A stretch of DNA of 64,000 bases from a bacterium (GTDB taxonomy: Bacteria; Bacteroidota; Ignavibacteria; SZUA-365), in the NCBI GenBank assembly GCA_020444325.1, contig JAHLLD010000010.1:62001-126000 (forward strand), in the 5' to 3' direction. Below, piece by piece: positions 1 through 64,000 of the stretch. A program made the translations under genes and the position numbers. The notes below the pieces were generated by a model. It saw nothing but the letters and a program-made list of their open reading frames with translations. It had not been told where the DNA came from and searched no databases. Every line of letters begins with the position of its first letter. The first letter of the stretch is position 1.

Positions 1-448
1 TCTTCTTTTTCTTGAACTGGTCATAGCGGTAGGTTGCCAGAAGCGCCCCCTCGACCATGGCGCTGACCGTGACCTCGAAGGAGACAGGAAGGATTTTACG
101 GACGATTTCCTCGAGCGGAACATAGATTGCGACAGTCGGGGCGACCGAATTCATGGCGATCTTCATCGCCTGCGCCGCCGCGCGCCTGACACGTTCGACA
201 CCCATCGCATCGGTATCACCGAGTCCGACAAGCACAAATCGCCCTTCCGCGGTGGTCAGGGTGCTGATCTCATCCGCTTTCCCGGTGAATTCCCCGCGCT
301 CCAGCAGATCTGACACCGCTGCCTTGAGATCGGGGCAAATCTGTTTCAGGGTTTTATTGAAGAGCGTTTTGTCGCTGGGAAAGGGTATCGCGTACATATC
401 CGCCGCGACGCGGTCCGGTGTTCCATAGTGGCCGGTGCATTTCAACAT
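1..448 (-). CDS. pepA: Leucyl aminopeptidase (M17), N-terminal part; runs off the window
   Basis: Translating the minus strand from the ATG at 448 gives about 149 residues with no stop before the window edge. The sequence matches the N-terminal macro-like domain of M17 leucyl aminopeptidases: a VLVGLG segment, then RVRRAAAQAMK, and finally VEGALLATYRYDQFK, the typical joint before the catalytic domain. M17 enzymes are cytosolic hexameric dizinc exopeptidases that remove N-terminal amino acids. The catalytic domain with its metal ligands lies outside the window, so activity cannot be judged. The start is supported by AGAAGGAG six bases upstream. The gene stands apart from the SDR operon behind it, separated by a terminator and a possible promoter. 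Confidence 0.85.
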   Translation of the reverse strand, partial: MLKCTGHYGTPDRVAADMYAIPFPSDKTLFNKTLKQICPDLKAAVSDLLERGEFTGKADEISTLTTAEGRFVLVGLGDTDAMGVERVRRAAAQAMKIAMNSVAPTVAIYVPLEEIVRKILPVSFEVTVSAMVEGALLATYRYDQFKKKK

Positions 449-529
449 GGGGGCTCCTTCTCGATGATGGTGACATCCTCACGGACGAGCGCATGATGTG
501 CCAGCTTCCCTAGAAGCGGACATCGAAAA

Positions 530-561
530 TCATTGTAACGGAAAAAGGAATAACAAACAAC
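530..561 (-). promoter_or_regulatory. Candidate promoter for pepA
   Basis: Read on the minus strand, GTTG (558-561) is followed after exactly 20 bases by TACAATGA (530-537). The spacing is the same as in the better promoters of this window, but the downstream box lacks the TTT run. The inferred transcript would start near 523, giving a leader of about 75 bases. Confidence 0.3.
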
Positions 562-599
562 CGGACGGCGATTTCCGGCGGAAAAAGCGATGGCGGAAA

Positions 600-630
600 G
601 GAAAAAGCCCGTTTTTCGGGAAAACGGGCT
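600..630 (-). terminator. Rho-independent terminator after the SDR operon
   Basis: The inverted repeat AGCCCGTTTT / AAAACGGGCT (606-630, five-base loop) is followed on the minus strand by a T run (601-605). It lies 15 bases past the stop codon of the last SDR gene. Confidence 0.8.
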
Positions 631-645
631 GGATTTCTGCTGGGA

Positions 646-1359
646 CTAGCGTGGGTTTGCGGGACGAATGTCGATTTCACTCGACAGTGCTCTCCGCGGG
701 GCCCGCAATGCATGCAGGATGGAATCCGCAACATCCTCAGCACGGAGAATGCGGTCCCGGTTCGGAGACATCGGTGTGCCGTCAAAGAAACTGGTATCAG
801 TAGAGCCGGGGAACACACTGAAAACACGTACGTTATGCTCGCGCACCTCATGCATGAGTGACTGTGCGATCCCGCGAACGGCAAATTTGCTTGCACTGTA
901 GGCCGTGCCTCCGGCAAAGCCGTTCTTCCCTGCCAGCGATGCGACGACAACGACATCCCCTTCCTTTCGTTCGACCATACCGGGCACCGTCTCATGCAAT
1001 GTCACCCAGACACCACGGACATTCGTGGCCATCACCGCATCGAACTCGGAAGTTTTCATTTCCGTGAGTGGTTTGAACACGCCGAAGCCGGCATTCGCGA
1101 TGACGATGGATATAGGACTCAGCAGCATCTCCGCTTTTTCGACGAAGGCGTGCAGCTGATCTTCATCGGAGACATCCACACTGCCAATCACGAGTTTTCC
1201 GGGCAGGGCTTTTGCAGCCTCCCGCAATTCATCGAGGCGATACTGGGAGCGGGCACAGGCGGCAACGTTAGCACCGTCACGCAGCAGTTCCAGGGTGAGA
1301 TTCCTGCCGATACCGCTGCTGGCACCGGTCACGAGTGCGGTTTTTCCTTCAAATGACAT
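646..1359 (-). CDS. Short-chain dehydrogenase/reductase (SDR), last gene of pterin operon
   Basis: A classical SDR of 237 residues. It has the NAD(P)-binding motif TGASSGIG at residues 11-18, the ANAG-type motif near 88-91, and the catalytic set Ser141, Tyr154 and Lys158 (YSASK). Arg38 after the second beta strand favours NADPH. The start ATG overlaps the stop of the preceding SDR by one base (TGATG), so the two are translationally coupled. Position behind PTPS and GTP cyclohydrolase genes suggests a carbonyl reduction in tetrahydropterin synthesis, but the SDR fold alone does not fix the substrate. A terminator follows directly. Confidence 0.85.
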   Translation of the reverse strand: MSFEGKTALVTGASSGIGRNLTLELLRDGANVAACARSQYRLDELREAAKALPGKLVIGSVDVSDEDQLHAFVEKAEMLLSPISIVIANAGFGVFKPLTEMKTSEFDAVMATNVRGVWVTLHETVPGMVERKEGDVVVVASLAGKNGFAGGTAYSASKFAVRGIAQSLMHEVREHNVRVFSVFPGSTDTSFFDGTPMSPNRDRILRAEDVADSILHALRAPRRALSSEIDIRPANPR

Positions 1360-2066
1360 CAGAGTGCTCCACCAATTGGCTGTAAAACCAGTTCTTCAAT
1401 CGTCGTTCGCGACGAAGCTGCGCATGCGTCGCAGACCGCGGCAGCGACATCGTCCGCAGTCATCATGCGTTCGGCGTGTTTTTCCCGCACCCTGTCAGGC
1501 CAGATCGCGGTATCGGTCGCCCCCGGGTACACATTCAGGACGCGAATGCCGGAAGAGCGCACCTCACTGCGCAGGCAGTCCGCCATCATGCGAAGCCCCG
1601 CTTTTGTTGCACCATACACGGAGCTGTTCGGAAATACCTGCCGTGCAGCCATGGAATTTATCATGACAATATGTCCTTCACCCCTCTCCAACATTGAGGG
1701 GAGCACGGCTTTCGTCGTGAGAAATGGTCCGCGCAGATTCGTTGTCATCAGATCGTCGAATGCATCGATATCGGTTTCCGTAAAGGGCTGAAACACCGTC
1801 GTCCCGGCGTTATTGACCAGGATGTCGATATGCCCCGTTCTGTCCATGATTTTCCGGTACGCCGCCTGCACTTCAGCCGCGTCGGTGACATCGCAGGGTA
1901 CCGCGAAGGCGTTCGCGCCGAGTTCGGAGGCGGTTGCTCGCAATCCTTCAGGATCACGGCTGCTGAGATACGCATCAGCACCTTCGTTCATGAAAGACGC
2001 GGCAATGGCTTTTCCGATTCCTGAGCGGCCACCTGTCACCCAGATGGTTTTTCCCTCAAATCGCAT
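1359..2066 (-). CDS. SDR oxidoreductase, sepiapterin reductase-like
   Basis: An SDR of about 235 residues with TGGRSGIG near the N-terminus, the NNAG motif, and a Ser-Tyr-Lys catalytic set in which Tyr and Lys lie in YGATK. Its C-terminus (ADDVAAAV, then TTIEELVLQP) resembles what I recall of the Chlorobium tepidum sepiapterin reductase C-terminus. The gene follows folE and a BH4-type PTPS, so sepiapterin reductase (two-step reduction of 6-pyruvoyltetrahydropterin) is the best guess. The ATG at 2066 starts two bases after the folE stop. A TTG at 2072, overlapping that stop as TTGA, is an alternative start. Neither has a strong ribosome binding site. Confidence 0.8.
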   Translation of the reverse strand: MRFEGKTIWVTGGRSGIGKAIAASFMNEGADAYLSSRDPEGLRATASELGANAFAVPCDVTDAAEVQAAYRKIMDRTGHIDILVNNAGTTVFQPFTETDIDAFDDLMTTNLRGPFLTTKAVLPSMLERGEGHIVMINSMAARQVFPNSSVYGATKAGLRMMADCLRSEVRSSGIRVLNVYPGATDTAIWPDRVREKHAERMMTADDVAAAVCDACAASSRTTIEELVLQPIGGAL

Positions 2067-2068
2067 AC

Positions 2069-2677
2069 TCAAAACCCTGTATTGATGAGACGTAGAAATT
2101 CTTCCCGCGTTTTGGAGTTGGCTTCAAAGGCACCGAGCATTTCACTGGTCGTGGCAACGGAATTCTGCTTCTGGACGCCACGCATCATCATGCACATATG
2201 CCGGCCTTCGCATACCACCGCAACCCCGAGCGGATTGAGGGCTGCCTGCAGCGCCTCCGCGATTTGCTGCGTCATGCGTTCCTGCACCTGCAATCGGCGC
2301 GAGAACACTTCGACGATGCGAGGCAGTTTGCTGAGGCCAACGATCTTGCCGTTCGGGATATAGGCAATATGGCAGCTCCCGAAGAACGGCAGCATATGAT
2401 GCTCACACAGCGAATAGAAATCGATATCCTTGACGATCACCATTTCATTGTAATCTTCCTCGAAAATGGCGCCGTTGAGAACGTCGTCGACCTCCTGTTC
2501 ATAGCCCATGGTCAGAAAGCGCCACGCCTTGGCGACGCGATAGGGTGTTTTGATCAGCCCTTCCCGTTGCGGATCCTCACCGATGTGACGAAGAATCTCC
2601 GCGATATTCCCCTCGAACTCCGGTTCCCTGTCATCAAGTTTTTTGAGGCTGTCCGCATTCTGTGCGCTGGCGTTCAT
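2069..2677 (-). CDS. folE: GTP cyclohydrolase I
   Basis: The 202 residues match GTP cyclohydrolase I, which converts GTP to 7,8-dihydroneopterin triphosphate, the first step of folate and tetrahydrobiopterin synthesis. The zinc and catalytic residues are visible: Cys91, His93 and His94 in [10 protein letters not shown], and His160 and Cys162 in [12 protein letters not shown]. The conserved [20 protein letters not shown] block lies between them. Length is typical of the bacterial and eukaryotic enzyme. Its start overlaps the PTPS stop (TAATG), and the SDR follows within a few bases. The same product feeds folate, but the neighbours point to biopterin. Confidence 0.95.
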
Positions 2678-3084
2678 TATTCACCCCTGTAATCGACGAT
2701 GTTTTTTTCAGTTTCGTACAGCCTGACCTGATAGAGCTTCCCCTGTGGGATGCGATTGACAAGCTGCTCCCAAATGCCCACGGCAATATTTTCCGCGGTT
2801 GGAATTTTCCCGCTCAGAAAATCGACGTCGGTGTTGAGATTGCGATGGTCGACTTTGCGGATGACATATTCGAGGATCACCTCTTTGAGTTCCTTGAGGT
2901 CGACGACATACCCCGTTTCCGGATCGATTTCCCCGACGACGGTAACTTCCACATAGTAGTTGTGACCGTGTCCCGCCGGATTATTGCATTTCCCGAATAC
3001 ACGCTCATTCCTGGCATCGTCCCATGCGGGATTATAAAGCCGATGCGCGGCGGAAAAATGTTCGCGTCGTGTCACATACGTCAT
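2677..3084 (-). CDS. 6-pyruvoyl-tetrahydropterin synthase (BH4-type PTPS)
   Basis: The 135 residues closely resemble the animal PTPS family. Zinc ligands are His14, His39 and His41. The nucleophile Cys33 sits in CNNPAGHGH, with five residues between Cys and HGH. QueD enzymes carry three. Asp79-His80 and Glu124 (YETE) complete the active site. PTPS converts dihydroneopterin triphosphate to 6-pyruvoyltetrahydropterin. The start at 3084 overlaps the upstream stop (ATGA) and is preceded by GAGGATATC. An upstream in-frame extension to 3147 is unlikely because it lies inside the neighbour and precedes the family's N-terminus. FolE follows directly. Confidence 0.88.
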
Positions 3085-3662
3085 GATGAGATATCCTCGA
3101 TGAGGCTTACACGGGCCTGCTGCGGGATCGGAACTTCCGCGCTGCATTTTTCATGCACCGACTCCAGCATGGCTGGAACGGATGGGTTGCAGAACGCGGC
3201 CACCTGCTCTTCTGTCAGTGTGAAACGAATGTAAAACACATCGCTGTCACATACCAGTGTATCCTCATCCACATCGAAGGTGGCATACACTTTTTCCTCA
3301 CCGATTTTGAGACTGATGCACTCACGCGTGATACCGTTGAGACGCTGCAACGCATTGTCGACTTCCCGATACTCTGGAACGCGAATGACCAGAGTTGCGC
3401 TCAATTCACGATCTCGCGGTATCAGGAGATTGAAGCAGCTCAGTTCGAGCGCGATGTGTTCAGGCGAATCATCCCGTTCGACACGCATGACTTCCTGCAC
3501 CTGGTACTGCACGGTTTTCCGGTTTTCAAAAATGAGCACACAGGCGTCGCTCAACTCAAACCGACGCAACTTGCGGAGCGCGGTCGCCTCACGGCGGAGG
3601 ACGTCACGCTGCTGCTCGTAGCTCTGCAGAGATAGGATTTCCTGTACTTCGAGTGGTTTCAT
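3081..3662 (-). CDS. DUF3501 family protein
   Basis: The 193 residues match the pattern of DUF3501 proteins: an N-terminal LEVQEILSL segment, a basic RREATALRKLRRFEL stretch, then VLIFENRKTVQYQVQEVMR, LLIPRDRELSATL, and a C-terminal FYIRFTLTEEQ strand. No catalytic motif is apparent and its biochemical role is unknown. Members of this family are often found near redox proteins such as rubrerythrin. Here it is the first gene of the pterin operon, with an ATGA overlap into PTPS. Whether it takes part in pterin metabolism or is a passenger cannot be told from sequence. Confidence 0.75.
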   Translation of the reverse strand: MKPLEVQEILSLQSYEQQRDVLRREATALRKLRRFELSDACVLIFENRKTVQYQVQEVMRVERDDSPEHIALELSCFNLLIPRDRELSATLVIRVPEYREVDNALQRLNGITRECISLKIGEEKVYATFDVDEDTLVCDSDVFYIRFTLTEEQVAAFCNPSVPAMLESVHEKCSAEVPIPQQARVSLIEDISS

Positions 3663-3712
3663 GTATCCAAGACATTCAGAATGGGTTAGAACGCGAACTG
3701 TCGATTGCCTGA

Positions 3713-4177
3713 TCAGGCAAGTTCTTCGAGGGCGGCGAGCACTTCGTCGACATGCCCCTTCACCTTGACCTTCGGCCAGATGTTACGTACAACACCTTTA
3801 CTGTCTATGAGAACGGTGGTCCGCACGATTCCCATATACGTCCGCCCGTAATTCTTCTTTTCCTGCCAGACGCCATACTTCTCGAGCATTCCCTTGGACT
3901 CATCACTCAGCAGTTCGAACGGCAATTCATACTTGTCGCGGAACTTCTCATGTGATTTCATGCTGTCGGCACTCACCCCGAGCACAACCGCTCCCGCTGC
4001 ACTGAGACGGGCGAAGTTGTCCCTGAAATCACAGGCCTCTTTGGTGCAGCCCGGCGTATTGTCTTTCGGGTAGAAATAGAGGACGACGGGTTTTCCCGCA
4101 AAATCCTTGAGTGCAACCGTGCCTCCGCTGGTGGACGGGAGGCTGAATGCGGGAGCTTTTTTCCCTGTTTCCAGCAT
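3713..4177 (-). CDS. bcp: Thioredoxin-dependent peroxiredoxin (Bcp/PrxQ)
   Basis: A 154-residue atypical two-cysteine peroxiredoxin of the Bcp/PrxQ type. It has the motif DNTPGCTKEACDFRD with the peroxidatic Cys44 and resolving Cys49 four residues apart, preceded by VVLYFYPKD. It reduces hydrogen peroxide and organic hydroperoxides with electrons from thioredoxin, in the cytosol. The ATG at 4177 has GAGGAATT upstream and gives the usual family length. A longer in-frame extension to 4276 would run through the dodecin terminator. It stands between dodecin and the pterin operon, about 50 bases from the latter. Confidence 0.93.
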   Translation of the reverse strand: MLETGKKAPAFSLPSTSGGTVALKDFAGKPVVLYFYPKDNTPGCTKEACDFRDNFARLSAAGAVVLGVSADSMKSHEKFRDKYELPFELLSDESKGMLEKYGVWQEKKNYGRTYMGIVRTTVLIDSKGVVRNIWPKVKVKGHVDEVLAALEELA

Positions 4178-4200
4178 ATCAATTCCTCGATGGGATAAAC

Positions 4201-4231
4201 AAAAGAAAGGGGCGGATACTGTCCACCCCTT
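4201..4231 (-). terminator. Rho-independent terminator after dodecin
   Basis: On the minus strand AAGGGG-T-GGA pairs with TCC-G-CCCCTT (4207-4231), followed by TTCTTTTG. It lies about 75 bases past the dodecin stop and just upstream of bcp. Confidence 0.65.
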
Positions 4232-4306
4232 CAGCACTGTGCGTGAACTCAGATACAGTTCATGTGGCAAAAGCACCGCAAGGGCGACGAAGCTCTGCCA
4301 GAGAAG

Positions 4307-4507
4307 TTACCTGGCCTTGCAGCCGATTTTGAGTGTCACCTGATATTCCGTCGTCGTGGCATCGACCATACGCCCGCGAACGGATACAACTTCGAACCAT
4401 GCGACGTGATAGTTTGCAGATGCGTCGTTGAGGCCTTCCTGAATGGCGGCTTCAATGTTCTCGGTCGAGATGCCGACGATTTCTTTGTACTCAAAAACAG
4501 ATGCCAT
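4307..4507 (-). CDS. Dodecin family flavin-binding protein
   Basis: The 66 residues fit the dodecin fold (one helix on a three-stranded sheet). The pattern is EIVGISTENIEAAIQEGL, then WFEVVSVRG with the conserved flavin-stacking Trp, then YQVTLKIG at the end. Dodecins form hollow 12-mers that bind riboflavin or FMN, or CoA in some lineages, as a buffer or store. The gene is monocistronic, with AGAGGAG just before the start and a terminator downstream. Confidence 0.9.
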   Translation of the reverse strand: MASVFEYKEIVGISTENIEAAIQEGLNDASANYHVAWFEVVSVRGRMVDATTTEYQVTLKIGCKAR

Positions 4508-4570
4508 GATAGCTCCTCTGGTGTATTGGAAATAACATGAAAACGGTCGGCGGCGTTCCGCCTCCCGGGT

Positions 4571-6700
4571 TTAATCGTTGCGATTATAGTACTTCAGGAC
4601 GTAGTCTGAAACCATGCGATCGGTGTTGAACTCGGGGATCAGGGTCTCCATCGATTTGCGCATGCGCTGCAGCCATTTCCGGGGAATGCCGAATTCGTCA
4701 CGGTCATAGAACTCAGGGATGACCTGCTGCTCGAGAATTTCGTACAGCAGACGGGAATCATGCTCGTCCTGCTGATCGGTATCATCGACGTTCGTATCGT
4801 CACCGATACCCCAGCCATTTTCGCCGTTGTAGCCTTCCCGCCACCAGCCATCCTGTATACTGAGATTGAGTCCGCCATGAATGATAATTTTCATGCCGCT
4901 CGTTCCACTGGCTTCCATCGGACGACGGGGGTTGTTCAGCCATACATCCACGCCGCTGATCATGTGCCGCGCGACGTTGATGTCGTAGTTCTCGAGGAAG
5001 ACCACCTTGCCGAAGAGCGCAGGATTCTTGCTGTAGCCGACGATCTCCTGGATGAAGCGTTTCCCGTTGTCGTCCCGCGGGTGCGCTTTACCGGCGAAGA
5101 CGAGCTGTACGGGACGATCAGGATCGTTGATCATTTCGATCACGCGATTGAATTCCCGGAAAAACAGCGGTGCTCTCTTGTAGGTCGCGAAGCGGCGGGC
5201 GAAACCGATGGTCAGGGCGTCAGGATTGAGGATACTGTCCTGCACCGTATTGTATTCCGTCCCGGCGCGCTGAAACTGATGCCGCATCATCCTGCGCACG
5301 TACTCCACCAGATCCCTGCGCAGCCCGTAGCGCAGCGCCCAGAGGTCTTCGTCGGGAATGAGGTCGGGATCAGACACCTGCGCCCAGATCGCTTCCTTCT
5401 TCAGATAGTAAATCCACTTCGCACCGAGATGCTTGTGCCAGAATTGCCGTGTGCGATTTGCCATCCAGCCAAGGATGTGCACACCGTTTGTAATGTGGCC
5501 GATGGGCACGTCATCCGCATTATCCTTTCCGAACAATCCCTTCCACATGTCACGGCTGACCTGTCCGTGCAGTTCGCTGACGCCGTTCGCGGCGCGCGAC
5601 ATTTTCAGTGCGAGCACGGTCATGCAGAATGTCTCCTCCTCGTCATCGGGACGCTCCCGTCCATATGCGAGCAAGGCCTGATGATCGAAGCCGAGATTCT
5701 CCCTGAAACGGGAGAGCAGGTGATCAAGCAGATCGGGCGTAAAACGGTCATGCCCGGCAGGCACAGGAGTATGCGTGGTAAATACGCAGTGCTGGCGCAC
5801 CCAGCCCTCCGCGTCCTCGCGGGATTTCCCCTGCGAGAGCTGCTCACGGAGAAGTTCGACGGTGAGAAAGGCACTGTGGCCTTCATTCATGTGGAAGACG
5901 GTGGGAGCGAGCCCGAGTTTGCGCAGAAAACGTACGCCGCCAATTCCGAGAATCGCCTCCTGCATCACACGCGTGGTGCTGTCGCCTCCGTACACGCGCG
6001 CCGTGATCTCACGGTAATGCAGATCGTTTTCCTCCCTGTTGGTATCGAGCAGGTACAGCGTGGCGCGGCCGACATTGACCTTCCACGCATGGAAGAATAC
6101 GGTGCTGTGTCCGATCTCAACCGAAGCGGTGACGACATTCCCCTCGTCATCTATTACCAGTTCGACGGGGAGTTTTTTGGTATCAAGCAACGGATAGCTT
6201 TCGTGCTGCCAGCCATCGGGACCGAGTGTCTGCTGGAAGTAGCCACCGCGGTAGAAGAGGCTGACGCCGGCAAAAGGCACGCCAAGATCGCTGGCGGATT
6301 TCGTGTGATCGCCGGCCAGCACACCGAGTCCGCCCGAATAAATCGGCAGGCTCTCATGCAGACCGAATTCCGCGCTGAAATAGGCCACAAGTTCGTTGTC
6401 CGCGTTGGTGGCGTTTTCCGCATACCAGGTGTCGGACTTTGAGAGATACGCCTCGAAATCGTTGAGTACGGTTTCAATGCTCACCAGGAATTCTTTTTCG
6501 CAGAGCCGCGCCTGCAGCTCATTGCGGGAGATTGATCGCAGTACTGCAACTGCGTTGTGGTTCGAGGAACGCCATTTTCGCTCTGACAGCGCGTGAAAAA
6601 TATCCTGAGCATGTGGATTCCAGGTCCACCACAAATTGTAGGCAAGCCTGTGCAGCCCTTCGATCGCGGCGGATGTTCGTTGCATAAACGTGGCGTTCAT
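4571..6700 (-). CDS. glgP: Alpha-1,4-glucan phosphorylase (GT35)
   Basis: The 709-residue protein belongs to the bacterial short-type alpha-glucan phosphorylases (TIGR02094-like), which release glucose-1-phosphate from glycogen or maltodextrin with pyridoxal phosphate. The PLP lysine is Lys604 in EASGTSGMK. An N-terminal DUF3417-like region (AAIEGLHRLAYNLWWTWNP) is typical of this subgroup. The motif VFHMNEGHSAF is also present. The ATG at 6700 has AAAGAGG upstream and gives the family N-terminus. The in-frame codons up to 6802 look like leader. A good promoter lies about 150 bases upstream. No other glycogen gene is in the window. Confidence 0.93.
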   Translation of the reverse strand: MNATFMQRTSAAIEGLHRLAYNLWWTWNPHAQDIFHALSERKWRSSNHNAVAVLRSISRNELQARLCEKEFLVSIETVLNDFEAYLSKSDTWYAENATNADNELVAYFSAEFGLHESLPIYSGGLGVLAGDHTKSASDLGVPFAGVSLFYRGGYFQQTLGPDGWQHESYPLLDTKKLPVELVIDDEGNVVTASVEIGHSTVFFHAWKVNVGRATLYLLDTNREENDLHYREITARVYGGDSTTRVMQEAILGIGGVRFLRKLGLAPTVFHMNEGHSAFLTVELLREQLSQGKSREDAEGWVRQHCVFTTHTPVPAGHDRFTPDLLDHLLSRFRENLGFDHQALLAYGRERPDDEEETFCMTVLALKMSRAANGVSELHGQVSRDMWKGLFGKDNADDVPIGHITNGVHILGWMANRTRQFWHKHLGAKWIYYLKKEAIWAQVSDPDLIPDEDLWALRYGLRRDLVEYVRRMMRHQFQRAGTEYNTVQDSILNPDALTIGFARRFATYKRAPLFFREFNRVIEMINDPDRPVQLVFAGKAHPRDDNGKRFIQEIVGYSKNPALFGKVVFLENYDINVARHMISGVDVWLNNPRRPMEASGTSGMKIIIHGGLNLSIQDGWWREGYNGENGWGIGDDTNVDDTDQQDEHDSRLLYEILEQQVIPEFYDRDEFGIPRKWLQRMRKSMETLIPEFNTDRMVSDYVLKYYNRND

Positions 6701-6850
6701 TGATATGGCCTCTTTGGACTGTTCGATGGAAGGTATCCCGGTACTCAGGAACACGCTACTGCTCAACGGTTCCGGCGGTGGGACTGGTTCCCGGCGCCGC
6801 AATTAATCCGTGCAGTTGGTACTCCCGGTTTCAACGCAAGTATGATGCCC

Positions 6851-6882
6851 TAAAAATAGCGGGCGAAACGTGAAGTTCCAAC
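6851..6882 (-). promoter_or_regulatory. Candidate promoter for glgP
   Basis: On the minus strand GTTG (6879-6882) is followed after exactly 20 bases by TATTTTTA (6851-6858). This matches the NTTG-N20-TAnnTTT pattern seen before several genes here. The start of transcription would be near 6844, with a leader of about 145 bases. Confidence 0.5.
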
Positions 6883-6889
6883 CTGCAGC

Positions 6890-8281
6890 TCACTCGGGAC
6901 GATTTCCTGCAGGCAGCTGCAGCAGGGCCGATTCGTGCGCATTGACGGGAACGGGAGGGGAAAACAGGAGCTCGTCTGCCTTCAGCGTGCGCCTGATGTG
7001 TGCGATGTCATCAACGCGCTGGAGACGCTGGCAGACGCCGATCAGCAACTGCGCCATGGTATCCCGCAAGGCGCGCCGGGAAGGTTCGTCCTGTACCTGC
7101 AGCCAGGCATGCTGCTCGAAGAGAGTCCACAGCGTCGTGTACATTTCTGCCGCAGATCTGCTGCTCTCCGCATTTGCAATATGTCGCCGCAGAATGCGTT
7201 CGGCGGGAGTGGGAGCGACGTGCGCGCCGGTACCTATGGTCCGAGACTGCATGTCAGCATCGGAAGACACGAAGAGCGAATTGCCGCGCAGGGCGTGACG
7301 CTGTTCGATGCGCTTCCGGAAGCGGCTGCGCAAATGGACACGGACAAGGTCGGGCCGTTCGGTCAGGCCGGCATCGTTGAGGAGACAGACGAGCCCGCGG
7401 CACTGCAGTACGCTGAGATTGGTGTGCAGCAAATCCTGTCCTGCCGACAATATCACCTCTCCGGTCACACCCTCCAGCAGCGGCAGGGCACGGAGCAGAG
7501 CATGACGTATGAATTGCCCCTGATTGTACGATCGATCATGGTCGCCATACTGGTATCCTTCCCGATGTCGCAGTTCCTGCAGCGCTATGCCGGGATCAGG
7601 GTAGCCGAGAAGCGACAGCAACCCGAGTGCGTCGGAAAATCCAATTTCCATATAGTAGCGGATGCTGTCACGCCCACAGAGCCTCGCGACACGGCGCAGC
7701 AACTCCTGCCTCCCGCGCTCGGCACGGACGTTGGCAAGAATATTATACGCGTCGTCCTCATATCCGAGATACGAGAATGTGCCGCGGGGAATACTTGTTA
7801 TCTGGATTTCGGGAACGGAAGGATCAATGGAAAGCAGGTGCAGAGCATCGGCTCTCCCCTTCCCTTCGCCGAGCCTGGAATCGAGTCCGATCAGCAGCAA
7901 ATCGAGAAGCCCACCCTTTTCAGCAGCCGAGAGGTTCACTGGATACGCCGTGCCCCGCTCCTGCAGCATTGCATGCGGAAGAGGGCTGCGCGGGAACAGC
8001 GTACGCGCCGCCGCGAGGGCACTGTCGCGCCTGCCCGGGTAGAAACGCTGATACATCTGGTTGAAGGAATCGAGTGCGCCGTGGGCGATACTGCGTACCG
8101 CACGCGCACCGAGAACGTCAGGTGGCGGAGGTGTCAGAGGGTTCTGATGGAAACGTGCGAATAGCGACCAGGCAGTCAGAAAGACTGCCGTGACGCCTGC
8201 GAAAAGAAACACACGGCGCCGCAAAAGACGGGAGCGGTGCCGCCGCAGGCGATACTGCCTGTGCCGTTCGAACGTATTCAT
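6890..8281 (-). CDS. Divergent LytR-CpsA-Psr (LCP) family-like protein
   Basis: The 463 residues begin with a very basic cytoplasmic tail and one membrane helix (about 22-42). A region at about 127-230 resembles the LCP domain: LLLIGLDSR, then GKGRADALHLLSIDP, TSIPRGT (in place of the usual SIPRDT), an Asn near 180, and YYMEIGFSDALGLLSLLG. LCP proteins transfer undecaprenyl-linked polymers to cell-wall peptidoglycan or act in related envelope ligations. The last 230 residues are helical and not recognised. The Asp to Gly change in the PRDT motif makes the activity uncertain. It follows the LysM transglycosylase gene by 45 bases, probably in one operon. Confidence 0.6.
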   Translation of the reverse strand: MNTFERHRQYRLRRHRSRLLRRRVFLFAGVTAVFLTAWSLFARFHQNPLTPPPPDVLGARAVRSIAHGALDSFNQMYQRFYPGRRDSALAAARTLFPRSPLPHAMLQERGTAYPVNLSAAEKGGLLDLLLIGLDSRLGEGKGRADALHLLSIDPSVPEIQITSIPRGTFSYLGYEDDAYNILANVRAERGRQELLRRVARLCGRDSIRYYMEIGFSDALGLLSLLGYPDPGIALQELRHREGYQYGDHDRSYNQGQFIRHALLRALPLLEGVTGEVILSAGQDLLHTNLSVLQCRGLVCLLNDAGLTERPDLVRVHLRSRFRKRIEQRHALRGNSLFVSSDADMQSRTIGTGAHVAPTPAERILRRHIANAESSRSAAEMYTTLWTLFEQHAWLQVQDEPSRRALRDTMAQLLIGVCQRLQRVDDIAHIRRTLKADELLFSPPVPVNAHESALLQLPAGNRPE

Positions 8282-8326
8282 TGCAGAGCGAGTCCGCCGG
8301 AACCCCGCACATCGTGAACATACCGG

Positions 8327-11300
8327 TTACTTGTCGGTGTAATATACGAGCTTTTGTCCGATGTCGAGAAAACGGCCGATCGTATTCCAGCTTTTCAGCT
8401 GTGTGACGCTGACATTGAGTTTCCTGGCGATGGAGTACAGTGTCTCCCCTTTCTGCACGGTGTACTCATGGCGTACGCCCTGTGCTGTTTCACTCGCATC
8501 TCCGGTCTGTTCTGCAGCTTCCGACTTGCCGCTGACGCCGGATTCGGCTGCAGGCGCGTCCTTTACAGGCGCTGCCTTTGCAGGCGCGGCTTCCGCAGGC
8601 GCGGCATTCTGTTCCTTCATCGGCTGCTTTTCTGCAGCATTCTTGTCATCACCCCCCTGGACGGTATAAGTCTTTACTGCGGCTTCCTCGCCGGAGGCGT
8701 TGATCAGCAGCACCTGCCCGATCTTCAGATCGTCACTCGCAAGTTTGTTCCACATGCGAAGGTCGGCGACGGAAACGTTGTAATCTCGTGCGATGCTGCT
8801 CAGACTCTCACCCGCTGCGACGGTATGCCGCCTGATGACAACTTTCTTGCCGTTGAGCATAACCGTGGTATCCGAAGTGGGAATCCCATTCGCGGTCGTC
8901 GCTGCCTGCATGGAAGGTTTTTCATCGGTTTCGTCAGGCTTGCCAGCTTTTGCGGGAGTGCTGACTTTCTGTCCGTCCAGCTGCACATCCTGCGCCTTTG
9001 CAGGCGCGGCCTTTGCAGGTGCGGCCTTTGCAGGCTGCGCGGGAGTTGCCGGGGCGGCGGAAGGGGCGCTGACACGCAGCTTCTGACCGGCCTTCAGCAT
9101 CGTGCCATCCATCTCATTCCACTTCCGCAGATCATCGACACTCACATTGTGTTCACGCGAGATACTGTACAGATTGTCACCTGGCTGCACGGTGTACAGG
9201 TCCCTTGCCTGCTCTTTCGAAGCGGAGGCAGGAGCGCTCTGCGCTGCCCCGTCGGACGCAACGGCGGGTGTTTCCGTTTTTGCCGTCTTCGCGGGCGCTG
9301 CCGTCTTTGCGGGCGCTACCGTCTTTGCGGGCGCTACCGTCTTTGCAGGCGTCGTCGTCTTTGATGGCGTCGTCGTTTTTGCGGGGGCGACTGTCTTCGC
9401 GGGAGTTGCCGCCGTCGCGGTATGACGGACGATACGCAGTTTCTGACCGACCTGGATGCCGGGATCGGGCAGACTGTTCCACTTCATCACATCCTCAACG
9501 CTTACGCCGTACTGACGGGAAATGCGGAAAAGCGTCTCACCTTTCCGGACCACATGAACCGTGTCTTTCTCAGCCTGCTGCGCGGAAGCGCCAGCGGGTT
9601 TTTCCTGTCGCGTGGCGATTTTCGCTGATTCGCTGTTCCTGGCGGATTCGGCGTTCTTCGCGGTTGAGCCGGAACGGCCTCCTTCCCTGCGAACCTTGAG
9701 GGTGCTGCCGGATTTGATGTCGGTCGACGACAGGTCGTTCCAATCGATCAGATTCTCTATTGTGACATGGAAGGCGTCAGCGATGCTGGCGAGCGTTTCG
9801 CCGCTCTGCACCGTGTATTCACCATGAACGGCAGCCGCAGTGGCGTCCATCGTTCTGTTGGATGAAGCGCTGCCTTTCGCGTTGGCGGACACAGCTGAGG
9901 CATCGGCCAGCAGGGCGGAATTTTCTATCGTAAGACTGTCTTTTTCTTCGAGTGTTTCTTCACGCAGCCAGATATCGAGAGTCGAACCGGCGATGAGCTT
10001 GTCATTCGATTCCATGCCGTTCCAGTTCATCAGGTCATGCACGGTGACATCGAAACTCTGCGCGATGCCGCCCAGCGTCATTCCCTTTTCAATGCGCACG
10101 GCACGCTTGATGCGCCCGTTCGTGCGCTTTGTCGGATCACGCTCGCTGTCCTTGTTCGTCAGATTGTCCATCGCCACCGCGTAGGATCCCGGATCGACCA
10201 CTTCCTTGTGCGGGATGCGGAGGATTTCGCCAAGTCGCAGGTGACGCGCACTGCTCATCTCATTCGCCTTGACAATCTGTCCGACCGTAACGTGGTATTT
10301 CTTCGCAAGGCGATAGAGGCTTTCGCCCCTGCGCACCTTGTGCTCAACCATGACGATCTCTTCAGTCTTGCGAATCGGACAACTGGCGAGATTCGAAGCG
10401 AAGGTTCTCGACCTGCCTTTGGGGATGCGGAGGTTGAAGGCGCGCGGCGGCGTAATCGGCTGCAGCAGTATGGGATTGTACTGCTGAAGTTCTTCCAGCG
10501 ACACACCTGCGCAGCCTGCGAGGTCCTTCATGTGATAGGGCTTGTCTACTTGAATCGTTTCATACTCAAGGGGACGCTGCATGTCGATGTCTGAGAAATC
10601 ATATTCGTCCCTGTCCAACGCAATGATGGATGCTGCGATATAGCGCGGCACATAGTTCTGCGTTTCGCGCGGCAGATAGCGGCGCACCTCCCAGTAGGTC
10701 GGATTCTCCTCTCCGGTCTTGCGAATGGCGCGGCTGATGCGACCCGCCCCGGCATTGTATGCAGCCAGGGCAAGATGCCAGTCGCCGAAGCGGTTGTAGA
10801 GGTCGCGGAGATGGCGGGCAGCGGCGCGTGTGGCTTTTTCGGGGTCACGGCGCTCGTCGGTATACCAATCTCCCTTGAGCCCGTACATCTCCCCGGTCGA
10901 TTTGAGGAACTGCCACAAACCGACACAGGCAGCCCAGGAACGCGCGACGGGATTGACCCCGCTCTCAATCATCGTGAGGAAAATAATTTCCTCGGGCATG
11001 CCCTCCTCCCTGAGAATCGGACGCATGACGGGGAAGTAGCGTCCCGAACGCTCCAGCCATTTCACAAAATGCTTACGCATCTTCGTCGTGAAATAGACGA
11101 TGTTCTTTTCTACCTCCCTGTTGATGGGAAGCGGGATCGTCGTTGTTGGTGGTTCCTTGAAATGCAGCGGAGTGAGATCGGCGGTGTCGGCTTCCGCGTT
11201 GTTATCCGCAAGCATGGTGAGTGCGGAGATCGGGATCTCGGCATCGCTGCGTCCAATTGCATCCTCGCAGGTACGATACACGGCGGCAAGCCGTCCACTG

Positions 11301-11710
11301 AGATCGACGTATGTAGGATCCTCTTCAATTTCAGGCAGATAACTTGCGCGATCGAGTTTCTCCGAAGCGAGAATGGCCTGGTCAATGGCCGTCGTGGTGT
11401 CACCCCCGGCGAGTGCCTTGCTCGAGAGCAGCACGTGCAGACGCGCCCGGTCGAGGAGCGGCTCCTTTTCCGCGGCGCTGACCTCAATCGCTGGAGGAAG
11501 GTCTTCGATATCCAGTGCGGGACGTGGCAGCAGCGGCTCGCCATCGGCCGGCATCAGGGAATCTGCCAGCGCGAGTCCATCGCCCTGCAGTGCGGCATCC
11601 TCACGAGAAAGTTCTTTCTGCGAGGAACATGCGGAAACCACAACCGCGAGTAAAATGATGAGCAGTGATCTGGAAATCCCTGAACGAAGATAATCGCGGC
11701 GCAGAATCAT
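8327..11710 (-). CDS. Lipoprotein lytic transglycosylase with seven LysM domains (MltD-like)
   Basis: The 1127 residues start with a lipoprotein signal (cleavage before Cys28 in VVVSAC). An SLT domain follows at about 224-370, with catalytic Glu249 in MIESGVNP and AAYNAGAGR further on. A degenerate LysM-like module lies at about 384-432. Seven clear LysM domains follow, from about residue 456 to the end ([17 protein letters not shown] is the first; the last ends at the C-terminus). Long linkers are rich in Ala, Pro, Lys and Thr. The enzyme cleaves peptidoglycan to 1,6-anhydromuropeptides and binds glycan through LysM. E. coli MltD has only two LysM domains. The start at 11710 has CGAGG upstream. 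The LCP-like gene follows. Confidence 0.9.
9283..9408 (-). repeat. 18-bp tandem repeats in a LysM linker
   Basis: Seven consecutive 18-base units encode the Ala/Pro/Lys/Thr linker between the fourth and fifth LysM domains, as variants of TPAKTV and APAKTT. The units keep the reading frame, so copy-number change would only lengthen the linker. Shorter Ala-Pro-Ala-Lys repeats recur near 8550-8620 and 8995-9060. Confidence 0.8.
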
Positions 11711-11793
11711 AGAACCTCGGATCGAAAAAACACGATGGTGGAGCTCGGGCTGACGGTATGCGACGTGCATGCCGCCTGAGAGAGACCCAACAG

Positions 11794-11825
11794 GAAAACT
11801 ACGAAGTCGACTTGATAAAATCAAT
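11794..11825 (-). promoter_or_regulatory. Candidate promoter for the transglycosylase-LCP operon
   Basis: On the minus strand ATTG (11822-11825) is followed after exactly 20 bases by TAGTTTTC (11794-11801). The leader to the ATG at 11710 would be about 80 bases. Confidence 0.55.
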
Positions 11826-11873
11826 GAAATGATTGCTCTAACATCTTGAAAATAAATACTGATGCAGCCTCTG

Positions 11874-13631
11874 CTATTGCGCTGTTTCTGTCCCCTGCAT
11901 GTCCCGATCCGGGGCGGTTTCACCAGTTTCAGGCTGACCGGACACTGCAGGATTCGCATCGGGAGGCGCTGCCTGCGAACGTGCGTCGGACTGCCTACGC
12001 GCGTCCGCGTTCGAAAGTTTCTCGAAAACGAGCACGCCGAAGGTCTGATCCGGAGCGATGAACTGCTGCAGGAGTTTGTACGTCGGATTCCCCTGGAAGA
12101 ACTCCATGGGGACATCCCCACCGAACTGGCTGTTGCCGTAATGGCTGTCCCACACGATGACGGATCCCGCTTCGGCTGTCTTCAGCGTTTCGAGCTGCAG
12201 CGAACGGTCGCGGTTGCTGTCGTTGATATCGATATCCGAGAAATAGCGGAAGAGTACGTGATTTCCGTAAAGGGGACGCTGCTGAAACTCCTCAGGCTGC
12301 TCGAGATACCATTCAGCCGCCTGCTTCACTGTCGAGGCCTCCTTGTCGAGGGTCCGCGGCTTTTCGGCATATACCGTGAAGGCGACGGTGCCGACAAGTA
12401 AAAACGTAACGAAGACGGGACCGCTGAGCATACGGGCACCGGCGAAGGCGGCGGCGAGGGCAAGTACCGCGATCATCATTCCCACATGATCCCAGCGCGG
12501 CTGGTCGGTGAGGATGAGTCCGTTGGTATCCCTTGCGAGGAACAGCACTCCCAGCAGCGCGACCACGGCGAGCAGCGCCAGACCGATGTTCCGGTTGCGG
12601 GATTCGAACAGCGTGTTGAGTCCCATGGCAGCATAGATCGCCGTCAACGGGGCGATGGACAGCAGGTAGCGCCAGTGTCCCGGATTCGCGCCGAAATTCG
12701 GGACATCCCACGCCGAAATCACGGCCCAGGCGAACATGATGGTGAAGGTGAAGAAAAAGAATCCGTGCCGGCTAATCTGCTCTTTCGCCCTCTCGAAGGG
12801 AAGAAACTCTTTCCAGTAACCGAGAACGAACAGTGAGAGGATGACCGGTCCCACCATGTATATGTACGTGCCGAAATAATGCCAGAAGGGTTTGTGCGGC
12901 ACCTCGACGCCGAGTCCGATGCGTTGCATGTCATCAAGCAGCCAGGTGGGATTGCCGGTGTGTATCCAGCCGATCAATGCAAGGGTCACCGGGGTCCATG
13001 CCAGGAGCAGGAAGGGAATCCACTGCTTGCGCATGAGGAATATCACACCGAGTCCCAGGCTCACCAGGGCAAACTCCTGTCTGATCGCGAAGACGTAGGA
13101 TGATGCCAGCGCTGCCCACACCCATCGTTCACGATAATAGAAGTACAGGGATAGCACGATGAACAGCGCAGCGGTAATCTCGCTGTATGCCCGGAAGGAT
13201 ATTTGCAGATACAGAGGCTGCGCGGCCAAAAACACCGCCGCCATCGTGGAATTTTTGATTTTGAGGGAACGGCCCAGCTTGTATGTCATGACCACGGTGA
13301 GCGCGGCAATGAAGCAGTGCGCGAGGGCGACGCCCGTGAAGCCGAACAGTCCGGGAAGTACCATGAGTATTTTCCAGCCTGGTTTGGGCTGATTGCCCAT
13401 GATGCTGAAAGGATCACCCCAGAACTGACGGATGTTGCGGTAATGCCCGATCTCATCGTCCTGGTAAAAGCCGGTGGAACCTGCGCTGAACCAGTAGTAA
13501 AGCAGTACCAGCAGCGGAATGAGCAGCCAGATGTACTTGTCCGTGAACTCGTCGAGGTTGAAGTTCGACAGCATGGTCGGCTGTTCCGAACTCTTCCCTC
13601 CCTTCTTTTTCATCTGTTTTGTCTTTGCCAT
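11874..13631 (-). CDS. GT-C fold membrane glycosyltransferase (GT39/PMT-like)
   Basis: The 585-residue protein has a Lys-rich cytoplasmic start and about eleven or twelve membrane helices between residues 33 and 425, then a soluble C-terminal region of about 160 residues ending in a low-complexity tail. The first outside loop carries YQDDEIGHY, the acidic pair expected in GT-C transferases that use polyprenyl-phosphate sugars. It probably adds a sugar to an envelope glycan or protein on the periplasmic face. The acceptor is unknown. It is the last gene of a four-glycosyltransferase run, six bases after the GT4 gene. The name is from fold-type features only. Confidence 0.7.
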
Positions 13632-13637
13632 GGTGTC

Positions 13638-14804
13638 TCAGCTCCGTGTCTGCTTGAGGCTGCGATGATACAGTTCTTCAATTCCCTCCGCCATGTGCTC
13701 CCATGAATACTTGCGCTTCTCCTCGATGACGTTCTCGCGGTACTGCGCAAATCGGTCGTGCGTGAAGAAGTCGACCACAGCTTCGGCGAGCGCTGCGGGC
13801 TGTTCAGGCGGCACAATGGCGCCGGTTTTCCCGTCGACGATGACTTCTCCGAGTCCCCCGACATCGGTGGCGATGACGGGACGATGGAAGTTGTAAGCGA
13901 TCTGAATGATACCGCTCTGTGTTGCCGACTTGTACGGCAGGGTGAGCAGATCCGCGGCGGAGAAATACATCCCCACTTCTTCGTTCGGTACGTAGTCCGA
14001 ATGGAAATGCACGTAGTCCTGCACACCGAGGCGGCGCACCTGTTCGCGGTACTTTTCTTCATTGTTGTAAAACTCACCGACGACCAGCAGGCGCACCTTC
14101 ATCCGTTCGAGAATACGCGGCAGGGCGTCGAGAATGACATCGAGTCCCTTGTAATCACGCACATAACCGAAGAACAGGAGTACGCGTTCGTCCTGCGCGA
14201 GCTGCACACCATCCGCCCGCTGTGCGAGCGCGACACGGGCACTGTGACGATTGCTCTCTTCACCGAAGATTTCATACACCGGGTGCGGCAGATAGCTCAG
14301 GAGGGGATTTTTCTTCCAGAGCCTGAGGTCGCGCTCGACGGCGCGGGACTGCACCACGTAACTGTCGATGAAGCGAAACGCGAATTTCGTCAGCAGCTTG
14401 TCGCCGGGTCTGCGCTCATGTGGAATGACATTGTCGCAGATGAACATGGTGCGCGTCTTCCTGCCCACCCGCGCGATAGCGGCAATCGTGCCGTAGGAGG
14501 GTGCGAAAAAAGGCATCCAGAATTTGAAAACGATCAGGTCGGGCTGCATTGCGCGTACGCGGAAGCCCGTGCGCACCCAGTTGAAGGGATTGATGGAATC
14601 GATCCACTGCACACTTTCGACGGGTACGCCGGCATCGCCGGATTCGTCCTGTGATTTTCCGGGGAAAAGCAGTTTCGGATACTGACGGGAAAACGTGACA
14701 ATGCGCACGTCATGGCTGCGGGAAAGGTATTTCCAGAGCAGACCGACATAGTGGGCTATGCCGCCCCGCAGGGGAAAGGCTGTCCCGATCAGCACGATGT
14801 TCAT
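13638..14804 (-). CDS. Glycosyltransferase family 4 (GT-B)
   Basis: The 388 residues form a GT-B retaining glycosyltransferase. The N-terminal domain starts IVLIGTAFPLRGGIAHY. The C-terminal domain has LLFFGYVRDYKGLDVILDA, the acidic EEVGMYFSAADLLTLPY segment, and TDVGGLGEVIVDGKTGAIV, all typical of GT4. It is cytosolic or membrane associated and probably extends a surface polysaccharide or LPS core. The start overlaps the GT9 stop by four bases (ATGA), so the two are coupled. Donor and acceptor cannot be read from sequence. Confidence 0.88.
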   Translation of the reverse strand: MNIVLIGTAFPLRGGIAHYVGLLWKYLSRSHDVRIVTFSRQYPKLLFPGKSQDESGDAGVPVESVQWIDSINPFNWVRTGFRVRAMQPDLIVFKFWMPFFAPSYGTIAAIARVGRKTRTMFICDNVIPHERRPGDKLLTKFAFRFIDSYVVQSRAVERDLRLWKKNPLLSYLPHPVYEIFGEESNRHSARVALAQRADGVQLAQDERVLLFFGYVRDYKGLDVILDALPRILERMKVRLLVVGEFYNNEEKYREQVRRLGVQDYVHFHSDYVPNEEVGMYFSAADLLTLPYKSATQSGIIQIAYNFHRPVIATDVGGLGEVIVDGKTGAIVPPEQPAALAEAVVDFFTHDRFAQYRENVIEEKRKYSWEHMAEGIEELYHRSLKQTRS

Positions 14805-15922
14805 GATGTGCTGCCGGCCTCCACCGCCGCCCAGCGCTGCACGGCAGCGAAGACATCATCCACTTCGAGGTGTTCCATACAGACATAGTCTTTGTTCGTA
14901 CATGTCGGCATGAAGAAGCAGGTGCATTCACGCGAGGGCTGCAGGATTTCGCCGCGGCCGTAGAGCTCGAATTCGTTGGGATTGAAGATGTTGTTGAACA
15001 GCACCAGCGGCTTGTGCAGTCCGATCGCCAGGTGCATGGCCATGGTGACGGCAGAAACGATGACATCGCAGCGGTCGAGCAAGGCGATGAAGGTTTTCAG
15101 CGGGAAATGGCCGAGATACAGTCCCCCGCTCGCGCGGGCGAGGCGCTGGTTTTTCTCATGCTCCTGCTCGCCGCCGAGGAACAGCGGCTGCATTCCCGCA
15201 GCGATCAGCTTGCGTGCGAGTTCAATCCAGTACTCTTCCGCCCAGAGACGCGTCGTCCATCGTCCCCCGCAGCCGGTGTTGAGTCCGATCAGTTTTTTCC
15301 CTTCGAACGCCGGCATGCCCTGCGCGAGGAGCGTGGCGTCGATATCGAACGGTGTGTCAACCTCGAGGATGTAATCCTCGCCCTGCCAGTCGTAGCCGCA
15401 GATTTCGAAAATCTCTTCGACGTAGTGTTTCGTATTCGCCTTGTTGAGGTCGTCGAAGAGTCCGGTGAGGAATTTGTGTTCGGCGTCGGCATCGATCGGA
15501 GCGCAGATGCCGTTCACGATGGTAAAGCCTTTTTTTACACTGGCTTCGAGGCGGTCGGCGAGTGCGCAGGCTTCGCGGTCCTTATCCAGGTTGATCACCA
15601 GGTCAAAGTTGACGGCGAGCACCGAGATGACCCCGGCCATGTCGAATTTCAGCACCCGGTCCACATCTCCCGGCACCACGTCCGGCGTCAGCGTGAGCCA
15701 CCAGATCCTCGCGCCCGGATATTCTTTGCGGAGTCTGTGCAACAGCGGTGTCGTGCGAATGACGTCACCGATGGCGCCAAGTTTGATGATGAGGATGTTC
15801 CTGTCGGTCGGCTCGTAATATGCGCAGTCGGCGCAGTGCACGCCCTCCCGCTTGTGGGGTGCGCAGGGGATGTCGCCGCGGAAATGGCGGCAGTCGGCCT
15901 TGTAGACGATGCGTTGTGTCAT
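14801..15922 (-). CDS. Glycosyltransferase family 9 (heptosyltransferase-like) with N-terminal Cys module
   Basis: About 373 residues. The core matches GT9: ILIIKLGAIGDVIRTTPLL, then GLNTGCGGRWTTRLWAEEYWIELA and TMAMHLAIGLHKPLVLFNN. GT9 enzymes are ADP-heptose:LPS heptosyltransferases and relatives. Before the core lies a short cysteine-rich module of about 35 residues (DCRHFRGDIPC, then VHCADCAYYEPT), which could bind a metal. I recall similar N-termini in relatives from this superphylum. The ATG at 15922 is preferred because the longer in-frame form runs into the GT2 gene. Four-base overlap with GT4 downstream. Confidence 0.85.
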   Translation of the reverse strand: MTQRIVYKADCRHFRGDIPCAPHKREGVHCADCAYYEPTDRNILIIKLGAIGDVIRTTPLLHRLRKEYPGARIWWLTLTPDVVPGDVDRVLKFDMAGVISVLAVNFDLVINLDKDREACALADRLEASVKKGFTIVNGICAPIDADAEHKFLTGLFDDLNKANTKHYVEEIFEICGYDWQGEDYILEVDTPFDIDATLLAQGMPAFEGKKLIGLNTGCGGRWTTRLWAEEYWIELARKLIAAGMQPLFLGGEQEHEKNQRLARASGGLYLGHFPLKTFIALLDRCDVIVSAVTMAMHLAIGLHKPLVLFNNIFNPNEFELYGRGEILQPSRECTCFFMPTCTNKDYVCMEHLEVDDVFAAVQRWAAVEAGSTS

Positions 15923-15947
15923 GAAACCTGGATATTGATTTTCGTAG

Positions 15948-17006
15948 CTAAGAAAGCGTCTCGCGAATGGTGTAGTCCCGCACATTCGTGCCCGACTTCG
16001 TCACCATTTCCGCCAGTAGTCCCGTACTGATCAGCTGAATACCGAGCAGCATGAGGAGGATACCGAGAAGGAGCATGGGACGGTTGCCCACCGGGTAGCC
16101 CATCAGCCATTCGATAGTAAGCCAGACATTGATGAAGAAGCCGGCGAACAGCATGATACTGCCCATTGTCCCGAATACGTGAAGGGGACGCTGTGTGTAG
16201 CGCGAGGTGAACATGACGGTGAGCAGATCGAGAAAGCCCTTGAAAAAACGCGAAAGCCCGAATTTCGTCTTGCCGTATTTGCGGGGATGATGCTGCACCA
16301 CCAGTTCGGTCACCGTAAATCCCGCCATTTTGGCGAGCACCGGGATATAGCGGTGCATCTCGCCGTAGACGTTCACCGCCTTGATGACCTCACCGCGATA
16401 GGCTTTCAGTCCACAGTTGAAATCATGGATGCTGATACCGGAGAGCTTGCCGGTCACGAAATTGAAGAATTTCGATGGGATTGTTTTGGAGATGGGATCA
16501 AAGCGTTTCTTCTTCCAGCCCGAAACCATGTCCCACCCCTCATCGATTTTCGCGATCAATGCGGGAATTTCTGCGGGATCGTCCTGCAGATCGGCATCCA
16601 TCGTAATCACGTATTTCCCCGCCGCGCGTTCGAAACCGACGGCGAGCGCGGCGGATTTCCCATAATTCCGGCGAAAGCGCACCATCTTGAAGCGCGGGTC
16701 CTCGGCATGGAGACGGCGCAGGGTTTCGACAGAGCCGTCATGACTGCCGTCGTCGATAAACCAGACTTCCCAGAGCGCACTGCGGGCGGAAAGCACTTCC
16801 TTCAGACGGGACGAAAGTTCCGGGAGGGATTCATTTTCATTATAGGAAGGAATGACGACGGAGACATCCAGCGCATACTCCTCTGCGTCGTGTGCGGCGG
16901 GAGCGGTCTGCGGTGTTTCCGTGCTGATGGGATGTTCCTGCGTTGTCTGCAATAGTCCTTCCGATAGTAAAAAATGAAAAATATCAGTCACAGGCGTGAT
17001 ATGCAA
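15948..17006 (-). CDS. Polyprenyl-phosphate glycosyltransferase, family 2 (DPM1/GtrB-like)
   Basis: The 352 residues contain a GT2 domain (about 48-275) with VVIPSYNENESLPEL, the metal-binding stretch MDADLQDDP and FRRNYGKSAALAVGFERA. Two C-terminal membrane helices follow (about 285-310 and 318-345). This layout is that of GtrB/ArnC/DPM1-type enzymes that load a sugar on undecaprenyl phosphate at the inner face of the membrane. It is the first gene of the run and could supply the lipid-linked donor for the GT-C protein encoded last. This pairing is inferred. The first 40 residues are low complexity and may not all be translated. Confidence 0.88.
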   Translation of the reverse strand: MHITPVTDIFHFLLSEGLLQTTQEHPISTETPQTAPAAHDAEEYALDVSVVIPSYNENESLPELSSRLKEVLSARSALWEVWFIDDGSHDGSVETLRRLHAEDPRFKMVRFRRNYGKSAALAVGFERAAGKYVITMDADLQDDPAEIPALIAKIDEGWDMVSGWKKKRFDPISKTIPSKFFNFVTGKLSGISIHDFNCGLKAYRGEVIKAVNVYGEMHRYIPVLAKMAGFTVTELVVQHHPRKYGKTKFGLSRFFKGFLDLLTVMFTSRYTQRPLHVFGTMGSIMLFAGFFINVWLTIEWLMGYPVGNRPMLLLGILLMLLGIQLISTGLLAEMVTKSGTNVRDYTIRETLS

Positions 17007-17111
17007 TGTCGGAAATGCGCCGCCGCCCTGTGTATTTCGCCGCGATGGTGAAAAATGTTACCTTGCCGCTTGCATCTGCAGTCACCGCTCTCCATGCAGC
17101 CGTCAATATCC

Positions 17112-18416
17112 ATGTGGAAATTCCTGTACACCGTGTTGGTCCTGCCCGTCCTCTGGACGGCATTCCGCGTACTCTGGCCGTTCAACCGCAAGGTACGCCG
17201 GGGATTACGGGGCAGAACCGGTTCATGGCAGCGCCTCCGGGTGTTCATCCGCAACAATCCCGCGCGGCAGCGGCTGTGGGTACACGCCTCCTCGATGGGG
17301 GAATTCGAGCAGGCAAAACCCATCATTGAGCAGTTGCGCCGGCAGATGCCGGACCTCGTGGTGGTGGCCACCTTTTTCTCTCCCTCCGGTTACGACAACA
17401 ACCTGCGCTACCGGTCCATTGATGCCATCGCCTACATCCCCTTCGATACGCCGTGGAAAGCGCGGCGCTTCCTGACGCTGCTGCAGCCGACGGCGGCCGT
17501 GTTCATCCGCTACGATGTGTGGCCCAATCATGTGTGGACCTGCAGACGCATGGGCATTCCGGTCATGCTCGCCAACGCGACGATGCGTCCCAACAGCAGC
17601 CGTCTGCTTCCCGGGATGCGCCGATTCCACCGCGCGGTATACAATGCGATGGATGTGATACTCACGGTATCGGAACAGGACGCCGACAGTTTCCGTCGCC
17701 TGAGGCTCTCGCGTCCACGCATCGAAGCCGTCGGCGACACGCGCTACGACCGTGTCGCCGGGAAAGCTGTGGAATCACGCAAGCGCATGCCGCTTCCGGC
17801 CGCCCTGCGCGAAGGCAGACGCACACTCGTCATCGGCTCGAGCTGGCCGGAGGACGAGGAGGTGCTGCTCCCCGTGCTCTTCAAGCTGCTCGACCATGAT
17901 TCCTCACTGCAGTGTATCATTGTGCCGCATGAGCCGACGATCGATCATCTCGAATTCCTCGAATACCGCCTCAACGGAAAGTTCTCTTCCATCCGTTTCT
18001 CCTACCTGCACGCCTGGCAGGGTGAACGCATCATCATCGTCGACAGCATCGGTATTCTCCTTCCGCTGTACGCCGCAGCGGATATCGCCTTCGTCGGAGG
18101 AGGATTCCGCTCGAACGTACACAACACACTCGAACCCGCCGCGTATGGCATCCCCGTCATTTTCGGACCGAAAATCGCCAACAGCCAGGAAGCGCAGGAA
18201 CTGGTCGACGCCGGCGGCGGCATGCTGGTACACAACAAACAGGAATGCTATCGCAGCATGCGCCGGCTCATCGACGACGAAGCGCATCGCAGTGACTGCG
18301 GTGCCCGTGCCGGCAGCTTCGTCTCCCAACGCTGCGGTGCCACCACGCGCATCCTCGAAGCCGTCGAGCCCCTGCTGGAAGCGCAGCCGGAGGCTGCGCA
18401 TGAAAAGATGGAATGA
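17112..18416 (+). CDS. waaA: 3-deoxy-D-manno-octulosonic acid (Kdo) transferase
   Basis: The 434-residue protein matches WaaA/KdtA: an N-terminal membrane anchor (WKFLYTVLVLPVLWTAF), the catalytic VHASSMGEFEQAKPI with Glu64, RYDVWPNHVW, SEQDADSFRRL and the C-terminal donor site FVGGGFRSNVHNTLEPAAYG. It transfers Kdo from CMP-Kdo to the lipid A precursor on the inner membrane. The start at 17112 gives the family N-terminus. ATGs at 17094 and 17055 are in frame and cannot be excluded, as none has a clear ribosome binding site. It is divergent from the glycosyltransferase run. The last codons (EKME and stop) lie inside an octad repeat. Confidence 0.92.
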   Translation: MWKFLYTVLVLPVLWTAFRVLWPFNRKVRRGLRGRTGSWQRLRVFIRNNPARQRLWVHASSMGEFEQAKPIIEQLRRQMPDLVVVATFFSPSGYDNNLRYRSIDAIAYIPFDTPWKARRFLTLLQPTAAVFIRYDVWPNHVWTCRRMGIPVMLANATMRPNSSRLLPGMRRFHRAVYNAMDVILTVSEQDADSFRRLRLSRPRIEAVGDTRYDRVAGKAVESRKRMPLPAALREGRRTLVIGSSWPEDEEVLLPVLFKLLDHDSSLQCIIVPHEPTIDHLEFLEYRLNGKFSSIRFSYLHAWQGERIIIVDSIGILLPLYAAADIAFVGGGFRSNVHNTLEPAAYGIPVIFGPKIANSQEAQELVDAGGGMLVHNKQECYRSMRRLIDDEAHRSDCGARAGSFVSQRCGATTRILEAVEPLLEAQPEAAHEKME

Positions 18417-18434
18417 TGGAAAAATGGAAATATC
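18402..18434. repeat. Period-8 repeat (GATGGAAA family), copy 1
   Basis: Degenerate eight-base units GATGGAAT, GATGGAAA and AATGGAAA run across the waaA stop codon (18414-18416) and end TATC. Related stretches occur at 35620-35697 and, inverted, at 37049-37084. Confidence 0.7.
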
Positions 18435-18435
18435 T

Positions 18436-18526
18436 ATCTGCGATCTGCAATCTGCGATCTGCAATCTGTAATCTGCGATCTGCAATCTGTAATCTGTAAT
18501 CTGTAATCTTCTATCTGCAATCTGCT
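18436..18526. repeat. Heptad array, 13 units of ATCTGNN
   Basis: Thirteen contiguous seven-base units ATCTGYR (one unit degenerate). The array starts two bases after the octad repeat and ends inside the mazG stop codon (18525-18527 on the minus strand). Confidence 0.9.
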
Positions 18527-19292
18527 ATTTGTCTTCCGCGCGTTTGGCTTCATCCCAGTAGGTGTCCATTTCGGCAAGGGTGGCGTCGCCGGGTGTGCGG
18601 TTCTGATCGCGGAGGCGCTTCTCTACATGGCGGAAGCGGCGGTCGAACTTGTCGATGGTGCGGCGCAGGGCGTCTTCAGGATTGATTTTCACGAAGCGGG
18701 CGTAGTTGACGAGAGAGAAGAGAACGTCACCGAACTCATCCTCGATATCACGGCCGTTCCCGCTCTCGACGGCGGCGCGCAGTTCATCGATTTCCTCATG
18801 CACTTTTGACCAGACATCCTCTCCGCGTTCCCAGTCGAAGCCGATCTTCGAGGCCTTATCCTGCATGCGATAGGCTTTGAGCAGGGCGGGCAGTGAACGA
18901 GGAACGCCATCAATGACCGATTCCCTTCCCTCATCCATCTTTATCTGTTCCCAGTTGCGCATGACGTCACCGGAGTTCTCGACTTCGGTATCGCTGAAAA
19001 TGTGCGGATGCCGTCGCACGAGTTTGTCGATGATGGCGCGAAGGACGTCGTCGATACTGAAGCGTTCTCCTTCCGCCGCAATCTCGCTGTGGAAAACGAC
19101 ATGAAGAAGCAGATCCCCGAGTTCGCTCTGCAGCTCTGTGTCGTCGCCATGATCAATGGCCTCGACTACCTCATACGCTTCTTCTATCGTATGTCCCTTG
19201 ATACTGTCATTCGTCTGCTCCCTGTCCCACGGACATTCCCTGCGCAGACGTTTCATGATGGCGAGAAGATGGTCGAATGTATAGTCGGTCAT
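18525..19292 (-). CDS. mazG: Nucleoside triphosphate pyrophosphohydrolase
   Basis: The 255 residues carry two MazG domains. The first (about 8-110) has LRRECPWDREQTNDSIKGH and EEAYEVVEAI with ELGDLLLHVVFH. The second (about 140-235) has GFDWERGEDVWSKVHEEIDEL and EDEFGDVLFSLVN, the EExxE and ExxD motifs that bind magnesium. MazG hydrolyses non-canonical and canonical NTPs to NMP and pyrophosphate, in nucleotide-pool cleaning and stress control. The ATG at 19292 gives the usual N-terminus. The gene is bracketed by inverted heptad arrays, 13 units at its stop codon and 25 units upstream. Confidence 0.94.
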   Translation of the reverse strand: MTDYTFDHLLAIMKRLRRECPWDREQTNDSIKGHTIEEAYEVVEAIDHGDDTELQSELGDLLLHVVFHSEIAAEGERFSIDDVLRAIIDKLVRRHPHIFSDTEVENSGDVMRNWEQIKMDEGRESVIDGVPRSLPALLKAYRMQDKASKIGFDWERGEDVWSKVHEEIDELRAAVESGNGRDIEDEFGDVLFSLVNYARFVKINPEDALRRTIDKFDRRFRHVEKRLRDQNRTPGDATLAEMDTYWDEAKRAEDK

Positions 19293-19354
19293 AGATGTTC
19301 CGCTGTGTGGTAATCCGTTAAGATAGGGGTTTTGGCGGACTTCGTACACGATTG

Positions 19355-19529
19355 CAGATTTCAGATTGCAGATTGCAGATTTCAGATTGCAGATTGCAGA
19401 TTTCAGATTGCAGATGGCAGATTTCAGATTGCAGATGGCAGATTTCAGATGGCAGATTTCAGATGGCAGATTTCAGATGGCAGATTTCAGATGGCAGATT
19501 TCAGATTGCAGATGACAGATGGCAGATGT
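19355..19529. repeat. Heptad array, 25 units of CAGATNN
   Basis: Twenty-five contiguous seven-base units, mostly CAGATTT, CAGATTG and CAGATGG, lie in a 488-base gap between mazG and ftsX. The orientation is opposite to the arrays at 18436-18526 and 19652-19714, so either pair could form a long stem. No promoter or gene is evident inside it. Confidence 0.92.
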
Positions 19530-19531
19530 TT

Positions 19532-19560
19532 ATCGTCCCCATGCTCTGCGTGGGGACGAT
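19532..19560. repeat. Perfect 10-bp palindrome with conserved loop
   Basis: ATCGTCCCCA and TGGGGACGAT enclose TGCTCTGCG. From memory this resembles a dispersed palindrome (CGTTCCCAnGCTCTGCGTGGGAACG type) found in many unrelated environmental genomes. It sits directly behind the 25-unit heptad array. Confidence 0.75.
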
Positions 19561-19570
19561 GAGCGCTTAT

Positions 19571-19638
19571 AATCAGGGATTGCTTCCGTGAAGTCGACAA
19601 GTGCCCGGGTACACGCCATGGGAAGCAATCCCTGCTCC
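19571..19638 (+). repeat. 68-bp palindromic repeat, copy 1
   Basis: The ends are perfect 14-base inverted repeats: CAGGGATTGCTTCC at 19574-19587 and GGAAGCAATCCCTG at 19621-19634. The 33-base centre is not palindromic overall. Two more copies are at 35546-35613 (inverted) and 36917-36983. Ends AATCAGGGATTGC and GCAATCCCYGCTCC are shared by all three and the centre differs. Confidence 0.88.
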
Positions 19639-19651
19639 TATCGATTTTGGA

Positions 19652-19714
19652 ATCTGTAATCTGTAATCTGGAATCTGGAATTTGGAATCTGGGATCTGGG
19701 ATCTGCAATCTGAG
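19652..19714. repeat. Heptad array, 9 units of ATCTGNN
   Basis: Nine seven-base units (ATCTGTA, ATCTGGA, ATTTGGA, ATCTGGG and similar), inverted relative to the array at 19355-19529. It closes the composite repeat region 67 bases before ftsX. Confidence 0.88.
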
Positions 19715-19780
19715 CTCCGGGCGCTATCTTGCAGATTCCGAACGTTATCCCTAGCTTGGTTGCGGACAAACTGTGGCAGT

Positions 19781-20662
19781 ATGAGTGTTTCTTACACGCT
19801 GAAAGAAAGTTTTGCGGGCTTCAACCGGAACAGGTCCGCGTCGCTCATTACGGTGTTTACCGTGAGCATCTCCCTTCTCCTGCTGGGAGTGTTCGCCATT
19901 ATCACCCTGAATTTCGCGACGTTCGTCAACCAGATTCGCTCACGTGTGGATCTGGAAGTCTTTCTTGCCTCTGACATCAATGAGCGTCAGCAGGAGGAAA
20001 TGACCGACATTCTTTCGCATATGCCGGGAGTCGATGAGGTGGAGTTCATCAGCAAGGAAGACGCGGCCGAGATTTTCACACGCGATTTCGGGGAAAGTTT
20101 CGACGATATTCTCGAGAGCAATCCCCTCCCGCAGAGCTTCCGGCTGTCCATCCAGGAAGGATATGACAACTCGGACAGCGTCCGTCTCATCGCCGATAAA
20201 GTCGAGCGCATGCAGCTCGTGGAGAGCGTACACTATCGCAAGCAGCTCCTGCAACTGATCGACCGCCGCGCCCGGGCGTTCAGCTACGCCACGCTTTTCA
20301 TCGGTATCATTCTCGCCCTGAGCGCCGTCATCCTGGTCGCGAACACGATTCGACTGACCATCTATGCAAAACGGCATATCATCCGCACGATGAAACTCGT
20401 TGGTGCGACGACGATGTTCATTCGCATGCCCTTCCTGATAGAAGGAATGTTCCACGGACTCATCGGCGGTATTATCGCCTCGGTGATGATCGATATCGTC
20501 TTCACCTTCTTCATTCAGCCACTGTCGGAAGATCTGCTTGTAAATATCGGTGTGAGCTTCACGTATTACCTGCTGCTCATTCTCGGTGGCTGCGCTCTCG
20601 GACTGCTCGGCTCCCTGTTTTCCATCGGACGCTTCCTCAAGGAAGCGCTGGTTCAGCAATAA
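19781..20662 (+). CDS. ftsX: Cell division protein FtsX
   Basis: The 293 residues have the FtsX layout: a first membrane helix (about 21-45), a periplasmic domain with VDLEVFLASDINERQQEEM and EFISKEDAAEIF, then three helices in the C-terminal half with ANTIRLTIYAKRHIIRTMKLVGATTMFIRMPF split across the membrane and cytosol. With the ATPase FtsE it activates peptidoglycan hydrolases at the septum. FtsE is not in the window. The ATG at 19781 gives the standard N-terminus, and in-frame sequence upstream of it is heptad repeat. A methyltransferase gene follows after 49 bases. Confidence 0.92.
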   Translation: MSVSYTLKESFAGFNRNRSASLITVFTVSISLLLLGVFAIITLNFATFVNQIRSRVDLEVFLASDINERQQEEMTDILSHMPGVDEVEFISKEDAAEIFTRDFGESFDDILESNPLPQSFRLSIQEGYDNSDSVRLIADKVERMQLVESVHYRKQLLQLIDRRARAFSYATLFIGIILALSAVILVANTIRLTIYAKRHIIRTMKLVGATTMFIRMPFLIEGMFHGLIGGIIASVMIDIVFTFFIQPLSEDLLVNIGVSFTYYLLLILGGCALGLLGSLFSIGRFLKEALVQQ

Positions 20663-20711
20663 TCTCCATTCCCTCATCACCATTCCCTTCCGCAAAGGCA
20701 CAATAGCAATC

Positions 20712-21659
20712 ATGGCCAGCTCGAAATCACTTTACCCGTTTCATCTCACGCCCGGGGGACCCCAGCTCAGCAAAGCCATGCTGGCACAGTGTCCCAGAGA
20801 CCTGCGCAAAAACCCGGAAGCTCGTCTCCTGCTCGAAGGCTGCCGCATGGGGGAACATCTCCTCGCCCTGAGTCAGCTCTTTTCAGGACGCATCGTCGGC
20901 ATCGACGAGGATGCAGAGACAGTGTTCTATGCAAAAATGGCCATCGCTGAAATGCGGAAATCGCAGCAGATTTCCGCGCAGTTCATGACTCCGGTACAGA
21001 CGAATTTCCCGGACGCAAGCTTTGACATCGTCATGCTCGAGGGACTGCTGTCAGGCTATCCTGCGGGGCGCGTACTCAAAGAGGCACTGCGCGTGCTCAA
21101 ACCCGATGGCTGGCTGCTGATCTCGGATTCGTGCTGGCTCGAGGACAACATTCCGACCTATGTGCGTGAAATCTGGGAATCACCGGATCACAAGCTGCTC
21201 GATTCCGGCGGCATGCAGCAAACGCTGGAAGAAAAGGGACTGCGCATCGTCAACATCGAGGACCGTTCCTCCGTGCTCGCTTCGTTCTACAACCAGTTCA
21301 ACAGTACGGTAAAGGGAATCGCGAAAAGCGGATTCGAGGGGATGAAGCACATGAAGGGACTGATCAAACACTACAAGCATGAAATCGATGTCTACCACCG
21401 GCATGGTGGCGACCGCTACATGGGATATTTGAGCGTCGTATGCCGCCGCGACGCGCCCGCCCAGGAGAAAGACCCTGCAAAGGATGAACTCCCAGCACAG
21501 AATGAAATCCCAGCACAGAATGATTCCCCTGCACAGAATGAAATCCCGGCACAGAATGATACCCCGGCGCAGAATGAAATCCCGGCGCAGAATGAAATCC
21601 CGGCGCAGAATGATTCCCCGGCGCAGAATGATACCCCGCCCCCGAAAGAAGAATCCTGA
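20712..21659 (+). CDS. Class I SAM-dependent methyltransferase with repeat tail
   Basis: The 315 residues contain a Rossmann methyltransferase domain: LLEGCRMGEHLLALSQLF (motif I, glycine-poor), VGIDEDAETVFYAKMAI, then FDIVMLEGLLSGYPAGRVLKEALRVLKPDGWLLISD. About 130 further residues are helical with many Lys and His. The last 56 residues are a low-complexity tail of eight PAQN hexapeptides followed by PPPKEES. Substrate unknown. The first motif departs from the usual GxGxG, so cofactor binding should be treated as probable only. It lies after ftsX and convergent with uridine kinase. Confidence 0.75.
   Translation: MASSKSLYPFHLTPGGPQLSKAMLAQCPRDLRKNPEARLLLEGCRMGEHLLALSQLFSGRIVGIDEDAETVFYAKMAIAEMRKSQQISAQFMTPVQTNFPDASFDIVMLEGLLSGYPAGRVLKEALRVLKPDGWLLISDSCWLEDNIPTYVREIWESPDHKLLDSGGMQQTLEEKGLRIVNIEDRSSVLASFYNQFNSTVKGIAKSGFEGMKHMKGLIKHYKHEIDVYHRHGGDRYMGYLSVVCRRDAPAQEKDPAKDELPAQNEIPAQNDSPAQNEIPAQNDTPAQNEIPAQNEIPAQNDSPAQNDTPPPKEES
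21492..21635 (+). repeat. Eight 18-bp tandem repeats encoding PAQN(E/D)x
   Basis: Eight in-frame 18-base units encode PAQNEI, PAQNDS or PAQNDT at the end of the methyltransferase. Near-identical codons in each unit suggest recent expansion. Confidence 0.9.
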
Positions 21660-21698
21660 GCGCTCACTGGAAAGGTCTCTGCTCGCACACGAATGTTG

Positions 21699-22340
21699 CT
21701 ATGCTCCCGCGTCGCTGCCGGACAGTTGGAGGTGCGCGCGGATGAAGGAGACGATGACATCAACCGCGGCAGCATTTTCGCCCCCGTGCGGAACGATGAG
21801 ATCCGCATGCTGCCGACTCGGAGCCACGAATTGTTCATAGCTGGGCCGCACGGTACTGAAATACTGCTCGCGCACGGAGGCCAGGGTGCGTCCCCTCTGT
21901 TCGATATCCCTCTCCATCCTTCGAATAATGCGCACATCCGCTTCGGTATCCACGAACACCTTCAGTTGCATGTGCTCCCGCAGCGCCGTTTCCGCGAGTA
22001 CGAGAATACCCTCGACAAGAATCACGGGATGGGGCTGCAGGGGACGCGTTTCCACCGTACGCCTGTGCGTGGAAAAATCATAGACAGGCTGTGCGACGCT
22101 GCGTCCGTGATAGAGATCCGCCAGCTGTGCAGCACACAGTGGGGTTTCGAGTGACGAAGGGTGATCGTAGTTGATGCGGGCGGGATCTGATACGGGCATG
22201 TCGTCGAGGTCGCGATAATACGCATCATGCTGAAAGAGCATGGCATGCTCGGCGCCGATTTCCGCGATGATGCGGTGACAGAGCGTGGTTTTGCCTGAGC
22301 CGCTCCCCCCCGCGATGCCAATGACCAGAGTTTCCCGCAT
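21699..22340 (-). CDS. udk: Uridine kinase
   Basis: The 213 residues match uridine/cytidine kinase: Walker A GIAGGSGSGKTTL at residues 8-20, the acceptor segment HDAYYRDL, YDHPSSLETPL, VILVEGILVL, and FVDTEADVRIIRRMERD in the lid region. It phosphorylates uridine and cytidine with ATP or GTP for pyrimidine salvage. It is the last gene of a three-gene minus-strand group, 11 bases after a diheme cytochrome gene, an unexpected partner. Confidence 0.94.
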   Translation of the reverse strand: MRETLVIGIAGGSGSGKTTLCHRIIAEIGAEHAMLFQHDAYYRDLDDMPVSDPARINYDHPSSLETPLCAAQLADLYHGRSVAQPVYDFSTHRRTVETRPLQPHPVILVEGILVLAETALREHMQLKVFVDTEADVRIIRRMERDIEQRGRTLASVREQYFSTVRPSYEQFVAPSRQHADLIVPHGGENAAAVDVIVSFIRAHLQLSGSDAGA

Positions 22341-22351
22341 GCCACATTCTC

Positions 22352-23098
22352 CTATTTCTGCAAAAACGCCTGGATGTCGGCGATATCCTGATCCGTCAGT
22401 TTATCCCGCGAGAAAAACGGCATGGAATCATTGCCACCACGAACGGCGGCAGGAACGTGTTCGGCTTTGCGTTTGACGATGCGTACGGCGGGACCGAGTC
22501 CGGTATCATGACAGGGACCACAGGCGCGGTCGAACATGACTTCGCCCCTGGCGGCATCACCGCGGAGTTTTGTAATTCCCTCGAGTTCTTTTTCAAATGT
22601 ATCCTCGTCGAAATCCGCATCGCCCGGCCAGGTCACCGCTTCCCAGCTCAGCTTCGGAGGTTCGTTTCCGGGGGACACGTAGGCGTAATACGCCATGAGC
22701 GCCCGGGCATCGCTTTCTGAAATTGCATCCTCGATACCGCTGCCCTTTTCCTGGTAGAGGTAGGCACACTTTGCGGCACCGGCGGCGGTACGGCGCAGGC
22801 CATCGCCGCTGAATTCCCCATTCCACGCTTCGACACGCTGATGCGCACCGAGGATGCTGTGTCCGGGACGAATCCGGTCGTCATTCGCGAGAGACTCATC
22901 GAAATCGGCATGACAATCGATGCATGCGATCTCCACCTCTCCGTAACTGCGGTTGCGGAAAATCTCCTGTCCCTTTGCCGCCAGTTCCTCCTGCGACGCG
23001 CTGTCCATGCCCTCGCCGCTGCCTTCACTGTCACTTTTCTGTGATCCGCATGCGGAAAACAGCAGAAGCATTGCCATCAGAAAAAGCGGTGTTTTCAT
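22352..23098 (-). CDS. Diheme c-type cytochrome lipoprotein
   Basis: The 248 residues begin with a lipoprotein signal (FSAC at about 14-17). Two CxxCH heme sites follow: CIDCH near residue 56 and CGPCH near 193. The region between (HSILGAHQRVEAWN, then ALMAYYAYVSPGNEP) faintly recalls the SoxA type of diheme cytochrome, but this is not firm. Methionine residues near the C-terminus could be axial ligands. It is probably periplasmic, attached to a membrane, and transfers electrons. The start is set by a perfect AGGAGG five bases upstream. It lies between a small Cys-containing membrane protein and uridine kinase. Confidence 0.85.
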   Translation of the reverse strand: MKTPLFLMAMLLLFSACGSQKSDSEGSGEGMDSASQEELAAKGQEIFRNRSYGEVEIACIDCHADFDESLANDDRIRPGHSILGAHQRVEAWNGEFSGDGLRRTAAGAAKCAYLYQEKGSGIEDAISESDARALMAYYAYVSPGNEPPKLSWEAVTWPGDADFDEDTFEKELEGITKLRGDAARGEVMFDRACGPCHDTGLGPAVRIVKRKAEHVPAAVRGGNDSMPFFSRDKLTDQDIADIQAFLQK

Positions 23099-23134
23099 AT
23101 CGCCTCCTAACCTTGCGATCAAGTTCCTGTAATC

Positions 23135-23491
23135 TTATTTCGGCTCCCACAGTTCGCCCTCGCAGGGAATATGGTCCGCACTCACATGCTCATCGAGCTT
23201 GGAGCAGAGAACGCCCGTCGGTTCGAAATACCGGCAGGTGGAGCACAGTGTCCCCTCCATCACACTGGCCGTTTCCTCCCTGTAGATGCGGTATTGCACC
23301 TGCATCGGGTGAAGAACGACAGCGTAGAGCAGGAAGACGATAACGATCCACCACCAGGATTCGAGACGCAGCCAATGCACGTTTTCGATGATGAAGTAGG
23401 AAACGACAATGACAATTGCTGCGCGGAAGATCGCCCAGCTGACGATGCTGCCAATGGTGTTGGTGTAGGGACGGGAGGTATTGTTGTCCAT
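23135..23491 (-). CDS. Small membrane protein with C-terminal Cys motif
   Basis: The 118 residues have two membrane helices (about 13-35 and 42-62), then a hydrophilic tail with four cysteines: CSTCRYFEPTG, then VLCSKL and HIPCEGELWEP. The spacing suggests a metal site. No family was recognised. The first cysteine pair resembles CADCAYYEPT in the GT9 protein. The ATG at 23491 is followed by polar residues and the first helix. The longer in-frame form has no support. It leads the group that contains the diheme cytochrome and uridine kinase and is divergent from the DUF4905-like gene. Confidence 0.7.
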   Translation of the reverse strand: MDNNTSRPYTNTIGSIVSWAIFRAAIVIVVSYFIIENVHWLRLESWWWIVIVFLLYAVVLHPMQVQYRIYREETASVMEGTLCSTCRYFEPTGVLCSKLDEHVSADHIPCEGELWEPK

Positions 23492-23600
23492 CTGTGCGCC
23501 TGCGACGCAAGCGGGGCTTGCGCGTCGTGGGAATATCTGATAAGTTGATTTTTTCCTTTCTCGTTGTAAAATGTTGTTTGCACTGCGGAAATCCAACTCT

Positions 23601-24491
23601 ATGCGACTCTTCTCAACATCCCGTCAGCGCTGGAAACCGGCATGGACCTATGACGCCGGCGCGCATGTATGGCGCTTTGTCTTCACCGGCGATGGACGAC
23701 TGCTCGGAGAGGCCCGGGATACCGATGCGCGCACAACCACGTTTTTCTGCCTCCGCGAGGCCGATGGTTCGGTGGTATTCGAGAAATTGCGCAGTGATGA
23801 GGAATGGTGGGTCGGCTTCGAAGCAGTGGAAGGCAGCCGCTTCTACCTGCACGGCTTTCGCAAACCCGATATGCCGCAGCATCTTGGGATCAGAGCGCAT
23901 GACCTTGATACCGGAGCACTGCTCTGGCGCAACGACGACCTGGCCTTCGTGCTCGCCCGCGGGGATGCGGTGTATGCCACGCGCGAAGGCTTCGGGGGAC
24001 TGGAGTTTTTCCGCCTCTCCCCTGAAGACGGCAGCGTCATTGAGGACATGGGACAGGACACGGAAAGCATAAACGTGCTGCGCGCCCTGCTCAACGAAGA
24101 GGAAGACTTCAGAGGCTACCGCTATCCCGAGCCGATGACTGCTGCACATCCCGGCTCGGAGGACGCCCGCAAGACGCTGCAGAAACTCGTCGATCCGTCG
24201 CGTGTCATCGGGACGCTCGATGCGCTGGTCGAAGACAACCTGCTGCTCGCTGCATGGCATGAAGCCAAAGCACCATCGAAGGGAGCAGCGGACAATGGCT
24301 CTGATGCTGCTCTCCGACAGCAGTTTCGTGCTGTCTCCCTTGACGGGAAACAGACCCTGTTCGAAGACATCATTCTCGACCACGCGGACGCGCCGGGGAT
24401 GGACAGTTTCTTCCTCAAGGATTCGCAGCTGATGTATATCAAGAACAGGCGTATTCTTACCGCACACGACCTGAACGGAGTACCCTCATGA
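23601..24491 (+). CDS. DUF4905-like beta-propeller protein
   Basis: About 296 residues with repeated strands of the type WRFVFTGDGRLLGEARD, FCLREADGSVVFEK, WWVGFEAVEG and IRAHDLDTGALLWRN, suggesting a beta-propeller (PQQ-like) fold. The pattern matches what I recall of DUF4905 proteins of Bacteroidota. No signal peptide or active site is seen, and the function is unknown. The start may be 23601 or the ATG at 23571. A possible promoter (GTTG, 19 bases, TAAAATGT at 23566) would favour 23601. Its stop overlaps the next ATG (ATGA), so it leads the run with yjbQ, kdsD and metH/MTHFR. Confidence 0.65.
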   Translation: MRLFSTSRQRWKPAWTYDAGAHVWRFVFTGDGRLLGEARDTDARTTTFFCLREADGSVVFEKLRSDEEWWVGFEAVEGSRFYLHGFRKPDMPQHLGIRAHDLDTGALLWRNDDLAFVLARGDAVYATREGFGGLEFFRLSPEDGSVIEDMGQDTESINVLRALLNEEEDFRGYRYPEPMTAAHPGSEDARKTLQKLVDPSRVIGTLDALVEDNLLLAAWHEAKAPSKGAADNGSDAALRQQFRAVSLDGKQTLFEDIILDHADAPGMDSFFLKDSQLMYIKNRRILTAHDLNGVPS

Positions 24492-24907
24492 CCGTAGTGA
24501 ATGATTCACTCGACATTGAAACCCGTGGCGATGGGGACATGATAGACCTCACCGACCGCCTCACCCTTCTTCTGCAAAAGCAGAAAATGAAACGCGGGCA
24601 CATGCTGGTGTTCGTGCCCGGTTCAACAGCGGCGCTGACGACCATCGAGTATGAGCCGGGATTGAAGAAAGACTTTACGCTGCTCATGGATCGTCTCGTG
24701 CCAAGGAATGCACGCTATTTCCATGAGGAGACCTGGAACGACGGCAACGGACACGCACACGTGCGAGCGTCCATGCTCGGTCCGAGCCTGGCCATACCGT
24801 TCGATGCCGGGAAAATGATGCTGGGCACCTGGCAGCAGATCATCCTCATCGACTACGACAACCGACCGCGATCCCGCTCACTGGTCGTGCAATTCACCGG
24901 AGAATAG
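24488..24907 (+). CDS. YjbQ family protein (UPF0047)
   Basis: The 139 residues fit the UPF0047/YjbQ fold: GHMLVFVPGSTAALTTIEYEPGLKKDF, a His-containing HEETWNDGNGHAHVRASMLGPS stretch, and GTWQQIILIDYDNRPRSR near the end. The conserved histidines form a metal-type pocket. Some members have weak thiamine-phosphate synthase activity but the true role is open. Coupled to the upstream gene by ATGA and five bases from kdsD. Confidence 0.9.
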   Translation: MTVVNDSLDIETRGDGDMIDLTDRLTLLLQKQKMKRGHMLVFVPGSTAALTTIEYEPGLKKDFTLLMDRLVPRNARYFHEETWNDGNGHAHVRASMLGPSLAIPFDAGKMMLGTWQQIILIDYDNRPRSRSLVVQFTGE

Positions 24908-24912
24908 GCGGC

Positions 24913-25887
24913 ATGCCACAGAACTCGATTATCGAACACGGACGGGAAGTCATCCGCATTGAAGCGGAGGCCGTACGAGCGCTGCAGGATAAAATCAACG
25001 AGGATTTCGCCCGCGCAGTGGAAATGATTTACGCGAGTCCCGGCCGGGTGATCGTCACCGGGATTGGAAAAAGCGGACTGATCGCGCGCAAGATCGTCGC
25101 AACCATGAACAGCACGGGCACGCCCGCCATCTATCTGCATCCGGCAGACGCCATACACGGGGATCTCGGCATGGTACGCAGCGAAGACGTCGTCCTTCTC
25201 ATTTCGAAAAGCGGCAACACCGAAGAACTCAAGCAGATCGTCCCCATTTTCCAGCGCATCGGCGTGCAGCTGATTTCCATCCTGGGCACGCTGTCACCTT
25301 CCACGCTCTCTGAGGTTTCTGATATCGTGCTCGATGCAGGAGTGGAAGAGGAAGCCTGTCCCCACAACCTCGCCCCGACAGCGTCGACCACGGCGGCAAT
25401 GGCACTGGGCGACGCCATCGCGGTGGCCCTGCTGCACAAGCGGGAATTCACGGCTGAGGATTTCGCCATCTTTCATCCCGGCGGAAGTCTCGGCAAGCGC
25501 CTGCTCCTGCGTATCGATCAGATCATGACGGCTGGAGAAAATCTGCCTGTCGTGCATCAGGCCGTGGCGCTCAAAGACGCCATACTCGAAATCACGAGCA
25601 AGCGTCTCGGCGCCACCTGCGTGGTAGATGATGATGGACAGCTGGTTGGCGTGATTACGGACGGTGATCTCCGCCGTCTGCTCGAGCGCGATACCGACCT
25701 CACCGCGTTGCTGGCCGTCGATGTCATGAACTCCAGGCCAAAGACGATTGTGCCCCGCACCCTCGCCTCCTCCGCACTCGAACTGATGGAACAGCACAAA
25801 ATCACCCAGCTTATCGTGACCGACGACAAGCGCATTCCCCGCGGCATCGTGCACATGCATGACCTCGTCCAGCTCGGTCTCGGGTAG
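24913..25887 (+). CDS. kdsD: Arabinose-5-phosphate isomerase (Kdo pathway)
   Basis: The 324 residues match KdsD/KpsF: an SIS domain (about 30-170) with VTGIGKSGLIARKIVATM, LHPADAIHGDLGMV, SKSGNTEEL and ALGDAIAVALL, then FHPGGSLGKRL, and two CBS domains (about 205-324). It isomerises ribulose-5-phosphate to arabinose-5-phosphate, the precursor of Kdo. Together with waaA and the lpx genes in this window it confirms a Kdo-lipid A outer membrane. Downstream gene follows after 12 bases. Confidence 0.93.
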   Translation: MPQNSIIEHGREVIRIEAEAVRALQDKINEDFARAVEMIYASPGRVIVTGIGKSGLIARKIVATMNSTGTPAIYLHPADAIHGDLGMVRSEDVVLLISKSGNTEELKQIVPIFQRIGVQLISILGTLSPSTLSEVSDIVLDAGVEEEACPHNLAPTASTTAAMALGDAIAVALLHKREFTAEDFAIFHPGGSLGKRLLLRIDQIMTAGENLPVVHQAVALKDAILEITSKRLGATCVVDDDGQLVGVITDGDLRRLLERDTDLTALLAVDVMNSRPKTIVPRTLASSALELMEQHKITQLIVTDDKRIPRGIVHMHDLVQLGLG

Positions 25888-25899
25888 GAAGTTTCCACT

Positions 25900-27744
25900 A
25901 TGCGACAACCTTTTCTCGATCGCCTGCGCAGTGGCGTCATCCTTTTCGACGGCGGCATGGGGACAGAGCTCTACCGCCGCGGCGTATTCATCAACAAGTG
26001 CTACGACGAACTTAATCTGAGCGACCCTGCCCTGGTCGAACAGGTGCATCGAGACTATATCGAGGCCGGTGCCGATGTCATCGAAACAAACACCTTCGGC
26101 GCGAATCCGACCAAACTGCGTGCGCATGGATTGCTCGATCGCATGGCGGAGATCAATCGCAGGGGTGCGGAAATTGCACGTAGCGTTGCGGGCGACGAAC
26201 ACTATGTCGCAGGAAGTATCGGTCCCCTCGGCGTACAGATGGAACCACTCGGACCCCTTTCCCGTGAAGAAGCGCGTGATCTCTTCGCGCAGCAAATCCG
26301 CGCACTGTGCGAAGGCGGCGTCGATCTTTTCGTCCTCGAGACCTTCATCTACCCGGAAGAACTGCAGCAGGCCATCCTGGCCGTGCGTGAAGTCTGCGAC
26401 AAACCCGTCGTTGCGCACATCACCATCAATGATGACAGCACGTCGCTCACCGGCGCGCGTCCCGAAGTGCTGGTGGCTGAACTGGCGGCGATGAAACCTG
26501 ACGCCCTCGGCGTGAATTGCACGGTGGGACCCAGCGTCATGCTCACGTGGCTCGAGCGGGTGCGGGAAATGACGGACGTCCCCATTTCCATCATGCCCAA
26601 TGCCGGCAAACCGAAGAACGTCGACGGCCGGAACATTTACCTGACATCGCCGGAATATCTCGGCACGTACGCAAAGCGCTTCGTACAATACGGCGCACGC
26701 CTGATCGGGGGCTGCTGCGGTACGGCACCGGAGCACATCCGCGCGATGCGCAACGCCATCAGTGCCTATGGATTCAAGGACAGCGACAAGGTCGAGCGCA
26801 AGGAAGACGTTACCGCTCCTGTTGATGTGGATGTCACCCCGCAGGCGGAGAAGTCGCGTCTCGCGCGGAGGCTGGCTGATGGACATTTCATCAGCATGGT
26901 GGAGCTTGTCGCGCCGCGCGGCATTTCGGCCGAGAAGGAAATCGACAAGGCCAAGAGGCTGTTTTACTATGGCGTCGATGTCATCAACATTCCCGACGGT
27001 CCACGCGCAAGCGCACGCATGTCGGCCATGGCGCTCGCGGCCAGCATTCAGCGCGAGGTCGGCATCGAGACCGTGCTGCATTACGCCTGCCGCGACCGCA
27101 ATGTCATCGGCATTCAATCGGATCTGCTCGGTGCCTGGGCCCTCGGTATTCGCAATATCCTCGCTGTCACCGGTGATCCCCCGAAGCTCGGAAATTATCC
27201 GGATGCAACAGCAGTGTTTGATGTCGACAGTATCGGTTTGGTGAATATCATCAACCGGCTCAATCACGGACTCGATATCGCCGGGAATCCCATTGGTCCC
27301 GCCGCAGGCATGCATATCGGCGTGGCCGCGAATCCGGGCGCCCTGAATATGGACCAGGAACTGCGCCGTCTAGACTGGAAGGTCGAAGCGGGGGCGGAAT
27401 TCATCATCACCCAGCCGGTATTCGATCTCGATGTTTTCTATGCGTTCAAAAAGCGCATCGAACATATCGGCATTCCTCTTATTGCCGGGATATGGCCGCT
27501 GGCCTCACTCCGCAATGCCGAGTTCATGAATAATGAGGTTCCCGGCTGCGACGTCCCGGACTACATCATCGAGCGCCTGCGCAAATACGCGGATCAGAAA
27601 GAAGCCGGCCGCGCCGAGGGCATCGCGATCGCACATGAAACCCTCGAACAGATCCTCGACCAGATTGCGGGCGTGCAGGTATCCGCTCCCTTCGGACGCA
27701 TCGAAACCGTCATGGAAATTCTCGAAGGCGTCCGTCTCCGCTGA
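25900..27744 (+). CDS. Bifunctional homocysteine S-methyltransferase / methylenetetrahydrofolate reductase
   Basis: The 614 residues fuse two enzymes. Residues 1-290 are a homocysteine methyltransferase barrel with VILFDGGMGTELYRRG and zinc ligands Cys207 (GVNCTVGP) and Cys272-Cys273 (GGCCGTAPEH). Residues 320-614 are a MTHFR barrel with HYACRDRN, ILAVTGDPPK and FIITQPVFDLDVF. The fused form is known from several bacterial phyla. It lacks the cobalamin-binding domains of full MetH, so the methyl donor of the first domain could be another compound or it may work with separate MetH modules. Last gene of the DUF4905-yjbQ-kdsD run. Confidence 0.93.
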   Translation: MRQPFLDRLRSGVILFDGGMGTELYRRGVFINKCYDELNLSDPALVEQVHRDYIEAGADVIETNTFGANPTKLRAHGLLDRMAEINRRGAEIARSVAGDEHYVAGSIGPLGVQMEPLGPLSREEARDLFAQQIRALCEGGVDLFVLETFIYPEELQQAILAVREVCDKPVVAHITINDDSTSLTGARPEVLVAELAAMKPDALGVNCTVGPSVMLTWLERVREMTDVPISIMPNAGKPKNVDGRNIYLTSPEYLGTYAKRFVQYGARLIGGCCGTAPEHIRAMRNAISAYGFKDSDKVERKEDVTAPVDVDVTPQAEKSRLARRLADGHFISMVELVAPRGISAEKEIDKAKRLFYYGVDVINIPDGPRASARMSAMALAASIQREVGIETVLHYACRDRNVIGIQSDLLGAWALGIRNILAVTGDPPKLGNYPDATAVFDVDSIGLVNIINRLNHGLDIAGNPIGPAAGMHIGVAANPGALNMDQELRRLDWKVEAGAEFIITQPVFDLDVFYAFKKRIEHIGIPLIAGIWPLASLRNAEFMNNEVPGCDVPDYIIERLRKYADQKEAGRAEGIAIAHETLEQILDQIAGVQVSAPFGRIETVMEILEGVRLR

Positions 27745-27778
27745 TCATCATTTGAATTGAAGTTTCACTTAAAGGGTA

Positions 27779-27810
27779 CTTTACAATGCCCTTATTTTTC
27801 ATTACTTTTG
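27779..27810 (+). promoter_or_regulatory. Candidate promoter for divIC-like/ROK pair
   Basis: TACTTTTG (27803-27810) is a perfect TAnnTTTG box. The expected upstream box reads CTTT (27779-27782) at 20 bases, one mismatch. The ATG at 27815 would be at or within a few bases of the transcript start, so the message may be leaderless. Confidence 0.35.
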
Positions 27811-27814
27811 CGGC

Positions 27815-28162
27815 ATGCCACCGTATGCCTCACCACGACAACGACGACAGCCAAAACTGATCCGTGTCCTCAAAAGCAGGACGTCGAGCATCCTTGTCGC
27901 TGCTGTTCTGGTGATCGTGCTTTACTTCCTGTTCAGCACGAAGGGCTTCATCAGCAGGATGAATATCGAAAGTGACCTGGCGGACGAGCGAGCGCGGGTG
28001 ATTGAGCTCGAGAGGGACATTCAGCGGTTGAAGCGTGAGCGCGATCTGTTGCATGACGACAAGGCCACGATAGAGCATGTCGCGCGCGAGGCGCATGGCA
28101 TGATCAAGAAAGGTGAAATCGTCTACCGCATTCTGCCCGCGGAGGAAGAGAAAAAGAAATGA
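27815..28162 (+). CDS. FtsB/DivIC-like septum formation initiator protein
   Basis: The 115 residues have a basic N-terminal tail, one membrane helix (about 26-44), then a coiled coil (about 50-85, ERARVIELERDIQRLKRERD) and the conserved end HVAREAHGMIKKGEIVYRI. This is the FtsB/DivIC pattern. The protein would join FtsL and FtsQ at the division site, with its coil in the periplasm. No ribosome binding site is seen before the ATG, and a promoter box lies only five bases upstream. The next gene overlaps by four bases. Confidence 0.88.
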   Translation: MPPYASPRQRRQPKLIRVLKSRTSSILVAAVLVIVLYFLFSTKGFISRMNIESDLADERARVIELERDIQRLKRERDLLHDDKATIEHVAREAHGMIKKGEIVYRILPAEEEKKK

Positions 28163-29106
28163 CAACCATAGGCATCGACATCGGTGGCAGCAGCATCAAG
28201 GCGGCGCTGACCGAACCCGGTGCGTCCGTCATCGCGAATACCCGTCGACCCACACTGGCCGACGGTGATCGTGACGCAACGCTTGGTCAAATCAACGCAT
28301 GCATTGAAGAGTTGCTCTCAGAAGCTTCCGCACGCGACATTGATGTGCAGGGCATCGGGGTTGGCGTGCCCGGGACCATAGACATTGCAGCCGGTGTGGT
28401 CTATCATCCCCCCAATCTCCCCGCATGGGAGGAAGTGCCGCTTGCAGAGATTCTCCGTGAAAAATGGGATCTCGAGGTGCGCGTCGATAACGACGCCAAC
28501 TGCGCCGCGCTCGGCGAAGCGCATTTCGGAGCGGGGAAAGCGCATACGGATTTCATCGGACTGACGCTCGGTACCGGCGTGGGATCGGGCATCATTCTCA
28601 GCAATCACATCTATCACGGGCAGCGCGGCTTTGCCGGTGAGTTCGGACATATCAGCATCGACTACAATGGCACGCAGTGCAACTGCGGCAACTTCGGCTG
28701 CATCGAGGCCTATGTCGGTATCCACTACATGATGCACGAGGCCATTCCCCTCCTTCGCCAGGCACCGCATTCTCCGCTGCATCATCGTGCCCTGGAGAAA
28801 AATTCGGATTTGCAGCCGCACGACCTTTCCACCGCGGCGGATGCGGGAGACGAGGTAAGTGCAGAAATACTGCGGCGGGCGGGACGACGTCTCGGCGTCG
28901 CCATCGCCAGTGCGGCAAATCTGCTGGACATCACCGTGTTCATCATCGGTGGAGGAATCTCAGCCGCCGGTGACCTGCTTTTCGATGCCATCCGCGCAAG
29001 TGCAGCCGAGCGCGCGCTCAAAGTACACCGCGACGATTTCATTATCCTCCCCGCCGAACTCGGTAACGACGCCGGCATGCTCGGTGCTGCTTCCCTCCTT
29101 CTCTGA
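28159..29106 (+). CDS. ROK family sugar kinase (glucokinase-like)
   Basis: The 315 residues match ROK kinases: the phosphate motif GIDIGGSSIKAAL at 5-17, VDNDANCAALGEAHFGAG with the catalytic Asp, GTGVGSGIIL, and the zinc-binding CNCGNFGCIEAYVG. Such enzymes phosphorylate glucose, N-acetylmannosamine or similar sugars with ATP. The EFGHIS motif and absence of an N-terminal DNA-binding domain favour a kinase over a repressor. Glucokinase is the usual annotation but the sugar is not proven. ATGA overlap with the divIC-like gene. Confidence 0.88.
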   Translation: MTTIGIDIGGSSIKAALTEPGASVIANTRRPTLADGDRDATLGQINACIEELLSEASARDIDVQGIGVGVPGTIDIAAGVVYHPPNLPAWEEVPLAEILREKWDLEVRVDNDANCAALGEAHFGAGKAHTDFIGLTLGTGVGSGIILSNHIYHGQRGFAGEFGHISIDYNGTQCNCGNFGCIEAYVGIHYMMHEAIPLLRQAPHSPLHHRALEKNSDLQPHDLSTAADAGDEVSAEILRRAGRRLGVAIASAANLLDITVFIIGGGISAAGDLLFDAIRASAAERALKVHRDDFIILPAELGNDAGMLGAASLLL

Positions 29107-29124
29107 AACGCTTTCCACTCGAGA

Positions 29125-29175
29125 TTATGCACTTTCTGCATATTCCTATGCCAGGGTTTATGCACTTTCTGCATA
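29125..29175. repeat. Two direct copies of an 18-bp palindrome between convergent genes
   Basis: TTATGCACTTTCTGCATA occurs at 29125-29142 and again at 29158-29175. Each copy is a short palindrome (TATGCA/TGCATA around CTTTC; the second extends to seven bases). They lie between the 3' ends of the ROK gene and ppk. There is no T run, so a simple terminator is unlikely. Confidence 0.75.
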
Positions 29176-29199
29176 ATTCGTTTTGGCGCGGACTCCCCA

Positions 29200-31398
29200 C
29201 TACTCTTCTTCGTCTTCGTTGCGTTCGCGGTATGCGATTTCCGCATAGCGAATGAAATGCTCCTGGCTGTTGACGGCCTTGTTTTCCTCGGGTTGGGGAC
29301 GACGCACATACCTGCCGTCGGATTGGAGGATGTAGTTTTTCACATTATCCGCGAGATAGGTCGGGATGATGTGATTGAGGATGCGGTCCTTGATTACATC
29401 CTGTTCGACGAGGAACATGGCTTCAACGCGGCGATTGAGGTTGCGCGGCATCCAGTCGGCACTGCTGAAGTAGACTTCGGGCTGTCCGGCATTTTCGAAT
29501 ACCATGACGCGCGTGTGTTCGAGAAAACGACCGACAATGCTGGTGACACGGATGTTGTCGCTGAGTCCGGGTACACCGGGTTTAAGGCAGCAGATGCCTC
29601 GAATGATGAGATCGATCTGCACCCCCGCCTGGGATGCGCGATAGAGGGCCCGAATTACCTGGGCGTCAACGAGTGCGTTCATCTTCACGATGATTCGTGC
29701 GGGTTTCCCGGCGCGCTGATTCTCCATTTCCCGCTGAATAAGGGCGAGCGTTTTCTGGCGCAGGGAAATCGGCGCCACGATGATTTTGTTCCATTGCGTC
29801 TGATGGGAGTAGCCGGTCAGATAGTTGAATACGTTCGTGGCTTCGAACGCCATATCGTCGCGGCTGGTGAGAATACCGAAATCGGTGTACAGACGCGCCG
29901 TGGTTTCATTGTAATTGCCGGTGCTCAGATGCGCGTACGTGGTGAGTCCCTGCCGTTCGCGACGAACGACGAGGGCCAGTTTGCAATGCGTTTTGAGTCC
30001 GATAATGCCATACACGACATGGACGCCGGACTGCTCGAGCCTCCGAGCCCAGATGATGTTGTTTTCCTCATCAAAGCGCGCCTTCAGCTCGACGAAGGCC
30101 GTGACCTGCTTCCCGTTTTCTGCCGCACGGGCCAGCGCCTTGACGATATTGGAATCGCCGCTGGTGCGGTAGAGTGTCTGCTTGATGGCGAGGACGTCAG
30201 GATCGTCGGCAGCCATCTCGATGAATTCCACGACTGAACTGAAAGAGTCATACGGATGATGGAAGAAAATATCCCGCTCGCGGATGCGTGAGAAAATATT
30301 GTGATCGCCCCGAAGTTCTTCCACGATGCGTGGGGTGAACGGTGTATCCTTGAGGTTTTTCTTGGGAAGCTTGACCAGATCCATGAAATCCGCCAGGTTG
30401 AGCGGTCCTTCGACGCGATACACATCCCTGTCCTGCAGATGCATGGCGTTTTGCAACATGCGGCAGACGCCCTGGGGCATGTCGTGATCGACCTCGAGGC
30501 GAACGACGGCGCCCCAGCGGCGGCGGCGAATCTGTTCTTCGATGGTCTTGAGCAGATCCGAGGCCTCATCGTCCGCGATCTCGAGATCGGCATTCCGTGT
30601 AACACGAAAACGCCACGCATCACGCACCTGCAGTCCGGGGAACAGCGCGTTGGCATTCGCCGCAATAATTTCACCGAGCAGCACGTAGTGATAGCCCCCC
30701 TTCTGCACGGGGATGCTCACGAGGCGTGGGACCACAGGTGGAACCTGGACGACGGCGATGCGTTCTTCCTGCGTAATGGAATCGAAGACGGTGATGACGA
30801 GATTGAGCGACCGGTTGAGCAGATGCGGGAACGGGTGGCCCGGATCGATGGCCAGCGGCGAAAGCACGGGGTAGACATGCTCCATGAAGTAATTTTCGCA
30901 CCAGCTGCGGCTCTTCGCATCGAGCTTCTCATAGCGATGGAGAAAAACATCTTCCTGCTCAAGCCCGGGTTGAATCTCACCCAGGAAACAGGCAGACATC
31001 TCGCTGTTCATGCGGCATACGCTGCTGCGAATCGCCTCGATAACTTCTTCGGGTGTCATCCCATCCGGCGGGAGGTCCGTCACGCCGAGTTCAATCTGCT
31101 GCTTGAGTCCCGCAACTCGAATCATGTAAAACTCATCGAGATTCGACGCGGTGATGCCGAGAAATTTCAGGCGCTCCAGAAGCGGGATGCTTTTGTCCAG
31201 CGCCTCGTTGAGCACACGCCAGTTGAAATCCAGCCAGCTCAGTTCCCGGTTGAAATATACTTCGGGTGCATAGAGGTCATACTCACGTGGTGCGTCTTTT
31301 CCCTGCGCCTCTTCTTCCTGCAAACGATTGTCCGTCGCCTCGTCCTGCGCCTGCGCATGCAGATGATGGATGTTCGTTCTTGTCGAAGTCTCGCTCAT
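29200..31398 (-). CDS. ppk1: Polyphosphate kinase 1
   Basis: The 732 residues have the PPK1 domains: N-terminal (ELSWLDFNWRVLNEA near 52-66), head (SNLDEFYMIRVAGL), and the two phospholipase D-like catalytic domains with FFHHPYDSF, the phosphorylated His471 in LKTHCKLAL and FNYLTGYS further on. It reversibly polymerises the gamma phosphate of ATP into polyphosphate. The ATG at 31398 gives the family N-terminus after a 45-residue hydrophilic lead. In-frame codons upstream look non-coding. A TATGTTTC box at 31430-31437 could be its promoter, though the upstream box (GCTG) is weak. No exopolyphosphatase gene is adjacent. Confidence 0.95.
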   Translation of the reverse strand: MSETSTRTNIHHLHAQAQDEATDNRLQEEEAQGKDAPREYDLYAPEVYFNRELSWLDFNWRVLNEALDKSIPLLERLKFLGITASNLDEFYMIRVAGLKQQIELGVTDLPPDGMTPEEVIEAIRSSVCRMNSEMSACFLGEIQPGLEQEDVFLHRYEKLDAKSRSWCENYFMEHVYPVLSPLAIDPGHPFPHLLNRSLNLVITVFDSITQEERIAVVQVPPVVPRLVSIPVQKGGYHYVLLGEIIAANANALFPGLQVRDAWRFRVTRNADLEIADDEASDLLKTIEEQIRRRRWGAVVRLEVDHDMPQGVCRMLQNAMHLQDRDVYRVEGPLNLADFMDLVKLPKKNLKDTPFTPRIVEELRGDHNIFSRIRERDIFFHHPYDSFSSVVEFIEMAADDPDVLAIKQTLYRTSGDSNIVKALARAAENGKQVTAFVELKARFDEENNIIWARRLEQSGVHVVYGIIGLKTHCKLALVVRRERQGLTTYAHLSTGNYNETTARLYTDFGILTSRDDMAFEATNVFNYLTGYSHQTQWNKIIVAPISLRQKTLALIQREMENQRAGKPARIIVKMNALVDAQVIRALYRASQAGVQIDLIIRGICCLKPGVPGLSDNIRVTSIVGRFLEHTRVMVFENAGQPEVYFSSADWMPRNLNRRVEAMFLVEQDVIKDRILNHIIPTYLADNVKNYILQSDGRYVRRPQPEENKAVNSQEHFIRYAEIAYRERNEDEEE

Positions 31399-31668
31399 CG
31401 TCAGGTTCGTCCGTTTTTGGTCAATTATTGAAACATAACAAAATTTCCCACCCTTGTCAGCCCCTAACACGTATCTAACAGGCAGGATCCCTGAAACACG
31501 CATTTCCAACAGCACTGATTTTCACGGCAACTGAATCGCAATTATCTCCGCGAAAATCCGTTTGAATCCGTAACATCCGTGTTCCCGCTGCTGGTCCTGA
31601 TTGTTTTTTCACCGGATTGTGCCGATTTTAGAAAATTCCATTGTTTTATCCATCATTGACACTATCCC

Positions 31669-33084
31669 ATGCTCGTTCATCAATGCACCATAAAGGAACC
31701 GGTCTCCTACTCGGGCACCGGACTGCACACAGGCGCCCAGTGCACCATCACATTCAAACCGGCTCCTGAGAATTACGGCATCCGTTTCGTACGCATCGAT
31801 CTCGGCGGGAATCCCGAGATTCCGGCCATCGTCGACTACGTCGTGGATGTCTCCCGCGGCACGACGCTGGGACACGGCGACATCAAGGTTTACACCGTCG
31901 AACACGTCCTTGCCGCAGTGGCGGGACTGCAGATCGACAATCTCATCATCGAGATCGACGGCATCGAACCCCCTGTTGGTGATGGCTCGGCAATCCCCTT
32001 TGTCGAGGCACTGCAGCGTGCAGGCATCGAGAAGCAGGAAGCGCCGAAAGACTACCTGATCATTGACCGCGCCATTCAATTCTCAAATCCTGATAAGGAA
32101 ATCGACATCGTGGCACTGCCACTCGACGATTTCCGTATGACGGTGATGGTGGATTACAAAAATCCCGCCCTGGGTAGCCAGCATACAGGCATGTTCAATC
32201 TCGACGAATTTGTCAGCGAATTCGCCTCCTCACGCACCTTCTGTTTCCTGACCGAAGTTGAGGCGCTGCATGATGCCGGACTCATCAAGGGCGGCAGCCT
32301 CGACAACGCAGTGGTCATCGTCGATCGCGAGGTAGAGGAAGCGGACCTCGATGCCATCGGAAAGAAGCTGAACCTGGATCAGAGCATGCATCTCAATGAT
32401 CACGGTTTCCTGAACGACATCAACCTGCGGTACAAGAATGAACCGGCGCGTCACAAGCTTCTGGATCTGCTCGGTGACCTGACACTCGTCGGCGTCCCAC
32501 TCAAGGCACAGATTCTGGCCGCGCGTCCCGGCCACGCGAGCAACGTCGAGTTCGCGAAAATGATTCGCAAACTCTATCTCGAGAAAAAGCTGGTGAAAAA
32601 ATATCAGCACGAGAAAAAACAGGGCGTGGTGTTCGACATCAACGCGATTTCCGAGATTCTCCCGCACCGGTATCCCTTCCTGCTCGTCGATAAAATCGTC
32701 AGCCTGGAAATCGACAAGAAAATCGTCGGTATCAAGAACGTGACGATGAACGAACAGTTTTTCCAGGGACATTTCCCCGGTCAGCCCGTCATGCCCGGCG
32801 TTCTCATTATCGAAGCCATGGCGCAGTGTGGCGGCATACTCATGCTCAACAGCATCGGTGACGTGAAAGACAAGCTTGCACTGTTCTCCACCATCGACAA
32901 AGCGAAGTTCCGTCGTCCCGTCGTCCCCGGCGACCAGCTGGTCATGGAAATTGAAATGATCAACAAGCGGCGGAATCTGATTCAACTTCGTGGAAAGGTC
33001 TTTGTCGAAGGTGAACTGGCCGCAGAAGCGGAAATGATGGCCGCCGTGGTGGACAAGCAGAAGAAAAAATCCAATTCGAATTGA
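31669..33084 (+). CDS. lpxC/fabZ: Fused LpxC deacetylase / FabZ dehydratase
   Basis: Residues 1-310 are UDP-3-O-acyl-N-acetylglucosamine deacetylase with zinc ligands His79 (VEHVLAA), His262 and Asp266 (RHKLLDLLGD). Residues 320-471 are 3-hydroxyacyl-ACP dehydratase FabZ with His368 (QGHFPGQPVMPG) and Glu382 (IEAMAQ). The two reactions draw on the same 3-hydroxyacyl-ACP pool, one committing to lipid A and the other to fatty acids. This fusion is a known trait of Bacteroidota and Chlorobi. All catalytic residues are present in both halves. It leads the lpxA operon and is divergent from ppk1. Confidence 0.96.
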   Translation: MLVHQCTIKEPVSYSGTGLHTGAQCTITFKPAPENYGIRFVRIDLGGNPEIPAIVDYVVDVSRGTTLGHGDIKVYTVEHVLAAVAGLQIDNLIIEIDGIEPPVGDGSAIPFVEALQRAGIEKQEAPKDYLIIDRAIQFSNPDKEIDIVALPLDDFRMTVMVDYKNPALGSQHTGMFNLDEFVSEFASSRTFCFLTEVEALHDAGLIKGGSLDNAVVIVDREVEEADLDAIGKKLNLDQSMHLNDHGFLNDINLRYKNEPARHKLLDLLGDLTLVGVPLKAQILAARPGHASNVEFAKMIRKLYLEKKLVKKYQHEKKQGVVFDINAISEILPHRYPFLLVDKIVSLEIDKKIVGIKNVTMNEQFFQGHFPGQPVMPGVLIIEAMAQCGGILMLNSIGDVKDKLALFSTIDKAKFRRPVVPGDQLVMEIEMINKRRNLIQLRGKVFVEGELAAEAEMMAAVVDKQKKKSNSN

Positions 33085-33117
33085 TCGCATTCACAACGCA
33101 AACCAGATACGAGTTTT

Positions 33118-33909
33118 ATGCCAACCATTCATCCCAGTGCAATCGTCGACAGCAAGGCTGAGCTTGCGGACAATGTCGTCATCGGTCCCTTCACTACCGT
33201 GGAAGGAGATGTTTTCATTGACGAGGGAACACGTATTGATTCTCATGTGCGCATCGACAACGGCGCACGCATCGGCAAGAACTGCCATATCCACCAGGGT
33301 GTCGTCGTCTCCACGCCGCCACAGGATTTGAAATACGCGAACGAAAAGACGGAATTCCATCTCGGTGACAACTGCACCGTGCGTGAATACTGCACGCTGA
33401 ACCGCGCCACGACGCATTCGTGGAAAACGGTAGTCGGAAGCGATTGTCTGCTCATGGCCTACGTGCATGTCGCGCATGACTGCCAGATCGGCGAAAAAGT
33501 GATTATCGCAAATTCCGCGCAAATGGGCGGACATGTCATTATCGGAGACTGGGCGATTATCGGCGGGCTTGTGGCCCTGCATCAATTCTCACATGTGGGT
33601 GCGCATTGCATGATCGCAGGCGGGACTAAAGTCGTGAAGGATGTTCCACCGTACGCGCTCGCCGGTTCATGGCCTGCAAAGTTCGAAGGACTCAACAGCG
33701 TCGGGCTGCGCCGCCGCGGTTTCTCGCGTGACACCATCGATGCAATTGACCGCACCTACCGGGCCATTTACCGCCAGGGGATGAACGTATCCCAGGCCGT
33801 TGAGTGGGTGAAAGAAAACATCGAGGATATCCCTGAGGTCCGTCTGATCACCGATTTCATTGCCAACAGCAATCGGGGCATTCTCCGTTTTGCCGGAACC
33901 GTGCGGTAA
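33118..33909 (+). CDS. lpxA: UDP-N-acetylglucosamine acyltransferase
   Basis: The 263 residues form a left-handed beta helix of hexapeptide repeats (IHPSAIVDSKAELADNVVIGPF at the start) and a helical C-terminal domain. The catalytic base is His120 in HVAHDCQIG. LpxA adds 3-hydroxyacyl chains to UDP-GlcNAc in the first step of lipid A synthesis. It follows lpxC/fabZ by 33 bases and precedes an oxidoreductase gene. Confidence 0.95.
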   Translation: MPTIHPSAIVDSKAELADNVVIGPFTTVEGDVFIDEGTRIDSHVRIDNGARIGKNCHIHQGVVVSTPPQDLKYANEKTEFHLGDNCTVREYCTLNRATTHSWKTVVGSDCLLMAYVHVAHDCQIGEKVIIANSAQMGGHVIIGDWAIIGGLVALHQFSHVGAHCMIAGGTKVVKDVPPYALAGSWPAKFEGLNSVGLRRRGFSRDTIDAIDRTYRAIYRQGMNVSQAVEWVKENIEDIPEVRLITDFIANSNRGILRFAGTVR

Positions 33910-33974
33910 CACCACGCCCCTTTCGCTGATACATCATTGCGGGCACTGCCCGCTTCATTTCACAGGAATTTTCC

Positions 33975-34961
33975 ATGTCTCTGCTGAACATTGGCGTCGT
34001 CGGACTCGGTCACCTCGGCGCCCTGCATGCCAAAATGCTTGCACAGGCGGAGGGGGCAAACCTCACCGCCGTCTTCGATACCGATACTGAAAAGGCCGCC
34101 GCCATCGCCACCGAGTATGGAACGCGGGCAGCCGACAGCTATGAAGACCTTCTCGACAGCGTGGATGCGCTGAGCATCGCCACACCGACATCAACACATT
34201 TCGATATTGCCTCCGTCGCCATCCGTCGCGGCATTCCTGTCTTTCTCGAAAAACCTATCACGGAAACCGTCACGCAGGCGCGCGACCTCAACGCCCTCGC
34301 CGCTGATCATGGGGTCATCGTGCAGGTGGGACATATCGAGCGCTTCAACCCCGCCATCGTCGCTCTGGACGACTACAACATTGCCCCGCTGTTCGTTGAA
34401 TCCCATCGCCTGGCGCAATTCAATCCGCGAGGAACCGATGTCGCCGTCGTACTCGACCTGATGATTCACGACATCGACATCATTCTCTCCCTGGTGAAGA
34501 GTGAAGTGAAATCGATCGACGCGAGCGGTATTGCCGTGGTTTCAGAATCCGCCGACATCGCGAACGCGCGCATCACCTTCACCAACGGCTGTGTCGCCAA
34601 CATCACGGCGAGCCGCATTTCGCAGAATCGCATGCGAAAAATGCGGCTCTTCCAGAAGAACGCGTATCTCTCCATTGATTTTCTGCAGGGACTGGCTGAA
34701 GTCTTCCGGCTCGTAGACGTCGACGACGCCGATGTCTCCCCCACCTACATGCTGGGAATGATTGACCAGGGCTCGGTCAAGCGCAACATCGTGTACGAGC
34801 AGCCCCCGGTGCCGAAGGATCACAACCCCCTGAAGTATGAACTCCAGCTCTTCGTCGACGCCGTTCGCAACGGCACGCAGCCGATCGTCGACGGACTCGC
34901 CGCCCAGCAGGCGCTCGAAGTCGCCGAGGAGATTGTGCGCAAGATCACCCCGCAAAGCTGA
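33975..34961 (+). CDS. Gfo/Idh/MocA family oxidoreductase
   Basis: The 328 residues match Gfo/Idh/MocA proteins: a Rossmann domain with GVVGLGHLGALHAKML and the conserved EKP at 92-94, then an alpha/beta domain with VVLDLMIHDIDII carrying the catalytic His. These NAD(P)-dependent enzymes oxidise or reduce sugars. Its place after lpxA suggests a nucleotide sugar of lipid A metabolism. GnnA, a UDP-GlcNAc 3-dehydrogenase that makes 3-amino lipid A with the transaminase GnnB, belongs to this family, but no gnnB is visible here. A heptad array begins four bases after the stop. Confidence 0.85.
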   Translation: MSLLNIGVVGLGHLGALHAKMLAQAEGANLTAVFDTDTEKAAAIATEYGTRAADSYEDLLDSVDALSIATPTSTHFDIASVAIRRGIPVFLEKPITETVTQARDLNALAADHGVIVQVGHIERFNPAIVALDDYNIAPLFVESHRLAQFNPRGTDVAVVLDLMIHDIDIILSLVKSEVKSIDASGIAVVSESADIANARITFTNGCVANITASRISQNRMRKMRLFQKNAYLSIDFLQGLAEVFRLVDVDDADVSPTYMLGMIDQGSVKRNIVYEQPPVPKDHNPLKYELQLFVDAVRNGTQPIVDGLAAQQALEVAEEIVRKITPQS

Positions 34962-34964
34962 TCT

Positions 34965-35044
34965 CAAATTACAAATGGCAGATTGCAAATTGCAGATGGC
35001 AGATTGTCTTTCTGTAATCTGCAATTTGCCATTTGATATCTACT
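34965..35044. repeat. Self-inverted heptad array
   Basis: Six units of CARATNN (34965-35006) are followed by four inverted units (35017-35044). A perfect 13-base stem forms from GCAAATTGCAGAT and ATCTGCAATTTGC. It fills the gap between the Gfo/Idh stop and the DnaJ stop codon (35040-35042), which lies inside its last unit, and may act as a terminator hairpin for both genes. Confidence 0.85.
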
Positions 35045-35498
35045 TGAAGCCGCGGCGGCGTTCGATGATGTGGTAGGCTTCGTTGATCTCCATGGATTTT
35101 TTGGAGGCCGCGGCCTGGAGATCGGGTCCCAGTGTAGCAACACGGTCCGGATGGTACTGCCTCATGAGATTGCGGTAGGCCTTCTTGATTTCTGCTTCCG
35201 TCGCATCAGGTGTCAGTCCGAGCACACCGAAATAATACACATCATCCTTTTCCCCCGGCTTGTGCTTTCCTTCCTTGTGGCTGCGCTGGCGACGCTGCTC
35301 TCCCCCGGAACCTGAATGCCTGTCTCCTGATGTATCCTGCCGCGACTGCTCTTCCCCTGCCTCCCCTCGTTCTGCATTCCGCAGCTCCTCATCAAAATCA
35401 TGCAGATCCTGATCCTCTTTTGAAAATGAGTCCACAACATCATTGATGCGGCTCTTGAGTATACGATTGAGACGGCGGAGGATCTGGGAGTAGCTCAT
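35040..35498 (-). CDS. DnaJ-domain protein (C-terminal J domain)
   Basis: The 152 residues end in a J domain (about 85-150): YYFGVLGLTPDATEAEIKKAYRNLMRQYHPDR with the HPD motif, then NEAYHII. The N-terminal half is charged and flexible after a short helix (RRLNRILKSRI). It would stimulate a DnaK-type ATPase. It lacks the Gly/Phe and zinc regions of true DnaJ, so it is a specialised co-chaperone. Heptad repeats flank both ends: the stop codon lies in one array and another begins nine bases before the start, with no clear ribosome binding site. Confidence 0.85.
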   Translation of the reverse strand: MSYSQILRRLNRILKSRINDVVDSFSKEDQDLHDFDEELRNAERGEAGEEQSRQDTSGDRHSGSGGEQRRQRSHKEGKHKPGEKDDVYYFGVLGLTPDATEAEIKKAYRNLMRQYHPDRVATLGPDLQAAASKKSMEINEAYHIIERRRGFK

Positions 35499-35506
35499 AT
35501 GGATTG

Positions 35507-35534
35507 CAGATTACAGATTACAGATGGCAGATCG
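35507..35534. repeat. Heptad array, 4 units of CAGATNN
   Basis: Four units (CAGATTA twice, CAGATGG, CAGATCG) just upstream of the DnaJ-domain gene, followed by a copy of the 68-bp palindromic element. Confidence 0.8.
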
Positions 35535-35545
35535 CAAGTGTTGTT

Positions 35546-35613
35546 GGAGCGGGGATTGCATCCCCTGGTGTGTACCCGGGTGCTTACCATGACGGTGGAG
35601 GCAATCCCTGATT
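35546..35613 (-). repeat. 68-bp palindromic repeat, copy 2 (inverted)
   Basis: On the minus strand it starts AATCAGGGATTGC and ends GCAATCCCCGCTCC, as in copies 1 and 3. The arms are less perfect here (eight bases, GGGATTGC/GCAATCCC). The centre shares CACCCGGGTACAC with copy 1. Confidence 0.85.
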
Positions 35614-35619
35614 GGCCAT

Positions 35620-35697
35620 GGAAAGATAGAAAAATTGAAAGATGGAAATATCATATCCGGACAGCATGTTTCCATCTTTCGATATTTCCATTTTTCG
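35620..35697. repeat. Period-8 repeat, inverted pair
   Basis: Degenerate GATGGAAA-type units at 35620-35652 face inverted units at 35669-35697. A perfect 12-base stem forms from GAAAGATGGAAA (35637-35648) and TTTCCATCTTTC (35669-35680). It lies 14 bases from the rsmE stop and may terminate its transcript. Confidence 0.75.
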
Positions 35698-35710
35698 ATG
35701 CAGAAACGGA

Positions 35711-36409
35711 TCACTCGCCCAGGAGGGGGAGGAGGCGGGCGAGGGCGACGATGCCAGCGGTTTCACCGCGGAGACGACGGGGACCAAGACTGAGGATATC
35801 CGCTCCGTGATCGCGCAGCAGTGCGACTTCATCTTCGCTGAAGCCGCCTTCGGGTCCTACAAACAGGGCGATGGGAGTGTGGTCCCAATCCAGAGTTTCC
35901 GGCCTGGCATCAGGATCAGCGCTTTCATGCAAGAGGACAAGCCTTGACGCTTTATACTCTGCCGTAGCGCTGCTCAAATGGGTTGCATTGCGCACGGAGG
36001 GAATGCGTCCACGCTGGCACTGTTTCGCCGCCGTTGCCGCAAGCTTCTGCAGGCGATCGGATTTCACGCTTTTCGCCACGGTCCGCTGCGTATGCAGTGG
36101 GACAAAGGAGAACATGCCCAGTTCCGTGCCCTTCTCCACCAGCCAGTCCATTTTATGATGATTCTTCAGAATCCCCTGGCACAGCGTCACTTGCACCGGA
36201 GGTTCATGATATTCTTCGTGCAGTTCCGTGATACGGCAGTGAGTCTCGTCCCGCCCTATGACCTCGACCACCGCCTCAGCGACACGCCCGTCTCCCTGCG
36301 ACAGCAGCACATGCTCACCCTCACGCAGCCTCAGCACGCGACTCAAATGCTTATGCTCCTCATCCCGCAGCACGGGGGTGGACAGGCTCTGGGTGTGGAA
36401 TAGGTGCAT
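35711..36409 (-). CDS. rsmE: 16S rRNA (uracil-1498-N3)-methyltransferase
   Basis: The 232 residues match RsmE, a SPOUT methyltransferase. An N-terminal PUA-like domain has HLSRVLRLREGEHVLLSQGDG. The knotted C-terminal domain has LVEKGTELGMFSFVPLHTQRT, LFVGPEGGFSEDE and LSLGPRRLRGETAGI, which bind SAM. It methylates U1498 of 16S rRNA in the 30S subunit. The start has no clear ribosome binding site, and a heptad array begins seven bases upstream. Confidence 0.94.
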   Translation of the reverse strand: MHLFHTQSLSTPVLRDEEHKHLSRVLRLREGEHVLLSQGDGRVAEAVVEVIGRDETHCRITELHEEYHEPPVQVTLCQGILKNHHKMDWLVEKGTELGMFSFVPLHTQRTVAKSVKSDRLQKLAATAAKQCQRGRIPSVRNATHLSSATAEYKASRLVLLHESADPDARPETLDWDHTPIALFVGPEGGFSEDEVALLRDHGADILSLGPRRLRGETAGIVALARLLPLLGE

Positions 36410-36415
36410 GGGGTG

Positions 36416-36499
36416 CAGATTACAGATTACAGATTACAGATTACAGATTACAGATTACAGATTGCAGATTGCAGATTGCAGATTACAGATTACAGATTG
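36416..36499. repeat. Heptad array, 12 units of CAGATNN
   Basis: Twelve contiguous units, CAGATTA or CAGATTG, fill the gap between the rsmE start and the stop codon of the four-helix-bundle gene (36504-36506). Inverted units lie beyond that gene at 36904-37030. Confidence 0.92.
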
Positions 36500-36503
36500 C
36501 GCA

Positions 36504-36869
36504 CTACAATGCGCAGGTGTCAAGGTAGCGGATGAAGCCTGCGATTTGGCGGCTTATGCTTTTCGCTCTCTCGACAAAGTCCTTATGCTCGGTATCAGAA
36601 ATGTACTGCAAGCGTCTCGCCAGATGGAGCATGGATCTCACCTCACCAGCGGATCCCTTGGCGACACGTAGAAGATAACGAAACTCCTTTTTTGAATCCC
36701 TCTCATAGCCTTCAGCAATATTATTTGTTATCGATGTTGCTGCTCTGCGTATCTGGTCCAGAAATGCAAAATCCCTCCGAACGCGAGCAGTCTCCGAAAG
36801 GGTGTAAATCTGATCACAAAATTCCATACCGGCCTGATATACTGGCAATTCTTCAAACTCCCTATACAT
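36504..36869 (-). CDS. Four helix bundle protein (23S rRNA IVS protein family)
   Basis: The 121 residues match the four helix bundle/S23 family: FEELPVYQAGMEFCDQIY, DFAFLDQIRRAATSITNNIAEGYER, EFRYLLRVAKGSAGEVRSML and RAKSISRQIAGFIRYL, one per helix. Members were first noticed in intervening sequences of 23S rRNA and occur widely as orphan genes. The molecular role is unknown, though basic surfaces suggest nucleic-acid binding. The start is set by GGGAGGTG before the ATG. The gene lies between inverted heptad arrays with a 68-bp palindrome on its 5' side. Confidence 0.92.
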   Translation of the reverse strand: MYREFEELPVYQAGMEFCDQIYTLSETARVRRDFAFLDQIRRAATSITNNIAEGYERDSKKEFRYLLRVAKGSAGEVRSMLHLARRLQYISDTEHKDFVERAKSISRQIAGFIRYLDTCAL

Positions 36870-36903
36870 TGCACCTCCCAAATAATCGATCCTGAAACTT
36901 GAA

Positions 36904-37030
36904 ATCTGCGATCTGGAATCAGGGATTGCTTCCCAAAAGCTGACAGACTTCGGGGACACCTCACGGGAAGCAATCCCCGCTCCTGCCGGGTTTGTTATCT
37001 GTAATCTGAAATCTGTAATCTGAAATCCTA
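36904..37030 (+). repeat. 68-bp palindromic repeat, copy 3, within ATCTGNN heptads
   Basis: Two heptads (36904-36917) run in register into the palindromic element at 36917-36983, whose arms are AGGGATTGCTTCCC and GGGAAGCAATCCCC-type. Four more ATCTGNN units follow (36997-37024). All heptads are inverted relative to the array at 36416-36499 on the other side of the four-helix-bundle gene. Confidence 0.88.
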
Positions 37031-37048
37031 CCTCCCCCACCCCGATCA

Positions 37049-37084
37049 TATTTCTATTATTCCATTATTCCATCTTTCCATACT
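37049..37084. repeat. Period-8 repeat, copy 3 (inverted)
   Basis: On the minus strand the stretch reads GATGGAATAATGGAAT and so on, closely matching copy 1 near the waaA stop. It lies in the gap before the BamA-like gene's 3' end. Confidence 0.7.
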
Positions 37085-37138
37085 TCGTTCAAGGCATTAA
37101 TCCCATCACAGAATATGCCAAGCGTGGCAGGAAGAGCA

Positions 37139-38470
37139 TTAGAACGACGTACCGACATCTATGATCCATTCGCCGCGGCGGGATTCGGACCAGGCGCGGT
37201 CGATGCGAAGGACGATGCCGTAGGGGAAGAGGAAGTGGAGGCCGGCGCCGTAGCCACGGGGCATGTCGCTGAACTCGGGACGTTCATCTTTGTTCCAGAC
37301 GGTGCCGACGTCACCGAAGAGTGCGGCGTAGATACCGAGTTTCCAGGTTTGAAACTGACGGATGGGGACTTGCGGAACGTGGATGTAGAAGCGCGGGAGG
37401 ATGGGGATGCGCAATTCGAGGAAGGCACCGGCGGAGTTCTCGCCTTCGATTTCCTCGTAGAAATGTCCACGGATGCGTTCGGAGAATCCGAAATACTGGT
37501 GTTCGTAATTGGGGATGGCGGGACCGCTGTTGAGCCGGGCGAAGGCGCGCATGGCGAGGGAGAGATCGCCGTAAAGAAGTTTGTACACGCGCGCATCGGC
37601 CTGGTATGAGAGCATGTCGACCATGCCGATACCGAAGCCTTTCTTCGCGATGTAAACAGAACCGTAGATCCCGCTGGTCGGATACTCAATCAGGTTGCGG
37701 GTGTCATGACTCGCGCCGAAACCGACGGTCAGGTAGCGATCGATGCCCATGTCGTTGATGGTGCGTCCGGTGCGGTTCTCCGTGACTTCGATATAATTGT
37801 ACGCGGCGAAGAGCCAGATGCTTCGGAAGGCATCGAGACGTTTGCCCAACATCTGCGAGGCGGAGTAATGGATTTCATCGAAGTTGGGCCCCTCCCCTTT
37901 CGATTCCCTGCTCTTGTTGACGACTTTGGACCAGGAAAAACCTGTCTGTGTAAAAAGCTGATCGTCGCCGAAAATCCACGGATTGGAATAGCTCAGAGAA
38001 ACCCATGGATTGTACCCGAGCACGAAGCCGCCGAAGATCTTCTCGTTGCGTCCACGGAAATTTTCATGCTTGACGCCGAGTCCGTAATACCAGTGATCCC
38101 AGTTGCGGTCGACGATACCGACAAGTGGAACGGGATAAAGGAACCATCGCTCGTCCACTTCGATCAGGAGTATGGTGCTGTCCATCGGCGGCCAGGTAAT
38201 TTCGACGCGGTTGAACAGTCCGAGGCTGTAGATGCGGGATTTCGCGAATTCGATCTCCGCGGTGTCGATGGTGTCGCCGACCTGCAGAGTCACTTCCCGG
38301 AGGATGATTTCCGGTTTTGTGACGCGGTTGCCCATGACAGCGAAGCCTGTGATCACGGGAGCTGATGGTGGGGACGGGGTGTCATCGTCCTGCGCGAGCA
38401 CCACGCCCACCTGCAGTCCGAAGCCAACCACAATGCATGAGAGAAGAAAACGACGAAGACTCGCTGCCAC
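37139..38470 (-). CDS. Outer membrane protein, BamA/TamA-like (one POTRA plus barrel)
   Basis: The 443 residues have a signal peptide (to about 26, VLAQ), one POTRA domain (about 38-107: GNRVTKPEIILREVTLQVGD, IYSLGLFNRVEITW) and a 16-strand-type barrel ending in Phe, the outer-membrane insertion signal. BamA has five POTRA domains, so this is not the housekeeping BamA. It is more like the short Omp85 proteins (FhaC/TamA/patatin-type). The start is GTG with GAGGCACCAGG upstream. It follows the DUF5683-like gene by ten bases and is its likely operon partner. Function in protein or lipid insertion is inferred. Confidence 0.85.
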   Translation of the reverse strand: MAASLRRFLLSCIVVGFGLQVGVVLAQDDDTPSPPSAPVITGFAVMGNRVTKPEIILREVTLQVGDTIDTAEIEFAKSRIYSLGLFNRVEITWPPMDSTILLIEVDERWFLYPVPLVGIVDRNWDHWYYGLGVKHENFRGRNEKIFGGFVLGYNPWVSLSYSNPWIFGDDQLFTQTGFSWSKVVNKSRESKGEGPNFDEIHYSASQMLGKRLDAFRSIWLFAAYNYIEVTENRTGRTINDMGIDRYLTVGFGASHDTRNLIEYPTSGIYGSVYIAKKGFGIGMVDMLSYQADARVYKLLYGDLSLAMRAFARLNSGPAIPNYEHQYFGFSERIRGHFYEEIEGENSAGAFLELRIPILPRFYIHVPQVPIRQFQTWKLGIYAALFGDVGTVWNKDERPEFSDMPRGYGAGLHFLFPYGIVLRIDRAWSESRRGEWIIDVGTSF

Positions 38471-38479
38471 CCTGGTGCC

Positions 38480-39409
38480 TCAGAATCGCACGCTGAACTG
38501 CGCGAGGGTTTGCAGTTCCGCCTGTCCCCCTGGAAGCCGCAGCAGCTGTGCGTGTGCGTAGAGGTCCACGAAGTCGTTGAAGCGCGCGGCTGCCCAGGCA
38601 GCGTCGATGGCGCTGAGCAGGTGATTGAGAATGATCAGATTGACGATGGTATCCGCCGTGTTGTAGAAGTCATTCGCCTGTCCGCGAAGGTCAGCGTAAT
38701 ACAGGAAGTTCGAAGACGGATCCCGGTAGTACCCGGAAACCTTGTCATCCCAGCCGTAAGAGTACTGATCGTATTTCCCGATGAGCTCGAAATACTGCTG
38801 GTCGCCATGCGGCGGAAGCTTGTGCGAGAACACGGGTACGGCAAGCTCTGTCGTGTGCATGGCATCCCAGTCTACGCGCTGCCAGGGCGGCAGGCTTTCG
38901 TCGGGATCGATGGCGATATGCACGGCATTTTCGCCTCCTTCGAAATCCTTTGCGTTTTCGTTCAGCCACTCCGCGTATTTGACGACGCTCCAGTGCTGGT
39001 CGGCGTACGACTCGAACACCCCGGTCTGATCGTCCCCCTTGCTGTTCTGATCAATGCTGTAATACCAGAGTCCCCCTTCAATGGCGGCGAAGAGTCCCGC
39101 CAGCCAGTAACTCTCCGCGTAGAGCTCACCGGCACCCGGGATCACCGCGGAAAAAAGTCCGGCAAGAAACGGAGATTTCTTCGAATACACACTCTCGGCC
39201 GGCGGGAGTGCCAGCTGAGACTGCCAGGGCTGCGTATTATCCTGCACCGCCTTCCCCGTCCCGTATCCTTTCATTTCCAGCATGACCGATACAGGCTGCT
39301 GCGAGGCATCGGCAGCAATTCCGGGAAGTTCCTCCGCACAATACGGGGGCCGTGGCTGGGCATGCAATGTGCCGGTGAGAAGGACGAGGAAAACAAGGAT
39401 GTGACGCAT
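38480..39409 (-). CDS. DUF5683-like envelope protein
   Basis: The 309 residues begin with a signal peptide (to about 17, LHAQ). Two hydrophobic segments lie at about 80-115 (SPFLAGLFSAVIPGAGELYAE, then LAGLFAAIEGGLWYYSI), the pattern of DUF5683. A second hydrophobic stretch is near 255-280. The C-terminus ends in FSVRF, as in outer membrane barrels. Function unknown. It is translated just ahead of the Omp85-like protein, so a joint role in the outer membrane is likely. Start at 39409 has AGGTAGAG upstream. Confidence 0.65.
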   Translation of the reverse strand: MRHILVFLVLLTGTLHAQPRPPYCAEELPGIAADASQQPVSVMLEMKGYGTGKAVQDNTQPWQSQLALPPAESVYSKKSPFLAGLFSAVIPGAGELYAESYWLAGLFAAIEGGLWYYSIDQNSKGDDQTGVFESYADQHWSVVKYAEWLNENAKDFEGGENAVHIAIDPDESLPPWQRVDWDAMHTTELAVPVFSHKLPPHGDQQYFELIGKYDQYSYGWDDKVSGYYRDPSSNFLYYADLRGQANDFYNTADTIVNLIILNHLLSAIDAAWAAARFNDFVDLYAHAQLLRLPGGQAELQTLAQFSVRF

Positions 39410-39510
39410 GAATACTCTACCTGTAATGACTATGACGCAAATTGGGAATGGAATGCGCACCGTACAAGGGGAAAAACCGATCATGGATTTCCTGAGCCTG
39501 ACGTTGCCGC

Positions 39511-40998
39511 TCAGAATTTCACTTCTTCTTCCGGCGGCGGGAGTGCGTCGTGGGGGATGCGGGTCTCAAGGTTTTCGAAGCGGGCGTAATCAGAGACCCA
39601 GGCGAGGTCCACCTCGCCGATCTCACCGTTACGCTGTTTTGCGATAATGACCGTGGCCTTCCCCTGCTCTTCGGGCGGAACATCCTGATCCTTGTTGCGG
39701 TGGATGAACATGACGACATCGGCATCCTGCTCGATGGAACCGGATTCACGAAGATCGGCCAGCATGGGTTTTCCTCCAGTCCGCTGTTCGACACTGCGGT
39801 TGAGCTGTGAGAGCGCAATGACAGGGACATTGAGATCCTTCGCGAGTCCCTTCAGTGAACGGCTGATACTCGCAATTTCACGCTCGCGGCTTTCCCGGAT
39901 CATGGGAGCGGACATGAGCTGCAGATAATCGACCATAATCAGACGGACACCATGCTCATGCACCATGCGACGCGCTTTGGCACGCAGCTCGAGAATGGAA
40001 ATGCCGGGAGTATCGTCGATAAGAATATTCGCACGCTCGAGTTTCCCGACATAGCTGGCGAGCCGCTGAAAATCCTGTTCACGGATGCGTCCCGTGCGCA
40101 CGAGCTGCATGTTTACCCTGGCCTCGGCACACAGCAGACGAAGCGCAAGCTGTTCGCTGGCCATTTCCAGGCTGAAGATGCCGACGGGAGCACCGTTGTC
40201 GATGGCAGCGTTTCGCGCCATGGACAGTGCCAGAGCGGTTTTTCCCATTGAAGGACGAGCCGCGAGGATGATAAGGTCCGTCTGCTGCCAACCGCCGGTT
40301 TTTTCGTCCAGCACATCATACCCCGAAGGGACGCCCGTCACCCCTGTATGTTCCTGTGAAATCTTCCAGATGCGGTTCAGCAGTGGTTTGACAATGGTAC
40401 GCACCTGCGTGAAGCTCTGCTTGATATGCTGTTCGGAGAGCTTGAAGATTTTCTCTTCCGCCTGATCAATCAGCTCGAACGCGTCGCTGCTGTCGAGATA
40501 GCAGTCACTGACAATGCCGGTATTGATTTCGATGAGGTTGCGTTTGATCGCTTTTTCGAGCACGATGCGGCAGTGATGCTCGACGTGTGCGGGAGAGACG
40601 ACTTCATTGGTCATCTCGGTCAGATAGTACATCCCGCCGATGCCCTCGAGCTGATCATTCCGGCGCAGATCCTCACCGACGGTAATCAAATCGATGGGTT
40701 CCTGCTTTTCGAAGAGCCGGCTGATGCAGTCGAAAATAGTGCGATGCGCTTCCTTGTAGAACGCTTCACGCGTCAGCAGTGAAAACACGTTCGAAACGGT
40801 GGCTTCCGGCTGCAGAAGCATGGCACCGAGCACGGCCATCTCGACATCGACCGCCTGTGGCGGCACACGTCCAGCTTTCTGCGCCCCACTGCCGTCCCGT
40901 TCTTTCCGCCCCGTGAAGGCCCGCGAATCACCCTGTCCCGAAGATGTATTGAAACCTCCGTGTTGCGGCTCCTGCGGGGGAGGAACATCACTGGCCAT
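39511..40998 (-). CDS. dnaB: Replicative DNA helicase
   Basis: The 495 residues match DnaB: an N-terminal domain (about 48-150, PPQAVDVEMAVLGAMLLQPEA), linker helix, and a RecA-like domain with GYDVLDEKTGGWQQTDLIIL, Walker A ARPSMGKTAL, Walker B LIMVDYLQLM and the SQLNRSVEQR segment. No intein. The first 45 residues are a Gly/Ser-rich extension. The hexamer unwinds DNA at the fork. It overlaps the uracil-DNA glycosylase gene by eleven bases and is the last gene of a long run that begins with yicC. Confidence 0.96.
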   Translation of the reverse strand: MASDVPPPQEPQHGGFNTSSGQGDSRAFTGRKERDGSGAQKAGRVPPQAVDVEMAVLGAMLLQPEATVSNVFSLLTREAFYKEAHRTIFDCISRLFEKQEPIDLITVGEDLRRNDQLEGIGGMYYLTEMTNEVVSPAHVEHHCRIVLEKAIKRNLIEINTGIVSDCYLDSSDAFELIDQAEEKIFKLSEQHIKQSFTQVRTIVKPLLNRIWKISQEHTGVTGVPSGYDVLDEKTGGWQQTDLIILAARPSMGKTALALSMARNAAIDNGAPVGIFSLEMASEQLALRLLCAEARVNMQLVRTGRIREQDFQRLASYVGKLERANILIDDTPGISILELRAKARRMVHEHGVRLIMVDYLQLMSAPMIRESREREIASISRSLKGLAKDLNVPVIALSQLNRSVEQRTGGKPMLADLRESGSIEQDADVVMFIHRNKDQDVPPEEQGKATVIIAKQRNGEIGEVDLAWVSDYARFENLETRIPHDALPPPEEEVKF

Positions 40999-41719
40999 TG
41001 CCGCCTCCCCTCTGCTTCCCGGACAACTCGTCGTACAGTGCGCGGAATTTCTGCACGTCCTCCCAGGTGGGACGCTTCCAGTTGGGGTTGCGGAGCAATG
41101 CGGCGGGATGGTACGTGACGATCAGGGGGACGCCATGATAGGTGTGCGTCCCTGCGCGAAGCTTTGTAAGTGAATCGTTTGTGCGCAGCAACGTTTGCGC
41201 CGCGATGCGTCCCAGAGCGAGCATGACCTTGGGCTGCAGCAGTTCAAGCTGCTTGTGCAGATAGGGTTCGCATTGCTCGACTTCCGTGGCGAGGGGATCG
41301 CGATTGTTGGGGGGACGGCATTTGAGAATGTTGCAGATGAAGACATCTTCGCGTTTGAAATCAACCGCTTCGAGAATTTTGTCCAGCAATTTCCCGGCCC
41401 GTCCCACAAACGGTTCTCCCTTTTTGTCCTCTTCCGCTCCAGGCGCCTCGCCCACCAGCACGACATCGGCCTGCGGATTCCCCACACCAAAGACGAACTG
41501 ATTCCGCGTCTCGCCGAGGGCACATTTCATGCAGTTGCAGATCATGTCGTTGAGTTCAGGGATGCTGCGTGCGGTGGTCCAGGTTTCGGTCACCTCGCCT
41601 CCTTCTTCTGTCAGTCCCTGCGCAGCAAGTTCCGCGTCACGGAGAACCTGATCTTCGAGATAGAGGGTCTCTCCGTAGCGTTCTTTCTGCTGGCGAAAAT
41701 AGCGGGAAATATCTGACAC
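40988..41719 (-). CDS. Uracil-DNA glycosylase, family 4 (Fe-S)
   Basis: The 243 residues match family 4 uracil-DNA glycosylases. Four cysteines for a 4Fe-4S cluster are Cys63, Cys66, Cys134 and Cys150. Motif A is [12 protein letters not shown] (90-101) and the second motif is HPAALLRNP (from 204). It removes uracil from DNA in base excision repair. An N-terminal extension of about 50 residues ([15 protein letters not shown]) is not part of the core and is common in this superphylum's homologues. Its gene overlaps dnaB. Confidence 0.93.
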
Positions 41720-41797
41720 GGTTTTCAGAATGACATTGGAGGGAAAATATTACGATTGTCGGGCAAAAAATCCAGCAGATAGTCGAAGTTCGCGGTG

Positions 41798-43027
41798 TCA
41801 GTCCAGCAAGGCCCGTGCCCGGTCAAGAATGAGATCCGCCAGCTGCCGCTTGCTTTGCAGGCCGCTCTTTTCCATGGCACGACCATCGGCGAAAAGAAGA
41901 GATGCAACATTGGTGTCCGAACCAAACCCCGCTCCCTCGGTGCGTGGATTGTTGAGCACAATAATGTCTGCGTTTTTCTCCCGGAGCTTTCGCTCCGCAT
42001 TGGCTTCTTCATTTTCCGTTTCGAGGGCAAAGCCAACGAGCACGCCGCTTGATCCCTTCGCACCGAGTGCTGCCAGGATGTCCCTGGTTCTCACCAGTTC
42101 GAGCTGCATGCCCTGGTCCGCCTCCGACGACTTCTTGATCTTCTGCGCCGCAGGTTCGGCCACGGTGTAATCCGCCACGGCCGCAGCGAGCACCGCGATA
42201 TCCACCACATCTTTACGCCCGATGACAGCATCGTACATCTCTGCGGCACTGCGAACGTCGATGCGTTTCACCCCAGTGGGAGTCGGCAGGGAAACGGGAC
42301 CTGCAACGAGATACACGGTCGCGCCACGGCGCGCCGCGGCTTCGGCGACGGCGAAGCCCATTTTCCCGGAGCTGTAATTACTGAGATAGCGGACAGGGTC
42401 GAGGGCTTCCTGCGTGGGACCCGCAGTTACGAGCACCGTGCGTCCCTCGAGGTCAGCGTTTCCCTCAGGATGCGCCTTATGGTCCGCAATGCTTGCCTGC
42501 ACTGCTTCCACAAGAACGGGAATATCCGGCAGGCGTCCCGGTCCGGTGAGACCACTGGCGAGTTCTCCGCTTTCCGGTTCGATAATGCCCACGCCACGTG
42601 TGCGCAGAATGTCGATGTTTTCCTGCGTTGCAGTGTGCACATACATGTCGGTATCCATGGCGGGAGACACGACCAGAGGACAGCGGATAGCGAGCGCGAG
42701 CGAGGTGAGCGCGTTGTCCGCAAATCCGTGGGCAAGCTTTGCGAGCGTATTTGCGGAAGCCGGTGCGATGAGCATGAGATCTGCCCAGACACCGAGATGA
42801 ATGTGCCAGGTGCCCTGTGCGGGATCGGCGGGAAACATGTCGAGAACGACATCCGAGCCACTGAGCGTGGCCAGCGTCAGCGGCGTGATGAATTCGCGGG
42901 CCGAAGGCGTCATGACAACGCGCACTTCGGCCCCGGCTTTCACCAGCTCACGAACGAGCAGTGCCGACTTGTAGGCGGCGATGCTTCCCGTGACTCCGAC
43001 GATGATATGTTTCCCTGCGAGATTCAC
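41798..43027 (-). CDS. coaBC: Phosphopantothenoylcysteine decarboxylase / phosphopantothenate-cysteine ligase
   Basis: The 409 residues carry both CoA enzymes. CoaC (1-180) has IIVGVTGSIAAYKSALLVREL, the catalytic His in TWHIHLGVWADL and the PAMDTDMY motif. CoaB (190-409) has VLVTAGPTQEALDPVRYLSNYSSGKMG. Together they make 4'-phosphopantetheine from phosphopantothenate, cysteine and CTP. The start overlaps the rpoZ stop by four bases. The gmk-rpoZ-coaBC order is widely conserved. Confidence 0.95.
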   Translation of the reverse strand: MNLAGKHIIVGVTGSIAAYKSALLVRELVKAGAEVRVVMTPSAREFITPLTLATLSGSDVVLDMFPADPAQGTWHIHLGVWADLMLIAPASANTLAKLAHGFADNALTSLALAIRCPLVVSPAMDTDMYVHTATQENIDILRTRGVGIIEPESGELASGLTGPGRLPDIPVLVEAVQASIADHKAHPEGNADLEGRTVLVTAGPTQEALDPVRYLSNYSSGKMGFAVAEAAARRGATVYLVAGPVSLPTPTGVKRIDVRSAAEMYDAVIGRKDVVDIAVLAAAVADYTVAEPAAQKIKKSSEADQGMQLELVRTRDILAALGAKGSSGVLVGFALETENEEANAERKLREKNADIIVLNNPRTEGAGFGSDTNVASLLFADGRAMEKSGLQSKRQLADLILDRARALLD

Positions 43028-43314
43028 TCTTCCTTGTAACGGTAGGAAACGCGGTCAGCCATGAGATCTTCCACTGCTTTCTGCGTCGGCTTCGGCAGTT
43101 TTTCGAATTCAATGCTGATACGCGTCTGCTCGGGGTTCGATTCGATCTCTTCTTCAGAATCGCCACGCGGCGTGAACGCTTCGAGTTCCTGGTTGAGACG
43201 AATTTTCATCTCCTCGTTGATCTGACGTGCACGGTTCGAGAGCACGACGATGGCTTCGTAGATATTCTCCGCGTGCGAATCGATGGCGGTAAGGTCCAGA
43301 GGTTGCAGTGACAT
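43024..43314 (-). CDS. rpoZ: RNA polymerase omega subunit
   Basis: The 96 residues show the omega pattern of Bacteroidota: ENIYEAIVVLSNRARQINEEM near the start, an acidic linker, then KPTQKAVEDLMADRVSYRYKEE. Sequence is divergent from E. coli omega, but position between gmk and coaBC supports the call. Omega assists assembly of the beta-prime subunit. Confidence 0.85.
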   Translation of the reverse strand: MSLQPLDLTAIDSHAENIYEAIVVLSNRARQINEEMKIRLNQELEAFTPRGDSEEEIESNPEQTRISIEFEKLPKPTQKAVEDLMADRVSYRYKEE

Positions 43315-43335
43315 GAGTCCTCCTGTATAAACGAA

Positions 43336-43899
43336 TTATTGCTGTATATCCTGAAGATGCCGACGAATGATGCCCATGACTTCCGGTACGGAGCGGGCAA
43401 GATCGTCATTGACAACGCTGTAATCGAAGGCGCCGGACTGGGAGAGTTCCCATTCCGCGCGCTGCATGCGCCGTTCTACCACTTCGGCGCTGTCAGTTCC
43501 GCGGCGCATGAGGCGCTCACGGAGAACGTCAAGGTTTGGGGGCTGTATGAAAATCAGCACCGCCTGTGTACCGTAGCGCTGTTTGATGGACAGTGCTCCT
43601 TTGACGTCAATGTCAAAGAGCAGATGTCCATTCCCCTCGAGCACCCTGTCGACTTCCGACTTGAGCGTGCCGTAGAGGTTGCCGTAAATCTCTTCCCATT
43701 CGATGAGATCATCTGTCGCAATGCGGCGTTCGAACTCATCACGGGAGAGAAAGAAATACTCCTTTCCATGCTTTTCCTTCGGCCTGCGCTCCCGCGTCGT
43801 TGCGGACGTGCTGAAGGAAAGCTGCGGAAATTCCCGCAGAATGCGGCGCGCTATTGTAGACTTTCCAGCGCCGCTCGGAGCGGAGAGGACAAAGAGCAT
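43336..43899 (-). CDS. gmk: Guanylate kinase
   Basis: The 187 residues have Walker A SAPSGAGKST near the start, TTRERRPKEKHGKEYFFLS with the GMP-binding Arg and Tyr, LIEWEEIYGNLYGT, and VLIFIQPPNLDVLRERLMRRGTD in the lid. It phosphorylates GMP to GDP. Six bases after yicC, ahead of rpoZ. Confidence 0.95.
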   Translation of the reverse strand: MLFVLSAPSGAGKSTIARRILREFPQLSFSTSATTRERRPKEKHGKEYFFLSRDEFERRIATDDLIEWEEIYGNLYGTLKSEVDRVLEGNGHLLFDIDVKGALSIKQRYGTQAVLIFIQPPNLDVLRERLMRRGTDSAEVVERRMQRAEWELSQSGAFDYSVVNDDLARSVPEVMGIIRRHLQDIQQ

Positions 43900-43904
43900 G
43901 GAGC

Positions 43905-44783
43905 CTACTCGATGTTCTGTATCTGTTCGCGAATGCGTTCGAGTTCTTCCTTGACGGAGACCACGATATGTGAAATACCGGCGTCGTAGCTCTTCGAGCT
44001 GATGGTATTCGCTTCGCGATTCATCTCCTGAAGCAGAAATGACAGCTTGCGTCCTTCTGATTCATCCGCATTGAGTGCTTCAAGGAAAAACTTGGTGTGA
44101 CTGCGAAAGCGCACCAGTTCTTCGGTGATATCCATCTTGTCCGCCAGCAAGGCGATTTCCATTTCCAGGCGGTCACGATCCACCTTCTCGTCCGTGATAA
44201 GGTTGCCAAGGCGCTCTTTCAGGCGCTGATATTCCACCTCGCTGCGGCCGGCTTTCAGCGTCTCAATCTCGTCCATCGCTTTGTCCATGACCACGATACG
44301 CTGACGAAGATCCTCCGCAAGTTCACGTCCCTCCTGTGAGCGCATGGCAAACAGGTTTTCGGCTGCACCGTCCACTGCCTGCAGCACGAGATCCCACTCA
44401 TCATCACTGAGCTCGGCTTGCTCCTCCGTCGTGAAGATGTCGGAAAACTTCAGCAGGTTTTCAAGGCGCAGTTCTTCCTTGATGCCGGTCGTTTCCTGCA
44501 GGGTTTTCAGCAGCGAAACATAGCCCCGCGCGGCTTCTTCATTTACCTGCAATGGAAGTTCCCCATCAGCATGCTTGTCGATGGCGACCGAGAGGTTCAC
44601 TTTGCCGCGTTTGATTCTTCCACGCACCGCGTCCTTGAGTTCCAGTTCCCGTGTCTGGATATACTTGGGAAGCCGGGCGCTGAATTCATAAAATCTGCTG
44701 TTGACTGAACGCAATTCCGCCGTCACACTGGTCTTGCCATTGACGATGGTTGCCGTTCCATATCCTGTCATACTGATGAGCAT
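43905..44783 (-). CDS. yicC: YicC family endoribonuclease
   Basis: The 292 residues match YicC: MTGYGTATIV at the start, VTAELRSVNSRFYEFSARLP, and the C-terminal DUF1732 part with LLADKMDITEELVRFRSHTKFFLEAL and GRKLSFLLQEMNREANTISSKS. YicC proteins are metal-dependent endoribonucleases that can degrade small RNAs. It is the first gene of the gmk-rpoZ-coaBC-udg-dnaB run. A strong promoter match lies about 45 bases upstream. Confidence 0.94.
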   Translation of the reverse strand: MLISMTGYGTATIVNGKTSVTAELRSVNSRFYEFSARLPKYIQTRELELKDAVRGRIKRGKVNLSVAIDKHADGELPLQVNEEAARGYVSLLKTLQETTGIKEELRLENLLKFSDIFTTEEQAELSDDEWDLVLQAVDGAAENLFAMRSQEGRELAEDLRQRIVVMDKAMDEIETLKAGRSEVEYQRLKERLGNLITDEKVDRDRLEMEIALLADKMDITEELVRFRSHTKFFLEALNADESEGRKLSFLLQEMNREANTISSKSYDAGISHIVVSVKEELERIREQIQNIE

Positions 44784-44823
44784 GAAAACCTGCTGCTGAT
44801 TTGCCGCAACTCATTACGAACTC

Positions 44824-44855
44824 TAAATATACGGAGTACTCGCGTCGTATTCAAA
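44824..44855 (-). promoter_or_regulatory. Promoter of the yicC-gmk-rpoZ run
   Basis: On the minus strand TTTG (44852-44855) is followed after exactly 20 bases by TATATTTA (44824-44831). This is one of the best matches to the Bacteroidota-type promoter here. The leader to the ATG at 44783 would be about 35 bases. Confidence 0.65.
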
Positions 44856-44896
44856 GGTAATGTGGAGTCCCCCTGCCGATGCGAGCGGCTTCTGCG

Positions 44897-44933
44897 CTGC
44901 GCATCCCGTTTCTGCGCATCCCGTTTCTGCGCA
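44897..44933. repeat. 15-bp tandem repeat ending at a stop codon
   Basis: Two full units CTGCGCATCCCGTTT and a partial third end at 44933, directly beside the stop codon (44934-44936, minus strand) of the glycosyltransferase gene. Confidence 0.8.
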
Positions 44934-45563
44934 CTACCGGAGTTGACTGCAGCGGCTGTCAATGCTGTCACGATGATACAGGTAGGTGGGATAGGAGACA
45001 TGACGGACGCGGAACTGCGCGCGAATACGCTGGAAGAGCTGGGCATCCTCGGCATAGCCATCCTGCCAGCCACCTGCCTTTTCGATGACGCCGTGACGGA
45101 CGAAGAATGTCCCACCCACGATGCAGTTCTCAATTGGCACTTCCCTGCCGGGATTGTACATATCCGGAACCATCAGCTGCGTATCGTTTCCGATAGCCCG
45201 GAAGCCCCCGTATAGCATATCGGTTTCGGGATGCATGCGCATTTCGCGGACGCGAAGCGCGATATGATCGACCGCGTAGGCATCATCGCTGTCGAGAAAG
45301 GCAATGTAATCGCCAAAACAGTGCTGCAATCCGAGATTTCGGCTTGCGGACGGTCCTGCATTTTCCTGCCGGAACACCCTGATGCGACCGTCACCTGTGC
45401 CAAATTCTTTCAGGAGCTTCGGCGTATCGTCCGTGCTCCCATCGTCGATGATGCAGAGTTCCCAGTATTGCCATGACTGCAGCATGACGGATTCAAGCGC
45501 ACGGGGAAGCAGGTCAGCCCGGTTATATGTCGCGATAATGATGGAAACGAGAGGTTGTGCCAT
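44934..45563 (-). CDS. Glycosyltransferase family 2
   Basis: The 209 residues are a compact GT-A domain: VSIIIATYNRADLLPRALESV, CIIDDGSTDDTP, RQENAGPSASRNLGL and the metal-binding FLDSDD near residue 96. It probably adds one sugar to a surface glycan. There is no membrane segment and the C-terminus is short, ending just after a YHRDS motif, so a few terminal residues may have been lost to the adjacent tandem repeat. It stands alone, convergent with nothing obvious and divergent from the sensor kinase. Confidence 0.85.
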   Translation of the reverse strand: MAQPLVSIIIATYNRADLLPRALESVMLQSWQYWELCIIDDGSTDDTPKLLKEFGTGDGRIRVFRQENAGPSASRNLGLQHCFGDYIAFLDSDDAYAVDHIALRVREMRMHPETDMLYGGFRAIGNDTQLMVPDMYNPGREVPIENCIVGGTFFVRHGVIEKAGGWQDGYAEDAQLFQRIRAQFRVRHVSYPTYLYHRDSIDSRCSQLR

Positions 45564-45717
45564 ACGCGTCTGCTATCTTCATGTGGGTTGTTCACCATAT
45601 ATTGAAATCATCTGAAAATCAAGGAAGTTCCAGCCTGGTGCGGTCGCATTTTTTGCCCTTTGATTGGCCTTCCGAGTTTCGTAGTGTAAGTGGAATTTGT
45701 CACGAACAGGACAAAAC

Positions 45718-46914
45718 ATGCAGCGCAGGCCCGTTTCCGCAAATTTCAAGATTGTACTCGTCGTTCTGGCGATGGGAATTGTCATTGCCGTGCTCTTCTA
45801 CACGCAGAGCATCGTCGAAAAACTCCAGGAGCGGGAAATCGCGGCACGGGATGTCTATATCCAGGCACTGGATTTTGTGGCGAACGGGACCTCCGAGAAC
45901 GGTGATTTCACCTTTGCCTACAATATCGTGACAGGGGAAGTGGGCAAGCTGGATTTCCCGATGATGCTGACCGATACCAGCAACGCGGTTGCAAGCATTC
46001 GGAACATCGAGGTCGATTCGAGCACGATGACGCCTGATGAAATCCAGATCTTTCTCGAAGACAAGCGCCAGGCCATGGCGGCCTCCAATGATCCACTGAT
46101 CGTCAGTTATGGCGATACTGCGATCTGCAACTACATCTATTACGATGAATCCGATCTCGTCAAGGAGCTTCGCCTCCTGCCCTACATTGAGATTCTCGTG
46201 GCCGCGATGTTCATCCTCATCGGGTACGTGGGTTTCAGCTATATCAAGCGGAGCGAACAGGCGAATATCTGGGTGGGAATGTCGAAGGAAACCGCCCATC
46301 AGCTCGGGACACCACTCTCATCCCTCCTCGGCTGGCTCGAGCTGCTCAGGGAGCAGGAAGACGATCCCCAGGCCATGCGGCAGACGCTTTCGGAAATGGA
46401 GAAAGATGTCAGCCGGCTCAATCGCATTGCCCTGCGATTTTCGAAAATCGGCTCCCGTCCCCAGCTTGAGGAGCAGAATCTGATGGATACCATCAGGAAA
46501 AGCGCCGAGTACTATCGTAGAAGGACACCACAGTTCGGAAAGAAAGTGGAAATCATTGTCCCGGAAATCGACGCTGTTTCCGCACGCTACAACGGGGAAT
46601 TGCTCGAATGGGTGTTTGAAAACCTGATGAAAAATGCGCTGGATGCCATGGAATCGACTGATGGACGCATTGAATATCGTGTCAATGCGACGTCGCGTCA
46701 TATCGTCATTGATGTCCACGACAATGGCAAGGGCATGGACACGCGCATGAAGAAAGATATTTTCCGGCCGGGGTACAGTACGAAAAAACGGGGTTGGGGA
46801 TTGGGACTGAGTCTTGCCCGCCGCATTGTGCAGGACTATCATCGCGGCAAACTTTTCGTGCAGGAGACCTCTCCCGGCAAGGGAACGACGTTCCGCATCG
46901 TCCTCCCGACCTGA
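45718..46914 (+). CDS. Membrane sensor histidine kinase
   Basis: The 398 residues have two membrane helices (about 12-31 and 157-177) around a periplasmic sensor of about 120 residues. The cytosolic part has the H box KETAHQLGTPLSSL with His194, then N box ENLMKNALDAM, G1 DNGKGMD, and G2 RGWGLGLSLARRIV. The His-box style (HQLGTPLSSLLGWLE) is typical of Bacteroidota kinases. No response regulator is adjacent, so it is an orphan kinase. The signal is unknown. The ATG at 45718 with AGGA upstream is preferred to an in-frame TTG at 45697. Confidence 0.9.
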   Translation: MQRRPVSANFKIVLVVLAMGIVIAVLFYTQSIVEKLQEREIAARDVYIQALDFVANGTSENGDFTFAYNIVTGEVGKLDFPMMLTDTSNAVASIRNIEVDSSTMTPDEIQIFLEDKRQAMAASNDPLIVSYGDTAICNYIYYDESDLVKELRLLPYIEILVAAMFILIGYVGFSYIKRSEQANIWVGMSKETAHQLGTPLSSLLGWLELLREQEDDPQAMRQTLSEMEKDVSRLNRIALRFSKIGSRPQLEEQNLMDTIRKSAEYYRRRTPQFGKKVEIIVPEIDAVSARYNGELLEWVFENLMKNALDAMESTDGRIEYRVNATSRHIVIDVHDNGKGMDTRMKKDIFRPGYSTKKRGWGLGLSLARRIVQDYHRGKLFVQETSPGKGTTFRIVLPT

Positions 46915-47018
46915 GTAAAGCGCTTCAGATGCACACTCTCACGCCGCTGCCTACGCTGCGCCGTGTTGGTCCCTCCTGCATGCGCATCTGGTCTGTATGA
47001 ATGGGGCTTCACACAGAT

Positions 47019-47051
47019 ATTGATTTCTTCACCAAAAAGTCCGTAGTTCTG
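47019..47051 (+). promoter_or_regulatory. Candidate promoter for adenine deaminase
   Basis: ATTG (47019-47022) precedes TAGTTCTG (47044-47051) by 21 bases, one more than in the other promoters. The transcript would carry a leader of about 20 bases holding AGGAGG. Confidence 0.35.
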
Positions 47052-47076
47052 AGTACAGACTCCCAAGGAGGTACCA

Positions 47077-48795
47077 ATGGAACAGCTGAAGCACAATCTC
47101 GCCGTTGCCCGTGGGGAGACCCCCGCAGACGTCGTCTTCCGCAACGGAAACATCATTAACGTCCTGAGTGGAGAAATTCACCAGGGCGACGTCGCCGTTG
47201 CAGGCGGCATCATCGTGGGAATTGGAGAATACGAGGGCAAGGAAATCATCGATCTCGGCGGCAGCTACCTGGTGCCGGGACTGCTGGACGGTCATATTCA
47301 TGTCGAAAGCAGCATGCTTACGGTGGCGGAATTCTGCCGCGCCGTCGTGCCACGTGGGACAGCGGGCGCGGTTGTTGATCCGCATGAATTCGCGAATGTT
47401 GTCGGACTCGATGGCATTGATTACGTGCTCCATGCAGCCGACAGACTTCCGCTCGATCTCTTCGTCATGATGTCATCCTGCGTCCCTGCCACTCCGCTGG
47501 AAACCGCTGGGGCGAAAATCAGTCCGATGGACATACTCATGTACACGCGCAAGGACCATGTGGCCGGGGTTGCGGAGATGATGAATTTTCCCGGCGTTTT
47601 TCTCGGGATGGACAGCGAACTGCAGAAAATCGGAGCAGCCAGCGGGAAACCGGTGGACGGACATTCACCCGGGCTCACCGGTCCCATGCTCAATGCGTAC
47701 ATCCTCGCCGGGGTGCGCAGTGATCACGAATGCACGACGATTGACGAAGCACGTGAAAAGCTGCGTCGCGGCATGCATATTCTGCTGCGGGAAGGAACGG
47801 CGGAACGCAATCTCCATGACCTCCTCCCGCTCGTCACCCGTGAGAACGCCGCCCAGTTTTCATTTGCGACGGATGATAAACATCCTGCGGATCTCGAAGA
47901 TGAGGGACACATCGATCACCATGTCCGCGAAGCCATACGTGTCGGACTTGATCCGATGACGGTTCTGCAGATGGCGACGATTAACACAGCGCGGCATTAT
48001 CGGCTCAGCGAACACGGCGCCATCGCTCCAGGCAGACGCGCCAATTTCGTTGTGGTTGACGACCTCCAGGATTTCCGCGCTCGATCCGTGTATTACGGCG
48101 GCCGGCTGGTAGCACGCGACGGGGAAACGCTGTTCACACCGGAAGCCGCGCCTGAACTCGAGAAGATGAAAGACAGCATGCATGTCGACGCCGACTTCCA
48201 ACCGGGACATCTCGGCGTGTACCAGGTACCGCACAGCAGGATTAAAGTCATTGAACTCGTCCCCGGGCAGATCATAACCACCGCCGCCACCGATACCCCC
48301 CGGATCGAAGACGACATGGTTCTCGCAGATCCGGCACGCGACATTCTCAAGCTCGCGGTCATCGAGCGACATCATGCCACCGGCAACATCGGCATCGGCT
48401 TCGTGCGCGGTTTCGGACTCAAGAGTGGTGCGCTGGCTTCCACCGTTGCGCACGACGCGCACAATATCATCGTCGTCGGCACAAATGATCTCGATATGTA
48501 TATCGCCACACTGCGCCTGGTCCAACTCGGCGGCGGACAATGTATCGTCAATGACGGACGCGTTCTCGAGGAACTGGCTCTTCCCGTGGCCGGGCTCGTC
48601 TCCGATCAGCCGCTGCATTTCGTTCGCGGAAAAGTCGACCAGCTCAACAGCGCTGCGCATCAGCTCGGCTGCCGACTCCCTGATCCGTTCATGACGCTGT
48701 CGTTTCTCGCTCTCTCCCCCATCCCCGCGCTCAAAGTCACTGACCGCGGCCTGGTCGACGCCGAAAAATTCGAACTGACGTCATTGTTCATTTGA
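47077..48795 (+). CDS. ade: Adenine deaminase
   Basis: The 572 residues match the bacterial adenine deaminase of the amidohydrolase superfamily: YLVPGLLDGHIHVESSML with metal-binding HxH, VVPRGTAGAVVDPHEFANV, DGHSPGLTG and a C-terminal domain with IERHHATGNIGIGFVRGFGL. It converts adenine to hypoxanthine for purine salvage, using Fe or Mn. The start has AGGAGG seven bases upstream. The stop codon is directly followed by the left inverted repeat of the GxxExxY unit. Confidence 0.94.
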   Translation: MEQLKHNLAVARGETPADVVFRNGNIINVLSGEIHQGDVAVAGGIIVGIGEYEGKEIIDLGGSYLVPGLLDGHIHVESSMLTVAEFCRAVVPRGTAGAVVDPHEFANVVGLDGIDYVLHAADRLPLDLFVMMSSCVPATPLETAGAKISPMDILMYTRKDHVAGVAEMMNFPGVFLGMDSELQKIGAASGKPVDGHSPGLTGPMLNAYILAGVRSDHECTTIDEAREKLRRGMHILLREGTAERNLHDLLPLVTRENAAQFSFATDDKHPADLEDEGHIDHHVREAIRVGLDPMTVLQMATINTARHYRLSEHGAIAPGRRANFVVVDDLQDFRARSVYYGGRLVARDGETLFTPEAAPELEKMKDSMHVDADFQPGHLGVYQVPHSRIKVIELVPGQIITTAATDTPRIEDDMVLADPARDILKLAVIERHHATGNIGIGFVRGFGLKSGALASTVAHDAHNIIVVGTNDLDMYIATLRLVQLGGGQCIVNDGRVLEELALPVAGLVSDQPLHFVRGKVDQLNSAAHQLGCRLPDPFMTLSFLALSPIPALKVTDRGLVDAEKFELTSLFI

Positions 48796-48830
48796 TCTTG
48801 GGGGCACAAAGACACGAAGACACGAAGGGG
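48796..48830 (+). repeat. Left terminal inverted repeat of the GxxExxY unit
   Basis: It begins ATCTTGGGGGCAC in the base after the ade stop codon and continues with nine-base units related to AAGACACGA. The same 13 bases end the right repeat in inverted orientation. Confidence 0.9.
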
Positions 48831-48860
48831 AATTATTAAAATACTATAGGGAGAAATGTT

Positions 48861-49256
48861 ATGAAGACGTACACCAAGCTTGATGTTGCGGTGGAACGAG
48901 TCGCAACGCAGCTTGTTGATGCAGGGATTGAGGTACACCGTACGCTGGGGCCGGGATTGCTCGAATCTATCTACGAACGCAGTCTTGCGTTTGAACTTGA
49001 ACAGCGTGGCCTGGAAGTTGAAAAACAGGTCATCATTCCAGTGCGCTACAAAGAAAAGGAGTTCGCCTACGGCTTCCGACTCGATCTGCTGGTAGAGCAC
49101 TGTGTGATCGTCGAAATTAAATCCGTTGATACATTGCTGATGGTCCATCGCTCACAACTCCTCACATACCTGAAACTCATGCAGCTGCGACTTGGCTTTC
49201 TGATGAACTTCAACGTCCCCATTCTGAAGAATGGAATAAAACGCGTTATATTATAA
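48861..49256 (+). CDS. GxxExxY protein (PD-(D/E)XK nuclease-like)
   Basis: The 131 residues carry the family's name motif as Gly32-x2-Glu35-x2-Tyr38 in GPGLLESIYE, then a nuclease-type core with Asp75 (GFRLDLLVE), Glu85 and Lys87 (VIVEIKSVD), and a C-terminal LLTYLKLMQLRLGFLMNF. The D...ExK arrangement is that of PD-(D/E)XK nucleases. The biological role of GxxExxY proteins is not known. They are usually orphan genes in dispersed copies. Start has GGGAGAAA upstream. The gene is enclosed by inverted repeats at 48796-48830 and 49259-49301 and fills the unit, so it looks like its only cargo. Confidence 0.93.
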   Translation: MKTYTKLDVAVERVATQLVDAGIEVHRTLGPGLLESIYERSLAFELEQRGLEVEKQVIIPVRYKEKEFAYGFRLDLLVEHCVIVEIKSVDTLLMVHRSQLLTYLKLMQLRLGFLMNFNVPILKNGIKRVIL

Positions 49257-49258
49257 AA

Positions 49259-49301
49259 CCCTTTGTGTCTTTGTGTCTTCGTGTCTTAGTGCCCCCAAGA
49301 T
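49259..49301 (-). repeat. Right terminal inverted repeat of the GxxExxY unit
   Basis: Read on the minus strand it begins ATCTTGGGGGCAC, identical to the left repeat, followed by nine-base units AAGACACGA and AAGACACAA, one unit more than the left side. It ends three bases after the GxxExxY stop and its outer edge is six bases before the mutS ATG. No target duplication is obvious in the flanks. Confidence 0.9.
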
Positions 49302-49307
49302 AACCCC

Positions 49308-51950
49308 ATGCCCACACCATTGATGAAACAGTACCAGCGGATCAAGGCGGAGTATGCGGATGCCATACTGCTGTTTCGTATGGGCGATTTCTATGAGACT
49401 TTTGAGGAGGATGCGCTGACGGCCGCAAAGGTGCTGGGGATAACGCTGACGAAGCGGTCGAATGGCGGGGCGAGTGAAGTGCCGCTGGCAGGTTTTCCCC
49501 ATCATGCACTCGATAGCTATTTGCCGAAACTCGTACGGGCGGGACTCCGCGTCGCGGTGTGTGAGCAGCTGGAGGATCCCAAAAAAGCCAAGGGTATCGT
49601 CAAGCGGGATGTCGTTGAGGTCGTCACCCCTGGTGTGGTGTTTACTGACAAACTGCTCGATCACAAACATTACAATTTCCTCGCCTCTATTGCGTTCAAG
49701 GATGGGAATGCAGGCGTGGCGTTCGTAGACGCATCCACCGGGGATTTTTTCACGGCGGAGATGGATGAACACATGCTTCGCGATCAGCTCGAGACCATCG
49801 CACCCAGCGAGGTGCTGCTGGCCAAGGGCGATATCGAACACTTTCACGATCTGTTCGGTCGCAATCCGCTTCGTGTGCCGATCACAAAAATGGACGACTG
49901 GCTGTATGGCCGCGATACCGCGTATGAGATTCTCGTTGAACACTTCCGGACGCAGACACTCAAGGGTTTCGGCATCGAGGATTTGAATGCAGGCATTATC
50001 GCTGCCGGTGCGGCGGTACACTATCTCGGGGAAACACAGAAGGCACGTCTCCCCCATTTGCGCAGCATCAGGCACTATCCGATCGACGAATACATCACTC
50101 TCGATGCGTCCACAAGAAGAAATCTCGAGATCCTGACTGCAATCGGTGACAGCGGGAAAGACGGCACGCTGATTTCCATTCTCGACCATACGTCGACGTC
50201 CATGGGCGGACGACTGTTCAAATACTGGGTGACGCATCCGCTCAAGCGCATTGACGCCATTCAGCAGCGCCTCGCAGCGGTGCGGGAAATGACGGCGGCA
50301 CATGAACAGCGCGAAACGATTACGGCGCTGCTCGGGGAAATCGTGGACTTTGATCGTCTGATCGGACGCGTATGCACCGGCCGTGCCACACCTCGAGAAC
50401 TCGGGGCGCTGCGCAGCAGTCTGCGGCGCATTCCGCTGCTTCGCGACGCCGTGGGCGAGCGGGACGCCCCCCTCCTGCGCTCGCTGCATGGACAAATCGA
50501 ACCTATGGAAGATGTCGCAAGGCTGATCGATGAAACCCTGGTAGACGATCCTCCCCTCAATCTTGTGGACGGTGGCGTCATCCGCCCCGGGTTTCACGCT
50601 GAGCTCGATGAGATTCGTGACATCGCGTTGCATGGCAAGGAGTGGATGCGCAGTTACCAGGAAAAACTGCGCCAGGAAACGGGGATCAGTTCGCTCAAGC
50701 TCGAGTACAACAAGGCATTCGGGTATTATCTGAATGTCTCGAAAGCAAATCTTGACAAGGTGCCCGATACGTTCATACGACGTCAGACCCTGGTCAACGC
50801 CGAACGATACATCACTCCCGAGCTCAAGGAATATGAGGACAAAGTGCTCAACGCGCGTGAGCAGATTCTCACGCTGGAGACGGAGCTGTTCAATGAGCTG
50901 CGGCTGGCAGTGGCCGCGACGGCAGAGCGTATTCAATCGCTCTCCCGTGGCATCGCGGTGCTCGACTGTTTGAACGGGCTCGCGGTCGCCGCGCTTGAAT
51001 TGCAGTACAGCTGTCCCACTGTCAATGACAGTGACGAGATCCTTATTCGCGGGGGACGGCATCCCGTCGTCGAGCGCATGCTTCCACCCGGCGAGCATTT
51101 CGTCGCCAACGATGTTCTGCTGAATACCGACGAGCAGATCATGATCATTACCGGGCCGAACATGAGCGGGAAAAGCACGTACCTGCGACAGACAGGTCTG
51201 ATTGTGCTCCTCGCGCAGATCGGCAGCTTTGTCCCGGCCTCCGAAGCATCGATCGGCATCGTCGATCGCATATTCACCCGTGTCGGCGCATCCGACAATA
51301 TTGCGGCCGGAGAAAGTACCTTCCTGGTCGAAATGCATGAGGCCGCAAATATTCTCAACAATGCCACCCCCAAGTCCCTCGTTCTGCTCGATGAAATCGG
51401 CCGCGGCACTTCGACCTTCGACGGTATCTCCATCGCATGGGCAATAACCGAGCATCTTCATGACAATCCCGAATGCCGTTCGAAAACGATGTTCGCCACG
51501 CATTATCACGAACTCAACGAAATGGCGGATATCTTCCCTCATATCTGCAATTACAAGGTGGAGGTCCGCGAGTATCAGGACAAAGTGATATTCCTGCGCA
51601 ATGTTTCACGCGGCACTGCGGATCACAGCTACGGCATACAGGTCGCCCAGATGGCCGGGCTTCCAGAGGCCGTGATCGACCGTGCACGCACCGTGCTCAA
51701 ATCGCTGGAGGGGCAGGATCTCACCGTGCTCGCCGCGTCGTCCGAAGAGGAGGCCCGGCAAAAGCTCTCACAGCGAGGTTCACAGTACCAGATCAGTCTG
51801 TTTGAAGCCAGCGATATGGAACTCAAAGACCGCCTGCGTGCACTGGATATCAACAGTCTGAGTCCTGTCGACGCCTGGAAGACCCTGGATGAACTGAAAA
51901 AACTCGCGGAAGGGAAAAGCGCTGGCGAGAAGTCCCCGGATGGGGAGTGA
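49308..51950 (+). CDS. mutS: DNA mismatch repair protein MutS
   Basis: The 880 residues are full-length MutS: the mismatch-binding MGDFYETFEEDA (Phe-x-Glu) near 27-38, connector and lever domains, the ATPase domain with TGPNMSGKSTYLRQ, DEIGRGTSTFDG and FATHYHEL, and a C-terminal dimerisation tail. It recognises base mismatches and small loops and recruits MutL. There is no ribosome binding site. The right inverted repeat of the GxxExxY unit reaches to six bases before the ATG, so the natural 5' region may have been replaced. Function looks intact. Confidence 0.96.
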   Translation: MPTPLMKQYQRIKAEYADAILLFRMGDFYETFEEDALTAAKVLGITLTKRSNGGASEVPLAGFPHHALDSYLPKLVRAGLRVAVCEQLEDPKKAKGIVKRDVVEVVTPGVVFTDKLLDHKHYNFLASIAFKDGNAGVAFVDASTGDFFTAEMDEHMLRDQLETIAPSEVLLAKGDIEHFHDLFGRNPLRVPITKMDDWLYGRDTAYEILVEHFRTQTLKGFGIEDLNAGIIAAGAAVHYLGETQKARLPHLRSIRHYPIDEYITLDASTRRNLEILTAIGDSGKDGTLISILDHTSTSMGGRLFKYWVTHPLKRIDAIQQRLAAVREMTAAHEQRETITALLGEIVDFDRLIGRVCTGRATPRELGALRSSLRRIPLLRDAVGERDAPLLRSLHGQIEPMEDVARLIDETLVDDPPLNLVDGGVIRPGFHAELDEIRDIALHGKEWMRSYQEKLRQETGISSLKLEYNKAFGYYLNVSKANLDKVPDTFIRRQTLVNAERYITPELKEYEDKVLNAREQILTLETELFNELRLAVAATAERIQSLSRGIAVLDCLNGLAVAALELQYSCPTVNDSDEILIRGGRHPVVERMLPPGEHFVANDVLLNTDEQIMIITGPNMSGKSTYLRQTGLIVLLAQIGSFVPASEASIGIVDRIFTRVGASDNIAAGESTFLVEMHEAANILNNATPKSLVLLDEIGRGTSTFDGISIAWAITEHLHDNPECRSKTMFATHYHELNEMADIFPHICNYKVEVREYQDKVIFLRNVSRGTADHSYGIQVAQMAGLPEAVIDRARTVLKSLEGQDLTVLAASSEEEARQKLSQRGSQYQISLFEASDMELKDRLRALDINSLSPVDAWKTLDELKKLAEGKSAGEKSPDGE

Positions 51951-52017
51951 CACCGCGGTACGTGCCGCACCATCACGTGTGTTGCGCCACCATTCGTGCA
52001 GCGCAAACACGTGCCAC

Positions 52018-52443
52018 CTACCAGACGTGCAGCGAGGGAATGTTGCGGAGAACGGTATAGAGCAGAAGCACAACAACGAGTCCCGCTATGACAGGGCGAG
52101 GCATGCGCATGTGCCACACCTTCTGTCCGAATAGCAATTCTGCTGTCCACGATACGATCATTATGAAAAACAGCGGCAGAAGTATGGGACTGAGGAGATT
52201 CGCCATCAGCACGTATTTGAAGCGCAGACTGAAGAGATTCATCAGCGAACTCTGCAGTCCGCAGCCCGCGCATTCATAGCCTGTGACGTATTCGAAAGGA
52301 CAGGGGATGGTGGTGAGAGGCGTGTAAGGAACGATGATGTAGAGCCAGAGTGCGCCTGCGGCGAGCATACCGAGGAGCAAAACGAGAACGGTACCACGCG
52401 GACCGAGAAGACGGCCGAGTGCTTCGAACGGGGCGCGGCGCAT
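52018..52443 (-). CDS. DUF2752 family membrane protein
   Basis: The 141 residues have three membrane helices (about 15-36, 70-95 and 112-132) and the DUF2752 signature: CPFEYVTGYECAGCGLQSSLMNL followed by KYVLMANLLSP, with conserved cysteines between the first two helices. Function unknown. The ATG at 52443 has GGGGTG-type sequence upstream. In-frame starts at 52482 and 52491 would overlap the preceding gene. It follows the DUF5684-like gene and probably shares its transcript. Confidence 0.8.
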   Translation of the reverse strand: MRRAPFEALGRLLGPRGTVLVLLLGMLAAGALWLYIIVPYTPLTTIPCPFEYVTGYECAGCGLQSSLMNLFSLRFKYVLMANLLSPILLPLFFIMIVSWTAELLFGQKVWHMRMPRPVIAGLVVVLLLYTVLRNIPSLHVW

Positions 52444-52471
52444 GGCCGCACCCCGTCGAACTGCAGTCCGG

Positions 52472-52849
52472 TCAGCCCCCATACTCCGCATCACTGAAGG
52501 CGAGTACAGGGAAAAAGACGAATGGCAGGAGAATGAGTCCGATAGCAAAACCGGTCGATTTGCCAAACACCCGAGCCAGGTCTATATACACAAGTATCTG
52601 TATGACAATGTTCACGCACGGGATGAGCCAGAGGATGATCCACCATTCCGGTCTTCCTGTGATACGCAGCAGAATGAACAGGTTATAAAATGGAACGATT
52701 GCTGCCCACCCGGGCTGTCCCGCCTTGGTGAAAATCTTCCACATACTGACAATCATCAGCACGACGATGAGCAGCCAGAAGATAATCCAACCGACTCCAA
52801 TCATCTCGAATCCGCCAGAATTGCCGTATTCGTAACTGAATTCGTTCAT
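52472..52849 (-). CDS. DUF5684-like membrane protein
   Basis: The 125 residues have three or four membrane helices and the pattern FTKAGQPGWAAIVPFYN, then RPEWWIILWLIPCVNIVI and DLARVFGKSTGFAIGLILLPFVFFPVLAF, as in DUF5684 proteins. Some annotations link these to signal peptidase I neighbours, but the function is unknown. Start at 52849 is set by GGAGG. It leads a two-gene unit with DUF2752. Confidence 0.82.
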   Translation of the reverse strand: MNEFSYEYGNSGGFEMIGVGWIIFWLLIVVLMIVSMWKIFTKAGQPGWAAIVPFYNLFILLRITGRPEWWIILWLIPCVNIVIQILVYIDLARVFGKSTGFAIGLILLPFVFFPVLAFSDAEYGG

Positions 52850-53233
52850 AGAACCTCCGTATAAGATGGTGTATCTTCCGCACCGCAATCGGCGATAACC
52901 CGTCAGATACATGGTGTTGTATCAGATTGTCTCAATAATAGAAATCCCCGTAGGAATGGTCAAGTACGAATGGGAGATTTTTCCATTACGATTTTGTCAT
53001 GACGTGATACGCAACCCCGTCCCGCTCCGCTCCGGCACACGAATCAAAGCTGATCAGGAAGCTCGATTGCGGATGTAATCCCCCTGTCCTATCTTTTATG
53101 TTCTCCCGGAGTTCTCACAGACAGACATTCTCGATCCGGAACGACCGTTTCCGGTACTCAAACAGGGAATTTTTCCCACCCTGAAACGGTTTAGTAACTG
53201 AGTCTAAACAAATCCTGAAACCGGAGTACATTC
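52850..53233. other. Intergenic region between divergent DUF5684 and E1 genes
   Basis: A 384-base gap. A clear promoter for the E1 gene lies at 53066-53097. Apart from this, I see no open frame with coding character, no tRNA and no strong hairpin. Confidence 0.6.
53066..53097 (+). promoter_or_regulatory. Promoter of the E1-E2 operon
   Basis: ATTG (53066-53069) is followed after exactly 20 bases by TATCTTTT (53090-53097). The leader to the ATG at 53234 would be about 130 bases, long enough to hold a control element, but no known riboswitch is recognised. Confidence 0.6.
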
Positions 53234-55363
53234 ATGGCCAAGACCAGGACGAGCACGCCGAAAAAGGCGCCGAAATCCCGGAAAACCGCTCCCGATACCG
53301 CTGTAGCAGAGAAAAAAGGCAGCGCACAGCGTCAGAAGAATCCATTCGCCCTTGAAATCCCGAAGAACAGCCCGTTTTCCGCCGATGAGCTGCGCAGCAT
53401 CCTGCGCACCATGATGACATCGCGGAGGTTGGATCAGAAAATGCTTACCCTGCTCAAACAGGGAAAGAGTTTCTTCCATATCGGAGGTTCGGGACACGAA
53501 GCAGCGCAGATCGCGGCAGCAAAGGCGTTTGAGCCCGGGAAGGACTGGTCGTATCCCTATTACCGTGACCTGAGCTTCATGCTCGGCATGGGAATGGATG
53601 CGGAGGGCATCATGACGAATTTCCTTGCCCGGGCCGAGGATGTCAATTCGGGAGGCCGGCAGATGCCGCAGCATTACGGCATGGCTTCAGCGCGTGTCGT
53701 CTCACAGTCGTCCCCCACCGGCACACAGTATCTGCAGGCGGTTGGGACGGCAAAGGGTGCGCGTCTGCAGGAGACCGACGAAGTTGTCTATGTTTCATCG
53801 GGAGAAGGCACGACCAGCCAGGGTGATTTCCATGAGGCCGTAAACTGGGCCAGTCGTGCCAAACTCCCGGTTATTTTCTGCGTGCAGGACAACAAATACG
53901 CCATCAGCGTGCACCTCTCGCAGCAGACCGGCGGCTCGGTCTATGACATGGTCGCAGGCTACGTCAATCTCGAGCGCATCGAGGTCGACGGTACGAATTT
54001 TTTCGAGACCTACGAGGCATTCCGCAAAGCCGTGGCACGCGGGCGCCGAGGTGAGGGTCCCACGGTGATCGTTACGGACGTTGTGCGTCTCCTCGCGCAC
54101 AGTTCCTCTGACGACCAGACAAAATACCGCAGCAAGGAAGAGCTCGAGCGCGACAGGCAGCGAGATCCGATTCACCGCATGAAAGACGCACTCATCGATG
54201 CGGGGATGCTCACGGAGGAAGAATTCGAGCAGATGGAAAAGGAAATCCTTGATGAAGTGAACGATGCAACGGATGTGGCGGAAGCCAAGGCCCTGCCAGA
54301 TCCTTCGACGGCTACGGACTTCCTTTTCTCACCGAAGAAAGACGAGCTGCAGTACGAGTCCACAACTCCGGCAGGCAACAAAATCGTTATTGTTGACGCG
54401 ATCAATCACGCTCTGCAGGAGGAAATGGAGCGTGACAAAAACATCATCGTGTACGGACAGGATGTACAGGACGGCAAAGGCGGTGTATTCACTGCAACAC
54501 GTGGCCTGTCCACCAAATTCGGGCTTTCCCGCTGTTTCAATTCTCCCCTTGCCGAATCCAGCATCGTCGGAACAGCGGTTGGACTCGCGGTACGCGGGTT
54601 CAAGCCCGTGGTCGAAATTCAATTCGGTGACTATATCTGGACCGCAATGATGCATATCCGGAATGAAGTCGCCACCATGCGGTATCGGTCCAACAATCAC
54701 TTTTCAGCACCGGTAGTGATCCGTGTTCCTGTTGGTGGATATATTCATGGTGCCCTCTATCACAGTCAGAGTATCGATGGGTATTTCTCGCATATTCCCG
54801 GACTGTACGTCGCCTATCCTTCAACTGCCGCGGATGCGAAAGGGCTGCTGAAGACAGCCTGTCGGATGGATGATCCCGTCATGTTCCTCGAGCACAAGGG
54901 CATGTACCGGCAGGGATACGCCGCATCGCTCGAACCAGATGAAGAATGGCTGCTGCCGTTCGGCAAGGCCGCAGTGCGACGTGAAGGCACGGACATGACC
55001 ATCGTCGCATGGGGCGCCCTCGTACAGAAATCCCTTGAAACCGCGCGGAAACTCGACAAGGAAGGAATTTCCGTCGAGGTCATCGACCTTCGCACCCTCG
55101 TCCCGCTTGATATGGATACCATCCTTCGCTCCATCCAAAAAACCAGCCGGGTTCTTGTCGCGCACGAAGACAATCTGACAGGCGGATTCGGGGGCGAAGT
55201 GGCTTCCCGCATTGCTCATGAAGGATTTGAGCTGCTTGACGCGCCGGTGAAGCGCCTCGGTGCGGTCGACTGCCATATCCCCTATGCATGGACGCTGGAA
55301 AGCGAGATCCTGCCGCAGGACAAGGACGTGCTGGACGCAGCCCGCGAGCTGCTCGCATATTGA
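53234..55363 (+). CDS. Fused 2-oxoacid dehydrogenase E1 (alpha-beta), branched-chain/pyruvate type
   Basis: The 709 residues join E1 alpha (about 48-360) and E1 beta (about 385-709) in one chain. Alpha has FHIGGSGHEAAQIAAAKAF and the thiamine diphosphate motif GEGTTSQGDFHEA ... DNKYAIS, with GEG for the usual GDG. Beta has EEMERDKNIIVYGQDV with the catalytic Glu, LAESSIVGTAVGLA and VAHEDNLTGGFGGEV. The first 35 residues are Lys/Ala/Pro-rich and probably flexible. Fused E1 enzymes are common in Bacteroidota. Substrate (branched-chain 2-oxoacids or pyruvate) is open. E2 follows after 70 bases. Start has CGGAG upstream. Confidence 0.92.
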   Translation: MAKTRTSTPKKAPKSRKTAPDTAVAEKKGSAQRQKNPFALEIPKNSPFSADELRSILRTMMTSRRLDQKMLTLLKQGKSFFHIGGSGHEAAQIAAAKAFEPGKDWSYPYYRDLSFMLGMGMDAEGIMTNFLARAEDVNSGGRQMPQHYGMASARVVSQSSPTGTQYLQAVGTAKGARLQETDEVVYVSSGEGTTSQGDFHEAVNWASRAKLPVIFCVQDNKYAISVHLSQQTGGSVYDMVAGYVNLERIEVDGTNFFETYEAFRKAVARGRRGEGPTVIVTDVVRLLAHSSSDDQTKYRSKEELERDRQRDPIHRMKDALIDAGMLTEEEFEQMEKEILDEVNDATDVAEAKALPDPSTATDFLFSPKKDELQYESTTPAGNKIVIVDAINHALQEEMERDKNIIVYGQDVQDGKGGVFTATRGLSTKFGLSRCFNSPLAESSIVGTAVGLAVRGFKPVVEIQFGDYIWTAMMHIRNEVATMRYRSNNHFSAPVVIRVPVGGYIHGALYHSQSIDGYFSHIPGLYVAYPSTAADAKGLLKTACRMDDPVMFLEHKGMYRQGYAASLEPDEEWLLPFGKAAVRREGTDMTIVAWGALVQKSLETARKLDKEGISVEVIDLRTLVPLDMDTILRSIQKTSRVLVAHEDNLTGGFGGEVASRIAHEGFELLDAPVKRLGAVDCHIPYAWTLESEILPQDKDVLDAARELLAY

Positions 55364-55433
55364 TCCCTGTCCTGACACATAACAGAAATTTGCAATCATT
55401 ACTATCAACTCAGCAGAACGAGGTTCAGATACC

Positions 55434-56816
55434 ATGAAAGTCGAAGTCCAGATGCCCAAGATGGGCGAGAGCATCACCGAAGGACGCATTCTCAAGTGGC
55501 TCAAACAGCCGGGCGATGCCGTGGATCGCGACGAGACCATTCTCGAGATCGCAACCGACAAGGTGGATACGGAAGTCCCTGCACCGAATGCAGGGATTCT
55601 CGTCAAAACCATGGCAGAAGAGGGTGACACGGTCGAAGTGGGCACACCGATCGCGGTGATTGAAACGGACGCCGACAGTGCGCAGGTAGAAGAAAGTACT
55701 CCTGCTGAAGCAAAGAAGACGGAAGAGAATAATGCCGGGAATGGACAGGAAAGCGCCAGTGCGAAAGACACCGCCCCGGCAGAAAGCACGCCGGCCCCCG
55801 CGCCAGCGCCAGCGCAAACGGCAAGCCAGCAGTCAAGCGTCGCAGGCGATGCGTCGCTGCGCTTTTACTCACCGGTGGTCATGCGTATCGCTTCTACGGA
55901 AGGTATCGGCATGACAGAGCTGGAAGCCATCGAAGGGAGCGGAGCGAACGGGCGCGTCACGAAGAATGACGTACTCGCTTACCTCGAGGCCCGTAAGTCC
56001 GGCGCCATTTCCGCTCCCTCGGCGGCCCCATCCTCGGCAGGCGCAACGGCCTCTGCGAGTCCTTCAGCATCCCTGAGCAGCATGCCCGCGCCGTCCCCCG
56101 TCGCCGGTGATGGGTACGACGTCATCCCGATGGACAACATGCACAAACTCATGGCCGAGCACATGGTCAAGAGCAAGCAGATTTCCCCGCATGTCGCAGT
56201 TGTCTCGGAAGTCGACATGACGAAGATCGAGAAATTCCGCGCCGCCAACGCAAAAGCATTCAAGCAGCGTGAGGGTTTCTCCCTGACGTACATGCCGTTT
56301 ATTGCAGAGGCAACCATTCGCGCCCTGAAGGATTTCCCCTATGTGAACAGTTCCATTGATGGGGATAACATTCTGCTCAAGAAAATGATTAACCTCGGAA
56401 TTGCCGTCGCCATGGAAGACGGAGGGCTCATCGTGCCCGTCCTCAAAAATGCAGACACGCTCAACCCGGTGGGACTCGGTCGCGGCATCTCTGATCTCGC
56501 CCGACGTGCGCGCGATCGGAAGTTGACACCCGAGGATATTCAGGATGGGACCTTTACGATCACCAATTTCGGCGTGTTCGGAAATATCTTTGGCACCCCG
56601 ATTATCAATCAGCCGCAGGTCGCCATTCTCGGTGCCGGCGCGGTGCAGAAGAAACCCGTGGTCATTACCCGTGACGGAGAAGACAGCATCGGCATTCGTT
56701 CGATGATGCTGCTGTCGCTCTCCTTTGACCATCGCATCGTGGATGGTGCGCTGGGTGGACGCTTCCTCGAACGCGTCAAACAGTATCTCGAAGAATTCAA
56801 CCTCGAATCGATCTGA
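55434..56816 (+). CDS. Dihydrolipoyllysine acyltransferase (E2)
   Basis: The 460 residues have one lipoyl domain (1-80, lipoylated Lys43 in EIATDKVDTE), a long Ala/Pro/Glu linker, a peripheral-subunit-binding domain (about 140-180, YSPVVMRIASTEGI), a second Ala/Pro/Ser linker and the catalytic domain (about 225-460) with His433 and Asp437 in SFDHRIVDGALGGRF. It carries the acyl group from E1 to CoA. No E3 gene is in the window, so dihydrolipoamide dehydrogenase must come from elsewhere. A terminator follows at 56910. Confidence 0.93.
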   Translation: MKVEVQMPKMGESITEGRILKWLKQPGDAVDRDETILEIATDKVDTEVPAPNAGILVKTMAEEGDTVEVGTPIAVIETDADSAQVEESTPAEAKKTEENNAGNGQESASAKDTAPAESTPAPAPAPAQTASQQSSVAGDASLRFYSPVVMRIASTEGIGMTELEAIEGSGANGRVTKNDVLAYLEARKSGAISAPSAAPSSAGATASASPSASLSSMPAPSPVAGDGYDVIPMDNMHKLMAEHMVKSKQISPHVAVVSEVDMTKIEKFRAANAKAFKQREGFSLTYMPFIAEATIRALKDFPYVNSSIDGDNILLKKMINLGIAVAMEDGGLIVPVLKNADTLNPVGLGRGISDLARRARDRKLTPEDIQDGTFTITNFGVFGNIFGTPIINQPQVAILGAGAVQKKPVVITRDGEDSIGIRSMMLLSLSFDHRIVDGALGGRFLERVKQYLEEFNLESI

Positions 56817-56909
56817 GAATTCGGGGCCACCTGGGCGTTTTGATCGCCGGAGGCGAGGACCGTACCGGCAGACAAACGTTGCAGACAACGGAGATATTCG
56901 ACATATACG

Positions 56910-56947
56910 GCTCTCCCATCTTATGCGGTGGGAGAGCTTTGTTTTTC
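56910..56947 (+). terminator. Rho-independent terminator after E2
   Basis: A perfect nine-base stem, GCTCTCCCA (56910-56918) and TGGGAGAGC (56929-56937), followed by TTTGTTTTT. Confidence 0.85.
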
Positions 56948-57042
56948 ACGTTGAAATCTGTATTCTCCCTGCATCACTATTCCTTTTCCCGCAGCAACAC
57001 CGCGGGAGCTTCGGTATTTGAACACCGTATCTCCAGCAACGT

Positions 57043-57387
57043 ATGTCCTTTTCCCCGCTCCGGAAGCTGCTGACAATCACAGTTTCCCTCCTAGGCCTGC
57101 TGATCGCCCTCGTCGGCATTGTCCTGCTCATTTCAGGCGTGCACGGATATATCTCCAACGATGCGATCGATGAACTTCCGTTCGAACAGCTCCTTCTGGC
57201 GATCGGGGTGCTTGGCATTCCTGTCTGCGGACTGCTGTTTTACAAAGCGCACAAAAGCATTCAGCGCGGCCAGGACCATTACGGACTGCCCGACTCCCCA
57301 CTGCATCAGATCACACTTATCACCCTCACCATCACGACCACCATCATCACGGTCGCGGCCTTCGTCATCCATATCGTGGTATTCTAG
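57043..57387 (+). CDS. Small membrane protein of unknown function
   Basis: The 114 residues have three membrane helices (about 8-33, 45-66 and 88-112) with short loops (HKSIQRGQDHYGLPDSP). No family is recognised. The ATG at 57043 has no strong ribosome binding site. The hydrophobic pattern and the position in an otherwise open gap before lipA support a real gene. Confidence 0.6.
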   Translation: MSFSPLRKLLTITVSLLGLLIALVGIVLLISGVHGYISNDAIDELPFEQLLLAIGVLGIPVCGLLFYKAHKSIQRGQDHYGLPDSPLHQITLITLTITTTIITVAAFVIHIVVF

Positions 57388-57441
57388 CCCGATCCTCCTT
57401 CCTTCTTCGTTTGCAACCCCCATGGCACTCATTTCCTGCAT

Positions 57442-57472
57442 TTTGGCGAGTGTATGCTTCGTCGTATTTTTA
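57442..57472 (+). promoter_or_regulatory. Promoter of lipA
   Basis: TTTG (57442-57445) is followed after 19 bases by TATTTTTA (57465-57472). The leader would be about 25 bases. It supports the lipA start at 57503. Confidence 0.55.
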
Positions 57473-57502
57473 AGGACGTTTGACTTATACGATTGGATTC
57501 TC

Positions 57503-58384
57503 ATGCAGCCAATAGATATTGACATCCCTGGAAAAAAGAAACGCGAACGGCGACCGGACTGGTTGAAAATCAAGGTTCCTCTGGGGACCAAGTTTTCCGA
57601 GGTCCGCAAGCTCATCGATGCACAGGGACTGAATACTGTCTGTGAAGACGCACGCTGTCCCAACATGGCGGAATGCTGGAATCGCGGTACCGCCACATTC
57701 ATGATTCTCGGAGATATCTGCACTCGAAGCTGCGGATTCTGTTCGGTCAAGACCGGCCGTCCCCAGGTGTTGGATCTGGACGAACCTCGTCGCGTTGCGG
57801 AAGCGGTGGAGCGGATGCAGCTGCGCCATGCAGTGATTACCTCGGTCAATCGCGACGAGCTGAAGGATGGTGGGTCTGAAATCTTTGCCGCGACCATTCG
57901 CGCCATCCGTGACCGTCTCCCCCACTGCAAGGTTGAAGTGCTCACTCCGGATTTTCAGGGAAAAGAAGATGCCATTAGGACCGTGATCGCAGCACGTCCT
58001 GACATCTTCAATCACAATATGGAGACGGTACCACGGCTGTATCGCCGGGTACGCCCCCAGGCGAAATATCAGCGTTCGCGCGATGTGCTTTCCATGTGCA
58101 AGCGCGCAGGACTGGTGACAAAAACCGGCATCATGCTCGGACTGGGTGAAAGTGAAGACGAGATTCTGCAGGTTATGAAGGATCTCCGCGCAATTGATGT
58201 CGATATCATGACACTCGGTCAGTATCTCCAGCCCACCAAGCAGCATCTCCCGGTCGACCGTTATGTCACACCTGACGAATTTGCTGCCTGGAAGCAGCGA
58301 GGAATCGAGCTTGGATTTTCACATGTGGAATCCGGTCCCCTCGTACGCTCGAGCTATCATGCAGACGAACAGACCGTCGTATAG
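57503..58384 (+). CDS. lipA: Lipoyl synthase
   Basis: The 293 residues match lipoyl synthase. The auxiliary 4Fe-4S cluster ligands are Cys47, Cys52 and Cys58 (CEDARCPNMAEC). The radical-SAM cluster ligands are Cys73, Cys77 and Cys80 (CTRSCGFC). The C-terminus RSSYHADEQ carries the conserved Ser that binds the auxiliary cluster. It inserts two sulfur atoms into octanoyl-E2 to make lipoyl-E2. The substrate E2 is encoded just upstream. The ATG at 57503 follows a promoter and gives the family N-terminus. A longer in-frame reading is a shadow of the small membrane protein. Confidence 0.95.
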   Translation: MQPIDIDIPGKKKRERRPDWLKIKVPLGTKFSEVRKLIDAQGLNTVCEDARCPNMAECWNRGTATFMILGDICTRSCGFCSVKTGRPQVLDLDEPRRVAEAVERMQLRHAVITSVNRDELKDGGSEIFAATIRAIRDRLPHCKVEVLTPDFQGKEDAIRTVIAARPDIFNHNMETVPRLYRRVRPQAKYQRSRDVLSMCKRAGLVTKTGIMLGLGESEDEILQVMKDLRAIDVDIMTLGQYLQPTKQHLPVDRYVTPDEFAAWKQRGIELGFSHVESGPLVRSSYHADEQTVV

Positions 58385-58414
58385 ATCTGCAATCCCGCCG
58401 GGCAGCTGAAACTG

Positions 58415-58450
58415 AAAAACCCCGTTCCTCTTTTGAGAAACGGGGTTTTT
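58415..58450. terminator. Bidirectional terminator between lipA and secG
   Basis: AAAAACCCCGTT and AACGGGGTTTTT form a long stem with A runs on one side and T runs on the other, serving the convergent lipA and secG transcripts. Confidence 0.88.
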
Positions 58451-58469
58451 CCAAAACAAACTGATTGTC

Positions 58470-58880
58470 TTATTCCGTCGGCGGAGGAGGCGGAGGGGGT
58501 GCCTGCTGCTGGTCAGCACCGGGTGCTGCCTGCTGCTGGTTTGCGGGCTGCTGTGCCTGCTGCTCCATCTGCTGCTGCTTTTCCATCGGAGTGATCGGAG
58601 CTTCCGCGGCACTCTGCTGGATGATGCTTTCCTGCGTTCCCTCATTGGGAAGGAAAAACATGTTGACGGCAAAGATCAATACGGTAAATGCAATCGCCAG
58701 CCCCCACGTGGTCTTGGCGAGAATGTCCGATGCATGGCGCACGCCGAGCATGCTGCCCACGCCGCCACTCGCACCGCCAAATGCGCTGGAGAGACCGCCA
58801 CCCTTGGGATTCTGCATCAGGATGGTACCGGTCATTGCAATACCGATCAGAATAATAAGGATCATGAGAATGGTGAACAT
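58470..58880 (-). CDS. secG: Preprotein translocase subunit SecG
   Basis: The 136 residues have two membrane helices (about 2-22 and 50-72) with the SecG motif MQNPKGGGLSSAFGG between them. The C-terminal tail of about 55 residues is rich in Gln, Ala and Pro and ends in seven prolines, an extension seen in relatives. SecG assists the SecYE channel. The ATG at 58880 gives the family N-terminus. A promoter lies about 35 bases upstream. Confidence 0.92.
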   Translation of the reverse strand: MFTILMILIILIGIAMTGTILMQNPKGGGLSSAFGGASGGVGSMLGVRHASDILAKTTWGLAIAFTVLIFAVNMFFLPNEGTQESIIQQSAAEAPITPMEKQQQMEQQAQQPANQQQAAPGADQQQAPPPPPPPTE

Positions 58881-58912
58881 ATCGCCTGCTACTCCGTTTT
58901 CAATACGAAAAC

Positions 58913-58944
58913 GAAATATAAGGTGAAAGGCGGGAAAAGACAAG
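58913..58944 (-). promoter_or_regulatory. Promoter of secG
   Basis: On the minus strand CTTG (58941-58944) is followed after exactly 20 bases by TATATTTC (58913-58920). The leader would be about 25 bases. Confidence 0.6.
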
Positions 58945-58949
58945 TGTAA

Positions 58950-60125
58950 TTAGCGTTCCGCTCGTCCCGGCATGAGCCGATTTTTCAGTCGCATGATACG
59001 GAGGTACGACTGGTTGATACGCTCCCGTGAAATGGCTCCCTTCTCTACCAGGGCTTTCAGCATGGAGAAGGCTGTTTTCGCGATAGTGTGATCGTAGCTA
59101 TAGCTATTGTTGGCGAAGAGCAGGATATCAGCCCCGGCAAGCACTGCCTGTTTGATGGCGGTTTCAGTGCCATAATCGTCAGTGATCGCCTTCATCATGA
59201 GGTCGTCGGTAATGACAACGCCATCGTACCCGATATCATCACGCAGCAGTCCTGTGATGACGTTTTTCGAAAGCGTTGCCGGCCAGGTTTCATCCAGGTC
59301 ACTGTTGTAGATGTGTGCGGTCATCACCATGTCAGGCAGCCCTTTGGCAACGAGCGCGCGGTACGGTTCGAGTTCCTCGTCCGACCAGCTGTCACTGACA
59401 TCGACGAACCCTTCATGGGAATCGTCCATCGAAGAACCATGACCGGGAAAATGCTTGACAGCGCAAAGCACACCCCATTTGTGATACGCCTCGATCATGA
59501 GCGCGGCATTGCGGGAGACCACATCAGGGTCTGAGGAAATACTCCGGCCCAGGCTGCCGATAACGGGATTTGACGGATTGACATTGAGATCCACTACCGG
59601 TGCGAAGTTAACATTCGCGCCGACGATGCGGATCGATCGCGCCATGATATCCGTGTAGTACGTCGTGGAATCCGCATTGTCGATGCGTCCGATATATGCT
59701 TGTGATACATTGCCGGGAAAACCGTCCCTGGTCTTCATCCTCGTCACCTTGCCCCCTTCCTGATCCACCGCAATAAAAAGCGGCAGCGCAGATGCCTGTT
59801 GAAGATCAGAAGTGAGATCAAGCATCTGCATGGGCGAGGTAATATTCCGCCCGTATTCCTTTTTCTCGACGTCAAAGTCGAAGAGTACCACGCCACCGAG
59901 ATGATAATCGTGAATCGCCTCAGCGATTGAACTCGAAGGACGAGCTGTCAGACCGCGAAACCCCACCATCAGCATCTGGCCGATCTTAATGTCCAGACTG
60001 TCATCAGGGCTCTGCGCGCATGCCCGCTGTTGCGTGGTCGCAGCGATTACGCTGAGAAATATTGTGAGCAACAATATACGCTTCGCTCCGCCTTTGAGCG
60101 GGAAGCGGGTGAATCGTCGCTTCAT
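58950..60125 (-). CDS. Glycoside hydrolase family 3 (beta-N-acetylhexosaminidase, NagZ-like)
   Basis: The 391 residues have a hydrophobic N-terminal signal (to about 38), then a GH3 barrel. The NagZ-type motif KHFPGHGSSMDDSH (224-237) carries the Asp-His general acid/base pair, and Asp307 in GVVITDDLM is the nucleophile. NagZ cleaves N-acetylglucosamine from muropeptides. E. coli NagZ is cytosolic, while this protein appears exported, as in many Bacteroidota relatives. It would act on peptidoglycan fragments in the periplasm. No beta-lactamase domain is attached. Confidence 0.88.
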   Translation of the reverse strand: MKRRFTRFPLKGGAKRILLLTIFLSVIAATTQQRACAQSPDDSLDIKIGQMLMVGFRGLTARPSSSIAEAIHDYHLGGVVLFDFDVEKKEYGRNITSPMQMLDLTSDLQQASALPLFIAVDQEGGKVTRMKTRDGFPGNVSQAYIGRIDNADSTTYYTDIMARSIRIVGANVNFAPVVDLNVNPSNPVIGSLGRSISSDPDVVSRNAALMIEAYHKWGVLCAVKHFPGHGSSMDDSHEGFVDVSDSWSDEELEPYRALVAKGLPDMVMTAHIYNSDLDETWPATLSKNVITGLLRDDIGYDGVVITDDLMMKAITDDYGTETAIKQAVLAGADILLFANNSYSYDHTIAKTAFSMLKALVEKGAISRERINQSYLRIMRLKNRLMPGRAER

Positions 60126-60167
60126 GGTGGATTACTCCGCACATGATACAAGGCCAGGATCGATGCT

Positions 60168-60199
60168 GTAGAATACAATAAAATGGCGCTATGCACAAT
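60168..60199 (-). promoter_or_regulatory. Candidate promoter for the family 3 glycosidase
   Basis: On the minus strand ATTG (60196-60199) is followed after exactly 20 bases by TATTCTAC (60168-60175). The downstream box is imperfect. Confidence 0.4.
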
Positions 60200-60205
60200 A
60201 TCAGG

Positions 60206-60241
60206 GAAAAAAATCCCGTCCCGAAATATTTCAGGACGGGA
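60206..60241 (-). terminator. Rho-independent terminator of the sulfur operon
   Basis: A stem TCCCGTCC/GGACGGGA (60214-60241) with an A-T rich loop, followed on the minus strand by eight T. It lies about 30 bases past the MBL-rhodanese stop codon. Confidence 0.9.
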
Positions 60242-60272
60242 AGCGCGTCAAGCGGCACAGCGATGATGTGAA

Positions 60273-61697
60273 CTAGGCCGCCAGTGCGTTTTCATTCTTC
60301 TCAACAGGGACTTCGACGGGATATCCTGCCTGCTTCCAACCATTGAAGCCGCAGGTCAGGTTACGGACGTTGCGAACACCTTTGGAAAGGAGCAGGCTTG
60401 TCGCAATCGATGAGCGATCTCCGCTGACGCAGTGCACAACCACTGGTCGATCCTTTGGAATATCGTCAAGCTGCGCAGTAAGCGCGCCGGCATGAATATT
60501 TTCCGCTCCCGGAATATGTCCGGTGAGAAACTCCGTCTCTCCGCGGATGTCGAGCACATGGTATGCGCTGCGGTTGGCGCGCAATTCTTCGACGGTGATC
60601 TGGTCGACGACGCGCATATTGTGTCCCGCGTCTCCAATACGGTCCATGTCCGAGACATATCCTGCGATATCATCGAGTCCGATACGAATCAGAGCCCTGG
60701 TTAATTCCTCAATCCGGGTATCAGACGCAACGAGCATGAAGGGGGAACCGTATTCCAGCATCCACCCGGCCCATGTACTGAACGCATTGTTATCCTGAAT
60801 ATTGAGGCTATCGGGAATATGACCACCGGCGAACGCGAGTTTATCACGCGTATCCACAAGTGTGACACCCCGTCGGAGCTCCTCCTCGAATTGTGAAAGT
60901 GTCAGTCGTGCCGGGTGCGGGATGCCACCGAGGACGCTGGGACCGACTTTATTGAGCTGTTTCATCATGGCGAAATATTTCGGCGGTTCAGGTTGTCCAT
61001 CGAGCAGCTCGCGCACGAAGGTTTCCTCCTCCCTGATGCGCAGCGCCCAGTTTACAACTTTCTCGTAGCCGACGGTACTCGAAGGGACAGCCCCAAGGGC
61101 TTTCCCGCAGGCGGATCCTGCCCCGTGCCCGGGCCAGACCTGAACGTGATCGGGAAGCTGCCGGAACGTGTCGAGCGACGCGAACATCTGTCGCGCACCG
61201 ATCTCTCTGCTGCCCTTTATCCCTGCGGCCTTTTCAAGAAGGTCAGGGCGGCCAACATCGCCGACGAAGACAAAATCACCCGTGAACACCATCACCGGCT
61301 GTTCGCTCGCCGGAGTATCCGTAAGGAGAAAGCTGAGGTGTTCCGGCGTATGTCCCGGGGTGTGCAGCACGTCGATGCGCAGATTGCCCACCATGAAATG
61401 GTCACCCCCGTGCAAGGGGATGTGATCGAATGCATAACGCCAATCCGCGCCGCCTTCATCCGAAAGCAGCATCTTCGCGCCTGTTGCAGCTGCGAGTTCA
61501 CGCGCGCCACTCAGGAAATCGGCATGAATGTGTGTTTCCGTGATATGCGTAATACGCAGGTTCTGCTTCTCCGCTGCATCCAGGTAGACGTCGATATCCC
61601 TTCGTGGATCGATGACGAGCGCTTCTCCTGTTGCCTGACAGCCGACAAGATAGCTGGCCTGTGCAAGTCCTTTTTCATATATATGCTGGAAATACAT
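60273..61697 (-). CDS. MBL-fold persulfide dioxygenase-like protein with two rhodanese domains
   Basis: The 474 residues have an ETHE1-type metallo-hydrolase domain (1-250) with THIHADFLSGA (His56 the likely first iron ligand), HTPGHTPEH (His116) and FTGDFVFVGDVGRPDL (Asp141). Two rhodanese domains follow. The first (about 265-355) has SDTR in the place of the active loop and no cysteine. The second (about 370-460) has the active Cys in VHCVSGDRS. Such proteins oxidise glutathione or protein persulfides to sulfite and move sulfane sulfur. It is the last gene of the ArsR operon, followed by a terminator. Confidence 0.9.
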   Translation of the reverse strand: MYFQHIYEKGLAQASYLVGCQATGEALVIDPRRDIDVYLDAAEKQNLRITHITETHIHADFLSGARELAAATGAKMLLSDEGGADWRYAFDHIPLHGGDHFMVGNLRIDVLHTPGHTPEHLSFLLTDTPASEQPVMVFTGDFVFVGDVGRPDLLEKAAGIKGSREIGARQMFASLDTFRQLPDHVQVWPGHGAGSACGKALGAVPSSTVGYEKVVNWALRIREEETFVRELLDGQPEPPKYFAMMKQLNKVGPSVLGGIPHPARLTLSQFEEELRRGVTLVDTRDKLAFAGGHIPDSLNIQDNNAFSTWAGWMLEYGSPFMLVASDTRIEELTRALIRIGLDDIAGYVSDMDRIGDAGHNMRVVDQITVEELRANRSAYHVLDIRGETEFLTGHIPGAENIHAGALTAQLDDIPKDRPVVVHCVSGDRSSIATSLLLSKGVRNVRNLTCGFNGWKQAGYPVEVPVEKNENALAA

Positions 61698-61745
61698 GGT
61701 ATCCTCTGTTCTACGTAATCTGAATTTCTTGCTGTCGGTAGCGGG

Positions 61746-62099
61746 TCAACGGTCGAGGGGTTTCTGCCAGCCCAGGAGGCCGCTGGCCAGATTGTAGACG
61801 TCCTCGAAGCCCATCTGCTTCATCATGTTTCCGGCATGGTAGCTGCGATTGCCACTGCGGCAGTAAAGCAGAACCTTGCTCTCTCGTGACAGCTCACCGA
61901 TGGCATCGCGGAACCGCGGATCCATCATATCGAGGTTGCGCGAACCGGGAATGTGTCCCATCTGGAACTCTCCCGCGGTACGCACGTCAAGGATGACGGC
62001 ATCGGGATGTTCTTCCATCAGCTGAGCAAATTCCTCGGAACCAATGTTCGCGACGGATGTTTTTCCACCCCGCAAGGCGGAGAATATATCATTAAACAT
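61746..62099 (-). CDS. Single-domain rhodanese
   Basis: The 117 residues form one rhodanese domain: VILDVRTAGEFQMGHIPGSRNL and the active Cys80 in LLYCRSGNRS. It transfers sulfane sulfur between thiols. It lies between the TauE/SafE and MBL-rhodanese genes and probably supplies or accepts persulfide for the latter. No signal peptide. Confidence 0.92.
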   Translation of the reverse strand: MFNDIFSALRGGKTSVANIGSEEFAQLMEEHPDAVILDVRTAGEFQMGHIPGSRNLDMMDPRFRDAIGELSRESKVLLYCRSGNRSYHAGNMMKQMGFEDVYNLASGLLGWQKPLDR

Positions 62100-62117
62100 G
62101 GGGTATGTCCGTTAGTG

Positions 62118-62921
62118 TTACAGTGTATTGAAAACCAGTTCTCTTCCGATGATATAGACGCCCATCGCCAGCGTGAACCATCCGAATGCGGGTCTTAGCC
62201 GCGCACCGGAGATATAGCGTGCCAGCCAGCTGCCGGCCACGATACCACCAATGGCGAATACGGAAAACGTTCCGAGAAATCCCCAGTCGATGGACATGGT
62301 CATCATGTCCCCGGTGAAGCCGAGAAGGGAATTCGTTGCGATAATCAGCAGCGATGTGCCGACCGTGAGTTTCATGGGCAATCGTGCAAGGATCACCAGT
62401 GCGGGGATGATCAGGAAACCACCGCCGGCCCCGACGAGCCCGGTAAGCGTGCCGACGACGATACCTTCCACAAAAATCATCGGGTAGTTGAATTCTATTT
62501 CCGAGTCCTCCTCAGCACCTTTCCGCTTGCGAATCATGCTGACCGAAGCGGCGAGCATGAGCAGCGCAAAGAGAAGCATGAGGGCAAGGTCACGGCTGAC
62601 CACGAATCCGCCCAGGCTGAACAGTTGTTCAGGAAGCGCAGGGACGATCACGGTTCGCGCGGTGAATACGGCGATGAAGGCCGGGATGCCGAAGACGGCC
62701 GCGGTGCGGAAACTGACAAGACCTTTCCGCATGTATGCCACGGCCCCGACGAGCGAAGTCAGACCGACAATGAACAGCGAATATGCCGTGGCGGGTACGG
62801 GCGCTACACCCAGGAGGTAGACAAGGGATGGGACGGTGAGAATGGATCCGCCACCTCCAATCAGCCCCAGTGTCAGTCCGATCACAACAGCTGCGAGAAA
62901 TCCGAATAATTCTGTCATCAC
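62118..62921 (-). CDS. Sulfite exporter TauE/SafE family permease
   Basis: The 267 residues have about eight membrane helices and the family motifs LGLIGGGGSILTVP near the start and GLVGAGGGFLIIPALV in the second half, marking the internal repeat. Members export sulfite, sulfoacetate or related anions. With persulfide dioxygenase making sulfite in the same operon, sulfite export is the likely job. Confidence 0.9.
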   Translation of the reverse strand: MMTELFGFLAAVVIGLTLGLIGGGGSILTVPSLVYLLGVAPVPATAYSLFIVGLTSLVGAVAYMRKGLVSFRTAAVFGIPAFIAVFTARTVIVPALPEQLFSLGGFVVSRDLALMLLFALLMLAASVSMIRKRKGAEEDSEIEFNYPMIFVEGIVVGTLTGLVGAGGGFLIIPALVILARLPMKLTVGTSLLIIATNSLLGFTGDMMTMSIDWGFLGTFSVFAIGGIVAGSWLARYISGARLRPAFGWFTLAMGVYIIGRELVFNTL

Positions 62922-62928
62922 CTTTCCC

Positions 62929-63234
62929 CTATACCACGCAGCAGTCTTTGACGCAATGCACGATTTCCGTCAGCCGCGGATGCCGGAGGAAATAGAAAAC
63001 ATGTTTCCCGCTGCGCTCCTGGCTGAGGACACCGCGATCGCGTAAAATGGCAAGGTGATGCGACGCCACAGCCTGCTCGAGTTCGAGCTGCTCAAAAATC
63101 TCGGTGACATTCCGGCGCACACCATTGTCCAGAAGCTCGACGATGGCCAGTCGCACGGGATGTGAGACCGCCTTGAGCATGCCGGCTGCCTCCTCCATGA
63201 CCTCCTGTTCCGTTTTCTCTACTATTGCAGTCAT
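62929..63234 (-). CDS. ArsR-family repressor with C-terminal cysteines
   Basis: The 101 residues are a winged-helix ArsR repressor: AVSHPVRLAIVELL, the recognition helix in EQAVASHHLAILRDRGVL, then KHVFYFLRHPRL. Three cysteines lie at the end (Cys94, Cys98, Cys99 in HCVKDCC). It leads the TauE-rhodanese-MBL operon, as BigR/SqrR persulfide sensors do, but lacks the cysteine in the helix before the recognition helix that those sensors use, so its sensing must differ. The ATG at 63234 has no ribosome binding site. A palindrome over the promoter is its probable operator. Confidence 0.88.
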   Translation of the reverse strand: MTAIVEKTEQEVMEEAAGMLKAVSHPVRLAIVELLDNGVRRNVTEIFEQLELEQAVASHHLAILRDRGVLSQERSGKHVFYFLRHPRLTEIVHCVKDCCVV

Positions 63235-63276
63235 TATATATCGTCACATATAGATATTTACATGTTTCGATATATA
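63235..63276. promoter_or_regulatory. Candidate operator of the ArsR-type regulator
   Basis: Perfect nine-base inverted arms TATATATCG (63235-63243) and CGATATATA (63268-63276) are 24 bases apart. The right arm covers the downstream promoter box and the left arm touches the arsR start. Bound repressor would block initiation. Confidence 0.6.
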
Positions 63277-63298
63277 ACAGCGTGCGGCGTTCGACAAG
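63267..63298 (-). promoter_or_regulatory. Promoter of the arsR-tauE-rhodanese operon
   Basis: On the minus strand CTTG (63295-63298) is followed after exactly 20 bases by TATATCGA (63267-63274). The box overlaps the right operator arm. The leader would be about 25 bases. Confidence 0.5.
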
Positions 63299-63415
63299 TT
63301 CCCTATTTCAGAAAAAATATCTTTTTTCCGAAATACTGGAATTTCAGGAGGGAACGGACCGGGACAGATCCATCAGCAAGGCGGATTTACGCTTTCAGCG
63401 AAGTGGATGATAGGA

Positions 63416-64000
63416 TCAGCGGAGCGATGAAATTTCCTCGACTGCGGCGGGATTGACCAGGCTGGAGATATCTCCCGGGTCAAGGCCGAGATACGCACTG
63501 CGGGCAATGCGTCGCATGATTTTCCCGTTGCGGGTTTTGGGAATGTCGGAGATGAAGAGAATTGTGCGCGGCGCCAGTGGTTTTCCCATCGCATCGACAA
63601 CAGCTTCACGCAGCGTTGCGACAAGAGCATCCGAGGCGGCGTGTCCGGGATTGAGGACGCAGAAGCAGACGACTTCATTTCCTTTCACTTCATGAGGGAC
63701 GGCGATGGCGGCCGCCTCATTGACTGCCGGATGCTCAACCAGGATGCTTTCCAGTTCCGCTGGACCCACCCTCTTCCCTGCAACTTTAATCGTATCGTCA
63801 CTGCGGCCAAGGATGTACCACAGTCCATCCTCGTCAATCGCGGCGAAGTCGCCGTGTACCCAGACATTCTCCCAGCGAGACCAGTAGGTATCGAGGTACC
63901 GCTCCCTGTCGCGCCAGAACCCACGCGTCATGCCAATCCAGGGAGCAGTGATGACCAGCTCGCCGACGGCGTTCCGCACCGGCTTGCCAGTTTCATCGTA
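63416..64000 (-). CDS. Acetyl-CoA synthetase-like AMP-forming ligase, C-terminal part
   Basis: The reading frame is open to the window edge on the minus strand, giving 194 visible residues. They match the end of the acetyl-CoA synthetase family: [19 protein letters not shown], the hinge [21 protein letters not shown], and the C-terminal [11 protein letters not shown] with the lysine that is acetylated in Acs. The adenylation core is missing. It may be acetate or propionate-CoA ligase. It does not share a transcript with the arsR operon, since both read leftward and a promoter lies between. Confidence 0.88.

What the first reader, a model, noticed from the sequence alone, without database searches (positions are those of the whole stretch)
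6890..11710. LCP-like protein paired with a seven-LysM transglycosylase in an LPS bacterium
LCP proteins mainly attach polymers to Gram-positive peptidoglycan. Here a divergent one (PRGT for PRDT) is encoded 45 bases after a peptidoglycan lytic enzyme with an unusually high number of LysM domains. The pair might anchor a glycan or lipoprotein to peptidoglycan. The 230-residue C-terminal part is unassigned.
Basis: partly seen in the sequence, partly recalled or inferred. Interest (0 to 1): 0.5.

Follow-up and report, generated by a model that had tools for sequence, protein, structure and literature searches.

The report
LCP enzyme beside a wall-cutting lipoprotein
In an uncultured Gram-negative bacterium, a probable wall-glycan-attaching enzyme is encoded directly after an enzyme that cuts the cell wall, and this pairing is kept in related bacteria, which gives a concrete place to test what such attachment enzymes do in bacteria with an outer membrane.

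Summary
Window 6890-8281 (-) encodes a 463-residue LCP protein: Pfam just over its cut-off, predicted LCP fold (Z 18.2 to B. subtilis TagV), and all pyrophosphate- and Mg-binding residues present. It starts 45 bases after a 1127-residue SLT/LysM lipoprotein with seven LysM domains, the genome's only PF01464 match. Two selling points weaken. PRGT is not special: 25 of 70 relatives have Gly there, with at least five changes on the tree. Six or seven LysM domains are normal in this order. The 'unassigned 230 residues' are mostly the rest of the LCP domain plus a ~90-residue TPR-like domain shared across the family. What stands is the pairing. The genome has two LCP paralogs. The fast-evolving one follows the same SLT/LysM gene in 9 genomes of two families, wherever the contig is uncut; none of 52 other LCP loci shows it. 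In the window's family the pair ends a GT2-GT9-GT4-membrane-protein gene run next to waaA. Most likely it is an active LCP phosphotransferase linking an undecaprenyl-PP glycan to peptidoglycan at sites worked on by its lytic partner. Acceptor and glycan are inferred, not shown. New variant of a known kind; moderate interest.

The parts
6890..8281 (-). LCP (LytR-CpsA-Psr) protein, 463 aa, type-a paralog
   Evidence: PF03816 over cut-off; profile and fold matches to solved LCPs; all catalytic residues present
8156..8212 (-). single N-terminal membrane helix, residues about 24-42, preceded by an Arg-rich stretch (N-in expected)
   Evidence: sequence read directly; long helix 3-44 in the model
7286..7918 (-). 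LCP domain, residues about 122-332
   Evidence: model and VIA alignments covering 122-325
7778..7789 (-). PRGT in place of PRDT (residues 165-168)
   Evidence: 25 of 70 relatives have Gly here
6947..7219 (-). C-terminal TPR-like helical domain, residues about 355-445, with invariant Q390, W393, Q395, R402, R406 in 17 aligned relatives
8282..8326 (-). 45-base gap between the two genes
   Evidence: coordinates
8327..11710 (-). MltD-like lytic transglycosylase lipoprotein, 1127 aa, SLT + 7 LysM
   Evidence: PF01464 87.3 bits, PF01476 7 stretches; only PF01464 match in the genome; lipobox VVVSAC-SS
10703..11011 (-). SLT catalytic domain with ESG and GLWQF motifs (residues 234-336)
8336..10348 (-). 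seven LysM domains and Ala/Thr/Ser/Lys/Pro-rich linkers (residues 455-1125)
11874..13631 (-). 585-aa multi-membrane-span protein, GT-C-like by inspection, no Pfam match; sits upstream of the SLT gene in 13 of 13 genomes of families f1 and f2
13638..14804 (-). GT4 glycosyltransferase
14801..15985 (-). GT9 (heptosyltransferase-like)
15948..17006 (-). GT2, polyprenyl-phosphate sugar transferase-like (start codon uncertain)
4571..6802 (-). alpha-glucan phosphorylase, next gene after the LCP in family f1 (start codon uncertain)

Best explanation
An inner-membrane LCP phosphotransferase and an outer-membrane MltD-like lytic transglycosylase act on the same peptidoglycan layer as a pair. The LCP holds an undecaprenyl-pyrophosphate-linked glycan in its hydrophobic tunnel, and its arginines and Mg-binding aspartates drive transfer of the glycan phosphate to peptidoglycan, most likely the C6-OH of MurNAc. 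The lytic enzyme binds the wall through seven LysM domains and opens strands nearby. Glycan attached at C6 would also block the 1,6-anhydro cut there, so the pair could balance cutting and protecting. Shown here: family, predicted fold, active-site residues, two paralogs, conserved pairing. Inferred: activity, acceptor, glycan and coupling. My estimates: active phosphotransferase 0.85; functional tie to the SLT gene 0.65; peptidoglycan as acceptor 0.55.
For: LCP fold: Z 18.2, rmsd 3.1 over 191 residues to TagV; Cps2A with bound octaprenyl-PP Z 17.5. Residues matching Cps2A D234, D246, R267, R362, D371, R374, Q378 (roles from review PMC7831098, passages; pairing by the alignment) are D134, D145, R166, R238, D247, R250, Q254, each present in 70 of 70 rows that reach the column (71 rows). 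Type-a LCPs form one clade (93/90, 10 rows) and have the SLT gene directly upstream, same strand, in 9 of 9 genomes whose contig is uncut there (G000, 1, 2, 6, 8, 9, 10, 13, 14); among the 60 named loci, 7 of 8 type-a (the 8th cut) and 0 of 52 others have it within the fetched flank. The surroundings differ between the two families, yet the pair stays (glucan phosphorylase after it in f1, S8 peptidase in f3). dN/dS about 0.1. The genome has undecaprenyl-P sugar transferase genes: 2 PF00953 and 4 PF02397 matches over cut-off. In 19 of the 60 named LCP loci the facing neighbours are an M23 peptidase and a MurA-like gene, a second, weaker link to the wall.
Against: No biochemical evidence for any LCP in this phylum was found. 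Two near-complete relatives in the same family (G005, 99%; G007, 98%) keep the glycosyltransferases and the SLT gene but lack the type-a LCP, so the SLT does not need it. The SLT gene is in 61 of 61 genomes, the LCP in 25 of 61. The Asp of PRD, suggested to help bind peptidoglycan in S. aureus LcpA (review PMC7831098, section 20; that its D123 is this residue I infer from numbering offsets), is Gly here, which could mean a different acceptor. The M23/MurA neighbours are convergent, not co-transcribed.
Confidence: 0.5

Rival explanations
1. The LCP glycosylates protein: it transfers a lipid-linked glycan onto the long Ala/Thr/Ser/Pro/Lys-rich linkers of the neighbouring SLT/LysM lipoprotein, as A. 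oris LcpA does with the genetically linked GspA.
For: Genetic linkage to a large periplasmic lipoprotein with 353 linker residues, 19% Thr+Ser, between LysM domains; upstream GT2 and membrane-transferase-like genes; LcpA/GspA precedent (PMC6381275, start of abstract and passages); loss of the PRD Asp.
Against: SLT proteins without an LCP beside them (G005, G007) have similar linkers and D-S/T-x counts; PRD-to-PRG also occurs in LCPs not beside an SLT.
Confidence: 0.2
2. The pair is a neighbourhood of convenience: an envelope gene run where two independent wall genes were kept together by co-transcription, without shared sites or substrate.
For: The SLT gene is universal in the sampled class (61 of 61) and has its own stable partner, the 585-aa membrane protein upstream (13 of 13 in f1/f2); type-a LCP missing in G005, G007, G012.
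Against: The other LCP paralog and all 52 non-type-a named loci are not near the SLT gene, while type-a LCPs always are where the contig allows.
Confidence: 0.25
3. Type-a LCP is a decaying duplicate with little or no activity.
For: Longer branches than type b; PRD-to-PRG.
Against: All catalytic residues kept; dN/dS 0.10 in two type-a pairs, near the 0.07-0.09 of two type-b pairs.
Confidence: 0.05

Closest known systems
LCP (LytR-CpsA-Psr) glycopolymer transferases, PF03816: B. subtilis TagT/U/V, S. pneumoniae Cps2A, S. aureus LcpA/MsrR
   Same: fold, single N-terminal membrane helix, Mg-binding Asp pair, phosphate-binding arginines, Gln
   Different: diderm host; Gly for the PRD Asp; added C-terminal TPR-like domain; linked to a lytic transglycosylase
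Actinomyces oris LcpA (protein glycosylation, linked to gspA)
   Same: LCP gene linked to the gene of a large envelope protein (PMC6381275, PMC7831098, passages)
   Different: partner here is a lytic enzyme lipoprotein; no sortase link; no glycosylation evidence
MltD-type membrane-bound lytic transglycosylase (NF008050)
   Same: lipoprotein, SLT domain with ESG/GLWQF, C-terminal LysM domains
   Different: 331.8 bits against the equivalog cut-off of 508; seven LysM domains with long linkers
LCP proteins reported earlier in Bacteroidetes, cyanobacteria, Thermus and others
   Same: LCP domain in Gram-negative bacteria (PMC2632651, passages)
   Different: that 2008 survey names only Pedobacter sp. 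BAL39 and Bacteroides capillosus for Bacteroidetes; none from this lineage in the passages read

Membership tests
LCP family (PF03816) | profile match over the curated cut-off | tested here: met
   24.8 bits against 24.6, only just; NCBIfam TIGR00350 19.9 against 62.3, not reached
LCP family (PF03816) | LCP alpha-beta-alpha fold | tested here: met
   predicted model pLDDT 86.5, pTM 0.81; Foldseek 1.9e-8 to Cps2A; Z 18.2 to TagV
LCP family (PF03816) | Mg-binding Asp pair and phosphate-binding Arg/Asp/Gln, including the Pro-Arg of PR(D)T | tested here: met
   70 of 70 filled rows at each position; the Asp that follows Pro-Arg is Gly here, and in 25 of 70 rows
LCP family (PF03816) | N-terminal membrane helix, catalytic part outside the cytoplasm | tested here: met
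   hydrophobic stretch read and helix 3-44 in the model; topology itself not measured
LCP family (PF03816) | phosphotransfer of polyprenyl-PP-linked glycan | not testable with these tools
   needs an enzyme assay
MltD equivalog (NF008050) | score over the equivalog cut-off | tested here: not met
   331.8 against 508; so MltD-like, not filed as MltD
SLT lytic transglycosylases (PF01464) | SLT domain with catalytic Glu motif | tested here: met
   87.3 bits against 21.3; ESG motif
A. oris LcpA-type protein-glycosylating LCP | glycan transfer to a protein acceptor | not testable with these tools
   no assay; linkage alone
TPR-like repeats (C-terminal domain) | TPR helical hairpins | tested here: inconclusive
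   Z 8 to 11 to TPR and designed helical proteins, within the range of chance for helical folds

The most novel reading that the evidence does not exclude
A diderm has recruited an LCP enzyme with a TPR-like docking domain as the dedicated partner of an outer-membrane lytic transglycosylase: the lipoprotein, built by LysM to sit on peptidoglycan, receives the LCP or brings it a site, and a glycan made with the adjacent LPS-core-like glycosyltransferases becomes covalently fixed to the wall or to the lipoprotein, giving a covalent glycan link between outer membrane and peptidoglycan unlike Lpp.
Probability: 0.12. Interest if true: 0.8.

Novelty: new variant of a known kind. Interest (0 to 1): 0.4.

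Why it matters
What LCP enzymes attach in bacteria with an outer membrane is largely open. Here the enzyme is tied by gene order to one named wall enzyme and, in one family, to a short list of glycosyltransferases, so substrate, acceptor and partner can each be tested. The unit also separates the wall-linked LCP copy from its paralog beside metabolic genes.

Tried and rejected
PRGT as a mark of a divergent function: rejected as specific, since 25 of 70 rows have Gly with at least 5 changes on the tree. Seven LysM as exceptional: rejected for the order. C-terminal domain as a new fold: not claimed; TPR-like arrangement with middling Z; that Pfam matched no second domain such as LytR_C or TPR in the LCP protein is told here only. 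Glycosyltransferase genes as an obligate part of the unit: not supported, since no homologs of the window's glycosyltransferases were found in the f3 stretches fetched (their upstream flanks are short, about 2.6 kb in G013 and 3.5 kb in G015 and none in G014). M23/MurA adjacency as operon evidence: rejected because convergent. Literature: LytR-CpsA-Psr with lytic transglycosylase gave 5 papers, none on such a pair by title and start of abstract; Kapabacteria with LytR 0; Ignavibacteri with LytR 0; LCP family with diderm 1, on Streptomyces; with outer membrane and cyanobacteri 7, 6 listed, of which one was looked into by passages. These searches cover open-licence PMC papers only. The phylum survey used profile A2, so LCPs too far from it could be missed; PF03816 itself was run only on the own genome, with E up to 1, where even E. 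coli 'rings', so only matches over the cut-off count.
Full report
What is there. On the minus strand, 11710-8327 encodes a 1127-residue lipoprotein with an SLT lytic transglycosylase domain and seven LysM domains; 45 bases later, 8281-6890 encodes a 463-residue LCP protein. The window is part of contig C10 of a 4.65-Mb, 100% complete genome. Named relatives are MAGs labelled Kapaibacterium, Ignavibacteria, Bacteroidetes or Chlorobiota; a few bear labels that look misassigned. The window holds LpxC-FabZ, LpxA, Omp85 and WaaA, so an LPS-bearing diderm is well supported.

The LCP is genuine. Single-sequence scores are weak (24.8 bits against a cut-off of 24.6), but a 47-row profile finds solved LCPs at 2.7e-12, and the AlphaFold model (pLDDT 86.5, pTM 0.81) matches TagV at Z 18.2 (rmsd 3.1, 191 residues) and lipid-bound Cps2A at Z 17.5. 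The residues that a review gives for Cps2A (D234, D246, R267, R362, D371, R374, Q378; PMC7831098, passages) correspond, by the alignment printed, to D134, D145, R166, R238, D247, R250 and Q254. Each is present in 70 of 70 rows that reach the column, of 71 rows in the tree; the missing row is a contig-cut fragment.

PRGT. Gly replaces the Asp in 25 of 70 rows, in and outside the paired copies, with at least five changes on the tree. The review says D123 of S. aureus LcpA may help bind peptidoglycan (section 20). I infer from numbering offsets that this is the same position; no direct alignment was printed. So the change may touch acceptor binding but does not mark this protein off from its relatives.

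C-terminal part. The LCP domain reaches about residue 325-332. Beyond it lies a helical domain (about 355-445) shared by both paralogs and by LCPs across the class: Q390, W393, Q395, R402 and R406 are invariant in 17 aligned rows, and the same five in 41 C-terminal rows. Folded alone it is TPR-like, Z up to 11, which for helical folds can be chance.

Two paralogs. The genome has a second LCP at C5, about 87.4-88.7 kb, with PRDT. In the tree (71 rows) the paired copies (type a) form a 10-row clade (93/90), seven from family f1 and three from f3. Type b forms a 15-row clade (100/97), in most f1 members next to a MetH-like gene (B12-binding and activation domains) and genes that by inspection encode GapA, Pgk, a rhomboid protease and IspG. 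So the duplication predates the split of f1 and f3. Both types are under purifying selection (dN/dS 0.10, 0.10 for two type-a pairs; 0.09, 0.07 for two type-b pairs; synonymous sites are near saturation in three of the four).

The pairing. Of the 16 order-level genomes G000-G015, nine have SLT then type-a LCP on one strand (G000, 1, 2, 6, 8, 9, 10, 13, 14). In four the question is cut by contig ends (G003, where an LCP fragment lies at a contig end beside the phosphorylase gene; G004; G011; G015). Three keep the SLT gene without a type-a LCP (G005, G007, G012; G012 is 74% complete). In one search's 60 loci, 7 of 8 type-a loci have the SLT gene (the eighth is cut) and 0 of 52 others do within the flanks held; the seven are the same genomes as in the count above, not new ones. 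In f3 an S8 peptidase follows the LCP; in G007 (f1) an S8 peptidase 48% identical to the f3 one directly follows the SLT gene and precedes the phosphorylase. The simplest reading is an ancestral SLT-LCP-S8 order with LCP loss in G007 and S8 loss in the window's line.

Wider surroundings. In f1 the unit follows GT2, GT9, GT4 and a 585-aa membrane protein. That protein lies upstream of the SLT gene in 13 of 13 f1/f2 genomes (G000-G012), with or without the LCP. It has no Pfam match even at E 10 and one weak NCBIfam match to a cell-surface glycopolymer formation family, 23.7 bits against 150. WaaA diverges from the gene run. Elsewhere in the class, 19 of 60 LCP loci face an M23 peptidase and a MurA-like gene, mostly after a MazG gene, and 9 of 60 have a histidine-phosphatase gene right after the LCP.

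Distribution. The LCP is found in 25 of 61 relatives and in 29 of 395 genomes drawn from the phylum; the SLT gene in 61 of 61. The pair is thus a lineage-limited addition to a universal lytic enzyme.

Mechanism. Family and fold give the chemistry: binding of a polyprenyl-PP glycan and phosphotransfer. The genome has 2 PF00953, 4 PF02397 and 3 PF04932 matches over cut-off, so such lipid-linked glycans are plausible. The lipobox with Ser after the Cys suggests outer-membrane placement of the SLT protein (sorting rule recalled, not tested), the LCP helix inner-membrane placement; both would face the peptidoglycan. That C6-substituted MurNAc would resist lytic transglycosylases follows from their 1,6-anhydro product (established chemistry, recalled). 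The acceptor remains undecided between peptidoglycan and protein.

Verdict. New variant of a known kind, interest 0.4.

Noticed in passing
window 11874-13631: 585-aa membrane protein with a DDE motif near the N-terminus and no Pfam match at E 10; upstream neighbour of the SLT/LysM gene in 13 of 13 f1/f2 genomes. Possibly a new GT-C-type glycosyltransferase family.
   Followed up: partly
window 18436-18525, 19350-19528, 19648-19712: Heptamer tandem repeats (GATTGCA-like, up to about 25 copies) on both sides of the mazG gene.
   Followed up: no
window 21473-21638: 18-base repeats giving a PAQNEI/PAQNDT peptide repeat at the C-terminus of a methyltransferase.
   Followed up: no
L068-L107 (19 loci): In much of the class the LCP gene follows mazG and faces an M23 peptidase and a MurA-like gene; in the window mazG lies about 10 kb from the LCP.
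   Followed up: partly
L141 843-3866 and L055 3896-5869: S8 peptidases 48% identical sit after the SLT gene (G007) or after SLT-LCP (f3), pointing to a larger ancestral cluster.
   Followed up: partly
L098 6488-9260: Two LCP genes in tandem in one Kapaibacterium MAG.
   Followed up: no
L065, L094: MAG records labelled Ectothiorhodospiraceae and Bradyrhizobiaceae carry LCPs of this family and look mislabelled.
   Followed up: no
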